Shown: piece after piece, positions 1-64,000 of the stretch
How positions within the stretch are numbered: position 1 is the stretch's first letter
Layout of the letters: every line of letters begins with the position of its first letter
Source of the DNA: Microterricola viridarii
GTDB taxonomy: Bacteria; Actinomycetota; Actinomycetes; Actinomycetales; Microbacteriaceae
Direction: 5' to 3'
NCBI RefSeq assembly: GCF_900104895.1
Contig: NZ_LT629742.1
Location: 2,356,001 to 2,420,000 of the forward strand
DNA length: 64,000 nucleotides
The notes under the pieces: generated by a model
Told to the model about the DNA's origin: nothing
What the model saw: only the letters and a program-made list of their open reading frames with translations
Database searches by the model: none
Position numbers and translations under genes: made by a program

Positions 1-484
1 GCGCGCCGAGCCCCGCGCTGCTGGCCGCGGCGGTGATGAGCACCGTGTCGTCGGGGCGCAGCCTCGCGACCTCGACGAAGGCGAACCAGGAGGTCAGGTA
101 CTGCATCCAGATGGCGGTGCCCTGCTCGAGGTCGAGGGCGGCCGGCACCCGCGTCAAGTACTCGGCCGGCGTGACCGCGCTCGTCCCCTGCACCCCGTGC
201 GTGCTCGTGAAGAACGGCAGCGCGGTGACTCGATCGCCGAGCTGGAAGGCGGTGACGCCCTCACCCAACTCGGTGACGACGCCCGCCGCCTCCTGCCCGA
301 TCCGGGAGGGAAAGCTCGGGATCGTGTAGTGCTCGCCCCGCAGGAACATGAGGTCGGCGCGGTTGAGCGCGAATGCGCCCACGTCATAGCGCACCTCGCC
401 GGGCCCGAGCGGGGCATCCGCGCACTCCACGACCCTGAGCACCTCGGGGCCCCCAAACTCATGGCACTGCACGATGCTGGGCAT
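1..484 (-). CDS. Zinc-free quinone oxidoreductase-like MDR dehydrogenase, partial
   Basis: The start lies at 484 and coding runs off the left edge, so only about the first 161 residues are visible. They show the GroES-like half of the medium-chain dehydrogenase/reductase family: PEVLRVVE near the N-terminus, NRADLMFLRG, GQEAAGVV, and GDRV, followed by the first part of the nucleotide-binding fold (TAAASSAGLG). The NRAD sequence in place of a catalytic cysteine fits the zinc-independent quinone oxidoreductase branch. It is the last visible gene of the minus-strand catabolic cluster and follows the amidohydrolase after about 20 bases, so co-transcription is likely. The substrate is unknown; a redox step on the product of the pathway is an inference. 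Confidence 0.85.
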   Translation of the reverse strand, partial: MPSIVQCHEFGGPEVLRVVECADAPLGPGEVRYDVGAFALNRADLMFLRGEHYTIPSFPSRIGQEAAGVVTELGEGVTAFQLGDRVTALPFFTSTHGVQGTSAVTPAEYLTRVPAALDLEQGTAIWMQYLTSWFAFVEVARLRPDDTVLITAAASSAGLGA

Positions 485-506
485 GCTGAGTCCCCTCGGC
501 CCGCGG

Positions 507-1709
507 CTAGCGCTCGGCGCGGACGATGCGCCCCGCCTGGACGACGGCGCGACGGGCGTCCTGCGCCCAGAGGGCCGACGGCTCCTCGAGCGGGTTCGCG
601 GCGAGCATGAGCAGGTCGCCGTATGCGCCGACGCCCAGGTGTCCGAGCTTGTCGTCGCCGATGAGGGCCGCGTTCTCCTGCGTGAGCGAGCGCAGCATGG
701 CGCTGGGCCCAGCGGCCTCTGTCTGCAGGCGGATGCCGCACAGCTGGTCGTCTTCGAGATCGCCCATGAGATCGCTGCCGAAGCCCACGCGCACGCCGGC
801 GGCCAGGGCGAGCTGAATGGCTTCCTGGCCCTTGGAGAGCACCTCGGAGTTCTTGGCGAGCGAGATCGCGTTGAGGCCGATCTCTGCGCCGCGGCGGTCC
901 ATGGCGTCGTAGGCGGCCAACGTGGGGACGAGGAAGGCGTCGCGCTCGGCCATCATCCGGGCCGTCTCGGAGTCAATCAAGTTGCCGTGCTCAATCGAGC
1001 GGACACCGTTCTCGATCGAGTGCTGCACGGCCTCCGAGGAGTAGGCGTGCGCGGCGACGTAGCTCCCGCGACGAGTTGCCTCGTCGACGATGACGCGCAG
1101 CTCCTCCGGGGAGTACTGCGGGATGCGGATCGGGTCGGTGAGGGAGAAGACCCCACCGGAGGTCATCACCTTGATGGCGTGTGCACCGGTGCGGAAGCGC
1201 TCGCGCACGGCGACGCGAAGGTTCTCGGCTCCATCGACGACCTCACACATGTGACCGTGGCTGAAGCACACGTCGACGTGCTCTGAGCGTGGGTCGCCGT
1301 GGCCGCCGGTCTGGCTGAGCGCCGGCCCGGTGAAGTGGTACCGCGGCGAGGCGAACAGATTCGCGTCGATGGCGCGCGCGAGGCCGATGTCGCCTCCGGC
1401 AACGTCGCGGACGGTCGTGAAGCCGCGCTGGAGCGCCTTCTCGAGACGCAGGGTTCCGTTGATCGCCGAGAAGCTGAGCGGACCGCGCTCGTTCTCGAAG
1501 CCGTCCATGCTGGTCGCGTAGGCGTGGAAGTGTGCGTCGACGAAGCCCGGAACGATCCAGGAGCCCGAGCCGTCGACGACCTCCGCGGCGGGGTCGGCCT
1601 TCTCGGCCACCAGGCCGTCGACGATCGCGATGTCTCGGGCGGAGAACCCCCGACCCTCCCCCGCCCATACGTGTGCGCCGGCAATGGTCAGCGAAGCAGT
1701 CTGCGACAT
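507..1709 (-). CDS. Metal-dependent amidohydrolase
   Basis: A 400-residue protein of the amidohydrolase superfamily (imidazolonepropionase/prolidase-like branch), cytoplasmic, with no signal peptide. The metal-ligand set is complete: HxH at H60/H62 (DAHFHAY), a lysine at K180 (AIKVMTSGG), histidines at H221 (AHAYS) and H241 (SIEHG), and an aspartate at D313 (GFGSDL). The short beta-sandwich formed by the two chain ends (residues 5-50 and the last 45) is also present. Members hydrolyse amide or ester bonds in cyclic or acyl-amino compounds; the substrate here cannot be assigned. It lies downstream of hyuB, separated by a strong hairpin, so its expression may be lower than or separate from the hyu genes. 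Confidence 0.9.
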   Translation of the reverse strand: MSQTASLTIAGAHVWAGEGRGFSARDIAIVDGLVAEKADPAAEVVDGSGSWIVPGFVDAHFHAYATSMDGFENERGPLSFSAINGTLRLEKALQRGFTTVRDVAGGDIGLARAIDANLFASPRYHFTGPALSQTGGHGDPRSEHVDVCFSHGHMCEVVDGAENLRVAVRERFRTGAHAIKVMTSGGVFSLTDPIRIPQYSPEELRVIVDEATRRGSYVAAHAYSSEAVQHSIENGVRSIEHGNLIDSETARMMAERDAFLVPTLAAYDAMDRRGAEIGLNAISLAKNSEVLSKGQEAIQLALAAGVRVGFGSDLMGDLEDDQLCGIRLQTEAAGPSAMLRSLTQENAALIGDDKLGHLGVGAYGDLLMLAANPLEEPSALWAQDARRAVVQAGRIVRAER

Positions 1710-1752
1710 CTCGTGTCACCTCTCGAGTTGAGTCTCACAATTGGGAGTGGGA

Positions 1753-1783
1753 GGGGCCCGGGCGGTCGGAGCGCCCGGGCCCC
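1753..1783 (-). terminator. GC-rich hairpin between hyuB and amidohydrolase gene
   Basis: A perfect 12-bp inverted repeat (1753-1764 with 1772-1783) with a 7-base loop lies just after the hyuB stop codon. There is no T-run, as is common in high-GC actinobacteria. It may end or attenuate transcription before the amidohydrolase gene, or protect the hyu mRNA 3' end. Confidence 0.6.
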
Positions 1784-1791
1784 CTGAATCG

Positions 1792-3495
1792 CTAGGCGCG
1801 CAGCGCGGCTGTTGCCGCCTCGTCGACCCGGAAGTCCTCCATCACCGCTACACCGTAGTCGTTCCGCGCGGATTCCTCCGAAACGAAGCCGTTGCGCACG
1901 TCGTGTGCGACAGCGAGCGGATCGCGCTTGAACGGCAAGCCGTAGCCACCGCCGCCACCCGTCGCGTTCACGAGGACATCGCCGGCGTCGAGCTTGTTGT
2001 AGCTGCCGCCCTGAATGACCTCGCGCGGTGTCCCGGGGTTCAGCACGATCCGGTTCGGGCGCCCTTCCTGGCCGCCGCCGATCGACCACGGCTCGGTCTT
2101 CGTCTTGTACACGAGGCAGATTCCGGTGGATGGGGCGGTGAAGCGATAGGAGCGGCTGACGCCGACCCCGCCGCGGAACTCGCCCGCGCCGCCCGAATCC
2201 GGCCGGTAGCCGTAGTGGTCGATGATCATCGACGACTTGGCCTCGAGCACCTCGACGGGGTTGTTGCGGCAGCCGGGCTCCGAGAGGTGCATGATGCCGT
2301 CCTCGCCGTCGTGGTGCGCCGATCCCCCGTAGCCCACGGCCTCGTTGGTGGCCTCCTGCCACGGCTCGCCCGTCCGCGGGTTGATGCCGAGCCCCATCAT
2401 CGAGCAGACATCGCCGCCGGAACAGGCCGGCACGAGCTCCGGCATGCCCTGGGCGAGGGCGCGCAGGATCACCTCGCCGGCCAGCAGCCCGGTCCACAGG
2501 GTGAATGTCGGCATCGGGTCGACGGCGTGCATGACCGAGCCGGGGACGGTGACCACACGAAGTGGTGCGAAGTTTCCGGCGACGACGGGCGAGTTCGGCG
2601 TCGTCAACGACTTGAAGATCAGGCTCGACAGTGCGGCGGTCTGCCCGACGGGCAGGTTGATCGGGCCCTCGACGTTCTCGGCGCTGCCGGTCCAGTCGAC
2701 CACCATCTCCTCGTCGCTGACGGTGACGGTGCACTGCAGGCGGACGAGCTCGCCCTTGTTGATCCCGTCGTCGTCGACGTAGTCGACGGCGCTCCAGGTT
2801 CCCTTCGGCAGCTTGGCGAGGGCCAGGCGGGCGAGTCGCTCGCCGTGCTCGTGGATCGACTCCATCACCTCGGTGAGCACGGCAACGCCGTACTTGTCGG
2901 CGAGCTCCTGGGTGCGGCGCACGCCGGTGATGCACGCGGAGACCTGCGCCTGGATGTCGCCGATGGTGTGCTTGGGCATCCGGCTGTTGAACCGGATGAT
3001 GTTGAACACGTCGTCGTTGCGCTCGCCGCGACGGTACAGCTTCGAGGCGGGCATCATGAGGCCCTCCTGCGACTTGTGCGTCGAGTCGAGAACGTATCCG
3101 GGGTCCTTCTGGTTGAGGTCCGTGATGTGCACGCGGCAGGAGGCGAAGCCGATGAGCTGGTCCTCCGCGTGGATGGGGGCGAACACCAGCGGGTCCAGAG
3201 TGTGCGCGCTCGACCAGTACGGGTAGTTCAAGATGAAGACGTCGCCCGGTTCCATCGCGTCGACGCCGAGGAACTCCATCGAGTGCTTGATGCCGGCGTC
3301 GTTGCCCCGCGTGAACACCGCGATGCCGGGGGCATCCGCGACGACGTCGCCGTTCACGTCGTGCAGGCCGATTCCGTAGTCGTGAATCTCATACACGACC
3401 GTGTTGTATGCGGTGCGGCAGAGGTTGCGGGCGATCTCCTCGGCAGCGGCGAGAAGGCCATGGCGGATGATCTCCGTGGTTACTGCGTCAGCCAC
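1792..3495 (-). CDS. hyuB: Hydantoinase/oxoprolinase family B subunit (HyuB-like)
   Basis: A 567-residue protein with the length and conserved blocks of the hydantoinase B/oxoprolinase family: the N-terminal DAVTTEIIRHGLLAAAEEI helix region, GDVFILNYPY near residue 90, NLPVGQTAALSS near residue 285, GAGEFRGGVGVSRSYRF near residue 435, and a glycine-rich stretch near 520 (ATGGGGGYGLP). In this family the A and B subunits together perform ATP-dependent opening of 5-membered cyclic amides such as N-methylhydantoin or 5-oxoproline, or carboxylation in acetone carboxylases. The start overlaps the hyuA stop by 8 bases, so the two are translationally coupled and probably form one complex. The specific substrate is not determined by sequence. 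Confidence 0.9.
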   Translation of the reverse strand: MADAVTTEIIRHGLLAAAEEIARNLCRTAYNTVVYEIHDYGIGLHDVNGDVVADAPGIAVFTRGNDAGIKHSMEFLGVDAMEPGDVFILNYPYWSSAHTLDPLVFAPIHAEDQLIGFASCRVHITDLNQKDPGYVLDSTHKSQEGLMMPASKLYRRGERNDDVFNIIRFNSRMPKHTIGDIQAQVSACITGVRRTQELADKYGVAVLTEVMESIHEHGERLARLALAKLPKGTWSAVDYVDDDGINKGELVRLQCTVTVSDEEMVVDWTGSAENVEGPINLPVGQTAALSSLIFKSLTTPNSPVVAGNFAPLRVVTVPGSVMHAVDPMPTFTLWTGLLAGEVILRALAQGMPELVPACSGGDVCSMMGLGINPRTGEPWQEATNEAVGYGGSAHHDGEDGIMHLSEPGCRNNPVEVLEAKSSMIIDHYGYRPDSGGAGEFRGGVGVSRSYRFTAPSTGICLVYKTKTEPWSIGGGQEGRPNRIVLNPGTPREVIQGGSYNKLDAGDVLVNATGGGGGYGLPFKRDPLAVAHDVRNGFVSEESARNDYGVAVMEDFRVDEAATAALRA

Positions 3496-5545
3496 GAGCG
3501 GACTCCTTCTGGTTGTTCTTGATCGAGATGGTGAGCTCGCCGTACAGGCCGACCTCGAGGCGGTCGCCGGCGTGCATCACGGTGGTGGCCGTGTGCTCGG
3601 TGATGACTGCGGGGCCCTCGACGACGTCGCCGGCCATGAGGGCCTCGCGAGCGACGAGGGTGTACTCCGCGGTGCTGTCGCCGTCGAGCGTCACGGTGCG
3701 GATGCCGGCCGTGAAACTCTCGCCGGCGGGGCGGACGGGCGCCTTCGGCAGATCGGGCTTGTCGACGATGCCGGTCGCGGACAGGCGCAGTGCCGTCGTC
3801 TCGATCGGGTCGTCCATGATGTGGCCGTACTGGCGCAGGTGAAGGCGGTCGAACTCCGCGCGGATCGCGGCCCTGGCGTCGGCACTCCCGGCTGGGTAGG
3901 TGACCGTCACCGAGTGCTCCTGGCCCGAGTAACGAACGGCGACGACGCGCTGGAACGACCGACGCTCCGCACCGAAGCCCTCGCTCTCGAGCGTGCTGAC
4001 GGCGTCGGCCTCCATCTCGGCGAACAGCTCGTTCGCGATGGCGTCGTCGAGGTCGTCGAGGTTCTGGAGGCTGGTGCGGGAGTAGTCGTGCTGCACATCG
4101 GCCATGAGCATGCCGAGCGCCGAGAACGCGCCCTGCCCCGGAGGGACGATGACCTCGGGGATGCCGAGCTCACGCGCAACATCGACGGCTACGAGGCCGC
4201 CGCCGCCGCCGAAGGACAACAGGGAGAAGTCCTTGGGGTCGTTGCCGAGCTCGATGGTGATCGCACGGACGGCGCCGACGATCTTGGTGTTGGAGATCCG
4301 CACCATGCCGCGCGCCAGCTGCGTCACCGTGAGGCCGAGCTCGCCGGCGATCGTGGCGAGCGACTCCAGCGACTTCTCCCTGTCGAGGGTGAGTTCGCCG
4401 CCGAGCGGCGTGTCGACTCCGAGGTAGCCGATCGCGAGTGCCGCGTCGGTGAAGGTCGGTTCCGTGCCGCCACGCCCGTAGGCGGCGGGGCCCGGCACCG
4501 CACCGGCGCTCTTCGGCCCCACCTGGAGCGCGCCTGCCTCATCGAGGTAGCCGAGCGATCCGCCGCCCGCGCCGATGGTGTGGATGTACAGCGACGGCGT
4601 GTTGATGGGCAGGCCCTCAAACTCGGCGCCGTGGTAGAGCACCGGCTGGCCGTTCTGCACGAGTGAGGCGTCGAGGCTCGTGCCGCCCATGTCGATGGTG
4701 ATTAGATTGGGGCGGTCGATGAGCTTCGAGAATGCCGCAGCGCCGACGACTCCGCCGGCGGGGCCGGAGAGGATCAGGTGCACCGGCTGCTCGCGGGCGG
4801 CGGATGCCGTCATCGCGCCGCCGCCGGAGCGGGACATCAGGAACCGGCCGGCGAATCCGCGCTGCTCCAGCTCGCTCTCGAGCGCCTTCAGGTAGGTGCG
4901 CATGATGGGCTTGATGTAGGCGTCGAGCACCGCGGTGCTCGTGCGCTCGTACTCGCGGTACTCGCGGGACAGCTCGTGTGAGAGCGTGACCTCGACGCCG
5001 GGGGCCTCCCGCGCGAGGACCTCGCGCATCCGGACCTCGTGGTGCGGGTTCGCGTAGGCGTGCAGGAATGCGACGGCGACGGCGTCATAGCCGCGGCTCG
5101 CGATCTCGCGGGCGACCGATCGGGCGTCCTCCTCGTCGAAGGGGGTGCCGACCGTGCCGTCGAAGTAGCTGCGCTCGCTGACCTCGAAGGTGTCGTACCG
5201 CTCGAGCAACGCCTTCGGCTTCTGGTAGGCGAAGTCGTACATCACCTTGCGGTCCGTGCGACCGAGCAGATAGACGTCGCGGAAGCCGCGGGTGGCGATC
5301 GTCGCGATGCGCGCGCCGCTGCGCGTCAGGAGCGAGTTCAGGCCCAGCGTGCTGCCGTGGTTGAACGTCTCGACCGTCGAGGGCGCGGCATCCGCCTTGT
5401 CGAATGCGGCCAGCACGCCGGCGGTGGGCTGCTGCGGGGTGGTGGGAACCTTCTCGAAGCGAAGCTCACCGGTCTCCGGTACGAGCTTCACCATGTCGGT
5501 AAAGGTTCCACCGACGTCGATGGCTACGCGAACATTTGTGGACAT
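3488..5545 (-). CDS. hyuA: Hydantoinase/oxoprolinase family A subunit (HyuA-like)
   Basis: A 685-residue ATPase-type subunit with both actin-fold phosphate motifs intact: DVGGTFTD at residues 10-17 and TIDMGGTSLD in the second half, plus HGSTLGLN, SGPAGGVVGAAAF, GAGGGSLGYLD and GPAAYGRGGTEPTFTDA. These are the hallmarks of the HyuA/oxoprolinase A family. The start codon is preceded by a good ribosome-binding site (AGAGGAAG, 8 bases upstream). It is followed by hyuB with an 8-base overlap and preceded by an ABC importer, which points to an imported cyclic amide or similar compound as substrate. A second, degraded HyuA-like protein is encoded at 12369-13688. Confidence 0.92.
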   Translation of the reverse strand: MSTNVRVAIDVGGTFTDMVKLVPETGELRFEKVPTTPQQPTAGVLAAFDKADAAPSTVETFNHGSTLGLNSLLTRSGARIATIATRGFRDVYLLGRTDRKVMYDFAYQKPKALLERYDTFEVSERSYFDGTVGTPFDEEDARSVAREIASRGYDAVAVAFLHAYANPHHEVRMREVLAREAPGVEVTLSHELSREYREYERTSTAVLDAYIKPIMRTYLKALESELEQRGFAGRFLMSRSGGGAMTASAAREQPVHLILSGPAGGVVGAAAFSKLIDRPNLITIDMGGTSLDASLVQNGQPVLYHGAEFEGLPINTPSLYIHTIGAGGGSLGYLDEAGALQVGPKSAGAVPGPAAYGRGGTEPTFTDAALAIGYLGVDTPLGGELTLDREKSLESLATIAGELGLTVTQLARGMVRISNTKIVGAVRAITIELGNDPKDFSLLSFGGGGGLVAVDVARELGIPEVIVPPGQGAFSALGMLMADVQHDYSRTSLQNLDDLDDAIANELFAEMEADAVSTLESEGFGAERRSFQRVVAVRYSGQEHSVTVTYPAGSADARAAIRAEFDRLHLRQYGHIMDDPIETTALRLSATGIVDKPDLPKAPVRPAGESFTAGIRTVTLDGDSTAEYTLVAREALMAGDVVEGPAVITEHTATTVMHAGDRLEVGLYGELTISIKNNQKESARG

Positions 5546-5605
5546 GAAGATACTTCCTCTTGTGGGTGGTAGATGGGGCTGCAGTGCGGTGATGGAGCGC
5601 GCGGC

Positions 5606-6589
5606 TTAGCGTCGCCCTCGGCCGGCGGCGGCGATGCCGACCGCCGCCAGGATGATGATTCCGGTGACCATGTCCTTCAGCTGCGGGTTGAGGTTGAGCA
5701 GGTCGAAGCCGTTGCCGATCAGGGCGATCAGGAACACGCCGGCGATGGAGCGCCAGACGGCCCCGACCCCGCCGTAGATGCTGGTCCCGCCGAGGATCAC
5801 GGCGGCGATCGCGCTGAGCTCGAGGCCGGCACCGGCCAGGGGCTGTCCAGAGGAGATGCGCGAGACGCCGATGGCTGCGGCGGTTCCCGCGGCGAGGCCG
5901 CTCAGGACGAACACGATCACCCGGGTGCGATTGATGTTGATGCCGGAGAGCTCCGCGGCCTCGTCGTTGCCGCCGACGGCGTAGACGTGGCGACCGAAGA
6001 TGGTGCGCGAGAGCAGCAGCCAGAAGATGGCGGCGACGACGATCATGATGAACACCGCGATGAAGACGCCGCCGACGCGTTCGCGGCCGAGCGTCGAGAA
6101 CCCGGGCGTCGTCACCGTGATGAGGCTTCCGCCGGTGATCAGCACGGCAATGGTCGTGAAGATCATCGAGGAGGCCAGTGTCGCGAGGAACGAGTGCACC
6201 CTGAGCTTGGTGATCACGATGCCGTTGAAGGCACCGAGGACGACGCCGGCGACGGGTGCCGCCAGCAGCGCGAGCCACACGTTCTCCGTCGCGACCGCGA
6301 TCCACGCCGCGATCACGCCGGCGACACCGTAGACGGCGCCGCTGGACAGGTCGAAGTTGCCCGAGATGATCACGAAGGTGCCGGCCGCTGCGATGATCAC
6401 GAGCGGTGCGTTCTGGTTCAGGATGTTGACGATGTTGCCGAAGGTGAAGAACGACGGCGAGAGGATCGCGAGCGCGATCAGCACGGCGCCGAGCAGGAAG
6501 AGCACGGCGTACTCGATCGCCAGCTCCTTGACGGCAAACCGCTTCCGCGACCGGATCTGGGTGACGGTGGTGTTGATGGCCTCACTCAT
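5606..6589 (-). CDS. Ribose-type ABC transporter permease
   Basis: A 327-residue inner-membrane protein of the RbsC/AraH permease family. Hydrophobic helices fill the chain from residue 25 onward. The conserved family segments are visible: ISGNFDLSSGAVYGVAGV in the third helix region, VLGAFNGIVITKLRVHSFLATLA in the coupling loop, FGRHVYAVGGNDEAAELSGI, and GGTSIYGGVGAV near the C-terminus. The start overlaps the ATPase stop by 4 bases (ATGA). This family usually carries pentoses, but relatives also carry nucleosides, autoinducer-2 and other small polar compounds. Next to hyuA, an unidentified cyclic nitrogen compound is a plausible cargo (inference). Confidence 0.92.
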   Translation of the reverse strand: MSEAINTTVTQIRSRKRFAVKELAIEYAVLFLLGAVLIALAILSPSFFTFGNIVNILNQNAPLVIIAAAGTFVIISGNFDLSSGAVYGVAGVIAAWIAVATENVWLALLAAPVAGVVLGAFNGIVITKLRVHSFLATLASSMIFTTIAVLITGGSLITVTTPGFSTLGRERVGGVFIAVFIMIVVAAIFWLLLSRTIFGRHVYAVGGNDEAAELSGININRTRVIVFVLSGLAAGTAAAIGVSRISSGQPLAGAGLELSAIAAVILGGTSIYGGVGAVWRSIAGVFLIALIGNGFDLLNLNPQLKDMVTGIIILAAVGIAAAGRGRR

Positions 6590-8115
6590 GCTGCCGGCTC
6601 CTCGTTTGGGGTGACGTTGAAGAGCTGGAACAGCACCTTCTCAACGGTGGTCTCCTCGGGAACGATCTCCCCGAAGGTGCGGCCCTCCGAGACCAGGTAG
6701 GCCCGGTGTGCGAGCTCCATGATCTCTTCGTGCTCCGAGGAGATCAGGACGACGCCGATCCCCTCCTGTGCGAGCCTCACGATGAGCTCGTAGATGGTGC
6801 GCTTCGCACCGACATCCACCCCGCGCGTCGGCTCGTCGAGGATGATGACCTTCGGGTCTGCCGCGAGTGCCTTGCTGAGCAGCGCCTTCTGCTGGTTTCC
6901 TCCGGAGAACCAGCCGACGGGCAGCTCAATGTCGAGCGGGCGTATCTGCAGGGCGCTCGCGAACCCGAGTGCGACGCTCTTCTCGGCACGGGTGCTGATG
7001 ACGCCGGCGGCGGCACGCTTGCCGAGGCTGGCCAGCGCGATGTTCTCGCGCACGGAGCGTTCGAGAACGAGCCCGTCCCGGTGCCGGTCCTCCGAGACAA
7101 AGATCAGGCCGGCCGCGATCGAGTCCTTCGGTTTTTTCCGCGCCCAGTCGGCGCCCTGGTAGACGACCTCGCCACCGCTCAGCTCGTCCACGCCGAAGAC
7201 CGCACGGAGGCACTCGGTCCGGCCGCTGCCGACCAGGCCGAGCAGGCCGACGATCTCGCCGGGCCGGACCTCGAACGACATGCCTTCCACACCGGTGGAG
7301 GTGCGCGCGTTGGCGACCCGCAGGAGCGGTGCAGCCGTGCGGTCGGGCGCGGAGGGGCGCTCGGGGTAGGCCCCGTCCAGTTCGCGTCCGAGCATCGCGG
7401 TCACCAGCTCGTGCTTGGTGACCTCGGAGGTGGCGACCGTGCTGACCCGGCGTCCGTCGCGCATCACGGTGATGCGGTCGGCGACGCTCAGCACCGAGTC
7501 GAGGAAGTGGGACACGTAGACGACGCAGCATCCCCGGTCGCGCAGGGTGCGCATGAGCGCCTCGAGCTGCGCCATCTCCTTGGCCGCGAGCGAGGAGGTG
7601 GGCTCGTCCATCACGATGACGCGCGCGTTCCGGGCGAGGGAGCGCAGGATCTCCACCTTCTGCTGGTCGGCGATGCGGAGCCCCCGCACTTTCGCCCGGG
7701 GGTCGAGCCCGAAGCCGACCTCGGCGTCGAGGGCCAGGAACCGCTCGCTCAGGTTGCGGCGCTCGAACCCGAATCGCTGCTCCTCCGCACCGAGGAAGAC
7801 GTTCTGGGCCACGGTCAGATCGGGCACGAGCGCGAGCTCCTGCGCGATCATGGCGACGCCGTGCCGCTGAGCCAGTGCCGGGTTCCATCGCTCGACCGAG
7901 ACGTCGTCGACGAGGACCTCGCCCTGGTCTGCCGCATAGATGCCCGCGATGACCTTTCCGAGGGTCGACTTGCCGGCACCGTTCTCTCCGACGAAGGCAT
8001 GGATCTCGCCCGCGCGCACCTCGAGGGAGACGTTGTCGAGTGCCTGCGTGCCGCCGAAACGCTTGCTCACGTTGCGCAGCTCGATCAGAGTGGCCCCGAT
8101 CACTGGCTCAGCCAT
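6586..8115 (-). CDS. Ribose-type ABC transporter ATP-binding protein, two ABC domains
   Basis: A 509-residue protein with two tandem ABC domains, as in RbsA/MglA. The first has an intact Walker A (GENGAGKS at residues 44-51) and a Walker B ending in VIVMDEPTSSL. The second has the degenerate Walker A normal for this family (GLVGSGRTE) and the signature region FSGGNQQKALLSKAL with VIILDEPTRGVDVG. It powers import through the adjacent permease. The gene starts 6 bases after the binding-protein stop and overlaps the permease start by 4 bases, so the three transporter genes form a tight operon. Confidence 0.93.
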   Translation of the reverse strand: MAEPVIGATLIELRNVSKRFGGTQALDNVSLEVRAGEIHAFVGENGAGKSTLGKVIAGIYAADQGEVLVDDVSVERWNPALAQRHGVAMIAQELALVPDLTVAQNVFLGAEEQRFGFERRNLSERFLALDAEVGFGLDPRAKVRGLRIADQQKVEILRSLARNARVIVMDEPTSSLAAKEMAQLEALMRTLRDRGCCVVYVSHFLDSVLSVADRITVMRDGRRVSTVATSEVTKHELVTAMLGRELDGAYPERPSAPDRTAAPLLRVANARTSTGVEGMSFEVRPGEIVGLLGLVGSGRTECLRAVFGVDELSGGEVVYQGADWARKKPKDSIAAGLIFVSEDRHRDGLVLERSVRENIALASLGKRAAAGVISTRAEKSVALGFASALQIRPLDIELPVGWFSGGNQQKALLSKALAADPKVIILDEPTRGVDVGAKRTIYELIVRLAQEGIGVVLISSEHEEIMELAHRAYLVSEGRTFGEIVPEETTVEKVLFQLFNVTPNEEPAA

Positions 8116-8121
8116 GGTGGG

Positions 8122-9159
8122 TTATCCGTTCCACTCGCCGGTGTAGTCCGGGTGCTCCAGCAGGTCCTTCTGGGTGATGAAGGGGCCGAAGTCGCCCAGC
8201 GAGTCAGCATCGACGACGGCTTCCACCGGCTCGCCGCGCAGCTGGTTGACGATCTGCTCGAGCGCCTTCCCGCCCATGGTGACCGGGTAGTTCAGGTAGC
8301 CGTTGCTCCAGGTGCCCGCGCGGACGGCGTCGACGGCCTCCCGGGTGCCGCCGCCACCGGTGAGGAACACCGTGGACGGGTCGATTCCGGCATCCTCCAG
8401 CGCGATCTGCGCGCCCATCGTCTGCTGGTCGGCGTTGCTCAGGATGCCGTTGATGTCCTTGTTGCCCTGCAACAGGTTGCTCACCGCGGTCAGCGACTTG
8501 TCGCGGTCGTAGGCACCCTCGACGGTGCCGACGATCGTGATGTTCTTGTGCTTGTCGAGAACCTGGTGCCACGCGTCGACGCGGGCAACGTCGAGCGGCG
8601 AGTTCAGCAGGCCGGCGAGGAGGCCCAGCTTGCAGGGGTCGATGTCCTTGCAGTACTCGACGGCCTGCTCGGCCTGCCCCGTCGCACCGATCGAGGGAGG
8701 CGAGGCGACCGTGCTGATGACGCCCTCGGTCTGCTGTTCCATCTTCTCGATGTCCGGGCCGATCGGGTTGAGCACCGTGGCGACGGGAACGTCGTTGCCG
8801 AGCGGGAATGCCGCGGCGAGGCCGGGGCCGTCGTTGGGAACGACGATGATGCCGTCGGCCTGGCCGGTGGTGCCGGCGTTCTGCATCTGGGAGAGCTGCG
8901 TGTTCGCGTCGAACTGGCCGTCCTGGATCTTGGTGGTGATGGTGATGCCCAGCTCTGCGGAGAGCTCTGCGGCACGTGTCTCGATGCCCTCGTAGACGGC
9001 CTGGCTGTAGCCGTTCTGCGACGACGCGGCGAGGAACACGATGTTGAACGACTCGCCATCGGCGTTGCCGGCGGGCCCGGTGTCGGCGCTGCAGCCGGCG
9101 AGGGATGCTCCGAGCGCTAGAACACCAGCGCCTGCGATTACTCGGAGAAGAGGCTTCAT
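8122..9159 (-). CDS. Ribose-type substrate-binding lipoprotein
   Basis: A 345-residue periplasmic-binding-protein family 1/4 member. The N-terminus is a lipoprotein signal peptide: a basic start, a hydrophobic core and a lipobox LAGC with the acylated cysteine at residue 23. The mature part begins with FNIVFLAASSQNGYSQAVYEG, typical of sugar-type binding proteins, and contains IIVVPNDGP and GILSNADQQTMGAQIALEDAG. It captures substrate outside the membrane for the permease/ATPase pair downstream. It is preceded by the small ABM-fold gene after 59 bases. The ligand is unknown. Confidence 0.92.
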   Translation of the reverse strand: MKPLLRVIAGAGVLALGASLAGCSADTGPAGNADGESFNIVFLAASSQNGYSQAVYEGIETRAAELSAELGITITTKIQDGQFDANTQLSQMQNAGTTGQADGIIVVPNDGPGLAAAFPLGNDVPVATVLNPIGPDIEKMEQQTEGVISTVASPPSIGATGQAEQAVEYCKDIDPCKLGLLAGLLNSPLDVARVDAWHQVLDKHKNITIVGTVEGAYDRDKSLTAVSNLLQGNKDINGILSNADQQTMGAQIALEDAGIDPSTVFLTGGGGTREAVDAVRAGTWSNGYLNYPVTMGGKALEQIVNQLRGEPVEAVVDADSLGDFGPFITQKDLLEHPDYTGEWNG

Positions 9160-9218
9160 TGCTTTCTACTTTCTTCAGGGATTGCGGAATCAGGGGGTGC
9201 GGAGGGGAAGGACGAATG

Positions 9219-9545
9219 TCACCGCGGCTCGGAGTTCTTGCTCACTCCGTGGTCGACGCGGTAGAGCCTGCCGACGCCGATCTCGGCGTCGGCGAGCAGT
9301 GCTGTCAGCGCGGGGGCCGTGCGGCCGCGGTTCGGGTGGTCGATCCACTCCTGGTAGGCGGCCTCGTCTGGCCACAGCGCGGTGACGATGATCTCCCCCG
9401 AGCCGTCGACGGCCGCGGAGATCTCGGATGCGACCGCGCGAGTGAGGGCGAGTGATTCCCGCAGAATCTGCTCTGTGCGGTACATCTCGAAGATGGGCTC
9501 GACCTTCTCCGGTGTCGAGCGAAGGGTGAGCACTGAACGAATCAT
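9219..9545 (-). CDS. Small antibiotic-biosynthesis-monooxygenase-like (ABM fold) protein
   Basis: A 108-residue protein. The start at 9545 (MIRSVLTLRS) was chosen over an upstream in-frame start because similarity to the dimeric ferredoxin-like ABM/quinol monooxygenase fold begins there and a GGAG lies upstream. The pattern VLTLRSTPEKVEPIFEMYRTEQILRE is a beta strand followed by a helix, then IIVTALWPDEAAYQEWIDHPNR, the W/Y-rich segment seen in ABM proteins. Such proteins act as cofactor-free oxygenases or as small-molecule isomerases. It is the first gene before the ABC importer and is probably in the same transcript. The role is not assigned. Confidence 0.7.
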   Translation of the reverse strand: MIRSVLTLRSTPEKVEPIFEMYRTEQILRESLALTRAVASEISAAVDGSGEIIVTALWPDEAAYQEWIDHPNRGRTAPALTALLADAEIGVGRLYRVDHGVSKNSEPR

Positions 9546-9780
9546 CTGACCGAAAACTCCATTGTCTTGGTGGTGATCACACGCAAGCGGAACGCTGTCG
9601 CGGATGTGAGGAGAAGCTATCCGTCGCGCTCGGGGCAGCAGTGTGCAGAATGCACAAGCCCAACGGCTTGCGTTGGGCATTGGCAATTCTCGGCGCCGAG
9701 AAGACGCCGTTCTCTGGGCGTCGAATCTCTCGGAAAAAAGCTTGCGGAGGGTCTCGCTCGTGCCCTGGGATCGGCTCCGA

Positions 9781-9820
9781 GCAGTGCCTCAGGCGCGGCC
9801 GGTGACGCCTGAGGCACTGC
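9781..9820 (-). terminator. Perfect 15-bp hairpin overlapping the 3' end of the pucR-like gene
   Basis: Bases 9781-9795 and 9806-9820 are exact inverted complements with a 10-base loop. The stop codon of the PucR-type gene (9789-9791) lies inside the left arm, so the last codons encode part of the stem. No T-run follows on the minus strand. It probably separates the regulatory genes from the catabolic operon that follows. Confidence 0.7.
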
Positions 9821-11303
9821 GCCGACGGGCGAGCGCGGCCAGGATCATGTGGGCGGGGAGGATCTCGCCGGGGTCGTTGAGCGCGACGCCCAACTCCTCC
9901 GCGCGGCGCAGTCGCGATTGGACGGTGTTGCGGTGAACGCCCAACGCGCTCGCCGTGTGCGAGATCGATCCGCGCGCCGACAGGTAGGCGAGGAGCGTCT
10001 CGATGATCTCGCCGGAAGCGGCGTCCGTGAGCAGCAGCGGGAAGATCTCGGTGGCCACCTGCTCGGCCAGCTCGGGCGGCAGAAGTCGTCGCAGCAGGTG
10101 CGAACGGATGTCGTCGAACACGACGAGCGCGTCATCCGAGGCTCCGTCGGAGCCGGCCAGCCTGGCTGCCAGCCACGCCTTTCGCACGCTGTTCACGGCC
10201 TCCGCCGAGCCGCTGAAGATCGGCGAGACGCCGACCATGAGGCCGAGGACGCGCAACTGCTCGAGCTGCTCGCGCAGCCGATCAATGATGAGCTGTTGGC
10301 TGTCCTCGTCGCGCAACGGCACAAATGCCAGCCAGCCGTCGGTGAAGCGCCCGAGCGGGACATCGGGCACTTCCGCGTTCCAGAGCTGGTGCACGGCGCC
10401 GCCAAGGCGTCCCGGGTCGTTGCTCAGGATGCACAGGGCCATGTGGCTTCCGTCGAGCGGCCAGGTCAGGGCAGCTGCGGCTCCCAGGTCGAAGGGGTCC
10501 TCGTAGCCGCCGACGCGCGAGGTGCCGGTGAGCGCGGTCATGGTGACCATCGGAAGGGACGCCCGGATCGCGCCCAGCCGCGTCTCGCTGAGCAGCGCCC
10601 GTATCGCGGGCACCGCCGCGAGCAGCACGTGTTCGGTGAAGGGACGCGCATGCTCGGTGACGTCGGCGACGAGCATGTCGGCCGCGCTGCCTCGCCGGGA
10701 GACGCGAACGGTGACCGGCGCGGCCTGCTCACCGGGTGAGAGGGTGGGGCGCGTGGGAGCGGACGAGCTCCCGGCCTCGGCGATGGCGACTCCGCCTGTC
10801 GACACGACCCGCACCCGCACTCCGCCGAGTTCATCGGAGACCAGCGCGACGAGCGAGACGAGGTCCTCGGCGTCCGCCAGCCGAGCGCTGAGAGCCTGGA
10901 TCCTCGCGACGGACCCGGCCCGAGCGACTCCCAGCTGTATCGCAACGTCCAGCGCCAGCCTGGTCACGTCTCGATTCGTGGTGAGCAGGGAGACACCGAG
11001 TCGGCGGGCCAGCTCGATCACGGATTCGGACAGCGACTGCTCTGGCACGATCAGCGCACAGGCCTTGCGCTCCCAGGCGTACCGGAGCGCGGAGGAGATC
11101 ATCCAGCCGCCGAGCGCGACCCCTTGGCTGAGCAGGACGACGGTGTCCGGGCCGATCGAGGCGATCTCCTCGATGTCGGTGATGAGCGCGAGGTCGCGCA
11201 CCGGGCTCGCGCCCGAGGCGACGTAACGCGCGGTGAGGTCGTGGAGCTCGCGGGAATCGATCAGGTGGCGCAGCTCAACGGTGCCGTTCGATGGGCGGTT
11301 CAC
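9789..11303 (-). CDS. PucR-family transcriptional regulator
   Basis: A 504-residue regulator. The GTG start at 11303 was chosen because it overlaps the upstream stop as GTGA and has GGGAG 8-10 bases upstream; an ATG 15 bases further upstream is possible. The N-terminal third resembles the PucR N-terminal sensor (RHLIDSRELHDLTARYVASGASPVRDLALITD). The C-terminus has the PucR helix-turn-helix (ISHTASALGVHRNTVQSRLRRAEELG). PucR proteins control use of purines, allantoin, amino acids and other nitrogen compounds, usually next to their targets. The gene is coupled to a DUF917 gene and lies just upstream of the hyu/ABC cluster, so it is the likely regulator of that cluster (inference). Confidence 0.88.
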   Translation of the reverse strand: MNRPSNGTVELRHLIDSRELHDLTARYVASGASPVRDLALITDIEEIASIGPDTVVLLSQGVALGGWMISSALRYAWERKACALIVPEQSLSESVIELARRLGVSLLTTNRDVTRLALDVAIQLGVARAGSVARIQALSARLADAEDLVSLVALVSDELGGVRVRVVSTGGVAIAEAGSSSAPTRPTLSPGEQAAPVTVRVSRRGSAADMLVADVTEHARPFTEHVLLAAVPAIRALLSETRLGAIRASLPMVTMTALTGTSRVGGYEDPFDLGAAAALTWPLDGSHMALCILSNDPGRLGGAVHQLWNAEVPDVPLGRFTDGWLAFVPLRDEDSQQLIIDRLREQLEQLRVLGLMVGVSPIFSGSAEAVNSVRKAWLAARLAGSDGASDDALVVFDDIRSHLLRRLLPPELAEQVATEIFPLLLTDAASGEIIETLLAYLSARGSISHTASALGVHRNTVQSRLRRAEELGVALNDPGEILPAHMILAALARRRSASGVTGRA

Positions 11304-12382
11304 GGGCGTTTCTCCCATCGTCGGCGCAGCAGCGCGTGGTGCGCGGCGGGGCCGGCCAACTCGATTCCTGCGGGCGTGTACCACTGCGCGGCGGCCGGCA
11401 GCACGACGATGTCGAGGATGTTGCCCACCCACAGGTCGTCAAGCCCCGCGACGCTGGCGTCCTCGGGGCGCAGCATCGTGATGATGTCGGGCAGCACTGC
11501 CTCGACGGCGCCGTCGACGAGCACCATCAGAAGCTCGTTCTGAATCTCGATCTGAACGATCTTCCCCTGCGACTCCTCGACGAGGAAGACGCTCGACGGG
11601 CGATCCGGCTGGCCAGGTGGCGCCGGCCGGGAGAGCCCCTCGACGTTGCTCACCCGGGCACGGATGATGCGCTGCACGCCCTGCGTGCGGCGCAGTTGCT
11701 CGTGCTTGTGGTGCGTGGGGAGGCCAGACTCGAGGATCTCGCCGATGTGGATCAGGCGGGAGACGCTGCCGATCACCCCGCTCGCGCCCAGCGTTCCCGC
11801 GCTCATCGGGTACAGGGCCGCGGCGGCCCAGCCGCCGAACTCCCCCGCGAGGGCACGCACGAGGCGCTCGGCCCTGGCCGGCTTGTCGACGTCGAGGATC
11901 GCCGTTTCCCCGGTCGGCCCGGTCACGGCGACGGGCCCGGCGGTAAGCCCGGCGAGGGTGAACAGCGACTGGTGCAGGAGGGGGAAGACCCGGCCCATGG
12001 GGTCGGCGTCGACGATCGGGAGCCCGATCTGCATGCCGGTCAGGATGGGCACCAGCGCGTTGACGTTCGCCGCGGCCAGCGGCATGAGCCCCGCGACCGG
12101 GCGCCCGACGGCCTGCTCGAGCAGGCGGAGGCTCGTGGCGAACTCGTCGCCGGAGGGGCGCAGCTCCGAGAGCGAGAGCCCGTTGTTGACGAAGCCGACC
12201 GCGACGATGAGCGCGTCATCCTCGAAATCGTCGACGCCGCGCAGCTCCGGCTCGATCCCGTGGGCGTGCATGTGGGCGAGGGCGCGCTCGGCTTGGTCGG
12301 TGCACCATCCCGGGTCGGCCGCGCAGGCCAGGAAGAGTGCGCCCGTGCGCAGGCGGGCGATCTCGGGGCTAGAGAGCCACAT
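11300..12382 (-). CDS. DUF917 family protein
   Basis: A 360-residue cytoplasmic protein of the DUF917 family. Visible family features are the segment NGLSLSELRPSGDEFATSLRLLEQ, ANVNALVPILTGMQIGLPIVDADPMGRVFPLLHQSLF in the middle, and a C-terminal beta-rich part with DIITMLRPEDASVAGLDDLWVGN. DUF917 genes very often sit next to HyuA-like and PucR genes, as here, but no reaction is established. It overlaps the PucR-type gene by 4 bases and its start overlaps the end of the pseudo-HyuA gene by 14 bases, so the three form one translationally coupled operon. Confidence 0.85.
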   Translation of the reverse strand: MWLSSPEIARLRTGALFLACAADPGWCTDQAERALAHMHAHGIEPELRGVDDFEDDALIVAVGFVNNGLSLSELRPSGDEFATSLRLLEQAVGRPVAGLMPLAAANVNALVPILTGMQIGLPIVDADPMGRVFPLLHQSLFTLAGLTAGPVAVTGPTGETAILDVDKPARAERLVRALAGEFGGWAAAALYPMSAGTLGASGVIGSVSRLIHIGEILESGLPTHHKHEQLRRTQGVQRIIRARVSNVEGLSRPAPPGQPDRPSSVFLVEESQGKIVQIEIQNELLMVLVDGAVEAVLPDIITMLRPEDASVAGLDDLWVGNILDIVVLPAAAQWYTPAGIELAGPAAHHALLRRRWEKRP

Positions 12383-13688
12383 CGTACTCCCCCACCCGCA
12401 GCATGCTGCCCACCGTCTGACCCGCCAGTGCGCGCACCCGCACCGAGACCACGCGCGGGTTCTCGTACGCGGTCGCCGCGACTCCGGACTCGATGATTCT
12501 CACCTCGGATGGCGCCGCGCCGAACGCGACCAGCCTCGCGGTGGCCCGCGCCTCCGCCGCGGCCAGGGCCTGATCCATCTCCACGGCGCTGCCGACAGTC
12601 ACCACCTGGGTGACCCAGTCGGCGAGGGGCGCACAGGCCGCCCCGAGCGCGCGCAGATCAACGTCTGCTCTGCGGGAGGCCCGCAGCCAGAGGTGGGGAA
12701 CGAGGCGGGGTGCGCCCTCTGCGGCGACGACAGTGGGCGGCTTGGCTTGCCCGCCCACGAGGAACTCGGTCACGGGAAGTACCTTCGCCGACTGCGTCGC
12801 GAGCGTGTCCTCCCCGCGACGTTGACGCTGCGGCACGACGGCAGGCACCCCGGCCAAGATCTCGCCGTGGAAGGACCTCGGCCCGTCGGCGACGATGACG
12901 GCGCCGTCCTCGAGGTTGCTCAGTGCGGCGGCGCCGATGAGCTCGCTGGCCTGGCCGGCGTACATGGAGTGCACCGGGGTGCTCGACAGGCGCGAGAGCG
13001 GCATCCGCCCACCGTCATTCGTGGTCACGTATAGCCGCGCGTCCGGAACCTGCGCCTCGGCTGCCAGCGCGAGCGAGGTGGCGAGCGATTCCGCGAACGG
13101 CACGAGCGCGCTGTTGAGCACCGCCGTGCGCTCCCGGACCGCAAACGAGCTGTTCGAGAACGAGTGCGAGTAGGCGACCGACTGCGGCTCGGCGTGCTCC
13201 ATCAGGATCCGGCCGGCCGCGAGCTCATGCGCGGTGTTGACGAGTGCGCCGACGCTCGTGACGACGTACCGGCCACCCCGCGCGGCGGTCGAGGCGAAAT
13301 CCCGGAGCGCCTCCGCGTCCAGCGGGACGATCTCCTCGCCGAGGGTCGTGTGACCGCCGGCGATGTGAACAGCAGTGAAGACGTCTGCATGCGCCCGGCC
13401 GTTTCCGAGCTCGTGTTGCGGGTCGATGGGCGGGCGCGGCGCGATGCGCACGACGCTGACGGGTGTCGTCTCCTCCCGCCGGAGCACCGCGCTCACATCG
13501 AAACAGATGGAGGAGATCTCCTCGTCCTGCACGAAGCCGGAGTCGGAGGCATAACGGCGGAGTCCGCGGAAGAGCGCATCCGCCGCCTCGGCATCACCCG
13601 AGTCAACGAAGTGCATGCCGTAGTTGCCGTCGTCGCGCACGAAGACGCCGACGACTCGATCGCTGGAGATCCGCACACCAATTCTCAC
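12369..13688 (-). CDS. HyuA-like protein lacking both phosphate-binding motifs (probable pseudoenzyme)
   Basis: A 439-residue intact reading frame. The overall order follows hydantoinase/oxoprolinase A: an N-terminal RIGVRISSDRVVGVFV strand pair, SVGALVNTAHELAAGRIL, then RERTAVLNSALVPFAESLATSLALAA and LYVTTNDGGRMPLSRLSSTPVHSMYAGQASELIGAAALSNLEDG, where normal members have MQSDGG and SGPAAGVVGAAAL. The DVGGTxTD motif expected near residue 6 is absent and the second phosphate motif is replaced by VIVADGPRSFHGEI (264-277). ATP binding is therefore unlikely. The chain is also shorter than normal HyuA. It heads the operon with DUF917 and PucR. A regulatory or structural partner role is an inference. 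Confidence 0.75.
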   Translation of the reverse strand: MRIGVRISSDRVVGVFVRDDGNYGMHFVDSGDAEAADALFRGLRRYASDSGFVQDEEISSICFDVSAVLRREETTPVSVVRIAPRPPIDPQHELGNGRAHADVFTAVHIAGGHTTLGEEIVPLDAEALRDFASTAARGGRYVVTSVGALVNTAHELAAGRILMEHAEPQSVAYSHSFSNSSFAVRERTAVLNSALVPFAESLATSLALAAEAQVPDARLYVTTNDGGRMPLSRLSSTPVHSMYAGQASELIGAAALSNLEDGAVIVADGPRSFHGEILAGVPAVVPQRQRRGEDTLATQSAKVLPVTEFLVGGQAKPPTVVAAEGAPRLVPHLWLRASRRADVDLRALGAACAPLADWVTQVVTVGSAVEMDQALAAAEARATARLVAFGAAPSEVRIIESGVAATAYENPRVVSVRVRALAGQTVGSMLRVGEYDVAL

Positions 13689-13753
13689 TGGCTTCCTCGA
13701 TTCTCCACGCTGACCTCACGACCCTACTACCCGCGCGGCACCGCTTGAGGACG

Positions 13754-14908
13754 GTGACGCCTCCCGTCACGTCGCGCGCGGCACCGTCTCGAGCGGGAGC
13801 CGAGGACGCAGTGGCCGTGCTCGCCCGTGCAGACGAGCGGATCGGCGAACGAAGCGGGTACCTCAACCACCTGCTCGTGCGATCCGAGAGCATCTCGTCA
13901 TCCTGGATCGAGGGCAACAGTGTCACCCCCAAGCGGCTCGCCATTGCGGAGCTGCTTCAGCACGGCAGCCGCGTTGCCGTGGACGTCGTGGCGAACGTGC
14001 GTGCAACCGAGGAGGCCATCACCGAGCTCGGCGACCGCCTGCACTCTGTCACGACTGCGGACATCGAACGCTTGCAGCACCTCATCGAGCCGCGGCTCGC
14101 GCCCGGCCTCCGCACCGAGCAGAACTGGGTGGGCGGGCCCGGCTGGAGCCCACTGCGCGCGGACTTCGTCCCGCCGCCAGCGTCCGAAGTCGGCAGGCTT
14201 GTCGATGACCTCGCCCGGTTCGTTACCGCCACCACCGGCAATCCGGTCGTGCGGGCGGCGATCGCCCACGCGCAGTTCGAGACGATTCACCCGTTCATCG
14301 ACGGCAACGGCCGCACCGGACGCGCGCTCATCCACACGGTGCTTCGCCGCGCCGATGCGCTGCGGAACACCCTGATCCCGATCAGCACGGTGTTCGCCGG
14401 CGACAAGGACCGTTACATCGCCGGGCTCACGGCCTACCGCGAGATCCCCTCCCGGCTGGACGAGTGGGTCATCGCCTTCGCCGAGGCCGCCGAGCTGGCC
14501 GCCGGCAACGCCGTCAGGCTGTCCTCGGACATCGCAGCCCTCGACGCCGCGGTACGGGAGGAGCTGATCCGATTTCGTCGGGCGCAGGGTATCAAGCCGG
14601 CCACACCTCGCCGTGATGCCGTGGTGCTCCGCATTCTGGATGCACTGGCCACCGACCCGGTGCTCACCATTGAGACGGCGGCCGAGCGCCACGAGGTGTC
14701 GATAGGGGCCGCGCACCGCGCCCTCGTCCAGCTGGCCGACGCGGGGATCCTCGGCCGCACCAAGGACCACAAGGGCAAGCTGATCTGCTGGACGGCCGAC
14801 CTGCACCTGGCGCTGGTGAGCCTCACGGAGCACAGCAACCGCGTCGGGGTCGGCGACACGGGGGCCGGCCACCCGCGTCTCGGGCCGCCTGGAGTGAATA
14901 AACGTTGA
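13754..14908 (+). CDS. Fic family protein (class II AMPylator type) with C-terminal winged helix
   Basis: A 384-residue Fic protein if the GTG at 13754 is the start; the true start is uncertain because no strong ribosome-binding site is seen. The N-terminal segment contains the inhibitory motif SSWIEG (residues 49-54), which marks class II Fic proteins. The catalytic loop is complete: HPFIDGNGRTGR at residues 179-190 with H179. The C-terminal 100 residues resemble a winged helix (IETAAERHEVSIGAAHRALVQLADAGIL). Fic enzymes transfer AMP or other nucleotides to target hydroxyls and often behave as toxins. The last ten codons and the stop lie inside the repeat at 14878-14930, so the native C-terminus may have been altered by an insertion event. 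Confidence 0.88.
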   Translation: MTPPVTSRAAPSRAGAEDAVAVLARADERIGERSGYLNHLLVRSESISSSWIEGNSVTPKRLAIAELLQHGSRVAVDVVANVRATEEAITELGDRLHSVTTADIERLQHLIEPRLAPGLRTEQNWVGGPGWSPLRADFVPPPASEVGRLVDDLARFVTATTGNPVVRAAIAHAQFETIHPFIDGNGRTGRALIHTVLRRADALRNTLIPISTVFAGDKDRYIAGLTAYREIPSRLDEWVIAFAEAAELAAGNAVRLSSDIAALDAAVREELIRFRRAQGIKPATPRRDAVVLRILDALATDPVLTIETAAERHEVSIGAAHRALVQLADAGILGRTKDHKGKLICWTADLHLALVSLTEHSNRVGVGDTGAGHPRLGPPGVNKR

Positions 14909-14930
14909 ACAAACGTGCGCGCGTCAAGTC
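14878..14930. repeat. Short copy of the island boundary repeat
   Basis: These 53 bases match 17829-17881 and the ends of the long repeats at 22364-22416 and 31265-31317 with only a few changes. The block contains the tandem motif GAATAAACGTTGAACAAACG followed by GTGCGCGCGTCAAGTC. The tRNA-like part of the repeat is missing here. It looks like one edge of an integrated element or a scar of recombination. Confidence 0.75.
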
Positions 14931-15084
14931 TCGAGCGCGAGCTGCCTCACGCTCGACCGACGCCGAGGAGTCGCCCCAGCCTTCGAACAGTTGAGCTACC
15001 GGAGGGTTTCTGCGCGTCGGAGGGAACGCCTGGACATCGCCACCACGGTGACACGCCCCCGCCTCCCGCACAATCCGGACCCAC

Positions 15085-16038
15085 TCACGGGGTTGTGACG
15101 ACCACCTTGCCGCGCACTCGCCCCTCACCGACAGCGGCGAGCGCCTGAGGCACCTCGTCGAGGGGGAAGGCGTGGTCGATGTGGATGCGAAGGTCGCCAG
15201 CTCTGCACAGCTCGGCGGCGGGCGTGAAATGCTTCGGCCCTTGCCTCACCAGGAGAACCCCCAGCCGACGCCCGGTGAGCAGGCCGAGCGCAGCGCCGAC
15301 CGTGACGACCCCCAGCAGCGTTCGCACGGTTCCGCCGACGCAGAGGTAGCGGCCACCGCGCGCCAGCGCCCGCCAGTAGGGGAACACGGATCGGTGCGCG
15401 ACGAGATCGAGCACGAGGTCGTACCGTCCGAGCCGGGTGAAGTCCTCGCTGCGATAGTCGATCACCTCGTCGGCGCCGAGCGCCCGCATGAAGTCGAGCT
15501 TGCCTGCATTGTCAACGCCGGTCACGTGCGCCCCGGCGAGCGTGGCGAGCTGGATCGCGAACGAGCCCGCCCCGCCGCCCGCCCCGTTGATCAACACGCG
15601 CTGCCCGCGACGTGCGCGCGCCATCCCCTGAAGCGCGATCGAGCCCGCCTGAGGCAACGTCGAGGCCTCGGCGAACGTCAGCTCCTCTGGCTTGTGTGCG
15701 AGCGCCGCCTCAGGCGCCACCGCGTACTCGGCGAACCCGCCCATGAGGCCGAGGTTGTCGCCGTACACCTCGTCGCCGACGCGGAACCGCGTGACGCCGG
15801 AGCCGACGGCTGCGACACGCCCCGCGATGTCGGAGCCCAGCACCCGGTGCGCCGGGGTGCGCAGACCCCCGATCCGCGCGTACCCCGGAGTTCCCGTCAG
15901 CCCCTCCCAGTCCGAGAGATTGACGGATGTCGCGGCGACCTCAACCAGCACCTGATTCGCGCCCGGTGACGGCACCGGAACGTCTTCGACCCTCAGCACC
16001 TCGGGAGGACCGTATCGGTCGTGGACGACGGCCCTCAT
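15085..16038 (-). CDS. NAD(P)-dependent zinc-free alcohol dehydrogenase/quinone oxidoreductase
   Basis: A 317-residue medium-chain dehydrogenase; the start at 16038 (MRAVVHDRYGPPEVLRVEDV) is where family similarity begins. The GroES-like part contains SVNLSDWEGLTG, LGSDIAGRVAAVGSGV and GDEVYGDN. The nucleotide-binding motif is NGAGGGAGSFAIQLA, followed by GADEVIDYRSEDF and the closing PLDEVPQALAAVGEGRVRGKVVV. It lacks the zinc-ligand cysteines. The protein reduces or oxidises a small carbonyl compound with NADPH; the substrate is unknown. It is divergent from the F420-type gene at 16148, with about 110 bases between them. Confidence 0.88.
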   Translation of the reverse strand: MRAVVHDRYGPPEVLRVEDVPVPSPGANQVLVEVAATSVNLSDWEGLTGTPGYARIGGLRTPAHRVLGSDIAGRVAAVGSGVTRFRVGDEVYGDNLGLMGGFAEYAVAPEAALAHKPEELTFAEASTLPQAGSIALQGMARARRGQRVLINGAGGGAGSFAIQLATLAGAHVTGVDNAGKLDFMRALGADEVIDYRSEDFTRLGRYDLVLDLVAHRSVFPYWRALARGGRYLCVGGTVRTLLGVVTVGAALGLLTGRRLGVLLVRQGPKHFTPAAELCRAGDLRIHIDHAFPLDEVPQALAAVGEGRVRGKVVVTTP

Positions 16039-16135
16039 GCTGATCAGCCGCCGACGGCGGGACGCAGGTACCTGGACATGGCGCAAGCTTACGCAAGGCT
16101 TCCGCGAGACCATCGTGGGCACGGGCGCCGGCAAG

Positions 16136-16147
16136 TAGGATCCAGCT
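16136..16147 (+). promoter_or_regulatory. Leaderless promoter -10 of the 16148 gene
   Basis: TAGGAT at 16136-16141 is followed by exactly six bases and then the GTG start. A TANNNT hexamer at this distance places the transcript start on the first base of the start codon, the usual layout of leaderless actinobacterial genes. No Shine-Dalgarno sequence is present. Confidence 0.55.
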
Positions 16148-16624
16148 GTGTCGAGAGCACGGGAGGATCGACCGAGGATTCCACCTCGCTGGTTCGTCAG
16201 GCTCGCCTGGGGCATCCACCGGGCCATCTACCGAATCACCCGTGGACGGGTCGGATTGTGGCGGCCCAAGCCTCAGGGCTGGGGAACGCTCCATTTGACG
16301 ACCATTGGGCGCCGCACCGGCGAGGAGCGAGAGGTGATCCTCGGCTACTTCGAGGACGGTCCCAACCTCGTCACGATGGCCATGAACGGCTGGGCGGACC
16401 CGGACCCGGCGTGGTGGCTCAATCTCCAGGCCCAACCCGATGCGAGGGTGGTCGTTCGGGACGGCCCGCGCCTCGTGCACGCTCGCGCCGCGCAGGGCGA
16501 CGAGCGCTCGCGGCTGTGGGCCAGGTGGCGCGACATCGATACGGGGCTGGACAGCCTGGCGGCGCGTCGATCGGCCGAGACCGCGGTCGTGATCCTGGAG
16601 CCACGGGCCGGTCCGATTCGCTGA
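16148..16624 (+). CDS. Deazaflavin (F420)-dependent nitroreductase family protein
   Basis: A 158-residue protein of the DDN/DUF385 family. The split-barrel features are visible: LHLTTIGRRTGEEREVILGYFEDGPNLVTMAMNGWADPDPAWWLNLQAQPDARVVV, where the GRRTG and AWWLNL segments are typical of F420 binding. The family reduces quinones, nitro compounds or unsaturated lactones with reduced coenzyme F420, which is common in actinobacteria. The GTG start has no ribosome-binding site but a TANNNT box six bases upstream, so a leaderless mRNA is likely. It is divergent from the dehydrogenase at 15085-16038. Confidence 0.88.
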   Translation: MSRAREDRPRIPPRWFVRLAWGIHRAIYRITRGRVGLWRPKPQGWGTLHLTTIGRRTGEEREVILGYFEDGPNLVTMAMNGWADPDPAWWLNLQAQPDARVVVRDGPRLVHARAAQGDERSRLWARWRDIDTGLDSLAARRSAETAVVILEPRAGPIR

Positions 16625-16669
16625 GCCGGCACGAGCGCTCTCACGGCCCGCGAGAAACGGGGACGTGGA

Positions 16670-17395
16670 TCAGGTGACGATCGTAGAGACCAGCACGCCG
16701 CCCTCGGCCGGCAGCACCCGCCAGACGCTGCCCACGCCCTCGACCCGGAGCCCGCCGTCGCCGACGATCAGGGCCGTGCGCTCGTCGATCCCGAGCCCGC
16801 CAGGGACCAGCCCCGATTCGACGGCAGCGACCAGTCGGGACAACATGCCACGCTGGGCAACGTGTACCTCCACGGCCACGTCCACGAGACCGATGCCGGC
16901 GGCGATCTCCAGCTCGTCACCCGCTTCGTCGGGGTCCTCAGGCGAGACGACCACGCCGCCGATGCGCGAGCCGCTTCCGAGCGAGCCCTCCGACGCAATC
17001 ATCGCGCCGGCCGAGACGCCGAGGTAGGGCACGCCTGCGGCGACCAGCCGGCGCAATTCGCCGAACAGCGACTCGAGCCCGGCGCGCACCTCCTCTACGA
17101 AGCCGCCGCCCACCGCGATGCCGTCGACGTCGGCGATCGCGCCGAGCCCGATCGGCTCGCCGGGCCGCCCTGCGATCAGATGCAGCTCGATCGCGGGTCC
17201 CGCTCCGGCCTCGGCCAGGAGGTCGCCGAGCGCCGCCGCCTTCTCCTCGGCCTCGGGGTGCAGTGAGATCACGGCGATGCGCGGCCGTGCGCGGCCCGCG
17301 TGGCCCGCTCGCAGCGCCGCCTCGGCGACGAACGGAGCGTAGAGCGGGGCATCCACACTCGTGGTCGCGCCGCCGCCGATGAGGTGCACGCTCAC
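16670..17395 (-). CDS. Peptidase S51-like (type 1 glutamine amidotransferase-like) protein
   Basis: A 241-residue protein with the fold of peptidase E/cyanophycinase. The nucleophile serine is in GVSAGAMI near residue 125, preceded by the glycine-rich turn VDGIAVGGGFVEEV, and the GLGIDERTALIV segment near residue 200 is also conserved in the family. Such enzymes remove N-terminal Asp or related residues, or cleave cyanophycin-type bonds. The GTG start overlaps the stop of a 41-codon ORF upstream as GTGA, suggesting coupling. A proteolytic or intein-like role cannot be distinguished here. Confidence 0.85.
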   Translation of the reverse strand: MSVHLIGGGATTSVDAPLYAPFVAEAALRAGHAGRARPRIAVISLHPEAEEKAAALGDLLAEAGAGPAIELHLIAGRPGEPIGLGAIADVDGIAVGGGFVEEVRAGLESLFGELRRLVAAGVPYLGVSAGAMIASEGSLGSGSRIGGVVVSPEDPDEAGDELEIAAGIGLVDVAVEVHVAQRGMLSRLVAAVESGLVPGGLGIDERTALIVGDGGLRVEGVGSVWRVLPAEGGVLVSTIVT

Positions 17396-17517
17396 GCGGC
17401 AGCCTCCCCAGCCGTGACGGCAAGCGACGGGGCCGCATCGCCGAATTGTCCCACCACGAGGATCTCGCGGCGGACCCCGTCAATTCCGGTTACCAATTCG
17501 TGCACATCGAAGGTCAT
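17392..17517 (-). CDS. Small hypothetical protein coupled to the S51 peptidase
   Basis: A 41-residue reading frame, MTFDVHELVTG at its start and ending AVTAGEAAA. Two sequence signs support it as a gene: its TGA stop overlaps the GTG start of the peptidase, and TACCCT at 17524-17529 sits six bases before its ATG, matching the leaderless promoter layout of other genes in this region. It could be a peptide substrate, a leader peptide for translational coupling or simply a short upstream ORF. No family is recognised. Confidence 0.45.
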   Translation of the reverse strand: MTFDVHELVTGIDGVRREILVVGQFGDAAPSLAVTAGEAAA

Positions 17518-17678
17518 CCGACGAGGGTACCCGGGCTGGAATCCCTGTGGCGCCCGCGTCGCGCCGGGTAATTCTCGGCGAGCAGCGGCATCCGGAGTTT
17601 GGCGCGGATTCTTTCGCACCCGATGAGGATCACTAGCCGAAATTGGCAGTATGACCACCGGCCCGTGGGCCTCTGTTT

Positions 17679-17881
17679 GTAGGGCGGACGGGACTTGAAC
17701 CCGTGACCGGCGGACCCCGGCCGGCACTCCCCCGCGAGCCATCTTGCCTCGAGCAACCTCGAGCATTCTCGGCCTGACTAGGGATTTCTTGCGTGGTGTA
17801 CTCCATTGTATCGACCCACCTCGACCCATCTCGGGCCGTCTGGAGTGAATAAACGTTGAATAAACGTGCGCGCCTCAAGTC
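17679..17881. repeat. Island boundary repeat with tRNA 3'-end-like sequence (copy A)
   Basis: Read on the minus strand, this block ends in a T-arm and acceptor-like sequence: a five-base stem ACGGG/CCCGT closing the loop TTCAAGT, followed by CCGCCCTAC. The other end carries the tandem motif GAATAAACGTTGAATAAACG. Copies with the same order of parts lie at 22213-22416 and 31118-31317. No anticodon arm or complete cloverleaf is present, so this is not an intact tRNA gene. It resembles an attachment site of elements that integrate in tRNA 3' ends. Confidence 0.7.
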
Positions 17882-17976
17882 ACTACGCATTTGGGGAAGC
17901 CCGCGTCTCTCGGCAACGACGACAACACTTCCATTCGTGACGAAGGCCGGGCCGGTGAGTCCGTATCGTTGAGTGT

Positions 17977-18606
17977 GTGGATACGAAGATCCGGCGATTG
18001 TCCGAACGGCACTTCGATGGGGTGCGCATGCTCTTCAACGGATCAGTCGAAGACGGGGCACTCGACGAGATGCTGCGCGCCGACCTCAAAGCAGGTGCAG
18101 GCGGGCAAGCCGTCGCACTGGTCGCCGAGACTGCGAGCGGTCAGGTCGTCGGGTTCGTGAACACGTCCCCCCACGACGACTTCGACGGCGACGACGGCCA
18201 TCTGGACGTCGACACACTCGAAATTGGTTTCCTCCTCACTACGCCGCATCAGCCTGATACCCGACCCCAGCTGCTCGGCAAGCTGATCCCCGCCATTACA
18301 GTTCGAGAGTTCGAACGCGTCTACCGGCGGGTACAGTCACCGGAGCAGAGGGTTTTCGAGACGCCGGAATGGTGGATGCTCCCGCTGAACTATGGCATCG
18401 CCTGGAAAGACGTCGACGACGCATCCTCCGTGTTCATACAACTGCCAGACGTCGGCGAACAGATCGCGGTGCACGAGACAGGCGCAGGCGACAACTCCTG
18501 GGCGTTCCCCATCCCCGACGACCTGGACGAGCTCAGCAGCATCATCGTTGAAGGTCGCGAGTACGCGCGTCATAGAGGCCAGAACGACGACTTGCCCCGA
18601 GCATGA
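17977..18606 (+). CDS. Hypothetical protein, weak GNAT-like N-terminal pattern
   Basis: A 209-residue protein with a GTG start; TATCGT lies seven bases upstream, so a leaderless transcript is possible. The first 90 residues have an acetyltransferase-like rhythm (IRRLSERHFDGVRMLFN, VALVAETASGQVVGFVNT, LEIGFLLTTP), but the acetyl-CoA loop is not clear. The C-terminal half is acidic and contains ETPEWWMLPLNYGIAW. It has no transmembrane segment or signal peptide. It is alone on the plus strand right after boundary repeat A. I do not recognise a firm family. Confidence 0.6.
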   Translation: MDTKIRRLSERHFDGVRMLFNGSVEDGALDEMLRADLKAGAGGQAVALVAETASGQVVGFVNTSPHDDFDGDDGHLDVDTLEIGFLLTTPHQPDTRPQLLGKLIPAITVREFERVYRRVQSPEQRVFETPEWWMLPLNYGIAWKDVDDASSVFIQLPDVGEQIAVHETGAGDNSWAFPIPDDLDELSSIIVEGREYARHRGQNDDLPRA

Positions 18607-19119
18607 GACGCGAAAGCGCAAGCCGTCTCAGCTGCGACATCAGCATCCTGCCAACCGTGACATCGTGCGCCTGAGCACAATGGCGCGAGAGTCCACAGGC
18701 AGCGCCGTGAATCATGCCTATGGGGCAAAAGCAACGCTGGTCGGCTGAGATTTTCGATTTCCGCGAAACGTGACCATATGACGCTGGCTGTACTCAACCG
18801 CGGTTCATTGTGTCGAAAAGTGAGAGCTGGCGCATGGCTGTTCGGCCTGACCAACGACGTGGCCGAAGAAATGTGGGCGGGACCACGACGGTTGCTCCCC
18901 TCTGGCGAACGGCAAATGTGAGCTGACTGCGACTACACGAGGTAACCACTCGCCCTCAACAGTGCTGAGCGGAACGAACTGCGTGACCCGCGGCTGCAGT
19001 CCACCGACATTGTCGCGAGTCACCAACACCGAACTCATCGACGCAATCGGGAGGGAACTTCATGGGCATAGCCGCGGATCCTTCCACCAGAAAAAATGCG
19101 GAAGCAAACCCGGGACGGT
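18607..19119. other. 513 bases without a convincing gene
   Basis: Only short reading frames without start signals or family patterns are present on either strand. The composition is less GC-biased at third positions than the neighbouring genes. It may be decayed island DNA. Confidence 0.6.
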
Positions 19120-19533
19120 TCACTCCAAGTCCGGTTCGGGAATCTCCGGCGGCGCGGGATAGTCCGAGATCGACGACAGAAACACCCCAGACACAAAGTG
19201 CGGATTGTCCGAGTTGCTCGTGATCTCGACGAGAATCGCATCACCGTCGCACTCGAGGACGGTATACGTGTCTTCCTCGCGGAACTCGAGGCCCTGCTCG
19301 TCCGTACCGGCAGTGTGAACCGTGAAGCTACGGCCCAATGTTGGACAGGGCGGGCGTTGGTGGCGAGAGTTCTCTATGGCCTTCATGATGGCCTTCGCGG
19401 CCTTCTGAGCGCCCACGGTGATCAGCCCGCCCGCAGCGAGCGTGCCGCCGATCAAGAGGGTGCCGGCCTTGGCGGGCCCACCCAGCGTCTTGATGAGCTT
19501 GGTGATGTCCTGGTACGCCCCGAGATTCCCCAT
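19120..19533 (-). CDS. Small hypothetical protein with one glycine-rich hydrophobic segment
   Basis: A 137-residue protein if the ATG at 19533 (MGNLGAYQDITKLIKTLGG) is used; an in-frame start 14 codons upstream is possible. Residues 20-40 (AGTLLIGGTLAAGGLITVGAQ) form a hydrophobic, glycine-rich helix candidate, and the remainder is a soluble acidic domain ending in a proline-rich tail (YPAPPEIPEP). It is divergent from the PD-(D/E)XK-like gene, with 67 bases between their starts. One membrane segment plus a small soluble domain next to a nuclease-like gene would fit an effector, but this is inference. Confidence 0.6.
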   Translation of the reverse strand: MGNLGAYQDITKLIKTLGGPAKAGTLLIGGTLAAGGLITVGAQKAAKAIMKAIENSRHQRPPCPTLGRSFTVHTAGTDEQGLEFREEDTYTVLECDGDAILVEITSNSDNPHFVSGVFLSSISDYPAPPEIPEPDLE

Positions 19534-19600
19534 GGCGGAGAGTCTACTGTTCGGACCGAAGCCCTCGGAGCGCACCGTACTGTCCCACTACGGTAAGAGC

Positions 19601-20629
19601 ATGTCGCTGACTCGTCATCTCAAGAACGCAGACTCTCCTGTCCGGAACTTCATCTACGCGAGCGCACCGGCCCTCGCAGCAGCAGGGATTCGGGGCCCAA
19701 TTGGTACGGCGACGGCGAAGAAGTTCGGTTTCGACAAGCTCACGTCTCTCGTGACTCAGATTCCCATCCCGGCAGAAGTGAAGCGGGCCCAGAGGAAGTC
19801 CCACGCGGTCGTGGCGGGAATGGCGCTGGACTATCGCCTCCGTATGGACTTGCCGGGCTTCGATGTCGGCGAGACCACGGCCTGGAGAGGCCTCGAACGT
19901 CTCCAAGCAAACTCGGATGCCATACATCGGGGTAAGCACATCGCGCAGTTGCTGCAGGACGCGCTCAACTTCGGCTATCTGACGCTCAAGGAGAAGGACC
20001 CACATCCTCTGAGCCTCGCTCGGATCTCCATCCCGCTTGCCTGGTGCGAAGCCATTTACCGCGCCGGGCCTGTGTCAGCGCTCACCAACGACCTGGGTCG
20101 TCGGATCAAGCGTGCGGAGGACGCCGTCGGGCTGATGATGAGTATCGACGAAGAACTAATCTTCGATGTGGCTCAGATGCACAAGCCGCTCGTCCCACTC
20201 CTACAGGAGTGGGACGAAGCGGAAGCGGACGGGCGCGTCTACACTCCGAATCCTACGTTCCTCGGAAGCAACGCGGTGGGCGGCGCCGATGCCGACCTCG
20301 TGATCGACGATCTGCTTGTCGAGGTCAAGACCCGCGAGCAAATCACGAATCCGTGGATCCGGGACACTCTCTTTCAGCTCCTCGGCTACGCGTTGCTCGA
20401 CATCGACGACTTGCACGGTATCCGCCGTGTGGCGATTCTGTTGCCGCGTCAGCCGTACATAGCAATTTGGGATCTGGATGACTTGCTGGGTCGAGATGCC
20501 GACGATGCATTGCCAGAGCTGCGCGAGGAGTTCGCTGCTCTGCTCATGGGCATGATGAGCAATCAGCCCCGCGAGGGTGGAGCAGACGACGAGTTCGACG
20601 ATGACGAGCTCGTCGCCGAGCTTGATTGA
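19601..20629 (+). CDS. PD-(D/E)XK nuclease-like protein
   Basis: A 342-residue protein. The start at 19601 (MSLTRHLKNADSPVRNF) was chosen because TACGGT at 19589-19594 lies exactly six bases upstream, fitting a leaderless promoter. Residues 230-244 read DADLVIDDLLVEVKT, a match to the nuclease core with D232, E241 and K243, and the helix after it has RDTLFQLLGYALLD with Q259, a common accessory residue of this superfamily. The N-terminal 200 residues are mostly helical and unrecognised. The acidic tail (DDEFDDDELVAELD) is low-complexity. It is followed after 20 bases by an unknown gene, probably in one operon. A role in defence is an inference. Confidence 0.75.
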   Translation: MSLTRHLKNADSPVRNFIYASAPALAAAGIRGPIGTATAKKFGFDKLTSLVTQIPIPAEVKRAQRKSHAVVAGMALDYRLRMDLPGFDVGETTAWRGLERLQANSDAIHRGKHIAQLLQDALNFGYLTLKEKDPHPLSLARISIPLAWCEAIYRAGPVSALTNDLGRRIKRAEDAVGLMMSIDEELIFDVAQMHKPLVPLLQEWDEAEADGRVYTPNPTFLGSNAVGGADADLVIDDLLVEVKTREQITNPWIRDTLFQLLGYALLDIDDLHGIRRVAILLPRQPYIAIWDLDDLLGRDADDALPELREEFAALLMGMMSNQPREGGADDEFDDDELVAELD

Positions 20630-20649
20630 CTGGGCCGGCATAACCCGCA

Positions 20650-21351
20650 ATGATCGGTGACTCCGTTCCCTGGAGAGAAGAGCTCCTAAAATCTGCAGCG
20701 CGACTAAGGCGCTGGAACACACAGCGGCGCTGGACCAGCCGCACATATTTCCTCGCCGAGCGCGACATCATGATGGGCGCGTACTCGATCCGGCGTCTCA
20801 TCGACTCCGAGAAGTCGTCGTCGCTCCTGCCGACCAGGCGGATTCGAACCTACAGATATGCGCTGATCGCTCGGGTCCCGATGCTCCTAGATCGTTTCGA
20901 ACCTGAACGGTTCTACGACCTAAGGAAGCCCGCGCGTACCGAGCTTGAGGTTGGTCGGCTGTGCAACCAAATCATCCACAGTTTCGTGTTCCAGATCTAC
21001 CTCGAGCATGACTCCACGACGAGCGTCGTATTCAACTCCGATCGCGACCGCGGCAAACACTTGCACGGGATCTCGTTCGAAGATCTCGCAGCCCTTTTCG
21101 ACTATGTCGGGAGAGAGGACATCGTCGACTACTCAGGCACGATGATCGACGGAATACAAGAGGTCGTGAATCGCTCCAACCACGATGCCGTGGAGAGCGG
21201 TCGAGCGACGTACTCGGATGACGATCGCGTGCTCATCGAGTGGAAGCAGGAGGAGATCCCTGCCTTCGATCAGCAGATTCTCGACATGGTCAACAGCCGC
21301 ATGGCGGAGCTGCGCGATAACGTGCAGCGGGAAAATGATCACAGAGCATGA
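20650..21351 (+). CDS. Hypothetical protein downstream of the PD-(D/E)XK gene
   Basis: A 233-residue protein with no signal peptide or membrane segment. The N-terminal half is basic and tryptophan-rich (WNTQRRWTSRTYFLAERDIMMGAYSIRRLID), and the middle contains EVGRLCNQIIHSFVFQIYLE, which is helical. The chain ends in acidic and polar helices. No catalytic motif is recognised. It begins 20 bases after the nuclease-like gene and ends before a long non-coding stretch and boundary repeat B, so the two plus-strand genes probably work together. Confidence 0.65.
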   Translation: MIGDSVPWREELLKSAARLRRWNTQRRWTSRTYFLAERDIMMGAYSIRRLIDSEKSSSLLPTRRIRTYRYALIARVPMLLDRFEPERFYDLRKPARTELEVGRLCNQIIHSFVFQIYLEHDSTTSVVFNSDRDRGKHLHGISFEDLAALFDYVGREDIVDYSGTMIDGIQEVVNRSNHDAVESGRATYSDDDRVLIEWKQEEIPAFDQQILDMVNSRMAELRDNVQRENDHRA

Positions 21352-21724
21352 ACATGGCGACAACGCCTACGTACGAGATGAAGCGAGGGCGTCTGTACTC
21401 CCACCAAGCCTGACGGCGGCCGCGCCGAAAAGCACGGCTTCCCTTGACGGAGGGACAGGAATGCGGACCGTGACCCTTTCAAAGACTATAGACAACCAAG
21501 TTCCTTGGATGGAGTCCCTACTGTTGCTTGTTGCTTGACCACTCGATCCGAACTGACTCGGCCGCATGCACCTCTGCGCGGGCTCGCCGGCCGTGGCCGA
21601 TCGACTAGATCGTCGCGGTGGGGCCATGTCCTCGCAATGTCAATCAAGGTGCGCCAAAGGCAAGACTGGCCCGCGACTTGTGGTGCTCGCGACAGACTCT
21701 TCGTGCTGCACTCCGCGGTACAGG
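21352..21724. other. About 370 bases without a gene
   Basis: No reading frame with a believable start and codon pattern was found. The stretch leads into the long repeat at 21725. Confidence 0.6.
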
Positions 21725-22416
21725 CCCCATATGAGTTGGATGCCGTGACACCACGACTGACGTTATACACGACTGACGTTATAAGTGAGGTGCCGCGTAA
21801 TGCGAACGGAGCGCAACGCGCGCCGCTGCCGCCAGACGCTCCACGACGACCAGTCGAGACAGGCCGAGCCGCGATGAACGCCTCCCGAGGTGATTTGAAC
21901 CCGAGACCAGGTTGCACCGAATAAGTGTTGAATAGACGCGCGCGGGAATCCGCCGATACCCATGCCACCGACGGACTCGGATCCCCGGAACGGCGCGGAT
22001 CTTGCCCGGCCCCGCCACGGCCAGGCCGCCGAAAACGTGGGGAATAAACGTTGAACGACCTGTCAACACAATCGACATGAGGCTCGGTAGACCCAGCTCA
22101 AAGATATATTCGCGTCGACAAAATGAGACTTGACTCCGTGTCGAATAACGAGTGAATGGCCACTTCACATACAAACGCATGGATTTAAATAGTACTTGAT
22201 CAGGGATTTTACAGTAGGGCGGACGGGACTTGAACCCGTGACCGGCGGGCTCCATCCGCGCCTCCCCCGCGAGTCGATTTACGTCGACTCACCTCGAGTA
22301 ATCTCGATCTGACTAGGGATTCCTTGCGTGATGTTCCCTCATTATATCGAGATATCTCGACTCCCCTCGGGCCATCTGGAGTGAATAGACGTTGAATAGA
22401 CGTGCACGCATCAAGT
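21725..22416. repeat. Long imperfect direct repeat, island boundary (copy B)
   Basis: This 692-base block matches 30626-31317 in the same orientation over its whole length, with scattered differences but equal total length. Its right third (22213-22416) is the same tRNA-3'-end-like and arm-motif unit as copy A at 17679-17881. Inside it, GAATAAGTGTTGAATAGACG (from 21920) and GGGAATAAACGTTGAACG (from 22040) are further arm-like motifs, and two degraded T-arm-like sequences lie near 21893 and 22126. No coding capacity is apparent. An attachment site with clustered integrase-binding motifs is the best explanation. Confidence 0.75.
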
Positions 22417-22739
22417 CTCCTCGACGGCACTACACCACACCGACGGGCGGGACCTCGCACCGAGGATCTCCTCGTTTCGCAGGAGAGTCAATATGATCCG
22501 TGCGCTGGTTCGCTATCGCACACTCGATCGCTCGCTGCAGCCGCTCCAGCGCCGTCGCTCGCGCAGCTTGATCTAGTTAGCGGTGCGACCAACCAACTCT
22601 CGTGAACGACTGCCTGCCAGCCTCCGACCGCAACGCCGAAGCTTAGGAGGCCTGGAAGCGGCCGCAGTTGCAAACCGCAGATGCCTTGGGGCACAAGCAC
22701 CGTCTGGACTTCCGAATACATTCCGAATACCATGTACTT
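22417..22739. other. About 320 bases without a gene, upstream of the toxin-antitoxin pair
   Basis: No believable gene was found. The segment probably contains the promoter of the antitoxin gene, but no clear -35/-10 pair could be chosen. Confidence 0.5.
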
Positions 22740-23198
22740 ATGACCCTGCTCAATGAACTCCGGACCACGACGAGACGCTCATCCGACCTGAGCAAGCACT
22801 CGGCCGACGTGTTCGCCGAGGCTGAGGACCACACCGTCCAGATCACTCGCCGCGACGGTGAGACTCTCGTGCTGATGTCTCAGCGAGAGGCGGACGCTCG
22901 CGACACACTGCTGCAATTTGCAGCAGACCTCATCACGGTCACACTCGATGACGAGGGCACTCTCGCATCACGGATGGCGGACCGATTCCAATGGATGCTT
23001 GCATTGTCACCGGAGGATCAGACGAAGTGCGCGCAAGATCTCGTCAATGCCGCTCGAGCGTCGTTCGCAACGGGGCAGCCGCACCTCGCCATCGCCGAGC
23101 TCACCTCCTGGCGCGAGACCGCAACGGCGATCGCGGCTGGACTCTCAAGCCTTCCGATCGAGTGGCTCGACGACGCTGAGCCAGTCGAGCGTCCCTGA
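22740..23198 (+). CDS. Type II antitoxin, Phd/YefM-like
   Basis: A 152-residue protein if the ATG at 22740 is used. Its first 70 residues match the Phd-type antitoxin pattern: MTLLNELRTTTRRSSDLSKHSADVFAEA, then the strand ITRRDGETLVLMSQREAD. The C-terminal part is longer than in minimal antitoxins and ends in WRETATAIAAGLSSLPIEWLDD. Antitoxins of this kind bind their own promoter and neutralise the partner toxin. The toxin gene follows after only 2 bases, the normal antitoxin-first order. Confidence 0.8.
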   Translation: MTLLNELRTTTRRSSDLSKHSADVFAEAEDHTVQITRRDGETLVLMSQREADARDTLLQFAADLITVTLDDEGTLASRMADRFQWMLALSPEDQTKCAQDLVNAARASFATGQPHLAIAELTSWRETATAIAAGLSSLPIEWLDDAEPVERP

Positions 23199-23200
23199 CT

Positions 23201-23542
23201 GTGGCAAAAGACGAATTGGTCGCCAGGCCCATCAAGAAGACCGAGTACACGATTCGATTCGCGTCGACTGGCGCGCAAAAAGGGTGGCGCGACTTGGTCG
23301 CAATGATCCGAAACCCCATGACCGACGTATGGGACTTCCTCACGAAGACGCCCACAGCGAGGACACCGACGAATTACCCGCTCCGCGGGAATCTTGAGTT
23401 CATCCAGCGTGGGGGCAAGAGTCACGCGCGCTGGCAGCACAAGCCCACCGCTAAAGGTGACGCTCGAATCTGGTTCTACGTAGACGGACAGGACGTGTTC
23501 CTCGAACAGGTCCACACTCATCATCCGAACGCGACAAAGTGA
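23201..23542 (+). CDS. Type II toxin, RelE/ParE-like
   Basis: A 113-residue basic protein with a GTG start 2 bases after the antitoxin stop. The pattern YTIRFASTGAQKGWRDLV in the N-terminal third, WDFLTKTPTARTPTNYPLRG in the middle and ARIWFYVDGQDVFLEQVHTHHPNATK at the end is that of the actinobacterial RelE/ParE superfamily branch, including the final HxxHPxxT. These toxins cleave ribosome-bound mRNA or poison gyrase; which applies here cannot be told. With the antitoxin it forms an addiction module that may stabilise the island. Confidence 0.8.
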   Translation: MAKDELVARPIKKTEYTIRFASTGAQKGWRDLVAMIRNPMTDVWDFLTKTPTARTPTNYPLRGNLEFIQRGGKSHARWQHKPTAKGDARIWFYVDGQDVFLEQVHTHHPNATK

Positions 23543-24274
23543 GCGCAGGCGAGAGCAACTAGCGAAGGCTGGCCAAGCACTAGTCAACGGACGTAACAGC
23601 TCTTCTCTGGGCTCTGAACGAATGACCCGAGTACAGCGGAGAACTTGATCTCCATGGCGATCCCCGATCAAATGCTTGGCCGCGATGGTGGCGATTCCCG
23701 CCATCCTGTTGGCTGGTCGTCGACCAACGTATGGCGATCATTGGTCATCCGGCTCCGAACTGCGGCGCGCTGCGCTCCAACCTACGGGCGTCGCCACGGC
23801 TACCGGCTGCCGGCTACCGTCAACTTGGTCGTGTCCTGCATCTCCAGCACCGAACGGCCGAATTGCCTCAGAGCAACCACATTGAGACCATCTCTCCCCC
23901 GAGGCCGTTGTCGATGTCGATGTCATTCTCTGGTCGAGCGCCCTTTGCTACTGAGCGCTCATCGAAGTCGAGCGACGAGGAACTATGCACCTCACCCGAC
24001 TGGCCGGCACACTCGAGATGCTCAATGTAGACGCTCCCGCGAAGAACTACTCATTCCGAGAGGAAACGTTTGACAAGTCGATGAACTGCTCCTCGCTGCA
24101 CCACCATCACCACACACGACTGGTTCGAAGTAGGGATTGAACGGGCGCTCGCTCAGCTCAAAGGTTCTCGCGGATCCTTAGCGTGCGTCTAACACAGCCC
24201 CGACGAAATGGTCGTGGCACCATTGAGCTGCCCTCGGCTTCGCTGGGGAGAATTCAATTGCAATCGGGGGAACT
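23543..24274. other. About 730 bases without a convincing gene
   Basis: Only short overlapping reading frames with no family pattern are present. The last 40 bases hold the ribosome-binding site of gajA (GGGGGA, 4-5 bases before the start). Part of the stretch may be the remains of a lost gene, but none could be named. Confidence 0.55.
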
Positions 24275-26248
24275 ATGTGGCTATCGCAACTCGACCTTTC
24301 TAACTATCGGGCCTGCGCGGATACGTCCTTGCATCTCGACCCCAACCTGACCGTTCTCGTTGGGGAGAACGCATCTGGCAAAAGCGCCTTGGTAGACGGA
24401 ATTCGACTGGCCACTTATCCCGCATCCGGGCGATCCACACTGTGGTTCGACCGAGAACGCGACGTTCATCGAGCAGCACCCGAAGGCACAGCAGTATCCG
24501 CGAAGCTGACCTTTTCTGGGCTTTCCGAGGTTGAGCAGGCGATCTATATGGCACACCTAGTGGACGGTGACGACAAGCTTGTTTTTGGGACCGCGTGGGC
24601 AACAGCAACAGACGTTCCACGACGGAACATCCAATCAATCTCCATCGGAAGTGCCAGCGTTGACGATCCGGAGCCTTCGGCCCGACGGCGCATAGCCCAC
24701 GTGTACTTACCGCCACTACGCGATGCGGTCAAAGATCTCGACGGCGGCGACGGCGTTCAGCTCTTCGAAGTGCTCAAGGTGCTCCTCGACAAGGATCAAG
24801 ACGGCGAGGAAAAGTTCGTGGACTTTGCGAACAATGCGTTGTCGACTATCGCGGACCAAGCATTGCCGAAGATGGCATCGGCGAATATTCAAGCCCAGAT
24901 GGGCGATGCAACTCCGCCGTCCCGTGCACACACCGTGGGAATAGCATCCCGGGAGCAAGAATTACGTCGGTTGTCCCGACTGCTTCGTGTGCAGCTGGCC
25001 GAAGACGGCCTCCAGCTGGGTGAGGTCGGACAAATCGGACTCGGCTATGCGAACTTGCTGTACATCTCGATGATCGTCCTCCAACTCTCGCGAGCATCGG
25101 AGTATGACTTGACGTTGCTGCTGGTCGAAGAGCCCGAGGCACATCTGCACCCGCAACTGCAGACCGTCCTGCTGGATTACCTTATGAACCGGGCCCGTGA
25201 AAGTGGCACGTCCGACGCGAAACTGCGGCCCGCAGGAAAGATTCAAGTGATAGTCACGACGCACTCGCCTGTCTTGGCCAGTGCGGTCAGCATCAGCAAC
25301 GTCGGCGTGGTGACCCGTCACGCCACTGATGCAACGACTTCACCATTGCAGGACCAGCAGGAAGTTCAAGGCGATGAGCAGCACCCGGAGGACCATACAG
25401 AAGAGCAAGCAACGTCCGGCGAGGAATCCATTCGTGCAACTGGCCTGTGGACGACACGGGTGACATCGATTGGACGACTTGGACTCACCAAGCCTGAAAT
25501 TCGAAAGATTGACCGCTATCTGCACACCACGCGTGCGGCACTGCTCTTTGCGCGCCACGTCATTCTGGTCGAAGGCATTGCCGAGAGTGTCCTTATGCCC
25601 GTCTTCGCGGGCATCATCTACTCACAGACACCTCCAGTTGAATCGGAGACGCCGGCAGAACGAGAAGCGCGCGAGGAGCGCAATGAGCACAACCGCACGT
25701 CGCTGCGACAGTTCAAATCGGCGTCGATTGTCGCAGTCGACGGTGTCGATTTCCTGCCCTACCTGAAGCTCCTCTTGGGAGGTAACACGCATCGGCTGGA
25801 TCGTCTTGCAGTCATCACCGATGCCGATGGCGAGGCTGGACAGCTACGCCGGGCCACTTATCGGAACGCCTTCTCTAAGTCAGTTCACCTCAAGCGGTTG
25901 GAAGCGTTTGTCGGCACCAGAACGCTGGAAGCCGACCTCTTCGCCCAGAAGGACAACGAGACCATCCTCCGCACCGCGTTTCTGGAGCTTCACAAGTTGT
26001 CCGCGACCAGCTGGGATGCTTTGGCAGAGGCGGCGAAGGACATGTCTCCTGCAGAACGTGCGGATCTTTTTGGGGACGCGATCAGGACAACCAGGAAAGC
26101 TGAAGACAAGTTGTCTCTCAATATCGGCAAAGGTGACTTTGCTCAAGTCGTGGCGGAGGGCGCACTTCTAGCAAGTGAAGCGGGAACCGTTCCGCTTACG
26201 GTCCCGCCCTACATCGTGGACGCAATCCGGTTTGTGGCTGAGAAGTGA
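24275..26248 (+). CDS. gajA: Gabija protein GajA: OLD-family ATPase/TOPRIM nuclease
   Basis: A 657-residue protein. The N-terminal SMC-like ATPase has LDLSNYRACADTSLHL, Walker A GENASGKS (30-37), Walker B LLLVEEPEAH (281-290) and the switch TTHSP (328-332). The C-terminal TOPRIM nuclease has LVEGIAE (431-437, E433) and the metal-binding TDADG (515-519, D516/D518), followed by TLEADLF. This is the domain order of GajA, a nucleotide-sensing DNA nickase that acts with GajB against phage. It is longer than the well-studied 578-residue protein; an acidic, glutamine-rich insert at about 350-390 lies between the two domains. The stop overlaps the helicase start as GTGA. It stands in a repeat-bounded defence island. 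Confidence 0.92.
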   Translation: MWLSQLDLSNYRACADTSLHLDPNLTVLVGENASGKSALVDGIRLATYPASGRSTLWFDRERDVHRAAPEGTAVSAKLTFSGLSEVEQAIYMAHLVDGDDKLVFGTAWATATDVPRRNIQSISIGSASVDDPEPSARRRIAHVYLPPLRDAVKDLDGGDGVQLFEVLKVLLDKDQDGEEKFVDFANNALSTIADQALPKMASANIQAQMGDATPPSRAHTVGIASREQELRRLSRLLRVQLAEDGLQLGEVGQIGLGYANLLYISMIVLQLSRASEYDLTLLLVEEPEAHLHPQLQTVLLDYLMNRARESGTSDAKLRPAGKIQVIVTTHSPVLASAVSISNVGVVTRHATDATTSPLQDQQEVQGDEQHPEDHTEEQATSGEESIRATGLWTTRVTSIGRLGLTKPEIRKIDRYLHTTRAALLFARHVILVEGIAESVLMPVFAGIIYSQTPPVESETPAEREAREERNEHNRTSLRQFKSASIVAVDGVDFLPYLKLLLGGNTHRLDRLAVITDADGEAGQLRRATYRNAFSKSVHLKRLEAFVGTRTLEADLFAQKDNETILRTAFLELHKLSATSWDALAEAAKDMSPAERADLFGDAIRTTRKAEDKLSLNIGKGDFAQVVAEGALLASEAGTVPLTVPPYIVDAIRFVAEK

Positions 26249-28005
26249 CCGACGAGTATCTCAGCTCGCAGCAGCTGAACGCCTTAGCTCCGGCAATTCG
26301 GCTGATCGAGGCGGGCCCGGGATCGGGGAAGACCAGGGCCGTGGTCGAGCGATACCGGCAAGTCGCTTCCCAGCCCGGCCAGTTTGCCTCACTGGTGTCC
26401 TTCACCAACAGCGCTGTCAATGAAGTACGCAAGCGCTGCGCGAGCCAGCCCCACCTCCTCCAACACCCAAACTTCGTCGGCACTTTCGACGCGTTCTTCC
26501 ACCGATTTGTCACTACGCCATCTTTCCTGCGTACGGAAGGCAAGCAACTTCGATACGTCGCGTCATGGGACGATCTTCCGGATCACTGGTCTCGACTACG
26601 GCCCCCAAAGGGAGGAACCGGCTTCCCCCTCACCGCGTTCGAACCAAGGCCAGATGGGCGGTTCCAGATTGTCGAGAAGCGCTTGTCTCGACTTGAGCGC
26701 GCTATGTGGACCAGTCTCCCCGCATTCACTCGGAACAACCTTGCTGCCGAGGCCGCCACTCGCAATGCCCACTTGGCTTCTGCCGGAATTATGAGCGCCG
26801 AAAGCGCGCGCAGCTACGCGCTGGGTATTCTTCACACCGCTGAAGGAACTCGAATCTTGGAACGTCTGCACCGCCGTTTCTCCGAGCTCATCGTTGACGA
26901 GTTCCAAGACTGCAACGAGACCGAAATCCAACTCTTGGAACTTCTGCAAGAGAAAGGCCTGGCCATCGTCGCTGTCGCTGATCCAGATCAGGCCATATAC
27001 AACTTCCGCCAAGTAGCAGCAGGCGACATCTACCGGAAATTCCGAGACACGGTACCGGAGAGCGCTATAGCTCCTCTCAACGAATGCCACCGCTCCACCC
27101 AGTCGATTTGTGACGTCGTGACGAGTTTGCGAAGTATCTCCCCTGACCCTGTCGTCGCGTCTCCCACGGCACCAGCCGGTTCACCCCATGTCTACGTGTT
27201 CAAGGGAAAACGCAACGAGATCATGGCCAGGGCCAATACAGTCCTTCAGACCCATGGAATCAGCCCGCAAGACGCCCGAGTACTCGCCCACGGAAGCACC
27301 GATGCTCGACAACTACTTCATCATCAATCAGCACTCACGGGAAACTCCTCCGCCCGACGGGTCCTTCACGCGATACTCGAACTGCGCGGGCGAGGAACTG
27401 CCACACATCGCCTATCCGCACTAAACGCCCTCGGCCGCGTATTCCTATCAGCGATCGAACAACCAGGCATCCCGCAGACCTCAACCATGGATGAGACCCT
27501 AGCAATCCTCGGGATCGAAGCTGCGACGCTTCGTTTGCTATCCAAAAGGCTGGTGACGACAAGCCAGCAGTGGCAAAACCCGGACGACTATGCGACCTCG
27601 TTGTCTGCTGTCATTAGTGAAGGCTTCGCCGAATTCGGGCTCAATCCGAAATCGCAGCTGAAGGTTGTCTTTCCCAAACCAAAACCGGACCTGTGGGCCC
27701 ATTGGACAAACCAAGTTGATGGTCTCTCCACGGATACGTCCTTCGGTTGGCAATGGTCAAACATTCATCAAGTGAAGGGCGGCGAATTTGACGCCATCTT
27801 AATGTCTATCCCGTCAAAGGCCCGCGGAGACAACCCACACGCACTCGACGACTGGGAGACCAACACCAACTCGGAGCAGCGACGGGTCCTTTATGTGGGC
27901 GCCAGTCGCGCGCAGCGGGTTCTGATGTTCTGGCCGGAAGGGCAGCGCTACGCGCAGCTAGTACGGATACTGAAACGCGACGGTATCCCCTACTTGGTCG
28001 TCTGA
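26245..28005 (+). CDS. gajB: Gabija protein GajB: UvrD/Rep-like helicase
   Basis: A 586-residue superfamily 1A helicase-like ATPase with a GTG start overlapping the gajA stop. All main motifs are seen: Walker A AGPGSGKT (23-30), Ia VSFTNSAVNEVRKR, motif II VDEFQD (217-222), motif III ADPDQAIYNFRQ (245-256), motif IV NECHRS (279-284), motif V HQVKGGEFD (508-516) and motif VI RRVLYVGASRAQ (546-557). In Gabija, GajB joins a GajA tetramer and helps trigger DNA cutting and nucleotide depletion during infection. The length is above the typical value of about 500 residues. The immediate partner and the overlap make the Gabija assignment strong, although the pair could also be called an OLD-helicase operon. 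Confidence 0.92.
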   Translation: MTDEYLSSQQLNALAPAIRLIEAGPGSGKTRAVVERYRQVASQPGQFASLVSFTNSAVNEVRKRCASQPHLLQHPNFVGTFDAFFHRFVTTPSFLRTEGKQLRYVASWDDLPDHWSRLRPPKGGTGFPLTAFEPRPDGRFQIVEKRLSRLERAMWTSLPAFTRNNLAAEAATRNAHLASAGIMSAESARSYALGILHTAEGTRILERLHRRFSELIVDEFQDCNETEIQLLELLQEKGLAIVAVADPDQAIYNFRQVAAGDIYRKFRDTVPESAIAPLNECHRSTQSICDVVTSLRSISPDPVVASPTAPAGSPHVYVFKGKRNEIMARANTVLQTHGISPQDARVLAHGSTDARQLLHHQSALTGNSSARRVLHAILELRGRGTATHRLSALNALGRVFLSAIEQPGIPQTSTMDETLAILGIEAATLRLLSKRLVTTSQQWQNPDDYATSLSAVISEGFAEFGLNPKSQLKVVFPKPKPDLWAHWTNQVDGLSTDTSFGWQWSNIHQVKGGEFDAILMSIPSKARGDNPHALDDWETNTNSEQRRVLYVGASRAQRVLMFWPEGQRYAQLVRILKRDGIPYLVV

Positions 28006-28606
28006 TCCGGACTTTTCCACCGCGCGGCACGCCACAGAACTCCGCCCTGCCGGAGCGTATGAATTGGCAGCGGCACTGCTAGCGGTGCAGCTTGCGGACA
28101 CACTCGGGTGACGCCCCCGTGGCGTGGTGCATCTTTCGGCAGAGTGTCACGACGAGCAGAGACCCGTACGAGGGAAGAACTTCAAATCAGACCCTGCGTG
28201 AGACGCTCACCGCACTCATCGAGCGGATCCCTCGAGTCAGCCAGAACAAGTAGGCCATCAGTCCCCACTCGCCGCGACGACCGTGGCGCGGGCCATGGGG
28301 AGCGGAATCCTCTCCTGCTCGACCCGGCGTTTCCGTGCCCAGGACGGGTGCACCAGATCGAGGTAGAGCGCGCGCTCATCGGCGGTGAGATGAGGGACAG
28401 GACGAGGCTCCCGCGCCGCCGAGGGTGAGGACCATTTCGGGATGGATTCATACGGCGTGGATGAGTTCGTCGCCTACAACGCCGACACGACCTCTGAACA
28501 CAATGCGTTCCCAAGCCAGGCGAACCAGCTTTGTGTATCACCCACGCCGTTCGACCGACGGGTCTCGCGCCACGGGCCAACTGGTGAGGATCACTAGGCT
28601 TGCGCC
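28006..28606. other. About 600 bases without a firm gene
   Basis: Short reading frames are present on both strands but none has a family pattern. A 51-codon ORF at 28442-28597 has weak support only. The last 12 bases are the promoter of the next gene. Confidence 0.5.
28595..28606 (+). promoter_or_regulatory. Leaderless promoter, first of a duplicated pair
   Basis: TAGGCT (28595-28600) is followed by six bases and the ATG. About 24 bases around it, from GGATCAC through the first two codons, are identical to 29523-29546 in front of the GIY-YIG gene. There is no ribosome-binding site. Confidence 0.65.
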
Positions 28607-29497
28607 ATGAACAGAGGCGAACCTCGCAACCTTCAAGAGGGCTGGTGTCCGGAGGGCGAGGCCTGGTCGAACGCCGCCGCGAGAGTTGACCCGGAAGAGT
28701 GGGAACGAATCAAGAACGCGTTCGACCCGAAGAAGGCCGCCGAAGTGACGGCGGCGCTGCTCACTTACGCCTTCACCGGCCTCACGCCGTCGAACCAAGA
28801 CGATCAGGGAGGGCAAGGGCAGGGCCGCAATGGCGCGGTAGACATTCTGCTCACGGATGCAACCACGGGCGAGCAGCAGGCTATGGAGGTCACCACCTCC
28901 CTCGACCGCCGCTACCAAGACTCTTCCGCCGCTATCGCCAAGTTTGAGGAAGCGGTGACGGTTTCATACAACGGTGAACGTTCCTGGTCGCTAGAACTCG
29001 AACGAGGCTGGGAAACGTTACGGCTCGTGAAAGATCTTGCTCCCACCGTGGCGAATGCGTTAAATGAAATGCCCGCTACAGGTGAGCCCATCTCAGGCCC
29101 AAGGACACTTCACTCGCACGTCGTCGCCTGGCCTATCGACCCAGTGGCCCAGCCCACGGTGAAGGTGACAAGTAGGAATGCAGGGGCGCTCAATCGCGAC
29201 GACCCGTATCTCGATGCGCTCACCAACTACCTCGCGACGGACATCACGATAAAGTCCAAGCTCGACAAACTAGAGAGTGAGGCCCCGCGCTTCAACGCCA
29301 CGCGGTCTCACCTGTACATCGGCATGGCCTCCACCGGAGTACTTGGAGGCCTTCTTCCCGCAAGCCCCTCCTACTTCACCTGGGGAACATTTGCGACGCC
29401 CAAGCCGCTTACCGACCTTTGGCTAGAGGGCGGCACAGGTGAGATGTACCACTGGACGCAGGAAAACGAATGGATTTTCCACAACCTGCAGAAGTGA
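28607..29497 (+). CDS. Hypothetical protein with nuclease-like EVT motif
   Basis: A 296-residue soluble protein. Near residue 85 it has AVDILLTDATTGEQQAMEVTTSLD, an aspartate strand followed by a GxExxxMEVT strand that resembles the PD-(D/E)XK core with the lysine replaced by threonine. The C-terminus, SHLYIGMASTGVLGGLLPA and LTDLWLEGG followed by an aromatic-rich end, resembles a group of uncharacterised actinobacterial proteins with similar EVT motifs. Its promoter is a near copy of the one of the next gene, so the two are probably expressed together as separate leaderless messages. A defence role is suggested only by location. Confidence 0.65.
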   Translation: MNRGEPRNLQEGWCPEGEAWSNAAARVDPEEWERIKNAFDPKKAAEVTAALLTYAFTGLTPSNQDDQGGQGQGRNGAVDILLTDATTGEQQAMEVTTSLDRRYQDSSAAIAKFEEAVTVSYNGERSWSLELERGWETLRLVKDLAPTVANALNEMPATGEPISGPRTLHSHVVAWPIDPVAQPTVKVTSRNAGALNRDDPYLDALTNYLATDITIKSKLDKLESEAPRFNATRSHLYIGMASTGVLGGLLPASPSYFTWGTFATPKPLTDLWLEGGTGEMYHWTQENEWIFHNLQK

Positions 29498-29528
29498 CAC
29501 GGTTCACCGGCAGACTAGTGGGGATCAC

Positions 29529-29540
29529 TAGGCTTGCGCC
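29529..29540 (+). promoter_or_regulatory. Leaderless promoter, second of a duplicated pair
   Basis: TAGGCT (29529-29534) lies six bases before the ATG of the GIY-YIG gene. The surrounding block is the same as that at 28589-28612, showing duplication or shared ancestry of the two leaders. Confidence 0.65.
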
Positions 29541-30335
29541 ATGAAGCTGATTGAGGACTACGAACGGCCGCCCCGCAAGAGCCACAAGCGGCTTTCCGGC
29601 AACGCTCCCGCTCGAACTGCGCTGCACTTCGGCATCAATGTTCGGAGCGGAAGTCGGCACGGCCTGAACATCGACCGAACCACCTACGCTGACATCAACA
29701 AGCGGTCCTCAACCCACTTTCCGCGAGAGCTGAACCCCGCTCTTTGGGATGCGCTTGATGAATATTTCGAAGATGACGAACATCGAATCCACACCGACGA
29801 TTGGTGCGCAGCTCATCAGGCGCGAGCACTTGAAAACTTCGACCTCAACATGGCGTACTTCGCGTCCCTCGAGCACGCGGAGTTCGATCGAGCAATTGCT
29901 GAAGCGGTGGCTGCACAGAAGGGCATGGTCGAGGTTGCCGATCTCAACGAGTGGGACGGGAAGCGTGGCCTCTACGTGATGGTGCTCGACGGCCACAGAC
30001 AGGCCTATGTGGGTATCACAGAAAGCGAGGGAGGAATCAAGGCGCGCGTCAGACAGCACTGGTCGACGAGCAAGCAGTTCGACCGCTTGCTCTGGGGTGG
30101 AGTCAACGAATCCATCCTGTCCGTAGATAGCTTTCGAGCACTCGACACCACCCGGATCTTCGCAGCACAGGTGCGCAGCCCCCTCACCCTCGAAAACAAG
30201 GTGATTGAGTCACTACCAGGGAAGTTTGTCCTGAACCGCATCGCGGGCGGAGATGCCAAGCTGATCGGTTTCGCCAGCGCGCTGGGCGCTGACATTGTGA
30301 AGAAACACCAGCTGCAGGCCGACCCAACTCCATAA
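29541..30335 (+). CDS. GIY-YIG nuclease-domain protein
   Basis: A 264-residue protein. The C-terminal half carries a GIY-YIG domain: GLYVMVLDG (143-151) and AYVGIT (155-160) as the two signature strands, the arginine-bearing helix IKARVRQHW, and LENKVIESLPGKFVLNRIAGG (217-237), which supplies the metal-binding glutamate and the conserved asparagine. The N-terminal 130 residues are unrecognised and charged. GIY-YIG enzymes cut DNA in repair, restriction and homing. It is the last gene before boundary repeat C. It shares a duplicated leader with the preceding gene, so a two-protein module is likely. Confidence 0.82.
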   Translation: MKLIEDYERPPRKSHKRLSGNAPARTALHFGINVRSGSRHGLNIDRTTYADINKRSSTHFPRELNPALWDALDEYFEDDEHRIHTDDWCAAHQARALENFDLNMAYFASLEHAEFDRAIAEAVAAQKGMVEVADLNEWDGKRGLYVMVLDGHRQAYVGITESEGGIKARVRQHWSTSKQFDRLLWGGVNESILSVDSFRALDTTRIFAAQVRSPLTLENKVIESLPGKFVLNRIAGGDAKLIGFASALGADIVKKHQLQADPTP

Positions 30336-30625
30336 CTAGATTGCCTGACCCGTCCAGTTAATCATGCCGCTGCTTTACCACCGGCGTCATCGGTTGAGAG
30401 GGCGACTGCTCGAGCACAGTGGCTCTACTCGTGCTCCTCGGCGGAACGATCCCGAGGGCGCGGTGGAGGCGCTTGTTGCCGCACAGTGCACTCAGTCGAG
30501 GGTGAGCTCCGGGACGTCGGTCGCTGTCTTCAGCGCGCCGGCGAGGAAGGGTCGTTCCTTCGCGACAGCCCCGGCGATTCAATTCGACGCTTTGGGATAC
30601 CGCTTCGAAGCGGTGGATCGTCCAG

Positions 30626-31317
30626 CCCCATATGAGTTGGCTGCTGTCACAACACGACTGACGTTCTTGGGTGGGGTGCCGCACAGCGTGAACGGAGCGC
30701 AACGCCCGCTGCTGCTGCTGCTGCTGCTGCTGACAGTCGATCCGCCACAATCGGTCGAGACAGGCCGAGCCGCGATGACCGCCTCCCGAGGTGATTTGAA
30801 CCCAAGGCCAGGTTGCAACCAATAAGTGTTGAATAGACGTGCGCGGAAATCCGTCGATTCACCTGCCGCCAACGGCCCCGGATCCCCGGAACGGCGCGGA
30901 TCTTGCCCGGCCTCGCCGCGCCCAGGCTGCAGAAAACATGGGCAATAAACGTTGAACGGCGCGCAGAAGCCGTCAACAAGCATCTCAGTAAACCCCAGGT
31001 CAAGCCAATATTCTGGTCGGCAAAATGAGACTTGAACCCGTGACTGACTATCAAATGAATGCCCGATTCACATACAAACGCATGAATATAAATAGCGCTT
31101 GATCAGGGATTTAACTGTAGGGCGGACGGGACTTGAACCCGTGACCGGCGGGCTTCACACAGCCCTCCCCCGCGAGTGGATTCACCTCGGGACACCTCGA
31201 GTAATCTCGATCTGACTAGGGATTCCTTGCGTGATGTTTCCTCATCATATCGCGCCACCTCGACTCACCTCGGGCCGCCTGGAGTGATTAAACGTTGAAT
31301 AAACGTGCGCGCATCAA
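30626..31317. repeat. Long imperfect direct repeat, island boundary (copy C)
   Basis: This 692-base block is the partner of 21725-22416. It ends with the same T-arm-like sequence (ACGGG-TTCAAGT-CCCGT, minus strand, within 31118-31150) and the tandem motif TTAAACGTTGAATAAACG near 31288. Two more T-arm-like sequences, at about 30793 and 31026, and arm-like motifs at about 30821 and 30939, repeat the order seen in copy B. Copy C differs in having a GCT run. Together copies B and C bracket the toxin-antitoxin, Gabija and GIY-YIG genes. Confidence 0.78.
30708..30731. repeat. Trinucleotide repeat (GCT)8
   Basis: Eight uninterrupted GCT units lie inside copy C. The matching place in copy B (about 21820) has only scattered GCC/GCT triplets, so the run expanded after the two copies separated. 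It is not inside a supported gene. Confidence 0.9.
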
Positions 31318-31463
31318 ATATCGAAGGCCAACGGGCTAAACCGTTCGATTGCATCGACGACGACGATTCAAGTGCCGGGCCGGAACTAGCACCGCGCAAT
31401 CCAACCGAGCTGGCGGATTGTGTCGATCATCGCGACGGCTGCACGGGCGCCAAAGCGCAAACT

Positions 31464-31496
31464 CAGGTTCAGGCTCAGGCTCAGGCTCAGGCTCAG
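31464..31496. repeat. Hexanucleotide tandem repeat (CAGGCT)n
   Basis: About five and a half units of CAGGCT, the first being CAGGTT, run up to and into the stop codon of the Gfo/Idh/MocA gene (TCA at 31493-31495). The repeat abuts the 3' end of the gene and lies next to the island edge. Confidence 0.9.
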
Positions 31497-32491
31497 ATCG
31501 AATCTCTCGTCGTTTCGAGCGAGTTATTGTCGACCAACTCACGTATCGCGTCGAGGGTTTGCGCGACCTCAACCGTCGAGTCTCGATCGTGCGACGGGTG
31601 CTCCCACAGTCCATCTCGGAGAGCATCGCGAACCGCTCCAAGCATCGGGACGTAGCCATTCCCCTGTCGAGGGTGATTCAGGATCTCCGGCGAACCGAAT
31701 ATTCTCTCCGCCGAACCCGCGTGGATGCGGGCAGTACTACCGGCCCAGAACATTGGATCCAGGGTCACCCAGCCGTGATCGCCGCTGATTGCGGCAGAGA
31801 GATCAAGAAACTCGACCCCTGACCAGGCCGCGTGCGCAAAACGCCCGTCGCTGTAGTCCAGTGTCGCGTGTCCAGCGATGTCGACAGCGCCATCAACAAC
31901 CCCGCTCGCGTTGACCGAATCAGGACGCCCCATGGCCCAGTGCGCCAATGTCACCGCGTAGATGCCCCTGTCGAGCAGGATACTTCCGCCGTCCGCAGGC
32001 CGCAGCCGAGTGGGACTCGCTCGGAATGGTGTGCCGAAGCTTGCCCTTACGCTGCGGACGTCCCCGAGCAGACCGGCACGAATCCGCTCTATCACCTCGA
32101 CGTGGAGACGATTGAAGCGCATCCACATGGCCTCCATGGCAAATTTGCCGACCTCTCGGGCCTTGGCAAAGATCGCCTCAACATCGGGCGCCGACATCGC
32201 CATCGGCTTTTCGACCAGCACATGCTTGCCGGCCTCCAGTGCTTCGAGCGCTATCTGGCGATGCGTGTGGGCCGGTGTCGCAATGTAGACCATATCCACA
32301 TCGCCTCGTTCAAGCAGTCGCGCACGCTGATCCGTTGCAAAAGGAATGTCGTGCTCTGCTGCGAAACTGTCGGCACGCTCCTGCGCCCTCCCCCACACGG
32401 CGGTGACCGAGCATCCGTCAACGGTCAGCAGATCGGGAACGAGACGACTCGAAATATCGCCGGTGCCGATGATTCCCCAACGGATCGTCAT
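31493..32491 (-). CDS. Gfo/Idh/MocA family NAD(P)-dependent oxidoreductase
   Basis: A 332-residue cytoplasmic dehydrogenase. The Rossmann motif GIIGTGDIS is at residues 7-15, and the family signature EKPMAM follows HVLV near residue 95. The C-terminal alpha/beta sheet domain is complete, with GSILLDRGIYAVTLAHWAMG. Family members oxidise sugars, inositols or sugar acids, and some start redox-neutral glycoside cleavage. An operator-like palindrome at 32578-32595 lies between it and a divergent broken symporter gene, so it is probably part of the glucuronide regulon. The substrate is unknown. Confidence 0.9.
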   Translation of the reverse strand: MTIRWGIIGTGDISSRLVPDLLTVDGCSVTAVWGRAQERADSFAAEHDIPFATDQRARLLERGDVDMVYIATPAHTHRQIALEALEAGKHVLVEKPMAMSAPDVEAIFAKAREVGKFAMEAMWMRFNRLHVEVIERIRAGLLGDVRSVRASFGTPFRASPTRLRPADGGSILLDRGIYAVTLAHWAMGRPDSVNASGVVDGAVDIAGHATLDYSDGRFAHAAWSGVEFLDLSAAISGDHGWVTLDPMFWAGSTARIHAGSAERIFGSPEILNHPRQGNGYVPMLGAVRDALRDGLWEHPSHDRDSTVEVAQTLDAIRELVDNNSLETTRDSI

Positions 32492-32577
32492 CGAGTGCCA
32501 ACTACCCGCATTGCCGCCACCGTGCGCTCGAACACTAGGACTCCTTCGTGATTAGTCGAAGTTCTCATCATGAACCT

Positions 32578-32595
32578 TTGGCAACCGGTTGTCAA
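32578..32595. promoter_or_regulatory. LacI-type operator, divergent mocA-like/symporter region
   Basis: TTGGCAACCGGTTGTCAA is a nearly perfect palindrome with a central CG. It is one of seven related sites in the sugar locus and lies 87 bases upstream of the oxidoreductase start. Confidence 0.75.
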
Positions 32596-32664
32596 TGGGT
32601 GGTCCCCACGTTTTGCTTGATACCAACGACCTCTGGTCGAGTGCCCGACGAAGGAGTTTTGCGA

Positions 32665-33613
32665 ATGGTGACCCCCACCCTGACTGCGCCTGTTCCCACA
32701 GAGCGCCTCCCCCTCTAGCGGCTGGCGGCATGGGCTGGCGCGGGGCTCTTGGCCGCGGCTAGCTTCAATCTGTGCAATGGCTTCTTTGGACTGGGCGCGG
32801 CGCCTCTGGCCAATCGCGACCCCGAGACCCGCTTTGGCAAGGCCCGACATATGAATTCGCCGACTTGGGTATTGGGTTGGCCACGTGGCTACTTTTCTCG
32901 ACGCCGTCATCGCTCTCCGAAGCAAGACGGATTGCGTGGGTCTTCGCCACGTTCATCAGTATTCAAGCAGTGTTCGACACCCGGTTGAGTGCCCACCCGT
33001 GCAGGTGCGCGACATCCTCACAGCACTCACAGGCAATCGGTGGATCTTTGCCCTCGCGGCGCTTCAGCTCGTGGCTGCAGCCATCAACGGCACCGGCGCC
33101 GGCGCGTACTACTTCCGGTACATCGTGGGCGACCTAGGGCTGCAGTCCATCGTGTTCGGCGCCGGAATCCTCGTTCTTCCCAGCATCCTCCTTCTCCCCG
33201 TTTTGATGAAACGAGTAGCCATCTCACAGACCATCATGACCGGCGCGGTCTGCGGGCTTATCGGTTCTGTCATCAACGGATTCGCAGGTGCGAACGTCTC
33301 GATCCTGATCGTCGGCGAGCTCTTCACCGGGCTCGCGTTTCTTCCGGTGAGCTACCTCATCGCTGTTCTGATTCTCGACCTCGTGCTGATCTTCGTGATC
33401 ATGGTGAGCTCCGGGCGATTCGATCGCCTCATCCTGCCGCAGGTGCACGCTGACCTAGACGCACGTGGGCCTGCCGCGCAAGGATCAGCACAGGGCAGCG
33501 AAATCGAGCTCGAGGCGACGCCACATGTGATGGTGGGCGACCCCGCTGGCGTTGACCCGAATCCGTCCCGTGATCTTCTGAGCGTTGCGCGTTCGGTACG
33601 CGACGACAGCTGA
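32665..33613 (+). pseudogene. Broken GPH/MFS-type sugar symporter gene
   Basis: The start (ATG at 32665 with AAGGAG 8 bases upstream) opens MVTPTLTAPVPTERLPL, then meets an in-frame TAG at 32716. The same frame continues as FNLCNGFFGLGAAPLANRD; the next family segments (YEFADLGIGLATWLLFSTP and IAWVFATFISIQAVFDT) are in a second frame, and the C-terminal membrane part (GNRWIFALAALQLVAAAINGTGAGAYYFRY, LPSILLLPVLMKR and later helices) in a third. One stop, at least two frame changes and missing early helices show it is inactive. Members of this family carry glycosides, including glucuronides, so it was probably the original symporter of the locus. Confidence 0.85.
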
Positions 33614-33620
33614 TAACCAC

Positions 33621-33664
33621 AGCGCTCCGCGCTGCGCCAGATCGGCGGCGCGGCGCGGAGCGCT
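33621..33664. terminator. Bidirectional hairpin between convergent genes
   Basis: A perfect 12-bp inverted repeat (33621-33632 with 33653-33664) with a 20-base loop lies between the symporter pseudogene and the 3' end of the lacI-type gene. It can serve both directions. Confidence 0.7.
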
Positions 33665-33667
33665 ATG

Positions 33668-34711
33668 TTAGACCGCCGTCTCCGGTGCCGCCCCCGTGCT
33701 TCCGCGAATGATGAGGTTCGTGGCAAGCAGTTCGTCGTCTACCTGATCGGCGTTGTGGCCCAACTGCGCGAGCAACTTCTGCACCGCACGCTCTCCCGCA
33801 AGCTCAAGTTGTGCTCGAACAGTTGTGAGCGCCGGAACAATGAGCTCGCTGCCGAAGATGTCGTCGAATCCCATGATGCTGAGGTCTTCCGGCACCCGGA
33901 TCCCGACTGCAGAGGCCGCCTGGATGAGCCCAATCGCCATGAGGTCATTGAAAGCGATGACCGCCGTGGCGCGCGACGCAACAACGCGTCGGAGCGCGAT
34001 TTGGCCGCCCTCAATTGTTGGCTGGTTGGGGCCAACCTCTACGAGCGCCAGCCCGCGATTCTCCGCGCCATCAAGCATGAGCTCCCAGCGTTGCCGGCTC
34101 ACCCATGAGGATTCAGGACCGGACAAGAAGAGAAGTGACTTGTGCCCGAGCCCGTCGAGATGAGTCATCATTTCTTCGACGCCCATCTCAACGTTTGGAA
34201 GTACCCCCGGCACCCCATCTACGGCACGATTGATGAGCACGACCGGCTTGCGTTCAGCGAGATCCGAGATTTTCTCGTCGGCGAGTCGAGTCGTTGCGAG
34301 AATCACTCCGTCGACGCTCGGAACAAGCCGGGAAATGACCTCGGCCTCGGCCTCGCCAGACTCCTGGGACTCCGCGATCACGAGGGTGTATCCAGCAGCA
34401 GTAGCGGTGTGTTCGGCACCACGGACGATTCCAAAAATCACCGGGTTCGTGATGTCAGCAACGACAAGCCCCAGCGTTTGGCTCCGACCTGTGGGAAGCG
34501 CCCGCGCCATGGGGTTAAACCGGAAGTCCAGCCGCTCTGCAGCCGCCCTGATCCGCGCTTCGGTCTTCACGCTGATTCGTCCGGGCTTGCTCAGCGCGCG
34601 TGACACGGTCGACGGGTTGACACCGGCGAGTTCCGCAATGTCGTAAATCGTCGCCGACCCACCGCGGCGTTTGAGCCGCGCGGCCAAATCTGGAGGAAGT
34701 TCCTCAGTCAC
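33668..34711 (-). CDS. LacI-family transcriptional regulator, likely master repressor of the glucuronide locus
   Basis: A 347-residue regulator with the LacI helix-turn-helix near the N-terminus (ATIYDIAELAGVNPSTVSRALSKPGRIS, including the hinge-helix side ARALPTGRSQTLGLVVADITNP) and a periplasmic-binding-type effector domain with SIMGFDDI. It is the only LacI-family gene in the window. The seven 18-bp palindromes with a central CG found upstream of the sugar genes have the size and symmetry expected for a LacI dimer. The gene is last in the uidA-manD-gntK-lacI operon, with a 4-base overlap, so it is under its own control. The effector may be glucuronate, fructuronate or a downstream acid (inference). 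Confidence 0.9.
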   Translation of the reverse strand: MTEELPPDLAARLKRRGGSATIYDIAELAGVNPSTVSRALSKPGRISVKTEARIRAAAERLDFRFNPMARALPTGRSQTLGLVVADITNPVIFGIVRGAEHTATAAGYTLVIAESQESGEAEAEVISRLVPSVDGVILATTRLADEKISDLAERKPVVLINRAVDGVPGVLPNVEMGVEEMMTHLDGLGHKSLLFLSGPESSWVSRQRWELMLDGAENRGLALVEVGPNQPTIEGGQIALRRVVASRATAVIAFNDLMAIGLIQAASAVGIRVPEDLSIMGFDDIFGSELIVPALTTVRAQLELAGERAVQKLLAQLGHNADQVDDELLATNLIIRGSTGAAPETAV

Positions 34712-35268
34712 GCGGCTCCTGTCTTGTCCCGATCGCAGTCACGACTTGCCACCCATTCTCGAGCGGCGAGTGCAATGTTCTCCACCGTAGCGTCAATGTC
34801 GATTCGGATGCCTGTTTCGTCGCCTTCGAGACGCTCCAGCGTGTCCAGCTGCGAGTCGAGCAGTGTTGTAGGCATGAAGTGGTCCGCCCGCCCAGCGGCA
34901 CGCTCACGCAGAAGCTCCCTCGTTCCCGTGAGATGGATGAACCCGACGTTCGGAGCAGCACCCCTCAGCCTGTCCCGATACGAACGACGCAGTGCCGAGC
35001 AGGCCATCACCACGCCTTCTGCCGGGGCATCCTTGAGCTCCTGACCCACTCGGTCAAGCCACGGCCAGCGATCCTCGTCGCTCAGGGGCACGCCCCTGGC
35101 CATCTTCTCAACGTTTGCGGTCGGATGCAGATCGTCCGCGTCCACGTAGGAGATGCCCAGCTGGGCCGCAAGGGTTCTCGCAACGGTGGATTTGCCTGCT
35201 GCGGAAACTCCCATCACGACGAGGAGCGGGCCGCTTCCGCGACTCGCCGTTGCGACGTCACCAGTCAT
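34708..35268 (-). CDS. gntK: Gluconokinase-family kinase
   Basis: A 186-residue P-loop kinase. The start at 35268 ([13 protein letters not shown]) precedes the Walker [10 protein letters not shown], followed by [31 protein letters not shown], the substrate segment of gluconate kinase GntK, and [21 protein letters not shown]. GntK makes 6-phosphogluconate from gluconate. In this locus the expected next substrate is 2-keto-3-deoxygluconate from ManD, which is normally phosphorylated by a PfkB-type kinase, so either gluconate is also made here or the enzyme has another role. It overlaps manD by 11 bases and lacI by 4. Confidence 0.88.
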
Positions 35269-36496
35269 GGACGGTTCCATCGGCGAGCCGGTTGTACGGA
35301 AGGTATGCACGCTCGTAGGGGTATTTCCCCGCCTCATCCACGTTGAGCTCAATCCCGAGACCAGGCTTGTCGCCCGGGTGCAATAAGCCGTCACGCCAAG
35401 TGAAGGACTGCTCGAAGACCTGGTCGGTCTTGGCGCCGTGCTTCATGTACTCCTGAATGCCGAAGTTGTGAATGGCGAGCCCCAGGTGCATTGCCGCGGC
35501 CATCCCGACCGGCGAGATGTCCGTTGGGCCGTGCATGCCAGACTTGATCTGGTACATCGCGGCGTAGTCCAGCGTCTTCTTCAACGGGCTGATGCCGCCC
35601 ATGTGCGTGACAGCGCCGCGTACATAGTCGATGAGCTGGTCGCGGATGATGTCCTTGAAATCCCACACCGTGTTGAAGATCTCCCCAATGGCGAGCGGGG
35701 TTGTCGTGTGCTGCCGCACCAGCCGCAGTGCCTCCTGATTCTCGGCCGGGGTGCAGTCTTCCAGCCAAAACAGATCATATGGTTCGAGGCTCTTGCCCAG
35801 CTTCGCTGCTTGAATCGGCGTCATCCGGTGGTGGCCGTCATGCAGGAGCGGAATATCTGGACCGAACTCATTGCGCACCGCTTCGAACACTCCGGGCAGG
35901 TGATTCAGGTACGCCCGCGTGTCCCAATCCTCTTCTACGGGCTTCGCCCCTCGACGGGCTGGCTCGTGGTCGTAGCGCAGCTCGGAGTCGCCGTGGTCTC
36001 CGCCCTGTGATGCGATGCCATAGATCGCGTTGAGCCCGGGCACGCCGGTTTGAATCCGGATGGCCTTGTATCCCTGTTCGAGGTGGGAACGAACCGAATC
36101 GAACAGCTCGGGAAGCTCCTTGCCCGAGGCGTGCCCATAAGCGAGGAGCCCGGTGCGGGAGGCGCCGCCGAGCAGCTGGTAAACAGGCATGCCGGCGGCC
36201 TTACCCTTGATATCCCAGAGCGCCATGTCGACAGCGGCAATCGCGGCCATCGTCACTGGTCCGCGCCGCCAGTACGCAGAACGGTAGAGGAACTGCCACG
36301 TGTCCTCAATCTTGGAGGCATCGCTGCCGAGGAGGAGTGGAACGACGTGTTCCTGGAGGTAGGCGACGACCGCGAGCTCGCGGCCGTTCAGAGTTGCGTC
36401 GCCCAGCCCGGTGAGCCCGTCAGCCGTCGTGAGCTTGAGGGTCACGAAGTTTCGGTCGGGGCTCGTGACGATGACTTCTGCTTTGTCGATGATCAT
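35258..36496 (-). CDS. manD: D-mannonate dehydratase, enolase superfamily (ManD/RspA type)
   Basis: A 412-residue mandelate-racemase-like enzyme. Recognisable ManD features include [22 protein letters not shown] at the start, [82 protein letters not shown] and [19 protein letters not shown]. It dehydrates D-mannonate to 2-keto-3-deoxy-D-gluconate, and some members accept D-gluconate poorly. With UxaC and UxuB it completes the glucuronate route to KDG. It follows uidA after 26 bases. A decayed copy of its first 57 codons is at 60266-60437. Confidence 0.92.
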
Positions 36497-36522
36497 TGGA
36501 TGCCTTCGGGAGTAGTGGTCGG

Positions 36523-38316
36523 TTATTCAGTGGCGCCGGGCTTACGACCGTTCAGGCCGCGCCAACGGTCGCGGAGCGAGAAGGCCGCGGACTTGGGCTT
36601 GCGGTCGCGAGTGAAGACGCCCTTCTTGTTCCCGTCAACGCGGTGGATGCCGTTGGAGGTCGCGAAATCGGCGAAGTTCCAGACCTGTTCGCCGACGAAC
36701 TGCGGAAAACGGTCAAAGACGCGGTGGTTCATCGCGAGATAGTTGACCTGGTATTCCTCGGTCCAACCGGCATCCCAGACCGAGTGAATTCCCGGCTGCG
36801 TGTCTGCGCCGTATTCGGTCATCATGATCGGCTTGCCGGTGCGTTCTACCCACCCCTCAATGTCGCCCTGTAGATACATCTCCGCCGTCTTGAGGTCCCC
36901 GATCGCGATGTACCAGCCGTAGTACCGGTTCATGCTGACGACGTCGAAGAGGTCGATGATCTGATCATTCTGGAACGTGGCGAACATCACCAGTGCGTAC
37001 GTGAGCGGCCGCGTCGGGTCCAGCTCGCGCGCAAGCTTCACCAACGGCTCGAAGTACTCGCGCGCACCGTCTTCATTCGATGCTGGCTCGTTCGCAATGC
37101 ACCACATCACGACCGATGGGTGGTTCTTGTCGCGCGTGATGAGCTCACGAATGTGTTGGGCGTGAGCATCCTGCGTTGCGGCACCGGCGTACTGTTCCGA
37201 GAACGTCGGAAACGGCGGTACGCCGCTCATTCCTCCCACGACGCCCATGTTCAAACCCACCGCTGCGGTCTCATCGATCACGACAATGCCCTGTCGGTCG
37301 GCGAAATCGAGAACTTCTTCGGCGTAGGGATAGTGCGAGGTACGGAACGAGTTCGCGCCCGTCCAATCCATGAGCTGGAAGTCGTGCACCATGAACGCGT
37401 CATCGTGGCCCTTGCCGCGCACGGGAGAATCTTCGTGCTTGCCAAAGCCCGTGAAATAGAACGGTTCACCATTGATCAGGAACTCATGCCCGCGCACCTT
37501 GACGGTGCGCACACCAACGGGAACGGGATAGCTGTCGATGACGTTTTCGCCGTCGACCGCCTCGACGGTGAGCTCGTACAGATAGGCCGCACCGGGCTTC
37601 CACAGCGTGACATCGGCGACCACAAGCGAGCCGGCAACACCTTGCGCCTCGGCGACGACAACGCCGCCGGCATCGGCCAGCCGAACGCGTACCTCCGCGT
37701 CGCCGTCCAGCTCGACGCGATAGTCCACCGTGCCTACTGAGCCTTCAAAATCGGTCACGACTGTGACGTCCGCGATGCGTGTCTGGGGCATGCAATAGAG
37801 CCAGACCGACCGGGCCAGACCGGCGTAGTTGTAGAAGTCGTGGAAGTAGACCTGCTTGCGCCGGCCGTCCATGCCGACCTCGATCCTGCCCGGCGGGATC
37901 GTTTCGTTGGACAGATCCCCGCTCACGCCCACCGTCAGCCGGAAAGCTCCGCCGGCCTTGACGCGATCCGTGATGTCGACATCAAACGGGGTGTAGCCGC
38001 CGATGTGGGCACCAACAAGCTCATCCCCCACATACACGCGTGCCGCATGGGTGGCAGCATCGAAACGCAAGACGATACGCTCACCAGCCCAGCCTCTGGG
38101 CACCCGCACCTCGCGCTGGTAGTAGACCCAGCCCACGTGGTCGCGGATCTCAGAGTCGGTGAACAAATCGTTGTAACTGGCAGGCACGGCCGCTTCAAGG
38201 GGCGTTTCCAGCAGTGCCGTCCACGGCTGCTCGCTCAGACGCGAGTCGATTCCGAATCGCCAGACTCCGTCGAGGTTCAGGAGTTCGCGGGTGGGTGTGT
38301 GCTTGGGCTTCAACAT
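36523..38316 (-). CDS. uidA: Beta-glucuronidase, GH2
   Basis: A 597-residue glycoside hydrolase family 2 enzyme with the length and sequence of UidA. The sugar-binding domain begins [18 protein letters not shown]; the acid/base is in [11 protein letters not shown] and the nucleophile in MMTEYGAD. The NKKG motif near the C-terminus ([11 protein letters not shown]) is the NxKG element that contacts the glucuronate carboxylate, which supports glucuronidase over galactosidase. There is no signal peptide, so it acts inside the cell on imported glucuronides. The operator at 38377-38394 is about 60 bases upstream. It is the first gene of the uidA-manD-gntK-lacI operon. Confidence 0.95.
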
Positions 38317-38376
38317 TGAGGGCCTTCCTGCGCTTCTTTACGTTGTGTTGTTCTAGCTGATCAGAGCGGACCGCGT

Positions 38377-38394
38377 TTGGCAACCGATTGCCGG
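38377..38394. promoter_or_regulatory. LacI-type operator upstream of uidA
   Basis: TTGGCAACCGATTGCCGG, palindromic with a central CG, ends one base before the SDR stop codon. It is 61 bases upstream of uidA, where it could block the uidA promoter. Confidence 0.8.
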
Positions 38395-39222
38395 CTATAT
38401 TGTTTCTCCGGCATCGGCGAGCAGCGTACTTCCCGTCATGATCAGGGAGAGGTCGCTCGCGCAGAACAGCACGACCCGCGCGATGTCGTCGGGGGTGCCG
38501 GTGCGGCCGATGAGGCTGTGGGACATGGCTGTCGGCATATTCTGCATATCGACCCCCGCCTCGGTCATGGCTGCCATTGCCGCCGCTGCGGCGGCCATGT
38601 TGCCCTCCGTCGGAACGTAGCTGGGGGCGACACCGACCACTCGGATACCGCGCGGTGCGAGCTCCAGCGCGAGCTGCTTTGTCAGGCCACGCACCGCGTG
38701 CTTGGAGCTCACGTAGGCCGAGAGGCCGGGCGCGATACCGTGGAATCCTGCCGTGGAGACGACGTTGACGATCACTCCGCCGCAGCTCATGCGACGTGTG
38801 GCTTCGCGAGCACCGTTACGCACACCGCGCGTATTGACGGCGAACACCGCCTCCCACGTCTCGTCGCTCATCTCGAGAAGTGGCTGGCTGGGGAAGATCC
38901 CCGCGTTGTTGACCCAGATATCGACTCCGCCGAAGGTCGCCACGACCTCATCGGTTGCCTTCGCCACGGAAGCTGAGTCAGTGACGTCCATCCGAACGCC
39001 CAGCGCCGAGATGCCAAAGCGCGCAGTGATGGTTTCGGCCGAGGAGGCTGCGAGACCAACGTCGAGGTCCGCAATTGCTACTTGCGCGCCGGCCTCAGCG
39101 AGGCGCACAGCAATAGCAAATCCAAGGCCCTGGGCGCCACCCGTGATGATGGCACGACGACCTTCGAGGGAGAGTAGCGCGGGAAGAGAGTGTGCCGATA
39201 CATCGGCGAAGGGGTAGGTCAT
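38395..39222 (-). CDS. Short-chain dehydrogenase/reductase
   Basis: A 275-residue classical SDR; the start at 39222 (MTYPFADVSAH) is used because similarity begins there. It has TGGAQGLG for the cofactor, NNAGIF, the catalytic serine in VVSTAGF and the active-site YVSSK. The acidic D after the second strand (IADLD) favours NAD. The C-terminal alanine-rich stretch (NMAAAAAAMAAM) is unusual. It lies between the MFS carrier and uidA. A role such as oxidation of a sugar or sugar acid, perhaps making or removing a keto acid in this pathway, is an inference. Confidence 0.88.
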   Translation of the reverse strand: MTYPFADVSAHSLPALLSLEGRRAIITGGAQGLGFAIAVRLAEAGAQVAIADLDVGLAASSAETITARFGISALGVRMDVTDSASVAKATDEVVATFGGVDIWVNNAGIFPSQPLLEMSDETWEAVFAVNTRGVRNGAREATRRMSCGGVIVNVVSTAGFHGIAPGLSAYVSSKHAVRGLTKQLALELAPRGIRVVGVAPSYVPTEGNMAAAAAAMAAMTEAGVDMQNMPTAMSHSLIGRTGTPDDIARVVLFCASDLSLIMTGSTLLADAGETI

Positions 39223-39250
39223 TTCAATGCTCCAATTCTTGGGATGAAGA

Positions 39251-40552
39251 TCAGCGGATTCCGCGCACCTTGAGCGCGATAATGAGCCCGCCCGCGAGGG
39301 CAAGACCCGCGGCGGTCAGGTAGAGCGCGGTGAAGTTCTGCGCGCCGGCGCCAATCACGAGGAGCGCAGGAGCCGCGATGGGCGCGAGCACACCGGGAAT
39401 CTTTTGGGCGAACATCGTGATCGCCATGTAACGCCCGGCTTGCGTGTCACGCTCGGGCAGCACGTCGAGCACGAGCGCCTGGCCGACCGCGGAGAACAAC
39501 GCGATGCCGAGCGAGGAGACGAGGGTGCCCAAGACGAGCGTGACGATGTCGTGTGCGAATGCCGCAATGACACAACCCACGGCGAAAAGCGCCGCGCCCG
39601 CCAGGGTCAGAGGCTTTCGCCGAGCGGTCTTGTCACTCAGCCAGCCCCCGCCGATGGATCCCAGCACCGCCGTGCCGATGCTGAGCGACGACGTCAGCAC
39701 CATCACGCCGGCCACATCGGGAACAGCGAGCTCGAGCCGCTGAGCATAGAAGTAGACCGTGAAACTCGTCGTCAGCGTGAGCCCCAGGAAGAAGACAAAG
39801 CGGCCCAGCCAGTTCCAAGCGAAATCTGGCACGTCTCGAGGGCGGAAGACGTAGCTCTTGAGAAGACCCGCGACCGTCAGGCGGTCATGCTCGCGCTGAC
39901 CTCTGCTGTCAGGGTCGCCGGCGAATGTCACAAAAAGCGCCACGAAGACCGTTGCAATGGCAGCGGGAACGGCAAAAACCAGCAGGGTCTGGTCCCGCAC
40001 CTGCGCAACGAGCAGGATTCCCACGACAGGAGACAACTGCATCATGAGACCGGTGAAACCGGAAATTTTCCCGCGCTGATGCGGCGGCAGCCGATCGGCT
40101 TGCCAGTTGCCGATCGACCCGGCCGACGTGCCCCATCCAACTGTGGAGAGCATCCACCCGAGCGCAAGCACGAACACATTCGGCGCCAGCGCCATGACCG
40201 GCACGGACGCGATGCCGATGAGTAGCCCGATGACCGTGAATGGCCGTCGACGCCCCCATCGGGATCGGGTCCGATCACTGAGGATCCCTGTCAGAGGGGC
40301 GAGCAGGAGCGTTGCGGCCGAGCCGGTGCCGAGAATGTAGCCAAGCACCTCCGTGCGGCCGGGCGCCAGTTCGTCGAGCCGCACCGCCAACGAATACGCC
40401 ATCGGAACAATCATGGCCATGCCCGCGCCGAACGTGGCCGCGATCAGAAGTGCGATTCCCCACCAGGGAATCGAGGGCAGGGCTTGTTCCTCGTTCGGGT
40501 CGAGCGCCGGGGACAGACCGTCCACCGGCGCCGCCGTGACCGACACCGTCAT
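39251..40552 (-). CDS. MFS sugar/glycoside transporter
   Basis: A 433-residue inner-membrane carrier with 12 predicted helices. It has the loop 2-3 motif SDRTRSRWGRRRPF of sugar carriers of the GPH/SLC45-like group, and the second-half motif LSDKTARRKPL. The protein at 57193-58551 is a paralogue (for example ELAPGRTEVLGY and DRTRSRWGRR match ELAPGHEEVLGY and DRTRSRLGRR). It sits between the GH1 and SDR genes and probably imports the glycoside that the GH1 or uidA enzyme cleaves. Confidence 0.9.
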   Translation of the reverse strand: MTVSVTAAPVDGLSPALDPNEEQALPSIPWWGIALLIAATFGAGMAMIVPMAYSLAVRLDELAPGRTEVLGYILGTGSAATLLLAPLTGILSDRTRSRWGRRRPFTVIGLLIGIASVPVMALAPNVFVLALGWMLSTVGWGTSAGSIGNWQADRLPPHQRGKISGFTGLMMQLSPVVGILLVAQVRDQTLLVFAVPAAIATVFVALFVTFAGDPDSRGQREHDRLTVAGLLKSYVFRPRDVPDFAWNWLGRFVFFLGLTLTTSFTVYFYAQRLELAVPDVAGVMVLTSSLSIGTAVLGSIGGGWLSDKTARRKPLTLAGAALFAVGCVIAAFAHDIVTLVLGTLVSSLGIALFSAVGQALVLDVLPERDTQAGRYMAITMFAQKIPGVLAPIAAPALLVIGAGAQNFTALYLTAAGLALAGGLIIALKVRGIR

Positions 40553-40575
40553 CGTCTTTTCGAGGTCGACTTCGC

Positions 40576-41799
40576 CTACGCGAGCCCGTTGCGGCGTGCG
40601 ACGTCACCCAGCCATGCGAGGCTGGGCTTGGGGGTGCGCACGAAAGTCTCCCTGTCGACAACGACCAGGCCGAATGTCGGCCCCCAGTGACCCCACTCGT
40701 AATTGTCGAGAAGGGTCCAGTGTAGGTATCCGCGCACATCGATGCCATCGGCAATCGTACCGGCGAGACCCTGCAGCGCCTCGGCGGTGTACCTGATGCG
40801 CTGCGTGTCGTCTGCGGTTGCAATACCGTTCTCGGTGATGAGGATCGGCACGCCCTCGGTGACATCCCACGCATGGCGAACGGCCATCGCCAGTGAATCT
40901 GGCCGGTACGCCGTGCCTACCAGGGTGTTGTCCGGGCGGGGCGGGTGCGGTACGAGGCCGTTGGCGTCAACTTCTTGGCTGGAGTATGCCTGGACCCCGA
41001 CGAAGTCGTCTCCACGGCTGCCCTCCCAGTAGACGTCTTCCTTGCCGTAGCGGATCTCCGCGAGTTTCTCTTCGCCGCCGGGGGCGGCCGTGAGAGCGCC
41101 CGCCGCGATGGTCCAGCCAACTTTTGCGCTGGTGCGCTCGCGAATGATCGCGCGGGCCGCGTGGTGGATCTGAACGAACATCTTGCCAATCTCGGGATCG
41201 GCGTAGGTCAGGAAATCACTGTGCGACTGCTTCTTCTCCTCGCCGCCTTCGCTCTCAACGGTCGGACTCTGCCATTGCCCGCCAGCCTCCAACTGCATGC
41301 GGCGCATTGCCGTCATGATTGCGGCCTGCATGTTCGGCTCGTTCATGGTGACGACCCACTCGACGCCGTCGAGAATGGTCGTAGCCTCTGCGACGAAACG
41401 CTGGAACTTCTCGGAAGCATCCGGCGCCATCCATCCACCGTCGGTGGCAAACCACTGCGGCGTCGTGAAGTGCTGAAGCGTGACGACCGGGGTGATTCCT
41501 CGTTCGAAGCAAAACTCGATCATGCGGCGATAATGCGCGAGTTCAGCCTTGGAGAAATGACCCTGCAACGGCTCGATGCGGGACCACTCAAGGCTGAACC
41601 GGTATGAGGTCAGCCCGGCATCCGCAAGCAGCGCAATGTCTTCACGGTAACGGTGGTAGCTGTCGCAGGCGTCGCCAGAAAGCTCCATGCCCGGCATCTG
41701 CTGCTCACGCGCCCACCAATCGCTGTTCACGTTGTTTCCCTCGATCTGGTGGCCGGCGGTGGCCGCGCCCCAGAGGAAATCTGCGGGGAAACTTGTCAT
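40576..41799 (-). CDS. GH1 beta-glycosidase
   Basis: A 407-residue glycoside hydrolase family 1 enzyme starting MTSFPADFLWGAATAGHQIEG. Acid/base glutamate is in VTMNEPN, nucleophile in ILITENGI, and the aglycone-side block LLDNYEWGHWGPTFGL is present. The usual substrate is a beta-glucoside, beta-galactoside or 6-phospho form. The E-W-G-H-W-G ending differs from the common EWxxGY pattern, so specificity may be unusual. It has no signal peptide. An operator (41834-41851) lies 35 bases before the start, and it heads the GH1-MFS-SDR operon. Confidence 0.92.
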   Translation of the reverse strand: MTSFPADFLWGAATAGHQIEGNNVNSDWWAREQQMPGMELSGDACDSYHRYREDIALLADAGLTSYRFSLEWSRIEPLQGHFSKAELAHYRRMIEFCFERGITPVVTLQHFTTPQWFATDGGWMAPDASEKFQRFVAEATTILDGVEWVVTMNEPNMQAAIMTAMRRMQLEAGGQWQSPTVESEGGEEKKQSHSDFLTYADPEIGKMFVQIHHAARAIIRERTSAKVGWTIAAGALTAAPGGEEKLAEIRYGKEDVYWEGSRGDDFVGVQAYSSQEVDANGLVPHPPRPDNTLVGTAYRPDSLAMAVRHAWDVTEGVPILITENGIATADDTQRIRYTAEALQGLAGTIADGIDVRGYLHWTLLDNYEWGHWGPTFGLVVVDRETFVRTPKPSLAWLGDVARRNGLA

Positions 41800-41833
41800 G
41801 AGTACATCCTTGTCTTCGTGAAATGTGCTTGGT

Positions 41834-41851
41834 GTGTCAACCGATTGCCAC
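41834..41851. promoter_or_regulatory. LacI-type operator upstream of the GH1 gene
   Basis: GTGTCAACCGATTGCCAC shares the core CAACCGATTGCC with the other sites. It is 35 bases before the GH1 start and 56 bases before the divergent tetR-type start. Confidence 0.75.
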
Positions 41852-41866
41852 ACTGTAGCATGAAAA

Positions 41867-41882
41867 TAGTAAGCTCTCACTA
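41867..41882. promoter_or_regulatory. Candidate TetR operator between GH1 and tetR-type genes
   Basis: TAGTAAGCTCTCACTA is an imperfect 16-base palindrome 25 bases before the tetR-type start. It is the only palindrome of this kind in the gap, so autoregulation is a reasonable guess. Confidence 0.4.
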
Positions 41883-41906
41883 ATTCTTAGAGGAAGGGCC
41901 GCCCAT

Positions 41907-42524
41907 ATGGCACGCCAGTACGCAAAGTCGGCCGCGGTACGCCGCACGATCATTGAAAGCTGCTCAGAAACTTTTCAGGAGTCCGGCTTTCGTGGCGTAT
42001 CGATGGCCGAAATCGCCAGGCGGGCGGGCATCAGCCATACCGGGTTGTTGCACCACTTCCCGCGCAAGGAGGCACTCCTGACTGCGGTGCTCCAGCTACA
42101 AGACGAACGCGGAGAGCAGTTCCTTCGCGAACACAGCACCCTCTCCCCCGAGATCGACCCTGTCGCAATTCTGCGGGGAATGGTAGCGACGCTTGTCGAG
42201 CGCGACCGCTACGCCGGTTTGGTCGAGCTGAGCGCGACCCTGGGCGGCGAAGCGACGACACCGGGGCACCCAGCGCACGACTACTTCGCCGCTCGCTATC
42301 ACGATGTGCGCAGCTTCCTCACCCGTCTCTTCACCGCGCTGCGGAACGAAGACCGGCTGCGCTCATCGCTCTCGCCCGCGCATCTCGCGGCCATGACACT
42401 TGCAGCCACCGACGGCCTGAACACCCAGTGGCTGTACGCACGTGACGAGATCGACGTTGACGCAATCGTCAATGCCTTCCTTGCCTCGGTCGTGAAGGGC
42501 CTCGGCGATCAGCTTCCCGAGTAG
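41907..42524 (+). CDS. TetR-family regulator
   Basis: A 205-residue regulator with the TetR DNA-binding domain at the N-terminus (TIIESCSETFQESGFRGVSMAEIARRAGISHTGLLHHFPRKEALL). The ligand-binding half is helical. It is related to the TetR-type protein at 58671-59327, which stands in the same relation to an MFS gene. It is divergent from the GH1-MFS-SDR operon and its 3' end overlaps the GH43 gene by 16 bases, tail to tail. Its targets are probably the divergent genes. Confidence 0.9.
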   Translation: MARQYAKSAAVRRTIIESCSETFQESGFRGVSMAEIARRAGISHTGLLHHFPRKEALLTAVLQLQDERGEQFLREHSTLSPEIDPVAILRGMVATLVERDRYAGLVELSATLGGEATTPGHPAHDYFAARYHDVRSFLTRLFTALRNEDRLRSSLSPAHLAAMTLAATDGLNTQWLYARDEIDVDAIVNAFLASVVKGLGDQLPE

Positions 42525-43963
42525 GAGAAACGCGTCACCCGCGCGTCGGCGCCGAGCGCTTCCACCCCGATGACACGACCGGTGAATCCACCCGCAACCT
42601 CAGTGGACAGATACCGGCCGTCGACGGCGGCGATCTCGACGAAACCCCCGTCTTCGTAGCCAAGAAGGATGCGGTCCGGCCCCTGTCGCTCGCCGCGCTG
42701 GCCGCCGAACGGCACCGCGCGCACCGCGAGTGTTGCGCTCATGGGGGCGCTTCCCCGCGAGCCTATGATCTGGTCCAGCGGCCCAATGACGACGCGAGCG
42801 GAAATGGTGTCACCGATCCGCTCAACGATGGCCTGGTGCGCATCGTCGATGCGCACCACGAGTGCGAGATCTCCATCTGCCTCGACATCAACATCCCAGG
42901 AGAGCTCGGTCGCCCGCACTGCCAGCAAGTGCTCCGCGTCGCGCGCCTGGGGCGTGCGGCCGGCGCGCAACAGCAGGCCACCATCGCCCGGGAATGCGAA
43001 CACGGCCGGTGCCGTGCCAGGAGCAATCCACCGTGGGTGAAGCTCGGTGGTGACGAATTTCTCGGTGAACACACGCGGATGTGCCGAAACCTCGAAACGT
43101 TCCTCATCAACGACTGGCCAGTCATCGACCCAGTCGATCCCGACGAGGAACGTTTCGCGCCCGTTGGTATGCCACCGGGGAAAGGTGCCGCGCGAGCGGG
43201 TGCCCAGATGGACCATCGCCCAACTGCCGTCGGCGAGCTCAACGATGTCGGCATGCCCCGTCGCCTGCACCGGAAGCGACGTGCTGCGGTGGGTGAGCAA
43301 GGGATTCTCGGCGCTGGACTCAAAGTCACCGTCGATGGTCCTCGACCGTGCAACAGTCACCATGTGACCTGCTCCGGTCCCGCCTTCCGCGGCCAGGAGA
43401 TACCACCAGCCGTTTCGTTCAAACAGATGCGGCCCTTCCGCGTGAGCCCCACCCGTTCCGCGCCAGATTTCCTTGGGCGCAGAGAGGACCTCGCCACTGA
43501 TGGGATCAATCTCAATCTGTGAGATCCCTCCACGAACAACGTCAGACCAGGAGAGCCGACAGACGCCGTCGTCACCCCACGCAAGATCAGGGTCGATGCC
43601 GATCGCATTCGCCACGTAGACAGGCTCGCTCCACGGCCCGGATGGGCGTTCGGCATGCACGATGAGGTGGCCCTGAACGACCTCATGGATATTCGTTGTC
43701 GTCATCCAGAAGAGTCCGTCGTGATGGCGAATGGTTGGGGCGTAGATCCCTCCGCTCGCACCTGCAATGCCCGCGCGAACGCTCAGTTGTGACGTGCGAT
43801 CGAGGACGTTTCCGATCTGCTCCCAATTCAAGAGGTCCCTGCTGGTGAAAACCGGGACTCCTGGAAAGTACTCGAACGTCGAGTTGACGAGGAAGAAGTC
43901 GTCTCCGACTCGACAGATGGAGGGATCCGGGTGATAGCCGGAAATGATCGGGTAGTTGCTCAT
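42509..43963 (-). CDS. GH43 glycoside hydrolase (beta-xylosidase/arabinofuranosidase type)
   Basis: A 484-residue enzyme. The five-bladed propeller begins ISGYHPDPSICRVGDDFFLVNSTFEYFPGVPVF, with the catalytic base aspartate in HPDPS; GIDPDLAWGDDG supplies the second acid and AEGPHLFERNGWWYLLAAEGGTG the general acid glutamate. The C-terminal beta-sandwich typical of larger GH43 beta-xylosidases (about residues 320-484) is present. It cleaves xylose or arabinose side chains. No signal peptide is seen. It follows the second GH43 gene after 17 bases. Confidence 0.92.
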   Translation of the reverse strand: MSNYPIISGYHPDPSICRVGDDFFLVNSTFEYFPGVPVFTSRDLLNWEQIGNVLDRTSQLSVRAGIAGASGGIYAPTIRHHDGLFWMTTTNIHEVVQGHLIVHAERPSGPWSEPVYVANAIGIDPDLAWGDDGVCRLSWSDVVRGGISQIEIDPISGEVLSAPKEIWRGTGGAHAEGPHLFERNGWWYLLAAEGGTGAGHMVTVARSRTIDGDFESSAENPLLTHRSTSLPVQATGHADIVELADGSWAMVHLGTRSRGTFPRWHTNGRETFLVGIDWVDDWPVVDEERFEVSAHPRVFTEKFVTTELHPRWIAPGTAPAVFAFPGDGGLLLRAGRTPQARDAEHLLAVRATELSWDVDVEADGDLALVVRIDDAHQAIVERIGDTISARVVIGPLDQIIGSRGSAPMSATLAVRAVPFGGQRGERQGPDRILLGYEDGGFVEIAAVDGRYLSTEVAGGFTGRVIGVEALGADARVTRFSYSGS

Positions 43964-43980
43964 AGTGCGTTGCGGCGCGC

Positions 43981-45780
43981 CTACGCCACATCTCCTATCG
44001 CTAGTGTCGCAGCGGTGGCCTGCACCGGCTCCCCGAATGTGACGCCATTCTCGTTGAATGAGTCCACCGCGAACCAGGCGCTGGCCCCAGCGTTGAGCGT
44101 CGGCACCTCCAGTGAAGTGCGGCCATAAACCAACCAGCTGCGGTAGAGCTTGTCGCGATCCGGCCCGTACCGGATGTTGTAGCCCTGCGCCCCGTCCGCC
44201 TCTTCCCAGGTGAGGCTCGCGGTGCGATCGTCGACGCGCACCACATCGGGGACGATCTGCTGTGGAGCGATGCCGCGACCCCGACCGAACACACGAAGTC
44301 CGCTCACTGCGAAGGCGCCGTCAAATGGTAGCGACTGAGCCGTTACCCGGATGTAGCGCACGGCTTGGGGTGCGTCGAGCACGACCAACGCGTGCGGTCT
44401 GTCCTCTCCTGCCTGACTGCCGTCGTGGAGTACTGCCCAGTTCGCCCCGTCGATGGACCCCTCGAGGAGCACTTCTGCAGGCGCGTGCGACTCATAAATC
44501 CCACGCCAGGTGTGCCCGCTATCGGCACCCTCGTCGAGCAGCGGTGCGCTCTGCGCGAGCTCGTGGTCCCCCAGATTCACCTGAACGGCGTGTACGTCCT
44601 TTTCCTCGCCGAGATCAGCGGTCAACCATTGGCCAACGCCAGGCAGCGCGGATGCCCACCAAGAACGCACATCCTCGTTGACAGCGAGGTCGGAGTCATG
44701 ACCTTCGGCATGTGATGACGCCAGCGTGCGAGCTTCATAGGACAGCAGCATCCACGGCGGCCGGCGTAGTTCCTGCGGGTCAAACGCGCCTTCGGGCACG
44801 AGCATCGGGTAATCCGCAAAGCTCTGATTGCAGAACAAGACTCCGTCCTCGTCAAAACCTGCGGGGAAGATCCCGACTCGCCGTTCGAAGACGTCGTTCA
44901 CGCTGATGCGCATTGTCGCCGCATGCCACCAGTTGCCCCATTCATCCTGGAACGTACTGCCATGGCCCGCGCCGGTGATGAACCCACCGGGCTTGGACGA
45001 GAACGGACTATTCGAGGAATAGGTGAACGGCCCGAGCGGGGAGCTCGCAGTCAGATAGCCGTCCGCGTAAGTATTCCACTGGGTACCTGGAGCCGAGTAC
45101 TGCAGATAGTAGAGATCACCAACACGCGTCATCCAGGCGCCCTCGACGTACGTTGACGCTCCGGAGAATTGCGCGACGAGCCGCTCCCGCTCGGTCGTCG
45201 GCTCCGGCACCATATAGTCCTCTCCGGGGCGCTCCCATCCCCGGCTACTGGCGTCAGAGTAGGCAAGCGGCACTGCCTCCCCGATCGGCGTCAGCTCGCG
45301 ATCGAGCTCGATGCCGTACAGCGGCTGCACTGCATCGCACCCCCAGTACAGATAGATGCGGCCGTCGTTGTCCTGGAAGACGCTCGGGTCCCAGAAGGCA
45401 AATGTTCCAGCGGCAATCTCTTCGAAGTCGTCCTCGAGCGGGTTGCGGCTGCGGAAGAAGGGCGAGTTTCCGGTCTTCCGCGATGCGCTGATAATCAGCG
45501 TACCGTCGACTTCACGGACGTCTGGGGCGTAGTCAAAGGGTGGAAGCTTCGCGGTCGGGTGGAATTGCCAGCTGTTGAGATCGGTCGACGACCAGAATCC
45601 GCGAGACATAGAGGCGAAGAGAAGGTAATGCCCCTGGTATCTCACGATGGAGGGGTCTGCAGCCTCGCGGTGCACGCTGCGCTGCGGTTCACCGATCTTG
45701 ACCCCCTGCACCGATCCCGAGAAACGAACGTCTTGGTAACGGTACGGAAGATCCAGCGGATTACACGATATGTGACTCAT
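43981..45780 (-). CDS. GH43-like protein with discoidin-like and fibronectin type III domains
   Basis: A 599-residue protein. The propeller domain has ADPSIVRYQGHYLLFAS (base), FWDPSVFQDNDGRIYLYWG and VEGAWMTRVGDLYYLQYSAPGT (acid), marking GH43. At about 370-500 a jelly-roll F5/8 type C-like domain is seen (VGQWLTADLGEEKDVHAVQVNL, VRYIRVTAQSLPFDGAFAVSGLRVFG), and residues 505-599 form an Fn3-like domain (ASLTWEEADGAQGYNIRYG). These carbohydrate-binding modules are normally exported, but no signal peptide is found at the start used, nor in the upstream extension. Substrate is likely a decorated oligosaccharide. Confidence 0.85.
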   Translation of the reverse strand: MSHISCNPLDLPYRYQDVRFSGSVQGVKIGEPQRSVHREAADPSIVRYQGHYLLFASMSRGFWSSTDLNSWQFHPTAKLPPFDYAPDVREVDGTLIISASRKTGNSPFFRSRNPLEDDFEEIAAGTFAFWDPSVFQDNDGRIYLYWGCDAVQPLYGIELDRELTPIGEAVPLAYSDASSRGWERPGEDYMVPEPTTERERLVAQFSGASTYVEGAWMTRVGDLYYLQYSAPGTQWNTYADGYLTASSPLGPFTYSSNSPFSSKPGGFITGAGHGSTFQDEWGNWWHAATMRISVNDVFERRVGIFPAGFDEDGVLFCNQSFADYPMLVPEGAFDPQELRRPPWMLLSYEARTLASSHAEGHDSDLAVNEDVRSWWASALPGVGQWLTADLGEEKDVHAVQVNLGDHELAQSAPLLDEGADSGHTWRGIYESHAPAEVLLEGSIDGANWAVLHDGSQAGEDRPHALVVLDAPQAVRYIRVTAQSLPFDGAFAVSGLRVFGRGRGIAPQQIVPDVVRVDDRTASLTWEEADGAQGYNIRYGPDRDKLYRSWLVYGRTSLEVPTLNAGASAWFAVDSFNENGVTFGEPVQATAATLAIGDVA

Positions 45781-45847
45781 GAGTGACACCCCTACATTTC
45801 TTGATAGCTGTGCCCGCGCACCGGGCATTCCTGCTCTATTGCTCACG

Positions 45848-46672
45848 TCAGGCGAGCGCAGCGACCTTGCGTCGCTCGTCTCTGCGAGCCTTTTGTTCGA
45901 TCGGGTTGGCCACCGGTGCGGCCAGCAGCAGGCGTTGCGTGTATGGATGCGATGGCGTCGACGTCACGGTCGCGGCAGGCCCGGTTTCTACCAGGTCGCC
46001 TCGGTAGAGCACGGCGACGCGATGGCTGATGTGTCGTACGACGGAGAGGTCGTGCGACACGAACAGGTAGGCGACACCCGTCTCTCGCTGGATTTCGATG
46101 AACAGGTCGAGCACCCGCTCTTGGGTCGACAGGTCCAGTGCGCTGACGGGCTCATCGCACACGATGAGCTTGGGCGCTGGCGCGAGGGCACGCGCGATCG
46201 CCACACGCTGACGCTGACCACCGGAGAATTCGCGCGGAAGCCGCTCGGCGGCATCCGCGGGCAATCCCACCTGGTCGAGAAGCGTCTTCACTCGTGCCTT
46301 CGCGTCCCGGGCGGAGGTCCCCTGTACCACCAGCGGCTCCGCGAGGATGTCACCCACCGTGAGCGAGGGGTTGAGCGAGGTGTACGGGTCTTGGAACACC
46401 ACCTGGATGTCCTTCGCGAGACGGCGACGCTCACGGGCACCGAGCCGGGAGATGTTCTCACCTTCAAAAGAAATGCCGCCTCCCGCCGGCTTCACAAGCC
46501 CAAGCACAGCGCGCCCGATCGTGGTCTTCCCCGAACCGGACTCACCCACGAGGCCGAGCGTTTCGCCGTGGCCGATCTGCAGGGAAACCCCGTGCAATAC
46601 CTCGAGCGGCTTAGCGCGCCATCCTCTACCTGGAAAGCTGACGCGGAGGTCGGTGACATCGAGCAGGCTCAT
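45848..46672 (-). CDS. Oligopeptide-type ABC transporter ATP-binding protein (DppF/OppF-like)
   Basis: A 274-residue ABC ATPase. Walker A GESGSGKT, signature FSGGQRQRVAIARAL and Walker B LIVCDEPVSALD are intact, and the C-terminal VANPIEQKARR tail resembles OppF. It drives the importer with the fused permease-ATPase protein upstream, which it overlaps by 4 bases. Despite the peptide-type family, its position between sugar genes suggests an oligosaccharide or glycoside cargo. Confidence 0.92.
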   Translation of the reverse strand: MSLLDVTDLRVSFPGRGWRAKPLEVLHGVSLQIGHGETLGLVGESGSGKTTIGRAVLGLVKPAGGGISFEGENISRLGARERRRLAKDIQVVFQDPYTSLNPSLTVGDILAEPLVVQGTSARDAKARVKTLLDQVGLPADAAERLPREFSGGQRQRVAIARALAPAPKLIVCDEPVSALDLSTQERVLDLFIEIQRETGVAYLFVSHDLSVVRHISHRVAVLYRGDLVETGPAATVTSTPSHPYTQRLLLAAPVANPIEQKARRDERRKVAALA

Positions 46673-48453
46673 CGCATACTCCCCTCAGTGGTGGCTGCAA
46701 TGGACGGGTCAGTACGCACGGAATCCTCGCTGAGAATTGCGGCGAGCAAGAGTTGCGTGTACTCGTGCTGCGGATTGCGGAAGATCTCATGCGTGCTGCC
46801 CGACTCAACGACAACGCCGTCCTGCATGACCGCGATGTGATCGCAAATGTCGGCTACAACCCCAAAGTTGTGGGTCACCAGCAGGATGGCCATGCCAAGC
46901 TCGGCCTGCAAGTCTCGCAACAAATCGAGAATCTCGGCCTGCACGGTCACGTCTAAGGCCGTCGTCGGCTCGTCAGCGATGAGCAGCCGAGGGCGGCTGG
47001 CCACAGCGCCGGCGATGAGCACGCGCTGCGCCATGCCGCCAGAAATCTGGTGCGGGTAGGAGTCAAAAGTGCGCTGAGGGTCGGCGATTCCACACCGTGC
47101 GAGGAGTGCGAGAACACGCTGTTTCGCTTCCTTCGTCGACAGCCCCAGCGCAGAGCGCACTCCCTCAACGAGCTGCGAACCCACGCGGAACGATGGGTCA
47201 AGGTTCGACATCGGCTCCTGCGGAATATACGCAATTTCCTTGCCGCGCAGGGGTCGCATTTGGGTATCGGTGAGCCCGACGAGTTCGCGGCCATCGAAGC
47301 GGATTGAACCGCGGGTGATCAGCGCTTCCGGAGGGAGCACGCCCAGGATTGCAAATGCAGTCTGCGTCTTGCCTGACCCAGATTCTCCGACGAGCCCGAG
47401 CACCTGACCCGGAGCGATTGAGAGAGAGACACCGCTGACAACCTCACGCGGGCGCCCACCGGGACCACGATATGCGACGCCGAGGTCGGTGATCTCGAGC
47501 AGCGCCCCGTGCTGAGCAGGCGTAGTGGAGTCGTTGCCGATAACACGCTGACCGATGCCGACCTTGATCGGTTTCGGCTTCGCGCCCTCGAGCGTGTCTC
47601 GCAGTGCGTTGCCGAGCAGCACTAGCGATGCAGTGATGACGCCGAGCATGAGGCTAGGCCAGAGGAACTGGGTCGGCGCGATGTAGAGGTTGCGGAAACC
47701 CGACGAGATCATGGCACCGAAACTCGGAATCTGCAGCGAGCCAACGCCGAGGAACGCAAGCCCCGATTGCACAGCGATCGCGGACCCCGACATAAATGCC
47801 GCGGCAATGATGATCGGTCCACGGATCACGAACAGCACGTGTTTGCTCAGAATACGGAGATTGCCGAGCCCCGAGACACGTGCGGCGTCGACGTAGAGCT
47901 CGTTCTTGACGCCGACAACGAGGTTTCTCACGATGCGGTAGATGCCCGGCGAGAGGAGCACGCCGAAGATGAGCATGGTGAACCGGTAGTCGCCACCAGT
48001 AACAGGCATCAGGATGATGAGAAGCAGAATGCCGGGGAAAGTCATGATGAGGTTGAAGAGCCACTCGGTGGTGGCTCGAGTGGCGGTGCCAAAGTAGCCG
48101 CCGATCAGGCCGGCGACTACGCCAATGACGAGAGCAACGCCCGCGCCGATAAGCGCGGAGATCGCAGCCGTGTTGATGGAGTGCAACAGCCGCGTCCAAA
48201 TGTCACGGCCAACCTCATCGGCGCCGAGCGGGTACCCCGGTGTACCGACTGGTGCGTTGATCATCGACAGGTCAGCTTCATTCGGTCCGTGCACGGTGAG
48301 GAATGGTACGAGAACGCCAAGCACGAAGATGACGATGAGGATGCTCGCAGTAATCACCGCCTGAGGATCTTTCAGCAGACGCTTCCAGGTTGGAGTGCGC
48401 GCTGCAGTGGCCGCGTGCTCGATGGCGACCAACAGCTCGGTACTTGGAGTCAT
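46669..48453 (-). CDS. Fused ABC permease (DppC-like) and ATP-binding protein (DppD-like)
   Basis: A 594-residue fusion if the ATG at 48453 is used; in-frame GTG (48468) and TTG (48489, overlapping the dppB-like stop) are alternatives. Residues 1-290 are a DppC-type permease with the loop [16 protein letters not shown] and the EAA-like [20 protein letters not shown]. From about 310 a complete ABC domain follows, with Walker A GESGSGKT, signature [15 protein letters not shown] and Walker [15 protein letters not shown]. Such permease-ATPase fusions are known in actinobacteria. With the partner permease and DppF-like ATPase it forms a full importer. Confidence 0.9.
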
Positions 48454-48485
48454 AATCGATTGCGTCACAGGTTCACGCTCGTTGC

Positions 48486-49427
48486 TCAATGAACTCTCGC
48501 TTTCGGGTTCAGCCAGCCGTTGGCCAGGTCGGTGAGGAGGTTGACAATCGTGACAAGCAACACGCCGAACGCTGCGACGCCCATGATCACGGGGAAGTCG
48601 CCTTGCAGCGACGCGTTGAAAGCGAAACTCCCGTAGCCGGGCAGGGCGAAGACATTCTCGATGATGAGTGCTCCGCCAAACATTTGGATGAACTCGAGTG
48701 ACATTACGGTCAAAGCCGGACCGCCGGCGTTGCGCAGCGCGTGACGCAACACGATTGAGCGAGTCGACGTGCCGCGGGTGCGCAGAGTGCGCACATAGTC
48801 TCGTCGAAGTTCGTCGATCATCCGTCCACGCACCTGTGCGGTCATGCTCGCAATACCACCGATTGAGAGCACGATTACGGGGATGGTAATGCTCCGTATC
48901 CAGGCGGCAGGATCCTCCGTTGGCGGCGTATACCCGGTCGCAGGGAGCCATTTCAACTGCACCGCGAAGATGACCACAAGGCCAATGGCCAATAGGAGAC
49001 CCGGCAGGATGTAGCCGATAAGTGAGATGCCCTGTGCTACGCGGTCGATGGCTCCGCCCCGCGAGGCGGACCACACACCCAGAACGATCGACACGATCAC
49101 CGAGATGATGAGGGCGGGCACGATGATTGACAGCGTCACTAAGAGTCGTTGAATGACGGAAGGGCCAACCGGCAGAGACGTGTAAACAGAGACGCCGAAG
49201 TCGCCTTGGACGGCGTTGACGAGCCAGTCGGCATATTGCACGACTATGGGCCGGTCCCACCCTTTCTCGGCGATGAGTGCCGCGGTGATTTCGGGGGTGG
49301 CTGACGAGCCGAGGATTGTCTGCGCAACGTCGTCAAATGACGAACTCAGGAGGAGGAAAGTGATGAGCGTGACTAAAACAGCGAGCACGACGCCCGCACC
49401 GAGGCGACGAAGAACATAAGCGAGCAT
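48486..49427 (-). CDS. Oligopeptide-type ABC transporter permease (DppB-like)
   Basis: A 313-residue inner-membrane permease with about six helices. The N-terminus MLAYVLRRLGAGVVLAVLVTLITFLLL and the coupling segment DYVRTLRTRGTSTRSIVLRHALRNAGGPALTV are typical of DppB. A GGAG lies 6 bases before the start. It pairs with the DppC part of the fusion protein and follows the binding-protein gene after about 50 bases. Confidence 0.93.
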   Translation of the reverse strand: MLAYVLRRLGAGVVLAVLVTLITFLLLSSSFDDVAQTILGSSATPEITAALIAEKGWDRPIVVQYADWLVNAVQGDFGVSVYTSLPVGPSVIQRLLVTLSIIVPALIISVIVSIVLGVWSASRGGAIDRVAQGISLIGYILPGLLLAIGLVVIFAVQLKWLPATGYTPPTEDPAAWIRSITIPVIVLSIGGIASMTAQVRGRMIDELRRDYVRTLRTRGTSTRSIVLRHALRNAGGPALTVMSLEFIQMFGGALIIENVFALPGYGSFAFNASLQGDFPVIMGVAAFGVLLVTIVNLLTDLANGWLNPKARVH

Positions 49428-49478
49428 CTAGGACTCCGGATCTTGTGGTGGGGGCGATTGCTCGCCCCCACCCGTCAC

Positions 49479-51044
49479 CTATTCGGTGACCGCGAACTGA
49501 CGGATCGTGGACAGGGTGTTCGCCTTGCCCACATAGGAGATTCCGTCGCCGGTCGCCCACGTGGTTCCGCTGAAGACGACCGGAGCGACGAGAGCCTGGT
49601 CTACGACGTACTCGTTGAGCTCCTTGTACGCCGGCAATGCTTCCTCGAAATCAACCGTTGAATTGATTTCAGCAAAGAGCGCATCAAGCGTCGGGTCAGT
49701 GTAGTTGCGGGGGTTTCCGACGTTGTCGACAGCAATGGTTGTGGCAATATCCGCCGCGTCTGAGTTGAAGCCTAGAATCTGGAAGTAGAGTCCGTAGTCT
49801 CCCGAACGAGCGGCAGATTGAGCCTGCTGAGGCGGCACGGTCACCCACTCGAGGTTCAGGCCGATGTCAGTAAAGGCCTGCGAAAGTACGGGCTCGATCG
49901 TGCCAGTCAGGAACGTGCTGGGGATCTGGAATGTCTCGCCAGCGAAGCCCGCTTCCTCTACAAGCGCACGACCCGCCTTGGGATCGTAAACATAGGTCTT
50001 GTTGAGCGACTCGTCGTAGATCGCGCCGTAGGGGCTGGGCAGCTGCGCCGTCTCAAGACCGACTCCGCTATAGAGCGCCTTCACGATGCCCTTGCGGTCG
50101 ATAGCAAGGTTGATTGCCTGGCGCACTCGCTGATCGCCGAGGGCTGGCCATTTCTCACCGCCACGGTCGAGGATGTTGAGGATGGTCGTCGCTACAGCTT
50201 GGTTTTCAGTGATGGTGAAATCATCCGGGTTCAGCTGACTGACCATCTGCGATTGAACGGTGGATGCATTGATCTCACCGGACTGCAAGGCATTGAACGA
50301 GGCCGTTGGATCTTGGATTACCTTGACCGTGAGCGTGGAGAACGGCACGTTTTCCGCGTCCCAGTATTCGTCGCGCTTGGTCAGAACGTAGCTGCTGCCC
50401 GGAACCGTCTTCGCCACGTCAAGGATGAACGGGCCGGAACCTATCGGATCTGTCGCGGTGCGCTCCTGGTCCATTGTGGCGGGATCGCCGATGGCACCTG
50501 GTCCTGATGAGAGGTTGTCGATGAGCTGCGGGTCGAAAGCGGTGAGCTTGATGACCACGGTGAGGTCGTCTGTTGCGCTCACGCTTTCAATTCTCGAGAG
50601 GCGCCCCTGAATGTTGCCGGGGGTGATCCGCGAGCGGTCAAGCGTCTTCACGACTGCCTCCGCGTTCACCGGGTCACCCGAACTGAAAGTCATTCCTTCA
50701 CGAAGCGAGAGCGTCAGCTCTGTGCCGTCTGAGTTGTACTCCCAGGCTTCCGCGGCGCCCGGGATGGTCGAGCCGGTGTCGGGATCCTTCCGCAGAAGAG
50801 TGTCGAGCACAGAGGACCACACGAACATCTGCTGTCCGTCAACCAGTTGAGCGGGGTCCAAGGAGTTCGGAGCGGAGAACGCAGCGAGTGAGAGGTCCTT
50901 CTCCACAACGACCGGTGCGCCGCTTGCTGCGGGCTTCATGGGTTCCGCGGACGGTGAACATCCGGTCAGCGCGAGGGCCGCGGTGAGAACCGCAGCCGAC
51001 AGGACTGCCAACTTACGCTGGCGATCCGTTCGGGAATTCGACAT
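49479..51044 (-). CDS. Oligopeptide-type substrate-binding lipoprotein
   Basis: A 521-residue binding protein. The ATG at 51044 is preferred over one three codons upstream because AAAGGAG then lies about 10 bases before it. The signal peptide ends in LTGC, so it is a lipoprotein. The mature part has the class-5 pattern PNSLDPAQLVDG, GMTFSSGDPVNAEAVVKTLDR, and RQAINLAIDRKGIVKALY. The gene heads the ABC-GH43 operon and carries an operator about 110 bases upstream. Several class-5 proteins bind oligosaccharides, and that is likely here. Confidence 0.92.
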   Translation of the reverse strand: MSNSRTDRQRKLAVLSAAVLTAALALTGCSPSAEPMKPAASGAPVVVEKDLSLAAFSAPNSLDPAQLVDGQQMFVWSSVLDTLLRKDPDTGSTIPGAAEAWEYNSDGTELTLSLREGMTFSSGDPVNAEAVVKTLDRSRITPGNIQGRLSRIESVSATDDLTVVIKLTAFDPQLIDNLSSGPGAIGDPATMDQERTATDPIGSGPFILDVAKTVPGSSYVLTKRDEYWDAENVPFSTLTVKVIQDPTASFNALQSGEINASTVQSQMVSQLNPDDFTITENQAVATTILNILDRGGEKWPALGDQRVRQAINLAIDRKGIVKALYSGVGLETAQLPSPYGAIYDESLNKTYVYDPKAGRALVEEAGFAGETFQIPSTFLTGTIEPVLSQAFTDIGLNLEWVTVPPQQAQSAARSGDYGLYFQILGFNSDAADIATTIAVDNVGNPRNYTDPTLDALFAEINSTVDFEEALPAYKELNEYVVDQALVAPVVFSGTTWATGDGISYVGKANTLSTIRQFAVTE

Positions 51045-51156
51045 CTTATTCATACTCCTTTGAATGAATCAACATTTACGCAAACGCGTGAGAGTCAAAG
51101 CCGCAAGGTTGTCTCAACGATTGGGCATGAGCCAGTCAACCATCATTTCGACATTT

Positions 51157-51174
51157 TGACAACCGATTGCCAGC
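51157..51174. promoter_or_regulatory. LacI-type operator upstream of the ABC importer operon
   Basis: TTGACAACCGATTGCCAG, a palindrome with a central CG, lies 113 bases before the binding-protein start. Confidence 0.75.
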
Positions 51175-51313
51175 AGGAGGTTCGGACGTTATGAACACGT
51201 GATCCCGTGACAGCATGACCGAGGCCGTTATGGCCGCACTATTTCAATGCAGCAGCAGCGAGATACGCATGTTGCCAGAGGGTGAGGCTACGCCCTGTAA
51301 AGAGTGTTCACTT

Positions 51314-51331
51314 GCGACATCCGATTGCCAG
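51314..51331. promoter_or_regulatory. Weaker LacI-type operator after uxuB
   Basis: GCGACATCCGATTGCCAG matches the right half-site exactly and the left half partly. It is 140 bases from the stronger site and may give DNA looping. Confidence 0.5.
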
Positions 51332-51347
51332 ACCGGGCTTGACGCCG

Positions 51348-52727
51348 TCACCACGACACGAGGCTCTTCACCTGCTGAACCGATTGCTCGATGAGCGTTA
51401 CGAATGCGAAATCCTCTGCTAGTTCCGCGCTCACAGCGGTGAGCGCCCCGGCCACGGAGTTATCCTTGGTCGGGGCCTCGATGCCGGAGACGGATGCCGG
51501 CGCCAAGCCGCTTTCGCTGGCGACCATCCAGGCAGCGAGGACAGTCGCACACCCGCGTGCTGAGCGCCCGGCGCGGCGCTCCCGCTCTGCAACCGGCGCG
51601 ATGCGCAAGCGGAGTTTCGTTGGTGTGTCGAGCACAATTTGCGACAGACGGTGAACGATTCCCGGGTTCGTGAAGCGCTCGATCAGAGCGGCACGATAGC
51701 CGTGAAGGTCCAAATCCTCGGGAAGGTGGCGCTGTGCTTCGCTCCAGAACTCTTCGACCGCCTGGCGACAGACGGGGTCCGCCATGGCGCGTGCAACGTC
51801 GACGTGCCCTCTCAGGAGACCAAGGCATGCCAGCAGCGTGTGGGCACCGTTCAGCAGCCACAGTTTGCGCGCCTCCCATGGCTCGAGCTCGTTGGTGAAT
51901 CGTGCGCCAGAGCTCTCCCACGCCGGTCGACCCTCCGGAAAATCGCCCGCGAGAACCCAATCGTGGAAAGGCTCTGTGAGCACAGGAACGCCGTCCCCGT
52001 AGCGCGCAGCGAGAGCTACCTGCTCCTGGCTTGATATGCGCGGGGTGATTCGATCAACGGATGAGGACACGAACGAGATGTTCTGTTCACACCACATCGC
52101 CGTTTCTGGCAACACCGAACGTGCCAATGAAACCACGCTGCGCCCCACGTGCCTGCCGTTGTCGGGGAGGTTGTCGCACGAGACGACGGCGAGCGGGGTC
52201 CCGTGTGACCGCCGCCGCAATTCGAGGCCCCACACAAGCCGTCCGAGTGCGGTCTGGAGGCGCAACGTCCCGGGGTCACTTCCACGGGCGAGCGTCCGGA
52301 GCGCCGCAATGTCGGCAACAACGAGCGGGTCGGTGAGGTCTGGCGCCCCGTCGGCCCCAGATCGATAGCCGGCCTCGGTGATCGTCAAAGTCACGATCGA
52401 CGTTGTGACCGCCGCAATGTCAGCGAAGAGTGAATCGAGATCATCGCCCGGGTGCGCGCGTACGATGCTCTCGATGACTTCAGCCTGATCGCCACCGGCG
52501 GAGCGCTCGATCAGCGTGTACAAACCATCCTGCGCGGTAAGCGCTTCAGCGAGATACGCACTGCGGCCCGTGTATGCAGCGATGCCCCATTCGTGTGCAT
52601 CGGCCGCGTGAGCGGTGTACCACGCTGTATGCGAACGACTGAACGCGCCAAGCCCCATGTGCACGATTCGAACCGGCGGGGCCGGCCGCGTGCGCGCACG
52701 TTTGTGCGCGGGTACGACGAGGCTCAT
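51348..52727 (-). CDS. uxuB: Fructuronate reductase / mannitol dehydrogenase family (UxuB-like)
   Basis: A 459-residue long-chain polyol dehydrogenase. The N-terminal HMGLGAFSRSHTAWYT is the nucleotide-binding turn, SCDNLPDNG is the central signature, and KLWLLNGAHTLLA holds the catalytic lysine, asparagine and histidine. It reduces D-fructuronate (or D-tagaturonate) to D-mannonate (or D-altronate); the presence of ManD and UidA favours fructuronate to mannonate. The start overlaps the uxaC stop by 4 bases. Confidence 0.9.
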   Translation of the reverse strand: MSLVVPAHKRARTRPAPPVRIVHMGLGAFSRSHTAWYTAHAADAHEWGIAAYTGRSAYLAEALTAQDGLYTLIERSAGGDQAEVIESIVRAHPGDDLDSLFADIAAVTTSIVTLTITEAGYRSGADGAPDLTDPLVVADIAALRTLARGSDPGTLRLQTALGRLVWGLELRRRSHGTPLAVVSCDNLPDNGRHVGRSVVSLARSVLPETAMWCEQNISFVSSSVDRITPRISSQEQVALAARYGDGVPVLTEPFHDWVLAGDFPEGRPAWESSGARFTNELEPWEARKLWLLNGAHTLLACLGLLRGHVDVARAMADPVCRQAVEEFWSEAQRHLPEDLDLHGYRAALIERFTNPGIVHRLSQIVLDTPTKLRLRIAPVAERERRAGRSARGCATVLAAWMVASESGLAPASVSGIEAPTKDNSVAGALTAVSAELAEDFAFVTLIEQSVQQVKSLVSW

Positions 52728-54136
52728 AGTTTGAACACCCGCTTCGGCTGCGGACCGACAATATCGTCAATGATGGCCCCAGCGGCGGCAACCGAAATGC
52801 GACCCTCGACGACCAGTCTGGCGAGGAATGAAGCATCGGTTCGACGCGCGGTGTCATGGCGCGCGGGGATCGAGAGGAATGCCCGCGTGTCATCGATGAA
52901 TCCGGAACCACGAGAGAATCCCGCGGACTCCGTCACTGCTGACCGGAAGCGAAGCATCGCATCCGGAGCATCGAGGAACCACCAGGGAGCCCCGATATAC
53001 ACGCTGGGATAGAAGCTGGCCATCGGCCCGATCTCGCGTGAATACACGGTCTCATCCACGGCAAATAGCACCAGGTGAAAGTCTCGCTCGAGACCAAATC
53101 GTTCGAGAAGCGGCCGCAGCCCACCGACGAAATCTGTGCGTCGCGGAAAATCGTGGCCTGTGTCTGCACCGAAGCGCCGATGGGTTTCCGTGTGGTGGTT
53201 GCGCACAACGCCGGCATGGATGGTCATGACCAGCCCATCGTCGATGCTGAGCTGCGCCATGCGCAACAACATGTGGCCAGTGAAAGCGCGTCGATCCTGC
53301 TGGCTCGCGCCACCCCCGATGACAACTCGAAAAAGACGCTCGGCATCGGCGTCGCTCATCTCGACAGTGACAAGCTCTTCAACTCCGTGGTCAGCCGAGA
53401 CCGCTCCATGACCGATGAAGTGTTGCCGGCGCGCCGCAAGCGCACTCAAGTATCCGACAAATGTTGCCGGCTCACCGGTCGCAGCCAGGAGCCGATTGAC
53501 GTTCAGGCTGAAGCTTTCTGCATCCGGATCCAGGTAGCGATCTGGCCGAAATGTTGGCAGAACCCGCCCGGCGAGTCCGCTCCGCGCGATTGCCGCGTGG
53601 TCAGCGAGATCGTCCAACGGATCATCCGTAGTGGCGAGCACTTCGATACCGAATCGCTCGAAGAGCGCGCGTGGACGAAACTCAGCAGTCCCGAGCAACT
53701 CGTGAATGTGGTCAAAGATCCCATCTGCCGTCGCAGGCGTCAGAGGGGTGTCAATCTTGAGCTCGGCGCGCAGTTCCTGCTCGATCCAGTACCCGGAGGC
53801 GGTGCCTGCGAAGAGGTGCCAGTGAGCTGCGAAGATTCGCCAAACCTCCCGCGGATCCACCGCATGCCCGCCAAGCCCGAGCGAGGCGAGGTCGACTCCA
53901 GAGGCGTGCAGCAGTCTGGTCACGTAGTGATCGTGTGAGACAAGCAGCGCAGCCGGATCCGGAAAAGGCGTGTCCTCGGCGAGCCATCGCGCGGGAACGT
54001 GCCCGTGCGGAGACACGATAGGCGCGTCCGCAACACGTTGGTACAAATCCCGCGCCAGGCCGCGCGTGTTGGGGTCAGCGGGAAACAAGCGGTCGTGGTC
54101 GTGGTCGTTCCGATTCGAGGAGAGCTTTTCATTCAT
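52724..54136 (-). CDS. uxaC: Uronate isomerase
   Basis: A 470-residue enzyme if the ATG at 54136 (MNEKLSSNRNDHDHDRLFPADPN) is used; an ATG six codons upstream is possible. The amidohydrolase-fold signature SPHGHVPARWL supplies the HxH metal site, and HDHYVTRLLHASGVDL, PTFRPDRYLDP, GMLR-like MTIHAGVVRNHHTETHRR and GGLRPLLERFGLE are typical of UxaC. It converts D-glucuronate to D-fructuronate. Its promoter and first upstream bases overlap a fragment of a lost beta-glucuronidase gene. Fragments of a second uxaC lie at 60515-60748. Confidence 0.93.
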   Translation of the reverse strand: MNEKLSSNRNDHDHDRLFPADPNTRGLARDLYQRVADAPIVSPHGHVPARWLAEDTPFPDPAALLVSHDHYVTRLLHASGVDLASLGLGGHAVDPREVWRIFAAHWHLFAGTASGYWIEQELRAELKIDTPLTPATADGIFDHIHELLGTAEFRPRALFERFGIEVLATTDDPLDDLADHAAIARSGLAGRVLPTFRPDRYLDPDAESFSLNVNRLLAATGEPATFVGYLSALAARRQHFIGHGAVSADHGVEELVTVEMSDADAERLFRVVIGGGASQQDRRAFTGHMLLRMAQLSIDDGLVMTIHAGVVRNHHTETHRRFGADTGHDFPRRTDFVGGLRPLLERFGLERDFHLVLFAVDETVYSREIGPMASFYPSVYIGAPWWFLDAPDAMLRFRSAVTESAGFSRGSGFIDDTRAFLSIPARHDTARRTDASFLARLVVEGRISVAAAGAIIDDIVGPQPKRVFKL

Positions 54137-54218
54137 TCCGGAGAGCCCCAGCTTCATCGCCACGCGAACTCTCCAGGAACACCAGCGAACGCGCAGCGTC
54201 TGGACGGCGAACTTCGGG

Positions 54219-54314
54219 CCACGGCGCTGTGTCAGGAGAGCCATCTCGGGCCAAGCGCGGCAACCCATCCAGGTCTACGAGCTCACGGGTTGGTGACCAT
54301 TGGGGTCTCAGCAT
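54219..54314 (-). pseudogene. N-terminal remnant of a second beta-glucuronidase gene
   Basis: An ATG at 54314 opens MLRPQWSPTRELVDLDG, which matches [17 protein letters not shown] of uidA at 38316. The similarity fades within about 30 codons and no catalytic part remains. An operator (54389-54406) sits 75 bases upstream, close to the 61 bases seen at intact uidA. The uxaC gene begins about 80 bases downstream. Confidence 0.7.
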
Positions 54315-54388
54315 CGAGGGTCCTCTCTTTCCGGATGGCTAAGCACCGTCCTTGTTGCGTCCCTCGAGCAAATCACGAAAACAAATAT

Positions 54389-54406
54389 TTGGCAAGCGGT
54401 TGCCAC
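54389..54406. promoter_or_regulatory. LacI-type operator upstream of uidA remnant and uxaC-uxuB
   Basis: TTGGCAAGCGGTTGCCAC is palindromic apart from one central base and one end base. It would control uxaC and uxuB. Confidence 0.75.
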
Positions 54407-54449
54407 GCGTGTGTTTCACAGGTGATGGGCAACGCGCGACCCGCTGCGC

Positions 54450-54479
54450 GCCGCGCCCAGCACAGGGCTGGGTCGCGGC
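54450..54479 (-). terminator. Hairpin after the GH78 gene
   Basis: GCCGCGCCCAGC (54450-54461) pairs with GCTGGGTCGCGGC (54467-54479), with one bulged base and a 5-base loop. It is just past the stop codon of the rhamnosidase gene. Confidence 0.6.
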
Positions 54480-54484
54480 GTCCG

Positions 54485-57145
54485 TTACGCCGGGTTCGGC
54501 AGAGTACGCCTCCCCCGGAAGTGGCCGGCCGCCGCCAGTTCCGACGACCCATCGGGAAACAGAATCACTGCCGACGAACTCGGTGGTACGTCAACTGTGA
54601 TCTCCATTTCAGCATCCTCAATTCTCCACTCGACCCGAATGAGCCCTTGGGGGGTCTCGTGCGATCCCGACGCCCACGTGACGTTCTCGCCTCGAACCGG
54701 CTGCACGATGAAGGACTCCCAAGCGATTGACGTTGGGGCTTGCCGGAGCCCGAGTGTGTGCGTGTGCAGAAAACGGATCACCGCGCCCTTGCTGTAATGG
54801 TTCAGTGACTCGTGGGCGTTGCCGTCTTCGTCGATGCCGTCCCAGTCCTCCCAGATCGTGGTCGCTCCGCGGTCGACCATGTAGAGCCACGATGGCGCCG
54901 ACCGCTGAAAGAGGAGCTCGTACGCCACATCGGAGTGCCCGCTGTCACATAAGACCGGAAGGAGGTCGCCGGTCGCGAGAAACCCTGTTCCCAGGTGCGT
55001 GCCTGCAGCGCGAATCAGCTCGACGAGTCGGCGCGCGGCTGGCGCACGGAGTTCATCGGGGACAAGCCCGAATGACAGTGCGCGCACGTAGCTGGCCTGA
55101 GTGTCACCGAGAGTTCGACCGTCCCCATGCAGGAATTCCGTCCGCCATGCGTCTCGGATGCGATGTGCTGTCTCCGCATATCTTTCGGCGTCGTCCATGC
55201 GACTGAGCACCTCTGCAGTGCGAGCAAGGATCGACACCGAACGGTACAGGAATGCGGTACCGACCTCCCCTTTGTCCGCCATGAACCACGCCATCGGATT
55301 GTGCTTGATGGGGTCGATTCGCGAGCCGTCGGCAGCCTTCGCTTTGGGTTCGGTCCACTCCCCCCAGTGGAAAGATCCGTCCCAGAGGTACTGCTCATGC
55401 GGCAGCGGTTCGGTGGACCGTTCAATTCGAGAATGATGACGAGCCGTGGCGGATGTGTGAAGTGCCCAGTCAACCCACCTGACCATGGCGTCCCAGTTCT
55501 CGACGAGTACTTCCCGATCTCCATACGCCTCGTAGAGTTCCCACGGAACGATGGTGATCGCGTCGCCCCAACCCGCCGATCCCGTCATCATGGCGAACTG
55601 GTCGTCAAGGTTGCGCTTGATCTGCCGCCCATCCGGCGAGAAGTTTGCGATCCGGCCGTCGTCGAGCTGGTCGTCCCTGACCGAGCGCAGCCACTTGCGG
55701 CTGAATCCCAGAACGTCGTAGAGCCGTGTCGCTGTGGGGGCGAAGACCTGATAGTCCCCCGTCCAGGCGAGTCGCTCACGCGTTGGGCAGTCAGTGGGCA
55801 CGTCGACGGCGTTGCCGAGAAAACTCCATTCGGCGATTTCATGGAGGCGGTTCAGGTCTGGGTCGCTGCAGGCGAAAGTTCCAGTGCGCTGCAGATCAGA
55901 ATGCACGATCCGCATCGTCACACTCGCCGGGTCGAGATCGGCTGTTTGGCGACGGATGCGTGCGTACTGGAACCCATGCACAGTGTGGCGCGGTTCGAAG
56001 ACTTGGTTGTCTCCGGCGGAGACGACCTCATCGCGCTGCACGAATGCTGTCGGCTCCTCCCCGGGACGTGAGGAGTCCAGATGCGCGGTGGAGAGGTCCC
56101 CATCCGGGCCCACGTATTCGCCATAGTCGATCGTCGTGCGTGTGCCGACCGGGCCAAGATCGGCAAGCGCGATCCATCCGGATGCGTTCTGGCCGAAATC
56201 CGCAATCCAGACACCGGTTTCGATCTTTCGGAGCGTCGCCGGCTTGCGACTACCGACCACACGCACTGCGGGCGCGGGCGACCAGTCGATCGCGGGAGCC
56301 GACACCCTGTCAACAAGTACAGCGCGCGGCACATCTGGAACACTCGTCAGATCCACCGTCTGGCCGTCCATGAGGTCCGCCCGAGTGATGGCGGATGGCA
56401 CGCTCGTCCAGTTCTCGTTTGTGCGCACGATCTGGCGCGCGCCGTTCGCGAGAACAAGGTGGAGCTCGAGTCGAGCACCGAGCACCGTTCCCCATTGGGC
56501 GGGCATACGGTGAGCGCCGACCAACCCCCGAAACCAGCCGTCCGACAGCACGATTTTGAGACGATTCGTGCCGATCCGAAGGCTGGTGAGTACATCGGAT
56601 GCCTGTGCGTACAGGGTTTTGTCGTAGGAGCTCGCACCGGGAGACAACTCGGCGGTGCCCGCACGATCCCCATTGACAAAGGCTTCATAGACGCCGAGCG
56701 CGGTCGCGTACAACCGGGCTGTTTGCACATCGGAGGTGAGATCAAACTCCACGGAGAGCGTGTGCGCCGGGCGTTTGCCGTAGCCAGGATCGTTGCCTTG
56801 TACGGGCGAGATCCACTTCGCCTGCCAGTCATGGTCAAGCAGTCCGGCTTCGAAGTCGCTCCATTCCGACCAGCCCGAAGCGCCCTCTGTTCCAGCGACG
56901 CGCACCCGCCACTTCACGCGCTGCGCGCTCACGAGCGGCGCCCATGGCCACGCAATGTGCAGATGACGGGGCGAGTCAGCCGAGACCGTCGGCATGGATG
57001 CGCCGTCGACTGTCGCATCCAGTTCATACCCGATCTGCGCGCCCAACCCCAACGGCACTTTCCAGGACATCCGGGGCGTCGGGCCCGAGACGACGAACTG
57101 GTCGCCGTCGCTGTCGATCGTCAAATCAAATGGCATTCGGGTCAT
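54485..57145 (-). CDS. GH78 alpha-L-rhamnosidase
   Basis: An 886-residue protein with the GH78 order: an N-terminal Ig-like region (RMSWKVPLGLGAQIGYELDATVDG), beta-sandwich modules with GVYEAFVNGDRAG and SDGWFRGLVGAHR, then the alpha/alpha barrel. The barrel carries DCPTRERLAWTGDYQVF, the family signature with catalytic acids, ATTIWEDWDG, and the C-terminal beta sandwich near YSKGAVIRFLHTH. It removes terminal alpha-L-rhamnose. There is no signal peptide. It follows an MFS gene after 47 bases, in one operon controlled by the operator at 58589-58606. Confidence 0.93.
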   Translation of the reverse strand: MTRMPFDLTIDSDGDQFVVSGPTPRMSWKVPLGLGAQIGYELDATVDGASMPTVSADSPRHLHIAWPWAPLVSAQRVKWRVRVAGTEGASGWSEWSDFEAGLLDHDWQAKWISPVQGNDPGYGKRPAHTLSVEFDLTSDVQTARLYATALGVYEAFVNGDRAGTAELSPGASSYDKTLYAQASDVLTSLRIGTNRLKIVLSDGWFRGLVGAHRMPAQWGTVLGARLELHLVLANGARQIVRTNENWTSVPSAITRADLMDGQTVDLTSVPDVPRAVLVDRVSAPAIDWSPAPAVRVVGSRKPATLRKIETGVWIADFGQNASGWIALADLGPVGTRTTIDYGEYVGPDGDLSTAHLDSSRPGEEPTAFVQRDEVVSAGDNQVFEPRHTVHGFQYARIRRQTADLDPASVTMRIVHSDLQRTGTFACSDPDLNRLHEIAEWSFLGNAVDVPTDCPTRERLAWTGDYQVFAPTATRLYDVLGFSRKWLRSVRDDQLDDGRIANFSPDGRQIKRNLDDQFAMMTGSAGWGDAITIVPWELYEAYGDREVLVENWDAMVRWVDWALHTSATARHHSRIERSTEPLPHEQYLWDGSFHWGEWTEPKAKAADGSRIDPIKHNPMAWFMADKGEVGTAFLYRSVSILARTAEVLSRMDDAERYAETAHRIRDAWRTEFLHGDGRTLGDTQASYVRALSFGLVPDELRAPAARRLVELIRAAGTHLGTGFLATGDLLPVLCDSGHSDVAYELLFQRSAPSWLYMVDRGATTIWEDWDGIDEDGNAHESLNHYSKGAVIRFLHTHTLGLRQAPTSIAWESFIVQPVRGENVTWASGSHETPQGLIRVEWRIEDAEMEITVDVPPSSSAVILFPDGSSELAAAGHFRGRRTLPNPA

Positions 57146-57192
57146 CGTGATTACTTCCTATCTCGCGTCGAGGTACGTGGCTCAGATGTCGG

Positions 57193-58551
57193 CTATCGAA
57201 CGGACTTGACTTTGAACATGATCACCAAGCCGCCGATCAGAGCAAACGCGGCCCCGGCGAGGTACAGCAGGGTGTAATTCTTCTCCACCCCGACCGCGCC
57301 GATCATGATGATCAGTGGCGCGATCAGCGGCGCGATGGCGCTCGGGATCTTCTGCGCGAAGGCGACAATCGCTAGATACCGTCCGGCTTCGGCGCGATCA
57401 GGCAAGATAGCGAAGACAATCGCTTGGTCGACGGTTGCGAACACCGCGATAGCAAGTTGCATGAGCACGGCGCCGGCAATGAGCGGCGCCAAGGACCACG
57501 CGAATGCCTCCGTGACCGCACCACAGACGAAGAGCGCTGCTGCCACGACGACAAAGAGTCGCCGACGTCTGAGCTTGTCTGAGAGGAACCCGCCCAGAAT
57601 TGCACCGGCTGCGGCGGCGACGATGCCGATCATGCCGATTGTGGTCACGACACCGGCGACCTCACGCACGGGCAGATCGAGGCGCTGGGCGTAGAAGAAG
57701 GTACCGAATGTCGTGTTGAAGTACAGGCCAATGAAGAACACAAATCGTCCGAGCCAGTTCCACGCGAAGTCAGGGTACTTGCGCGGGCTGAAGCCGTAGC
57801 TTGTCACGATCTTCTTCAGGGTGACGTCGGAGGTGCTCACGAAATCTCTTGAGCTGCCTTCTGGCTTGAAGACCGGGAGCAGCACCAACAAGAGTGCACC
57901 GATGAGCCCAGGAACGAGGAACACGAGAAGCGTGTTGGATGACACCGCATATGCGATGCCGATGCCGACAACCGGGGCAATCTGGGTCGTGAGGCTCGTG
58001 AGGGCAGAGACCTTGCCTCGCTGTTCTTCGGGGAGTTTGTCTGCCTGAAGGGTTTGAATCGCGGCACCCGACATCGACCAGCCGGTCATTCCGAGCACCC
58101 AGCCGAGCGCGATTATGGGGATTGCCGGCGCTAGGCCGATGATGAGCAGGCCCACGATTCCGATGGCAGTGCCGAGGAAGATGAAGGGCGTGCGTCGCCC
58201 TAGTCGGGAGCGCGTTCTATCGCTCCACAGCCCAACCATCGGACTGAGAATGATGTACACCAACTGAGCCGACCCGGTCACGTAGCCGAGAACCTCTTCA
58301 TGCCCAGGTGCAAGTTCCGAGATGCGCAGCGCAAGGCCATACGCCAGCGGAACCATCATCGCGAGCGAGGCACCGAAGTTCGCCACCATCAACCACGCGA
58401 CGTAGCTGCCACTCACTCGCTTCAGTGGAGGGGCGCTGTTTCCGCTTCGCTCACCCGCAAGGGCAGTCGAATCTGGGGGGCCACCCGCCACTGGCTGGGA
58501 GGCAGCCACTTCCTCGATCGTCGCATCGAGTTGGGACTCACTCGTACTCAC
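57193..58551 (-). CDS. MFS sugar/glycoside transporter, paralogue
   Basis: A 452-residue carrier with about 12 helices and the loop motif SDRTRSRLGRRTPF. It is similar along its length to the MFS protein at 39251-40552. A long polar N-terminus (about 50 residues) precedes the first helix. It is the first gene before the rhamnosidase, so it probably imports a rhamnose-containing glycoside. The operator at 58589 lies 38 bases upstream, and a divergent TetR-type gene is on the other side. Confidence 0.9.
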   Translation of the reverse strand: MSTSESQLDATIEEVAASQPVAGGPPDSTALAGERSGNSAPPLKRVSGSYVAWLMVANFGASLAMMVPLAYGLALRISELAPGHEEVLGYVTGSAQLVYIILSPMVGLWSDRTRSRLGRRTPFIFLGTAIGIVGLLIIGLAPAIPIIALGWVLGMTGWSMSGAAIQTLQADKLPEEQRGKVSALTSLTTQIAPVVGIGIAYAVSSNTLLVFLVPGLIGALLLVLLPVFKPEGSSRDFVSTSDVTLKKIVTSYGFSPRKYPDFAWNWLGRFVFFIGLYFNTTFGTFFYAQRLDLPVREVAGVVTTIGMIGIVAAAAGAILGGFLSDKLRRRRLFVVVAAALFVCGAVTEAFAWSLAPLIAGAVLMQLAIAVFATVDQAIVFAILPDRAEAGRYLAIVAFAQKIPSAIAPLIAPLIIMIGAVGVEKNYTLLYLAGAAFALIGGLVIMFKVKSVR

Positions 58552-58588
58552 CTTGACTCCTTTATCGTTCAGTGACTCGCCGCAGCCA

Positions 58589-58606
58589 ATGGCAATCGGT
58601 TGCGGT
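58589..58606. promoter_or_regulatory. LacI-type operator upstream of MFS-GH78
   Basis: ATGGCAATCGGTTGCGGT shares GGCAAnCGGTTGC with the other sites and a central CG. It is more divergent at its ends. Confidence 0.65.
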
Positions 58607-58618
58607 GCGTAGACAAAC

Positions 58619-58637
58619 TGTAACCACCATGGTTACA
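58619..58637. promoter_or_regulatory. Candidate TetR operator
   Basis: TGTAACCA and TGGTTACA, separated by CCA, form a perfect 8-base inverted repeat 34 bases before the tetR-type start. The size and position suit a TetR-family dimer acting on itself and on the divergent MFS gene. Confidence 0.65.
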
Positions 58638-58670
58638 ATTTGCAAAACAGGTCCGCCGACAAGGAGGAAT

Positions 58671-59327
58671 ATGGGAACCGAGGAATCTCCCCAACCCGAG
58701 ACTGAGCCGGTCAGCCAGCGACGGCGCGGGCCGTACGCCGCGACAGCGGCGCGACGCGCAGACCTCGCGCGCGCCGCGCTCGCCAGCTTCGCTGAGCATG
58801 GCCACGAACGCGCATCCCTGAGGGACATCGCCGCCCGCGCTGATATGACTCATGCGGCGCTGCTACGTCATTTCTCGGGCAAGGATGAGTTGCTTCTCGC
58901 CGCGCTCACCCAGCATGAGCAGGACGAGGAAGATCTCGCGGCACGGATTGCAGAGTCGCGCCTGCCCGCCGAGAAGATCTTGAGTACGGTGCTCCGCGAA
59001 GAATTCTCGGAAGCCGACTATCAGCGAAACTGGATGGCGCTCGTGGTCGCGGCGACCAATCCCACCCATCCTGCGCACGAATTCTTCATGGGGCGGCGCG
59101 AGCGCATGCGAACGCGCTTTACCGGCACGGTTCTGACGACTTCACGTGACAGTGCAAGCATTTCGGCCGATGAGAAGGTGACTCTTGCCCTAGCCATGAT
59201 GGACGGGCTTCGAATTCAGGTTTTGATGGACCCGACGCGCGACGTCTTGGCTGTGCTCGAGGTGTTCATGAAGCTCATCGCGAGCCCCGAAGAACACGGG
59301 CACTCTACGACGCCTACAGAGAAGTAA
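58671..59327 (+). CDS. TetR-family regulator
   Basis: A 218-residue regulator; AAGGAGG lies 4-5 bases before the ATG at 58671. The N-terminal DNA-binding domain is LARAALASFAEHGHERASLRDIAARADMTHAALLRHFSGKDELL. It is related to the regulator at 41907-42524. A sugar isomerase gene follows after 42 bases, so they are probably one operon. Its likely site is the inverted repeat at 58619-58637. Confidence 0.9.
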   Translation: MGTEESPQPETEPVSQRRRGPYAATAARRADLARAALASFAEHGHERASLRDIAARADMTHAALLRHFSGKDELLLAALTQHEQDEEDLAARIAESRLPAEKILSTVLREEFSEADYQRNWMALVVAATNPTHPAHEFFMGRRERMRTRFTGTVLTTSRDSASISADEKVTLALAMMDGLRIQVLMDPTRDVLAVLEVFMKLIASPEEHGHSTTPTEK

Positions 59328-59369
59328 CGAAGAATTTCCGACCGCACAACCCCTGACTATTGGAGAACA

Positions 59370-60212
59370 ATGACCACGCCCCGGCTATCAATTCAGCTCT
59401 ACAGCATCCGTGATCAGCTCGACGACCTCGATGCAACGATGAAGCGCATCGCCGCGCTCGGCATTGATGCCGTTGAGCCCTTCTCGATCTTCGACCGACC
59501 GCTCGAGCTGGGAATTGCGCTCCGCGCTCACGGTCTCAGCGCGCCGACCGGGCATGCGCCCTTCCTGTCTGACGAGATCGAATTTGGAGGGCGGATGGTC
59601 CCACTTCCCCCGGCATCGATCGCGTTCCAGGCGGCGGCCGCGCTCGGTGTTGAAATCCTGTTCGATCCGATGGTCGCCCCTCATCGGTGGCGGACGCCGT
59701 CCGACGTGGCAAGCACGGCAGAACGTCTGAATGTCGCCGCTGAAGAAGCGGCTCAGCTCGGCCTGCGAGTCGGGTACCACAACCACTCCTTCGAATTCCA
59801 CAATTTCTTCGACGGAGTCTCCGCATACGAGTACTTCGTCTCACTTCTCGATGAGCGAGTTGCTCTCGAACTCGACGTCTTTTGGGCGGCGACGGCAGGC
59901 CAAGATGTCCCGGCACTCCTCGGCCGACTCGACACTCGGGTGCGTGCTCTGCATCTGAAAGACGGCGTGCTTGCTGCAGATCCGTTTGCCCCGGCAGCGA
60001 GCTACGATCCCACCGCTCTCGAGCTTTGCTCGTTCGGGCAGGGCGAGCTCGGTCTCGACCGCATTCTCGGCGCAGCAACGTCGAGTGAGTTTGATGTCAT
60101 CGAGTTCGATCACTTCGATGGCGACATTTTCGAAGCAATTGACCAGTCTGCGACATTCATGCGCGAGGTTCGTGGGCAGGCCGTGACGAATCTCACGCAC
60201 GACATTGCGTAA
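59370..60212 (+). CDS. Sugar phosphate isomerase/epimerase-like TIM barrel protein
   Basis: A 280-residue xylose-isomerase-like TIM barrel. Visible blocks are [10 protein letters not shown] at the start, GYHNHSFEF in the middle, ALELDVFWA, and VRALHLKDG, each carrying metal-binding glutamate, histidine or aspartate. Such proteins epimerise or isomerise sugars, keto-sugars or inositol compounds. The chain ends properly near the decayed manD fragment. It may act on a sugar released by the rhamnosidase or other glycosidases (inference). Confidence 0.85.
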
Positions 60213-60265
60213 CAGCTTCCAGTAGCGGCTGGGTTGATTTGATGGTTGCGAGAAATGCTCTCGAC

Positions 60266-60437
60266 GATGAGCAGCGGCACGACGTACTCCCGCAGGTATG
60301 CGACGACGGCGAATTCGTGACCGTTCAGGGTTGCGTCGCCGAGGCCCGTGAGTCCGTCGGCGGTCGTGATTTTCGAGGTGACGAAGTTGCGGTCGGGGCT
60401 GACGATGACCTCGGCCTTGTCGATGATCGTGCTCATG
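60266..60437 (-). pseudogene. N-terminal fragment of a second manD
   Basis: An ATG at 60437 opens [18 protein letters not shown] and continues for about 57 codons with close similarity to the first part of manD (35258-36496), through [10 protein letters not shown], then loses it. The rest of the gene is absent. Confidence 0.88.
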
Positions 60438-60514
60438 TTGTATTTGGTGATCGTGCGTGGTGCGCCAATGGGGCCAGGATGCCTTGAGTGCGGTGCCATT
60501 CGGAGCCGGGCCGG

Positions 60515-60748
60515 CAGCCGCCTCACGTTCTCCGCGAATCCGACTGCGTCGGGGTCGAGGTACCGGTCCAGGCGGAACGTCGGCACGACCCGACCCGACC
60601 CGGAAGCCCGGATGCGGCCAGTGCGCCACACCGTGCGCGCATAACTCCCCGAAGCCTCGTCGCCGAGCAGATCGCGCAGGTCGACGCACGAAGCATGCAG
60701 GAGCCGGGACACGTAATCGTCCTCGTTGAAGAGCAGTGCGGGATCGCG
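60515..60748 (-). pseudogene. Deleted fragment of a second uxaC
   Basis: Reading from 60748, [20 protein letters not shown] and, after an internal deletion, [20 protein letters not shown] match two separate parts of UxaC (VTRLLHASGVDL and [19 protein letters not shown] at 52724-54136). About 100 residues between them are lost. It begins right after the GH2 stop codon. Confidence 0.88.
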
Positions 60749-60759
60749 GGGTCACACGG

Positions 60760-63009
60760 TCATTTGGCGATGACGTTGAGCCGGGCATTCAGCGCCGCGA
60801 CGGCCTCGATGGGCACACCGCCCGCCTGCTTGATGAGCTTCTCCACACTCATACGGTCGACGATGGCCTGCATCGCCGGCGGGATCTCAACGCCGTGACC
60901 GACCTCTCCACGGCTGGTCGCGACGGCCTCCATCACCGAGGCGATGACGCGGGCACCATCGTTGGACTGCTTGATGTCGCCGAGCGAGTCGCGCACGGAG
61001 AAGAACCCAACGGGGCTCGGCAGCTCGGCCTCGTCGAACCAGTTGGCGATGGTCGTGGTAGGCATCACGCTCGAGGCGGGAACCTCGTCGACTCGGCGGA
61101 GCACGACGGCATCGGTGAGATCGCCGGAACGGGCGATGATCTCGTGTTCACCGCTCAGCGGCACCTCGAAGCGGAAGACCCGACGGCCTTCGACAGTGCC
61201 GGACTCGACGCCGTCGACGGACAGCGTGACCTTGGCCTGGTTCGAGTACACGATCACCTCGGTGACATCCTCCGCCCGTTCTGTGCGGCGACGCCCTGCG
61301 ACATGCACGAACGGTTCGCTCGACCAGGCTGCCTTGTACAGGTAGAACGCATCCTTCTTCAGCGATCGGTCGAACGAGACGAGGCCCTTCTGGTTGCGGC
61401 CGGCCGCTCCGCCCTCGTCACGACCGGCGGAGCCGAAGTCGGCGAGGTTCCACACGTGGGTGGCCCAGAGCCATGGCCGCTGCTCGATCATGGCGAGCAT
61501 GTGCTCGTGGTAGAGCGCCTGGTATCCCTCGGTGTAGTCGCCCTTCTCGGGTTCAGCGGACTGGAACTGCGCGTTTGCGTCCGCGCCGTATTCGGCGAGG
61601 CCGATCGCGATCCCGGGGTACGCCGCGTGGAAGTCGTCGAGCCAGGTGTCGTTGTCGGCGACCTCGCCGACGTACCAGCCGAAGTAAAGGTTGTACGACA
61701 TGACGTCGGGCAAGCCGACCAGCGGGTGGTCGGTCTCGAGCAGGAACAAGTTCGCCATGGCGGTCAGGCGGGTGGGATCGAGTTCGTGCGCGAGGTCGTT
61801 CAACTCGCGGTGGGCGGCGACCACGTCTTCGCCTGATCCCGCGAGCGTGATCTCATTCGACAGCCCCCAGGAGATGATGCTCGCGTGGTGGCGGTTCTGC
61901 ACGATCAGCTCGGTGAGCTGGCTGCGGGCGTTCTCGGTCGCGCCCGCGAGGAAGACCGTGATCTGTGGGATCTCAGCCCACACCACGATGCCCGCCTCGT
62001 CGCAGAGGTCGTAGAAGCGCTGGTCGTGCTGGTAATGCGCGAGGCGCACCGTGGTGGCGCCGAGCTCCAGAAGCAGCGCGAGATCGTGCTGCTTCATCGC
62101 CTCGGTGACAGCGTTGCCGACGCCTTCGTGGTCCTGATGGCGCGAGACACCGCGGAGCGGGTACTCCTCGCCGTTCAGCAGGAAGCCGCGGTGCGGATCA
62201 ACTGCGAACTCGCGGCATCCGAATCGCAGCTCGACCGCGTCGAGCACGGTCTCGCCCGCGAGGAGTTCGGCTCGGGCGGTGTAGAGGTGGGGGTCGCGCA
62301 GGCCGTGCCAGCGGCGCACGCCTTCGATCGTGAGCGTCGCACGCGCCACTCCGCCGACGATCGGCACGGTCTTCTCCGCCTCGCCGACGATGGTGAAGCG
62401 AACGGCGGAGGCCGCGCCCGCTTCACTGGTCGATATGGCAGCGGAGACCGTCACCTCTGCGCGCTCGCCGTCGAGTTTCGGAGTGACCGTCAGGCCCGGT
62501 CCGCCATGCTCGGCGAGCTCGAAGTGCTCGCGCCCAACGGTTATCAGACGCACCTCGCGGTATATTCCGCCGTAGAAGGTGAAGTCGGCCTGCTGCGGGT
62601 AGACGTGGTCGTTCGCGGCGTTGTCCACGATGACCAGGAGGGTACGGGCGCCGGCAGCGAGACCGGCGGTCAGGTTCACGCGGAACGTCGAGTACCCGCC
62701 GTCGTGACACGCGAGCAGTTGCCCGCCGAAGTGCACCTCGGCCGACGAGTTCACGCCGGCGAACTCGATCCAGGTGTCGACGCCGGGCACCGCGGGCTCG
62801 ATCAGGCGTGCGTACGTCGAACGACCGCGACGGTACTCGCCGCCCGCCTGTCCGTCGGTCGCGTTCCAGGTGTGAGGCACGGTAACCTGCTCGCCAGCCG
62901 CCGCGACATCCTCCCAGCTCGAGTCCGCAGGCCGCTCGACGGGCGCGAACGCCCAGCCGTCGTGGATCGGCACGACCAGGCGGGCGTCGGTGGCAAGGTG
63001 CGGCGTCAT
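60760..63009 (-). CDS. GH2 glycoside hydrolase (beta-galactosidase/beta-glucuronidase type)
   Basis: A 749-residue enzyme; the start at 63009 (MTPHLATDARLVVP) has GGAG upstream. The jelly-roll domain (TWIEFAGVNSSAEVHFGGQLLACHDGGYSTF), an Ig-like domain and the TIM barrel with acid/base WGLSNEITLAG and nucleophile LAEYGAD are clear. NQKG near residue 570 resembles the NxKG motif of glucuronidases but also occurs in related galactosidases. An extra C-terminal domain of about 150 residues resembles those of larger GH2 proteins. No signal peptide is visible. It is divergent from the AraC-like gene. Confidence 0.92.
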   Translation of the reverse strand: MTPHLATDARLVVPIHDGWAFAPVERPADSSWEDVAAAGEQVTVPHTWNATDGQAGGEYRRGRSTYARLIEPAVPGVDTWIEFAGVNSSAEVHFGGQLLACHDGGYSTFRVNLTAGLAAGARTLLVIVDNAANDHVYPQQADFTFYGGIYREVRLITVGREHFELAEHGGPGLTVTPKLDGERAEVTVSAAISTSEAGAASAVRFTIVGEAEKTVPIVGGVARATLTIEGVRRWHGLRDPHLYTARAELLAGETVLDAVELRFGCREFAVDPHRGFLLNGEEYPLRGVSRHQDHEGVGNAVTEAMKQHDLALLLELGATTVRLAHYQHDQRFYDLCDEAGIVVWAEIPQITVFLAGATENARSQLTELIVQNRHHASIISWGLSNEITLAGSGEDVVAAHRELNDLAHELDPTRLTAMANLFLLETDHPLVGLPDVMSYNLYFGWYVGEVADNDTWLDDFHAAYPGIAIGLAEYGADANAQFQSAEPEKGDYTEGYQALYHEHMLAMIEQRPWLWATHVWNLADFGSAGRDEGGAAGRNQKGLVSFDRSLKKDAFYLYKAAWSSEPFVHVAGRRRTERAEDVTEVIVYSNQAKVTLSVDGVESGTVEGRRVFRFEVPLSGEHEIIARSGDLTDAVVLRRVDEVPASSVMPTTTIANWFDEAELPSPVGFFSVRDSLGDIKQSNDGARVIASVMEAVATSRGEVGHGVEIPPAMQAIVDRMSVEKLIKQAGGVPIEAVAALNARLNVIAK

Positions 63010-63157
63010 GGGAGTCTCCTTCGACGGGAATGCGCCGGCGCAAGCCGGCTGGGGTCCCACCACGATACGAACTACCACCACGCGCATGATAGAACTGGTC
63101 ACGCACGATCAGAATTGATTCAGCACCATCTGCTGTCCTGACGAACCGAGGCATCCA

Positions 63158-64000
63158 ATGACGACGACGTCGCACTCGCGTCCGCTCGACGCCCTCGACG
63201 CCCTCGACGCGGTCACGGCCGCGGTGGCCGGCGTCTTGAGCTGCCCGATCGAGCTCACGACCGACCTCGTGGTTGCGCTCGATGAGTTCGAGGCGGCGCA
63301 CTGCCTGGACTCGCGCATCCTACCCGCGTTCACTGCGTCGGCGATCCGCGGGTTCGCTCGCGACATGGAGCGGCAGGTCGTGCACGAGATCCGGGAACCG
63401 CTCGGAATGGCGATCGCGCTGGTGCACTGGGACGACCGACTGCTCGTCATCGGTCCCTACACGCATGCGCCGATGCATCCCGGCGTCGCCGAGGAGGCAT
63501 TCACCAGGCTGGGCATTCCGAGTGCCCATCTTCCGGCGTACAAGCTCTACCGCACCCGGTACCCGATCGTCGATGCCGAGTACGTGTATCGCGGGGCCGT
63601 GGCCCTGCTCCGAGCGACGGGGAGCGAGGACCTCCTCGGCAGCCTCCGCGAGGTCGAGGTCGAAGGCGGGACGATCGCGCCGGGGTTCGGCGAGACGCTG
63701 CAGTCGGCCGCATTCACCGTCATCGAAGACCGGTATCGGCTCGAGCGGGATTTCATGGACGCGGTCGCAGAGGGCTCGTCAGAACGTGCCCTCTCCGCCC
63801 TGCAGCGCATGGGGCGGATGCCCCAGACCATCAGTTACCTGAACACGCCGTTCCTCGGCACGACGATCCTGCGGATCATGGCCAGGGTCGCGGCGCAGCG
63901 GGGCGGATTGCCGCCGGTGGCCATCGATGCGATCTCGCAGGAGTACGCGCAACGTCTGCACCGGGTCGGCCACTCCTCCATCGCGGAAAGTTCGTTTGCC
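63158..64000 (+). CDS. AraC/YesN-like transcriptional regulator, partial
   Basis: Coding starts at 63158 and runs off the right edge; 281 residues are visible. The middle, IRGFARDMERQVVHEIREPLGMAIALVHWDDRLLVIGPYTHAPM and AEEAFTRLGIPSAHLPAYKLYRTRYPIVD, resembles the sensor part of AraC-type regulators of sugar genes. The last visible part (GTTILRIMARVAAQRGGLPPVAIDAISQEYAQRL) leads toward the expected DNA-binding domain. The repeated DALDALDAV near the N-terminus is a short coiled stretch. It is divergent from the GH2 gene, with about 150 bases between, so it probably controls it. Confidence 0.7.
   Translation, partial: MTTTSHSRPLDALDALDAVTAAVAGVLSCPIELTTDLVVALDEFEAAHCLDSRILPAFTASAIRGFARDMERQVVHEIREPLGMAIALVHWDDRLLVIGPYTHAPMHPGVAEEAFTRLGIPSAHLPAYKLYRTRYPIVDAEYVYRGAVALLRATGSEDLLGSLREVEVEGGTIAPGFGETLQSAAFTVIEDRYRLERDFMDAVAEGSSERALSALQRMGRMPQTISYLNTPFLGTTILRIMARVAAQRGGLPPVAIDAISQEYAQRLHRVGHSSIAESSFA

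Follow-up and report, generated by a model that had tools for sequence, protein, structure and literature searches.

In the Gabija system of B. cereus VD045 (8sm3, 8x5i, 8tjy), the gene for an OLD-type ATPase-TOPRIM protein, GajA (578 aa), is followed by that for a UvrD-like helicase, GajB (494 aa; PMC10822852). The ATPase part of this GajA (residues 1-351) abuts its TOPRIM part (residues 352-578), and the words 'insertion', 'linker' and 'disordered' do not occur in the main text of the report describing it (PMC10822852). GajA assembles into a tetramer with docked GajB (PMC10781630, PMC10822852), and nucleotides are reported to suppress its cleavage activity via the ATPase-like domain (PMC8136825). 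The GajA protein of L. salivarius shows no sequence specificity in cutting DNA, and dNTPs inhibit it (PMC13304284); a preprint proposes that Gabija targets linear DNA devoid of RecBCD (PMC12407980).

The gajA-gajB operon and its place among Gabija systems

The window that we analysed, 64,000 nucleotides of the Microterricola viridarii genome, carries two genes in the same order as in B. cereus (Table 1). Inspection of the open frames confirmed the original prediction that an OLD-type ATPase/TOPRIM gene overlaps a UvrD-like helicase gene by four bases with the expected motifs intact; the shared bases of the gajA stop and the gajB start are GTGA. The ATPase part of GajA contains GENASGKS (residue 30), LLLVEEPE (residue 281) and THSP (residue 329), and the TOPRIM part LVEG (residue 431), DAD (residue 516) and KGDFA (residue 619); the Walker A and B motifs, the H-loop and the TOPRIM E, DxD and K are present and nearly invariant among relatives. 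All six helicase motifs that we found in GajB (GPGSGKT at residue 24, DEFQD at 218, DPDQAI at 246, HRST at 282, HQVKGGE at 508 and VGASRA at 551) and the motifs of GajA are held in common with the B. cereus proteins.

Table 1. Positions (in the window) of the Gabija genes, of the additional stretches in GajA and of the repeats around the operon
Feature	Position	Strand	Remarks
gajA	24275..26248	+	ATG start, 657 aa; OLD-type ABC ATPase + TOPRIM nuclease
gajB	26245..28005	+	GTG start, 586 aa; UvrD-like SF1 helicase
GajA linker, codons 351-395	25325..25459	+	acidic, Q-rich, between ATPase and TOPRIM
Second extra stretch, gajA codons 453-472	25631..25690	+	TOPRIM half; in <30% of relatives
35-nt attachment-like core, outer island edge	17679..17713	-	G+C drop from 0.69 to 0.61
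35-nt attachment-like core, Gabija cassette edge	22214..22248	-	identical to tRNA-Met 3' end
35-nt attachment-like core, other Gabija cassette edge	31117..31151	-	8903 bases from previous core
~700-nt imperfect direct repeat with core, copy 1	21724..22419	.	repeat families D1, D2, D6, D7, D8
~700-nt imperfect direct repeat with core, copy 2	30625..31322	.	

Both proteins match Gabija profiles over their full length. The PADLOC model PDLC00073 (GajA) aligns residues 1-656 with profile positions 1-588 of 589 (574.3 bits, E = 9.2e-173), PDLC00136 (GajB) covers residues 6-585 (362.8 bits, E = 9.9e-109), and at these E-values chance is excluded as an explanation. The 18 best-matching PADLOC families of the first protein are all GajA families. 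Pfam models reach their cut-offs as well, AAA_15 (104.1 bits, cut-off 32.1) and OLD-like_TOPRIM (28.5 bits, cut-off 23.2) on GajA and UvrD-helicase (90.2 bits) on GajB; neither protein reaches the curated cut-off of any NCBIfam model.

The relatives used in our comparisons were collected from 394 same-class genomes and from one scan of a named genome collection. A match at E 0.001 was found in 136 of the 394 genomes, most of these rows being short and covering the ATPase part only, and the best 30 loci entered the analysis. Named loci (the best 80 of 508) were chosen by exact matching of peptide patterns that included EEPEAHLH, which favours near relatives and this motif in the sample. A GajA-like frame was present in 110 loci, of which we retained 92; of the others, three ran off the 3' end and 15 scored below 60 bits. 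A helicase gene adjoins gajA in 88 of the 92. The nearest representatives of the PDLC00073 lineage, in Mycobacterium gordonae and in a genome of the same family as M. viridarii, have GajA proteins with 46-47% identity to ours and likewise carry an adjacent helicase gene.

Residues E433, G434, E437, D516 and D518 of GajA are invariant across 56 aligned sequences and K619 is nearly so; in the wider alignment the metal residues (E, DxD, K) are present in 89-91 of the 92 rows. Judged by motif order, a comparison that leaves D511 and D513 aside, these six residues would correspond to E379, the glycine following it, E383, D432, D434 and K541 of B. cereus GajA (PMC10822852, PMC10781630). A single-chain AlphaFold2 model of GajA, built on this 56-row alignment (our protein plus 55 of 78 eligible named loci), has a mean pLDDT of 88.3 and a pTM of 0.86. 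Its closest solved structure is GajA 8x5i (Z 22.1, rmsd 4.8, 475 residues aligned), which Foldseek likewise puts first, followed by 8sm3 (Z 21.4); identity in the structural alignment with B. cereus GajA is about 15%. The OLD nuclease of Thermus scotoductus (6p74), with which the ATPase-TOPRIM fold is shared, is close behind (Z 20.5), but our protein is helicase-paired and the better match to GajA models.

The distance to the studied system is also evident from searches of solved chains. With GajA as a single sequence, the search reached OLD and PtuA chains but, at E 0.01, none of the solved GajA chains of Gabija; GajB matched E. coli UvrD (8.7e-17), with B. cereus GajB (1.7e-4) a far weaker hit. 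A profile of the 56 GajA rows found OLD 6p74 (2.3e-46) and an OLD nuclease domain (1.5e-40) before the solved GajA chains (5.3e-40). Because the pair is so remote from B. cereus Gabija, its membership rests on the combination of profile matches, gene pairing and fold. Full-length GajA and GajB profile matches, the TOPRIM metal residues, adjacent genes and a predicted GajA fold were all found, and the earlier identification of the pair as Gabija, which had been made contingent on such profile matches and metal residues, is thereby upheld. Both proteins are ordinary Gabija proteins of a lineage distant from the one studied in B. cereus, and the sequence shows an apparently intact two-gene system; little about it is unusual except the small, mobile-looking cassette in which it lies.

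The tRNA-Met repeats and the cassette around the operon

Repeats at 17.7, 22 and 31 kb each contain an identical 35-nt core in one orientation, and the ~700-nt copies 1 and 2 share 80-90% identity. A fourth core forms the 3' end of a tRNA-Met gene that lies about 51.5 kb past the window, at genome positions 2471506-2471580. The frame of a tyrosine integrase (416 aa), matching PF00589 and the PHROGs integrase, starts about 350 bases from this tRNA gene and reads away from it. From the outer core, where G+C drops from 0.687 at 16-18 kb to 0.612 at 18-20 kb, to tRNA-Met the island measures about 97.8 kb. Its right edge shows no sharp step in composition (G+C 0.61-0.68) and was set by the tRNA and integrase genes. 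All four cores have a copy of the motif TTCAACGTTTATT (one mismatch allowed) nearby, and a further copy lies at 14897; these copies might be arm sites of the integrase. Weak, sub-cut-off Rfam matches to tmRNA at all three repeats led us to consider a tmRNA gene as the source of the repeats, a candidate that we rejected since the tmRNA of this genome lies at 1586822-1587197 and the exact 35-nt match is to tRNA-Met.

Gabija shares an inner cassette of 8.9 kb with a UzuA homologue, a 296-aa protein that belongs to no known family and two genes that may form an antitoxin-toxin pair. No integrase was found among those cassette proteins that were scanned with Pfam and PHROGs, and the genome's only PF00589 match in the vicinity of the island (2469969-2470457) is outside the cassette. 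Cis-mobilizable elements have attachment sites that match those of a neighbouring integrase-bearing element, lack a recombinase of their own and are excised by that integrase. Here, the cores flanking the cassette are identical to the tRNA-Met core beside the integrase, as expected of such an element; a tandem arrangement of an attachment-flanked cassette and an integrase-bearing island at a single tRNA gene is likewise shared with these elements. The cassette appears to be organised like a cis-mobilizable element; a literature search on both terms found no publication joining Gabija with 'cis-mobilizable element'.

The gene to the left of the island is matched in 38 of 60 genomes of the same family, our own included. 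Scanning 15 such loci, that of M. viridarii among them, with about 1.5 kb to either side revealed a single tRNA gene, a tRNA-Glu, and so no empty site. Seven proteins neighbouring Gabija had no match among the frames of at least 150 codons in the 110 loci, a cut that would miss a 113-aa frame and a set in which the 30 same-class loci extend by no more than about 1.5 kb. The 296-aa protein was matched in one of 396 genomes, its own, and UzuA in two, again including its own. The Gabija neighbourhood in the same-family genome mentioned above is unlike that of M. viridarii; McrBC-like, PRTase-CE, reverse transcriptase and restriction methylase genes and a tRNA-Leu make it a defence neighbourhood too.

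The join between the ATPase and TOPRIM halves of GajA

GajA was correctly predicted to be about 80 residues longer than the studied protein (657 vs 578 aa) and to carry an acidic, glutamine-rich insert between its ATPase and nuclease parts, where those of B. cereus GajA abut. This 45-residue segment (residues 351-395; 11 D/E, 2 K/R, 6 Q) is real but provides only about 40 of the ~80 extra residues. Most of the remainder lies in the TOPRIM half, where residues 453-472 are a second extra stretch that falls partly within a predicted, high-confidence helix (residues 460-481). GajB, whose length the original prediction does not mention, is 92 aa longer than its B. cereus counterpart, an ordinary length, since 73 of the 88 adjacent helicase frames in relatives have 475-688 codons and the other 15 have 193-358, counted from the first start codon.

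Measured on one MAFFT alignment, the segment corresponding to residues 351-395 varies from 4 to 83 residues among the 92 relatives, with 4-6 residues in 49 rows and 8-83 in 43. Even near relatives differ in the length and letters of this segment: it has 48 residues in the same-family genome, whose GajA is the best-scoring relative, 18 in M. gordonae and 34 in a further locus (L032). Over the ATPase part, our protein and the best-scoring relative agree at 169 of 350 positions; over the linker, at 9 of 45. Among the 33 linkers of at least 18 residues, D/E counts range from 0 to 12, so that acidity is not conserved, and Q counts from 0 to 6, our protein standing at the rich end of the spread with the most Q. 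In the AlphaFold2 model, residues 351-390 comprise the only 10-residue blocks with a pLDDT below 70 (60, 47, 50 and 54), and the listed segments below 50 are residues 362-366, 368-370 and 378-380. The low model confidence suggests that the linker is disordered, and it is probably under little functional constraint.

A GajA tree places our protein in a clade of 36 rows (support 100), all of which have a linker of at least 8 residues. The tree is a quick one, calculated without the linker columns, with SH-aLRT support only and a midpoint root, and flags were raised for four long branches and for 21 rows with unusual composition. The label of 8 or more residues requires four changes on the tree, as compared with about 31 when shuffled; seven further rows with at least 8 residues fall outside the clade. 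Within this lineage, then, the longer join is inherited, although its length and letters drift. On this tree, the long linker is a trait of the whole clade, which spans Actinomycetota, Pseudomonadota, Acidobacteriota and Verrucomicrobiota and in which 34 of the 36 gajA genes adjoin a helicase gene, and not of our protein alone. Residues 351-395 are best interpreted as a flexible connection between the ATPase and TOPRIM parts whose length and sequence drift, and which most likely does no more than tether the two halves of the protein.

Alternative readings and the proposed working of the system

The original prediction had further suggested that the insert could alter nucleotide sensing or GajA-GajB assembly. 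Its location at the join of the ATPase and nuclease halves, the retention of at least 8 residues across the 36-row clade, and its acidity and glutamine content speak for such a functional addition, but its wide range of lengths with little common sequence, the variable acidity of the longer linkers and its standing as the lowest-confidence part of the model all point the other way. With the linker also a clade-wide trait, this suggestion is unsupported and we consider it unlikely. Much the same holds for a more far-reaching proposal, namely that the long-linker clade constitutes a functional subtype with a loose nuclease tether and a strength of nucleotide control unlike that of the directly abutting B. 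cereus type, and that the copy here travels in a cassette which lacks an integrase but can be mobilised by the one at the neighbouring tRNA-Met gene; we view this as improbable.

Still less probable is a decayed or silent Gabija system left over in a composite island. The island does hold partial and diverged repeat copies, but both frames are intact with their 4-base overlap, the catalytic motifs are kept, and a purine-rich GGGGGA precedes the gajA ATG. Assignment of the pair to another OLD-helicase defence family, of the PARIS, Septu or retron type, is the least credible alternative of all. The AriA (1.7e-30) and PtuA (52.7 bits) models match the ATPase part, and the OLD nuclease of retron Eco8 matches in fold (Z 18.2), but compared with GajA these matches are far weaker or partial (the PtuA cut-off is 500 bits), and the UvrD-like partner matches GajB models over its full length; we therefore rejected these identities. 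The locus is very probably a Gabija defence operon of a widespread GajA lineage, with a flexible, drifting linker and set in a tRNA-Met-repeat cassette.

If the mechanisms described for the studied Gabija systems can be transferred to this one, a GajA tetramer would form the core to which GajB docks, and the ATPase part would restrain the TOPRIM nuclease as long as nucleotides are plentiful. A drop in nucleotides, or the appearance of DNA ends lacking RecBCD, would then trigger attack of the complex on the invading DNA. The 45-residue acidic, glutamine-rich segment would serve as a flexible tether between the ATPase and TOPRIM parts in such a complex, and the cassette that houses the operon was probably brought in by integrase-mediated accretion.

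The cassette offers a concrete case in which to study how defence systems lacking their own recombinase might move. The B. cereus protein stands near one end of the range of 4 to 83 residues spanned by the ATPase-TOPRIM join, and the length of the linker is therefore a natural variable with which the restraint of the nuclease by ATP binding may be probed.

tRNA-Met cores and the island

The 3' end of tRNA-Met occurs as four direct copies of 35 nt, all identical, and the tyrosine integrase of the island of ~98 kb is placed at tRNA-Met; this island has two cassettes inside it, one of 4.5 kb and the other of 8.9 kb. In both imperfect direct repeats of ~700 nt, each of which carries a core, a second T-arm-like sequence, GGGTTCAAATCACC, is found on the minus strand, and this is perhaps a remnant of another tRNA. 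The motif TTCAACGTTTATT, found near each of the four cores when one mismatch is allowed, has an additional copy outside the island at 14897-14909, where the surrounding DNA is G+C-rich and without a tRNA core; a doubled form of the motif is located at 14895-14914.

Features of the island in order of position
Feature	Position	Strand	Remark
35-nt cores	17679-17713, 22214-22248, 31117-31151; 15507-15541 of L131 (tRNA-Met locus beyond the window)		identical to tRNA-Met 3' end
403-aa protein	19418-20629		4.5-kb cassette neighbouring the Gabija cassette
GGGTTCAAATCACC, T-arm-like	21889-21902, 30790-30803	minus	
Possible toxin-antitoxin pair	22668-23542		upstream of Gabija
41-nt stretch	28571-28611, 29505-29545		before the genes for the 296-aa protein and UzuA homologue, respectively
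296-aa protein	28607-29497		between Gabija and the UzuA homologue
UzuA homologue	29541-30335		PADLOC, 9e-88

Proteins accompanying Gabija

The match of the 403-aa protein to the PADLOC model of an RT-associated PDDEXK protein is weak (2.5e-05). Upstream of Gabija, the PhdYefM antitoxin match scored 21.4 bits, under the cut-off of 29.8 bits, and the 113-aa frame that follows, possibly a toxin, had no matches. Judged by eye, the UzuA homologue may be GIY-YIG-like, with a candidate motif of this kind. Uzume has been named in Actinobacteria (PMC10482375), in a passage that terms its mechanism unknown.

The 296-aa protein and the shared upstream stretch

PADLOC and Pfam returned no family match for the 296-aa protein, and among 396 genomes of the phylum its own was the sole one with a match. 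The genes for this protein and for the UzuA homologue are both preceded by a 41-nt stretch, whose two copies are 88% alike and identical over their final 24 nt, ending at ATGAA; it resembles a leader common to the two genes.
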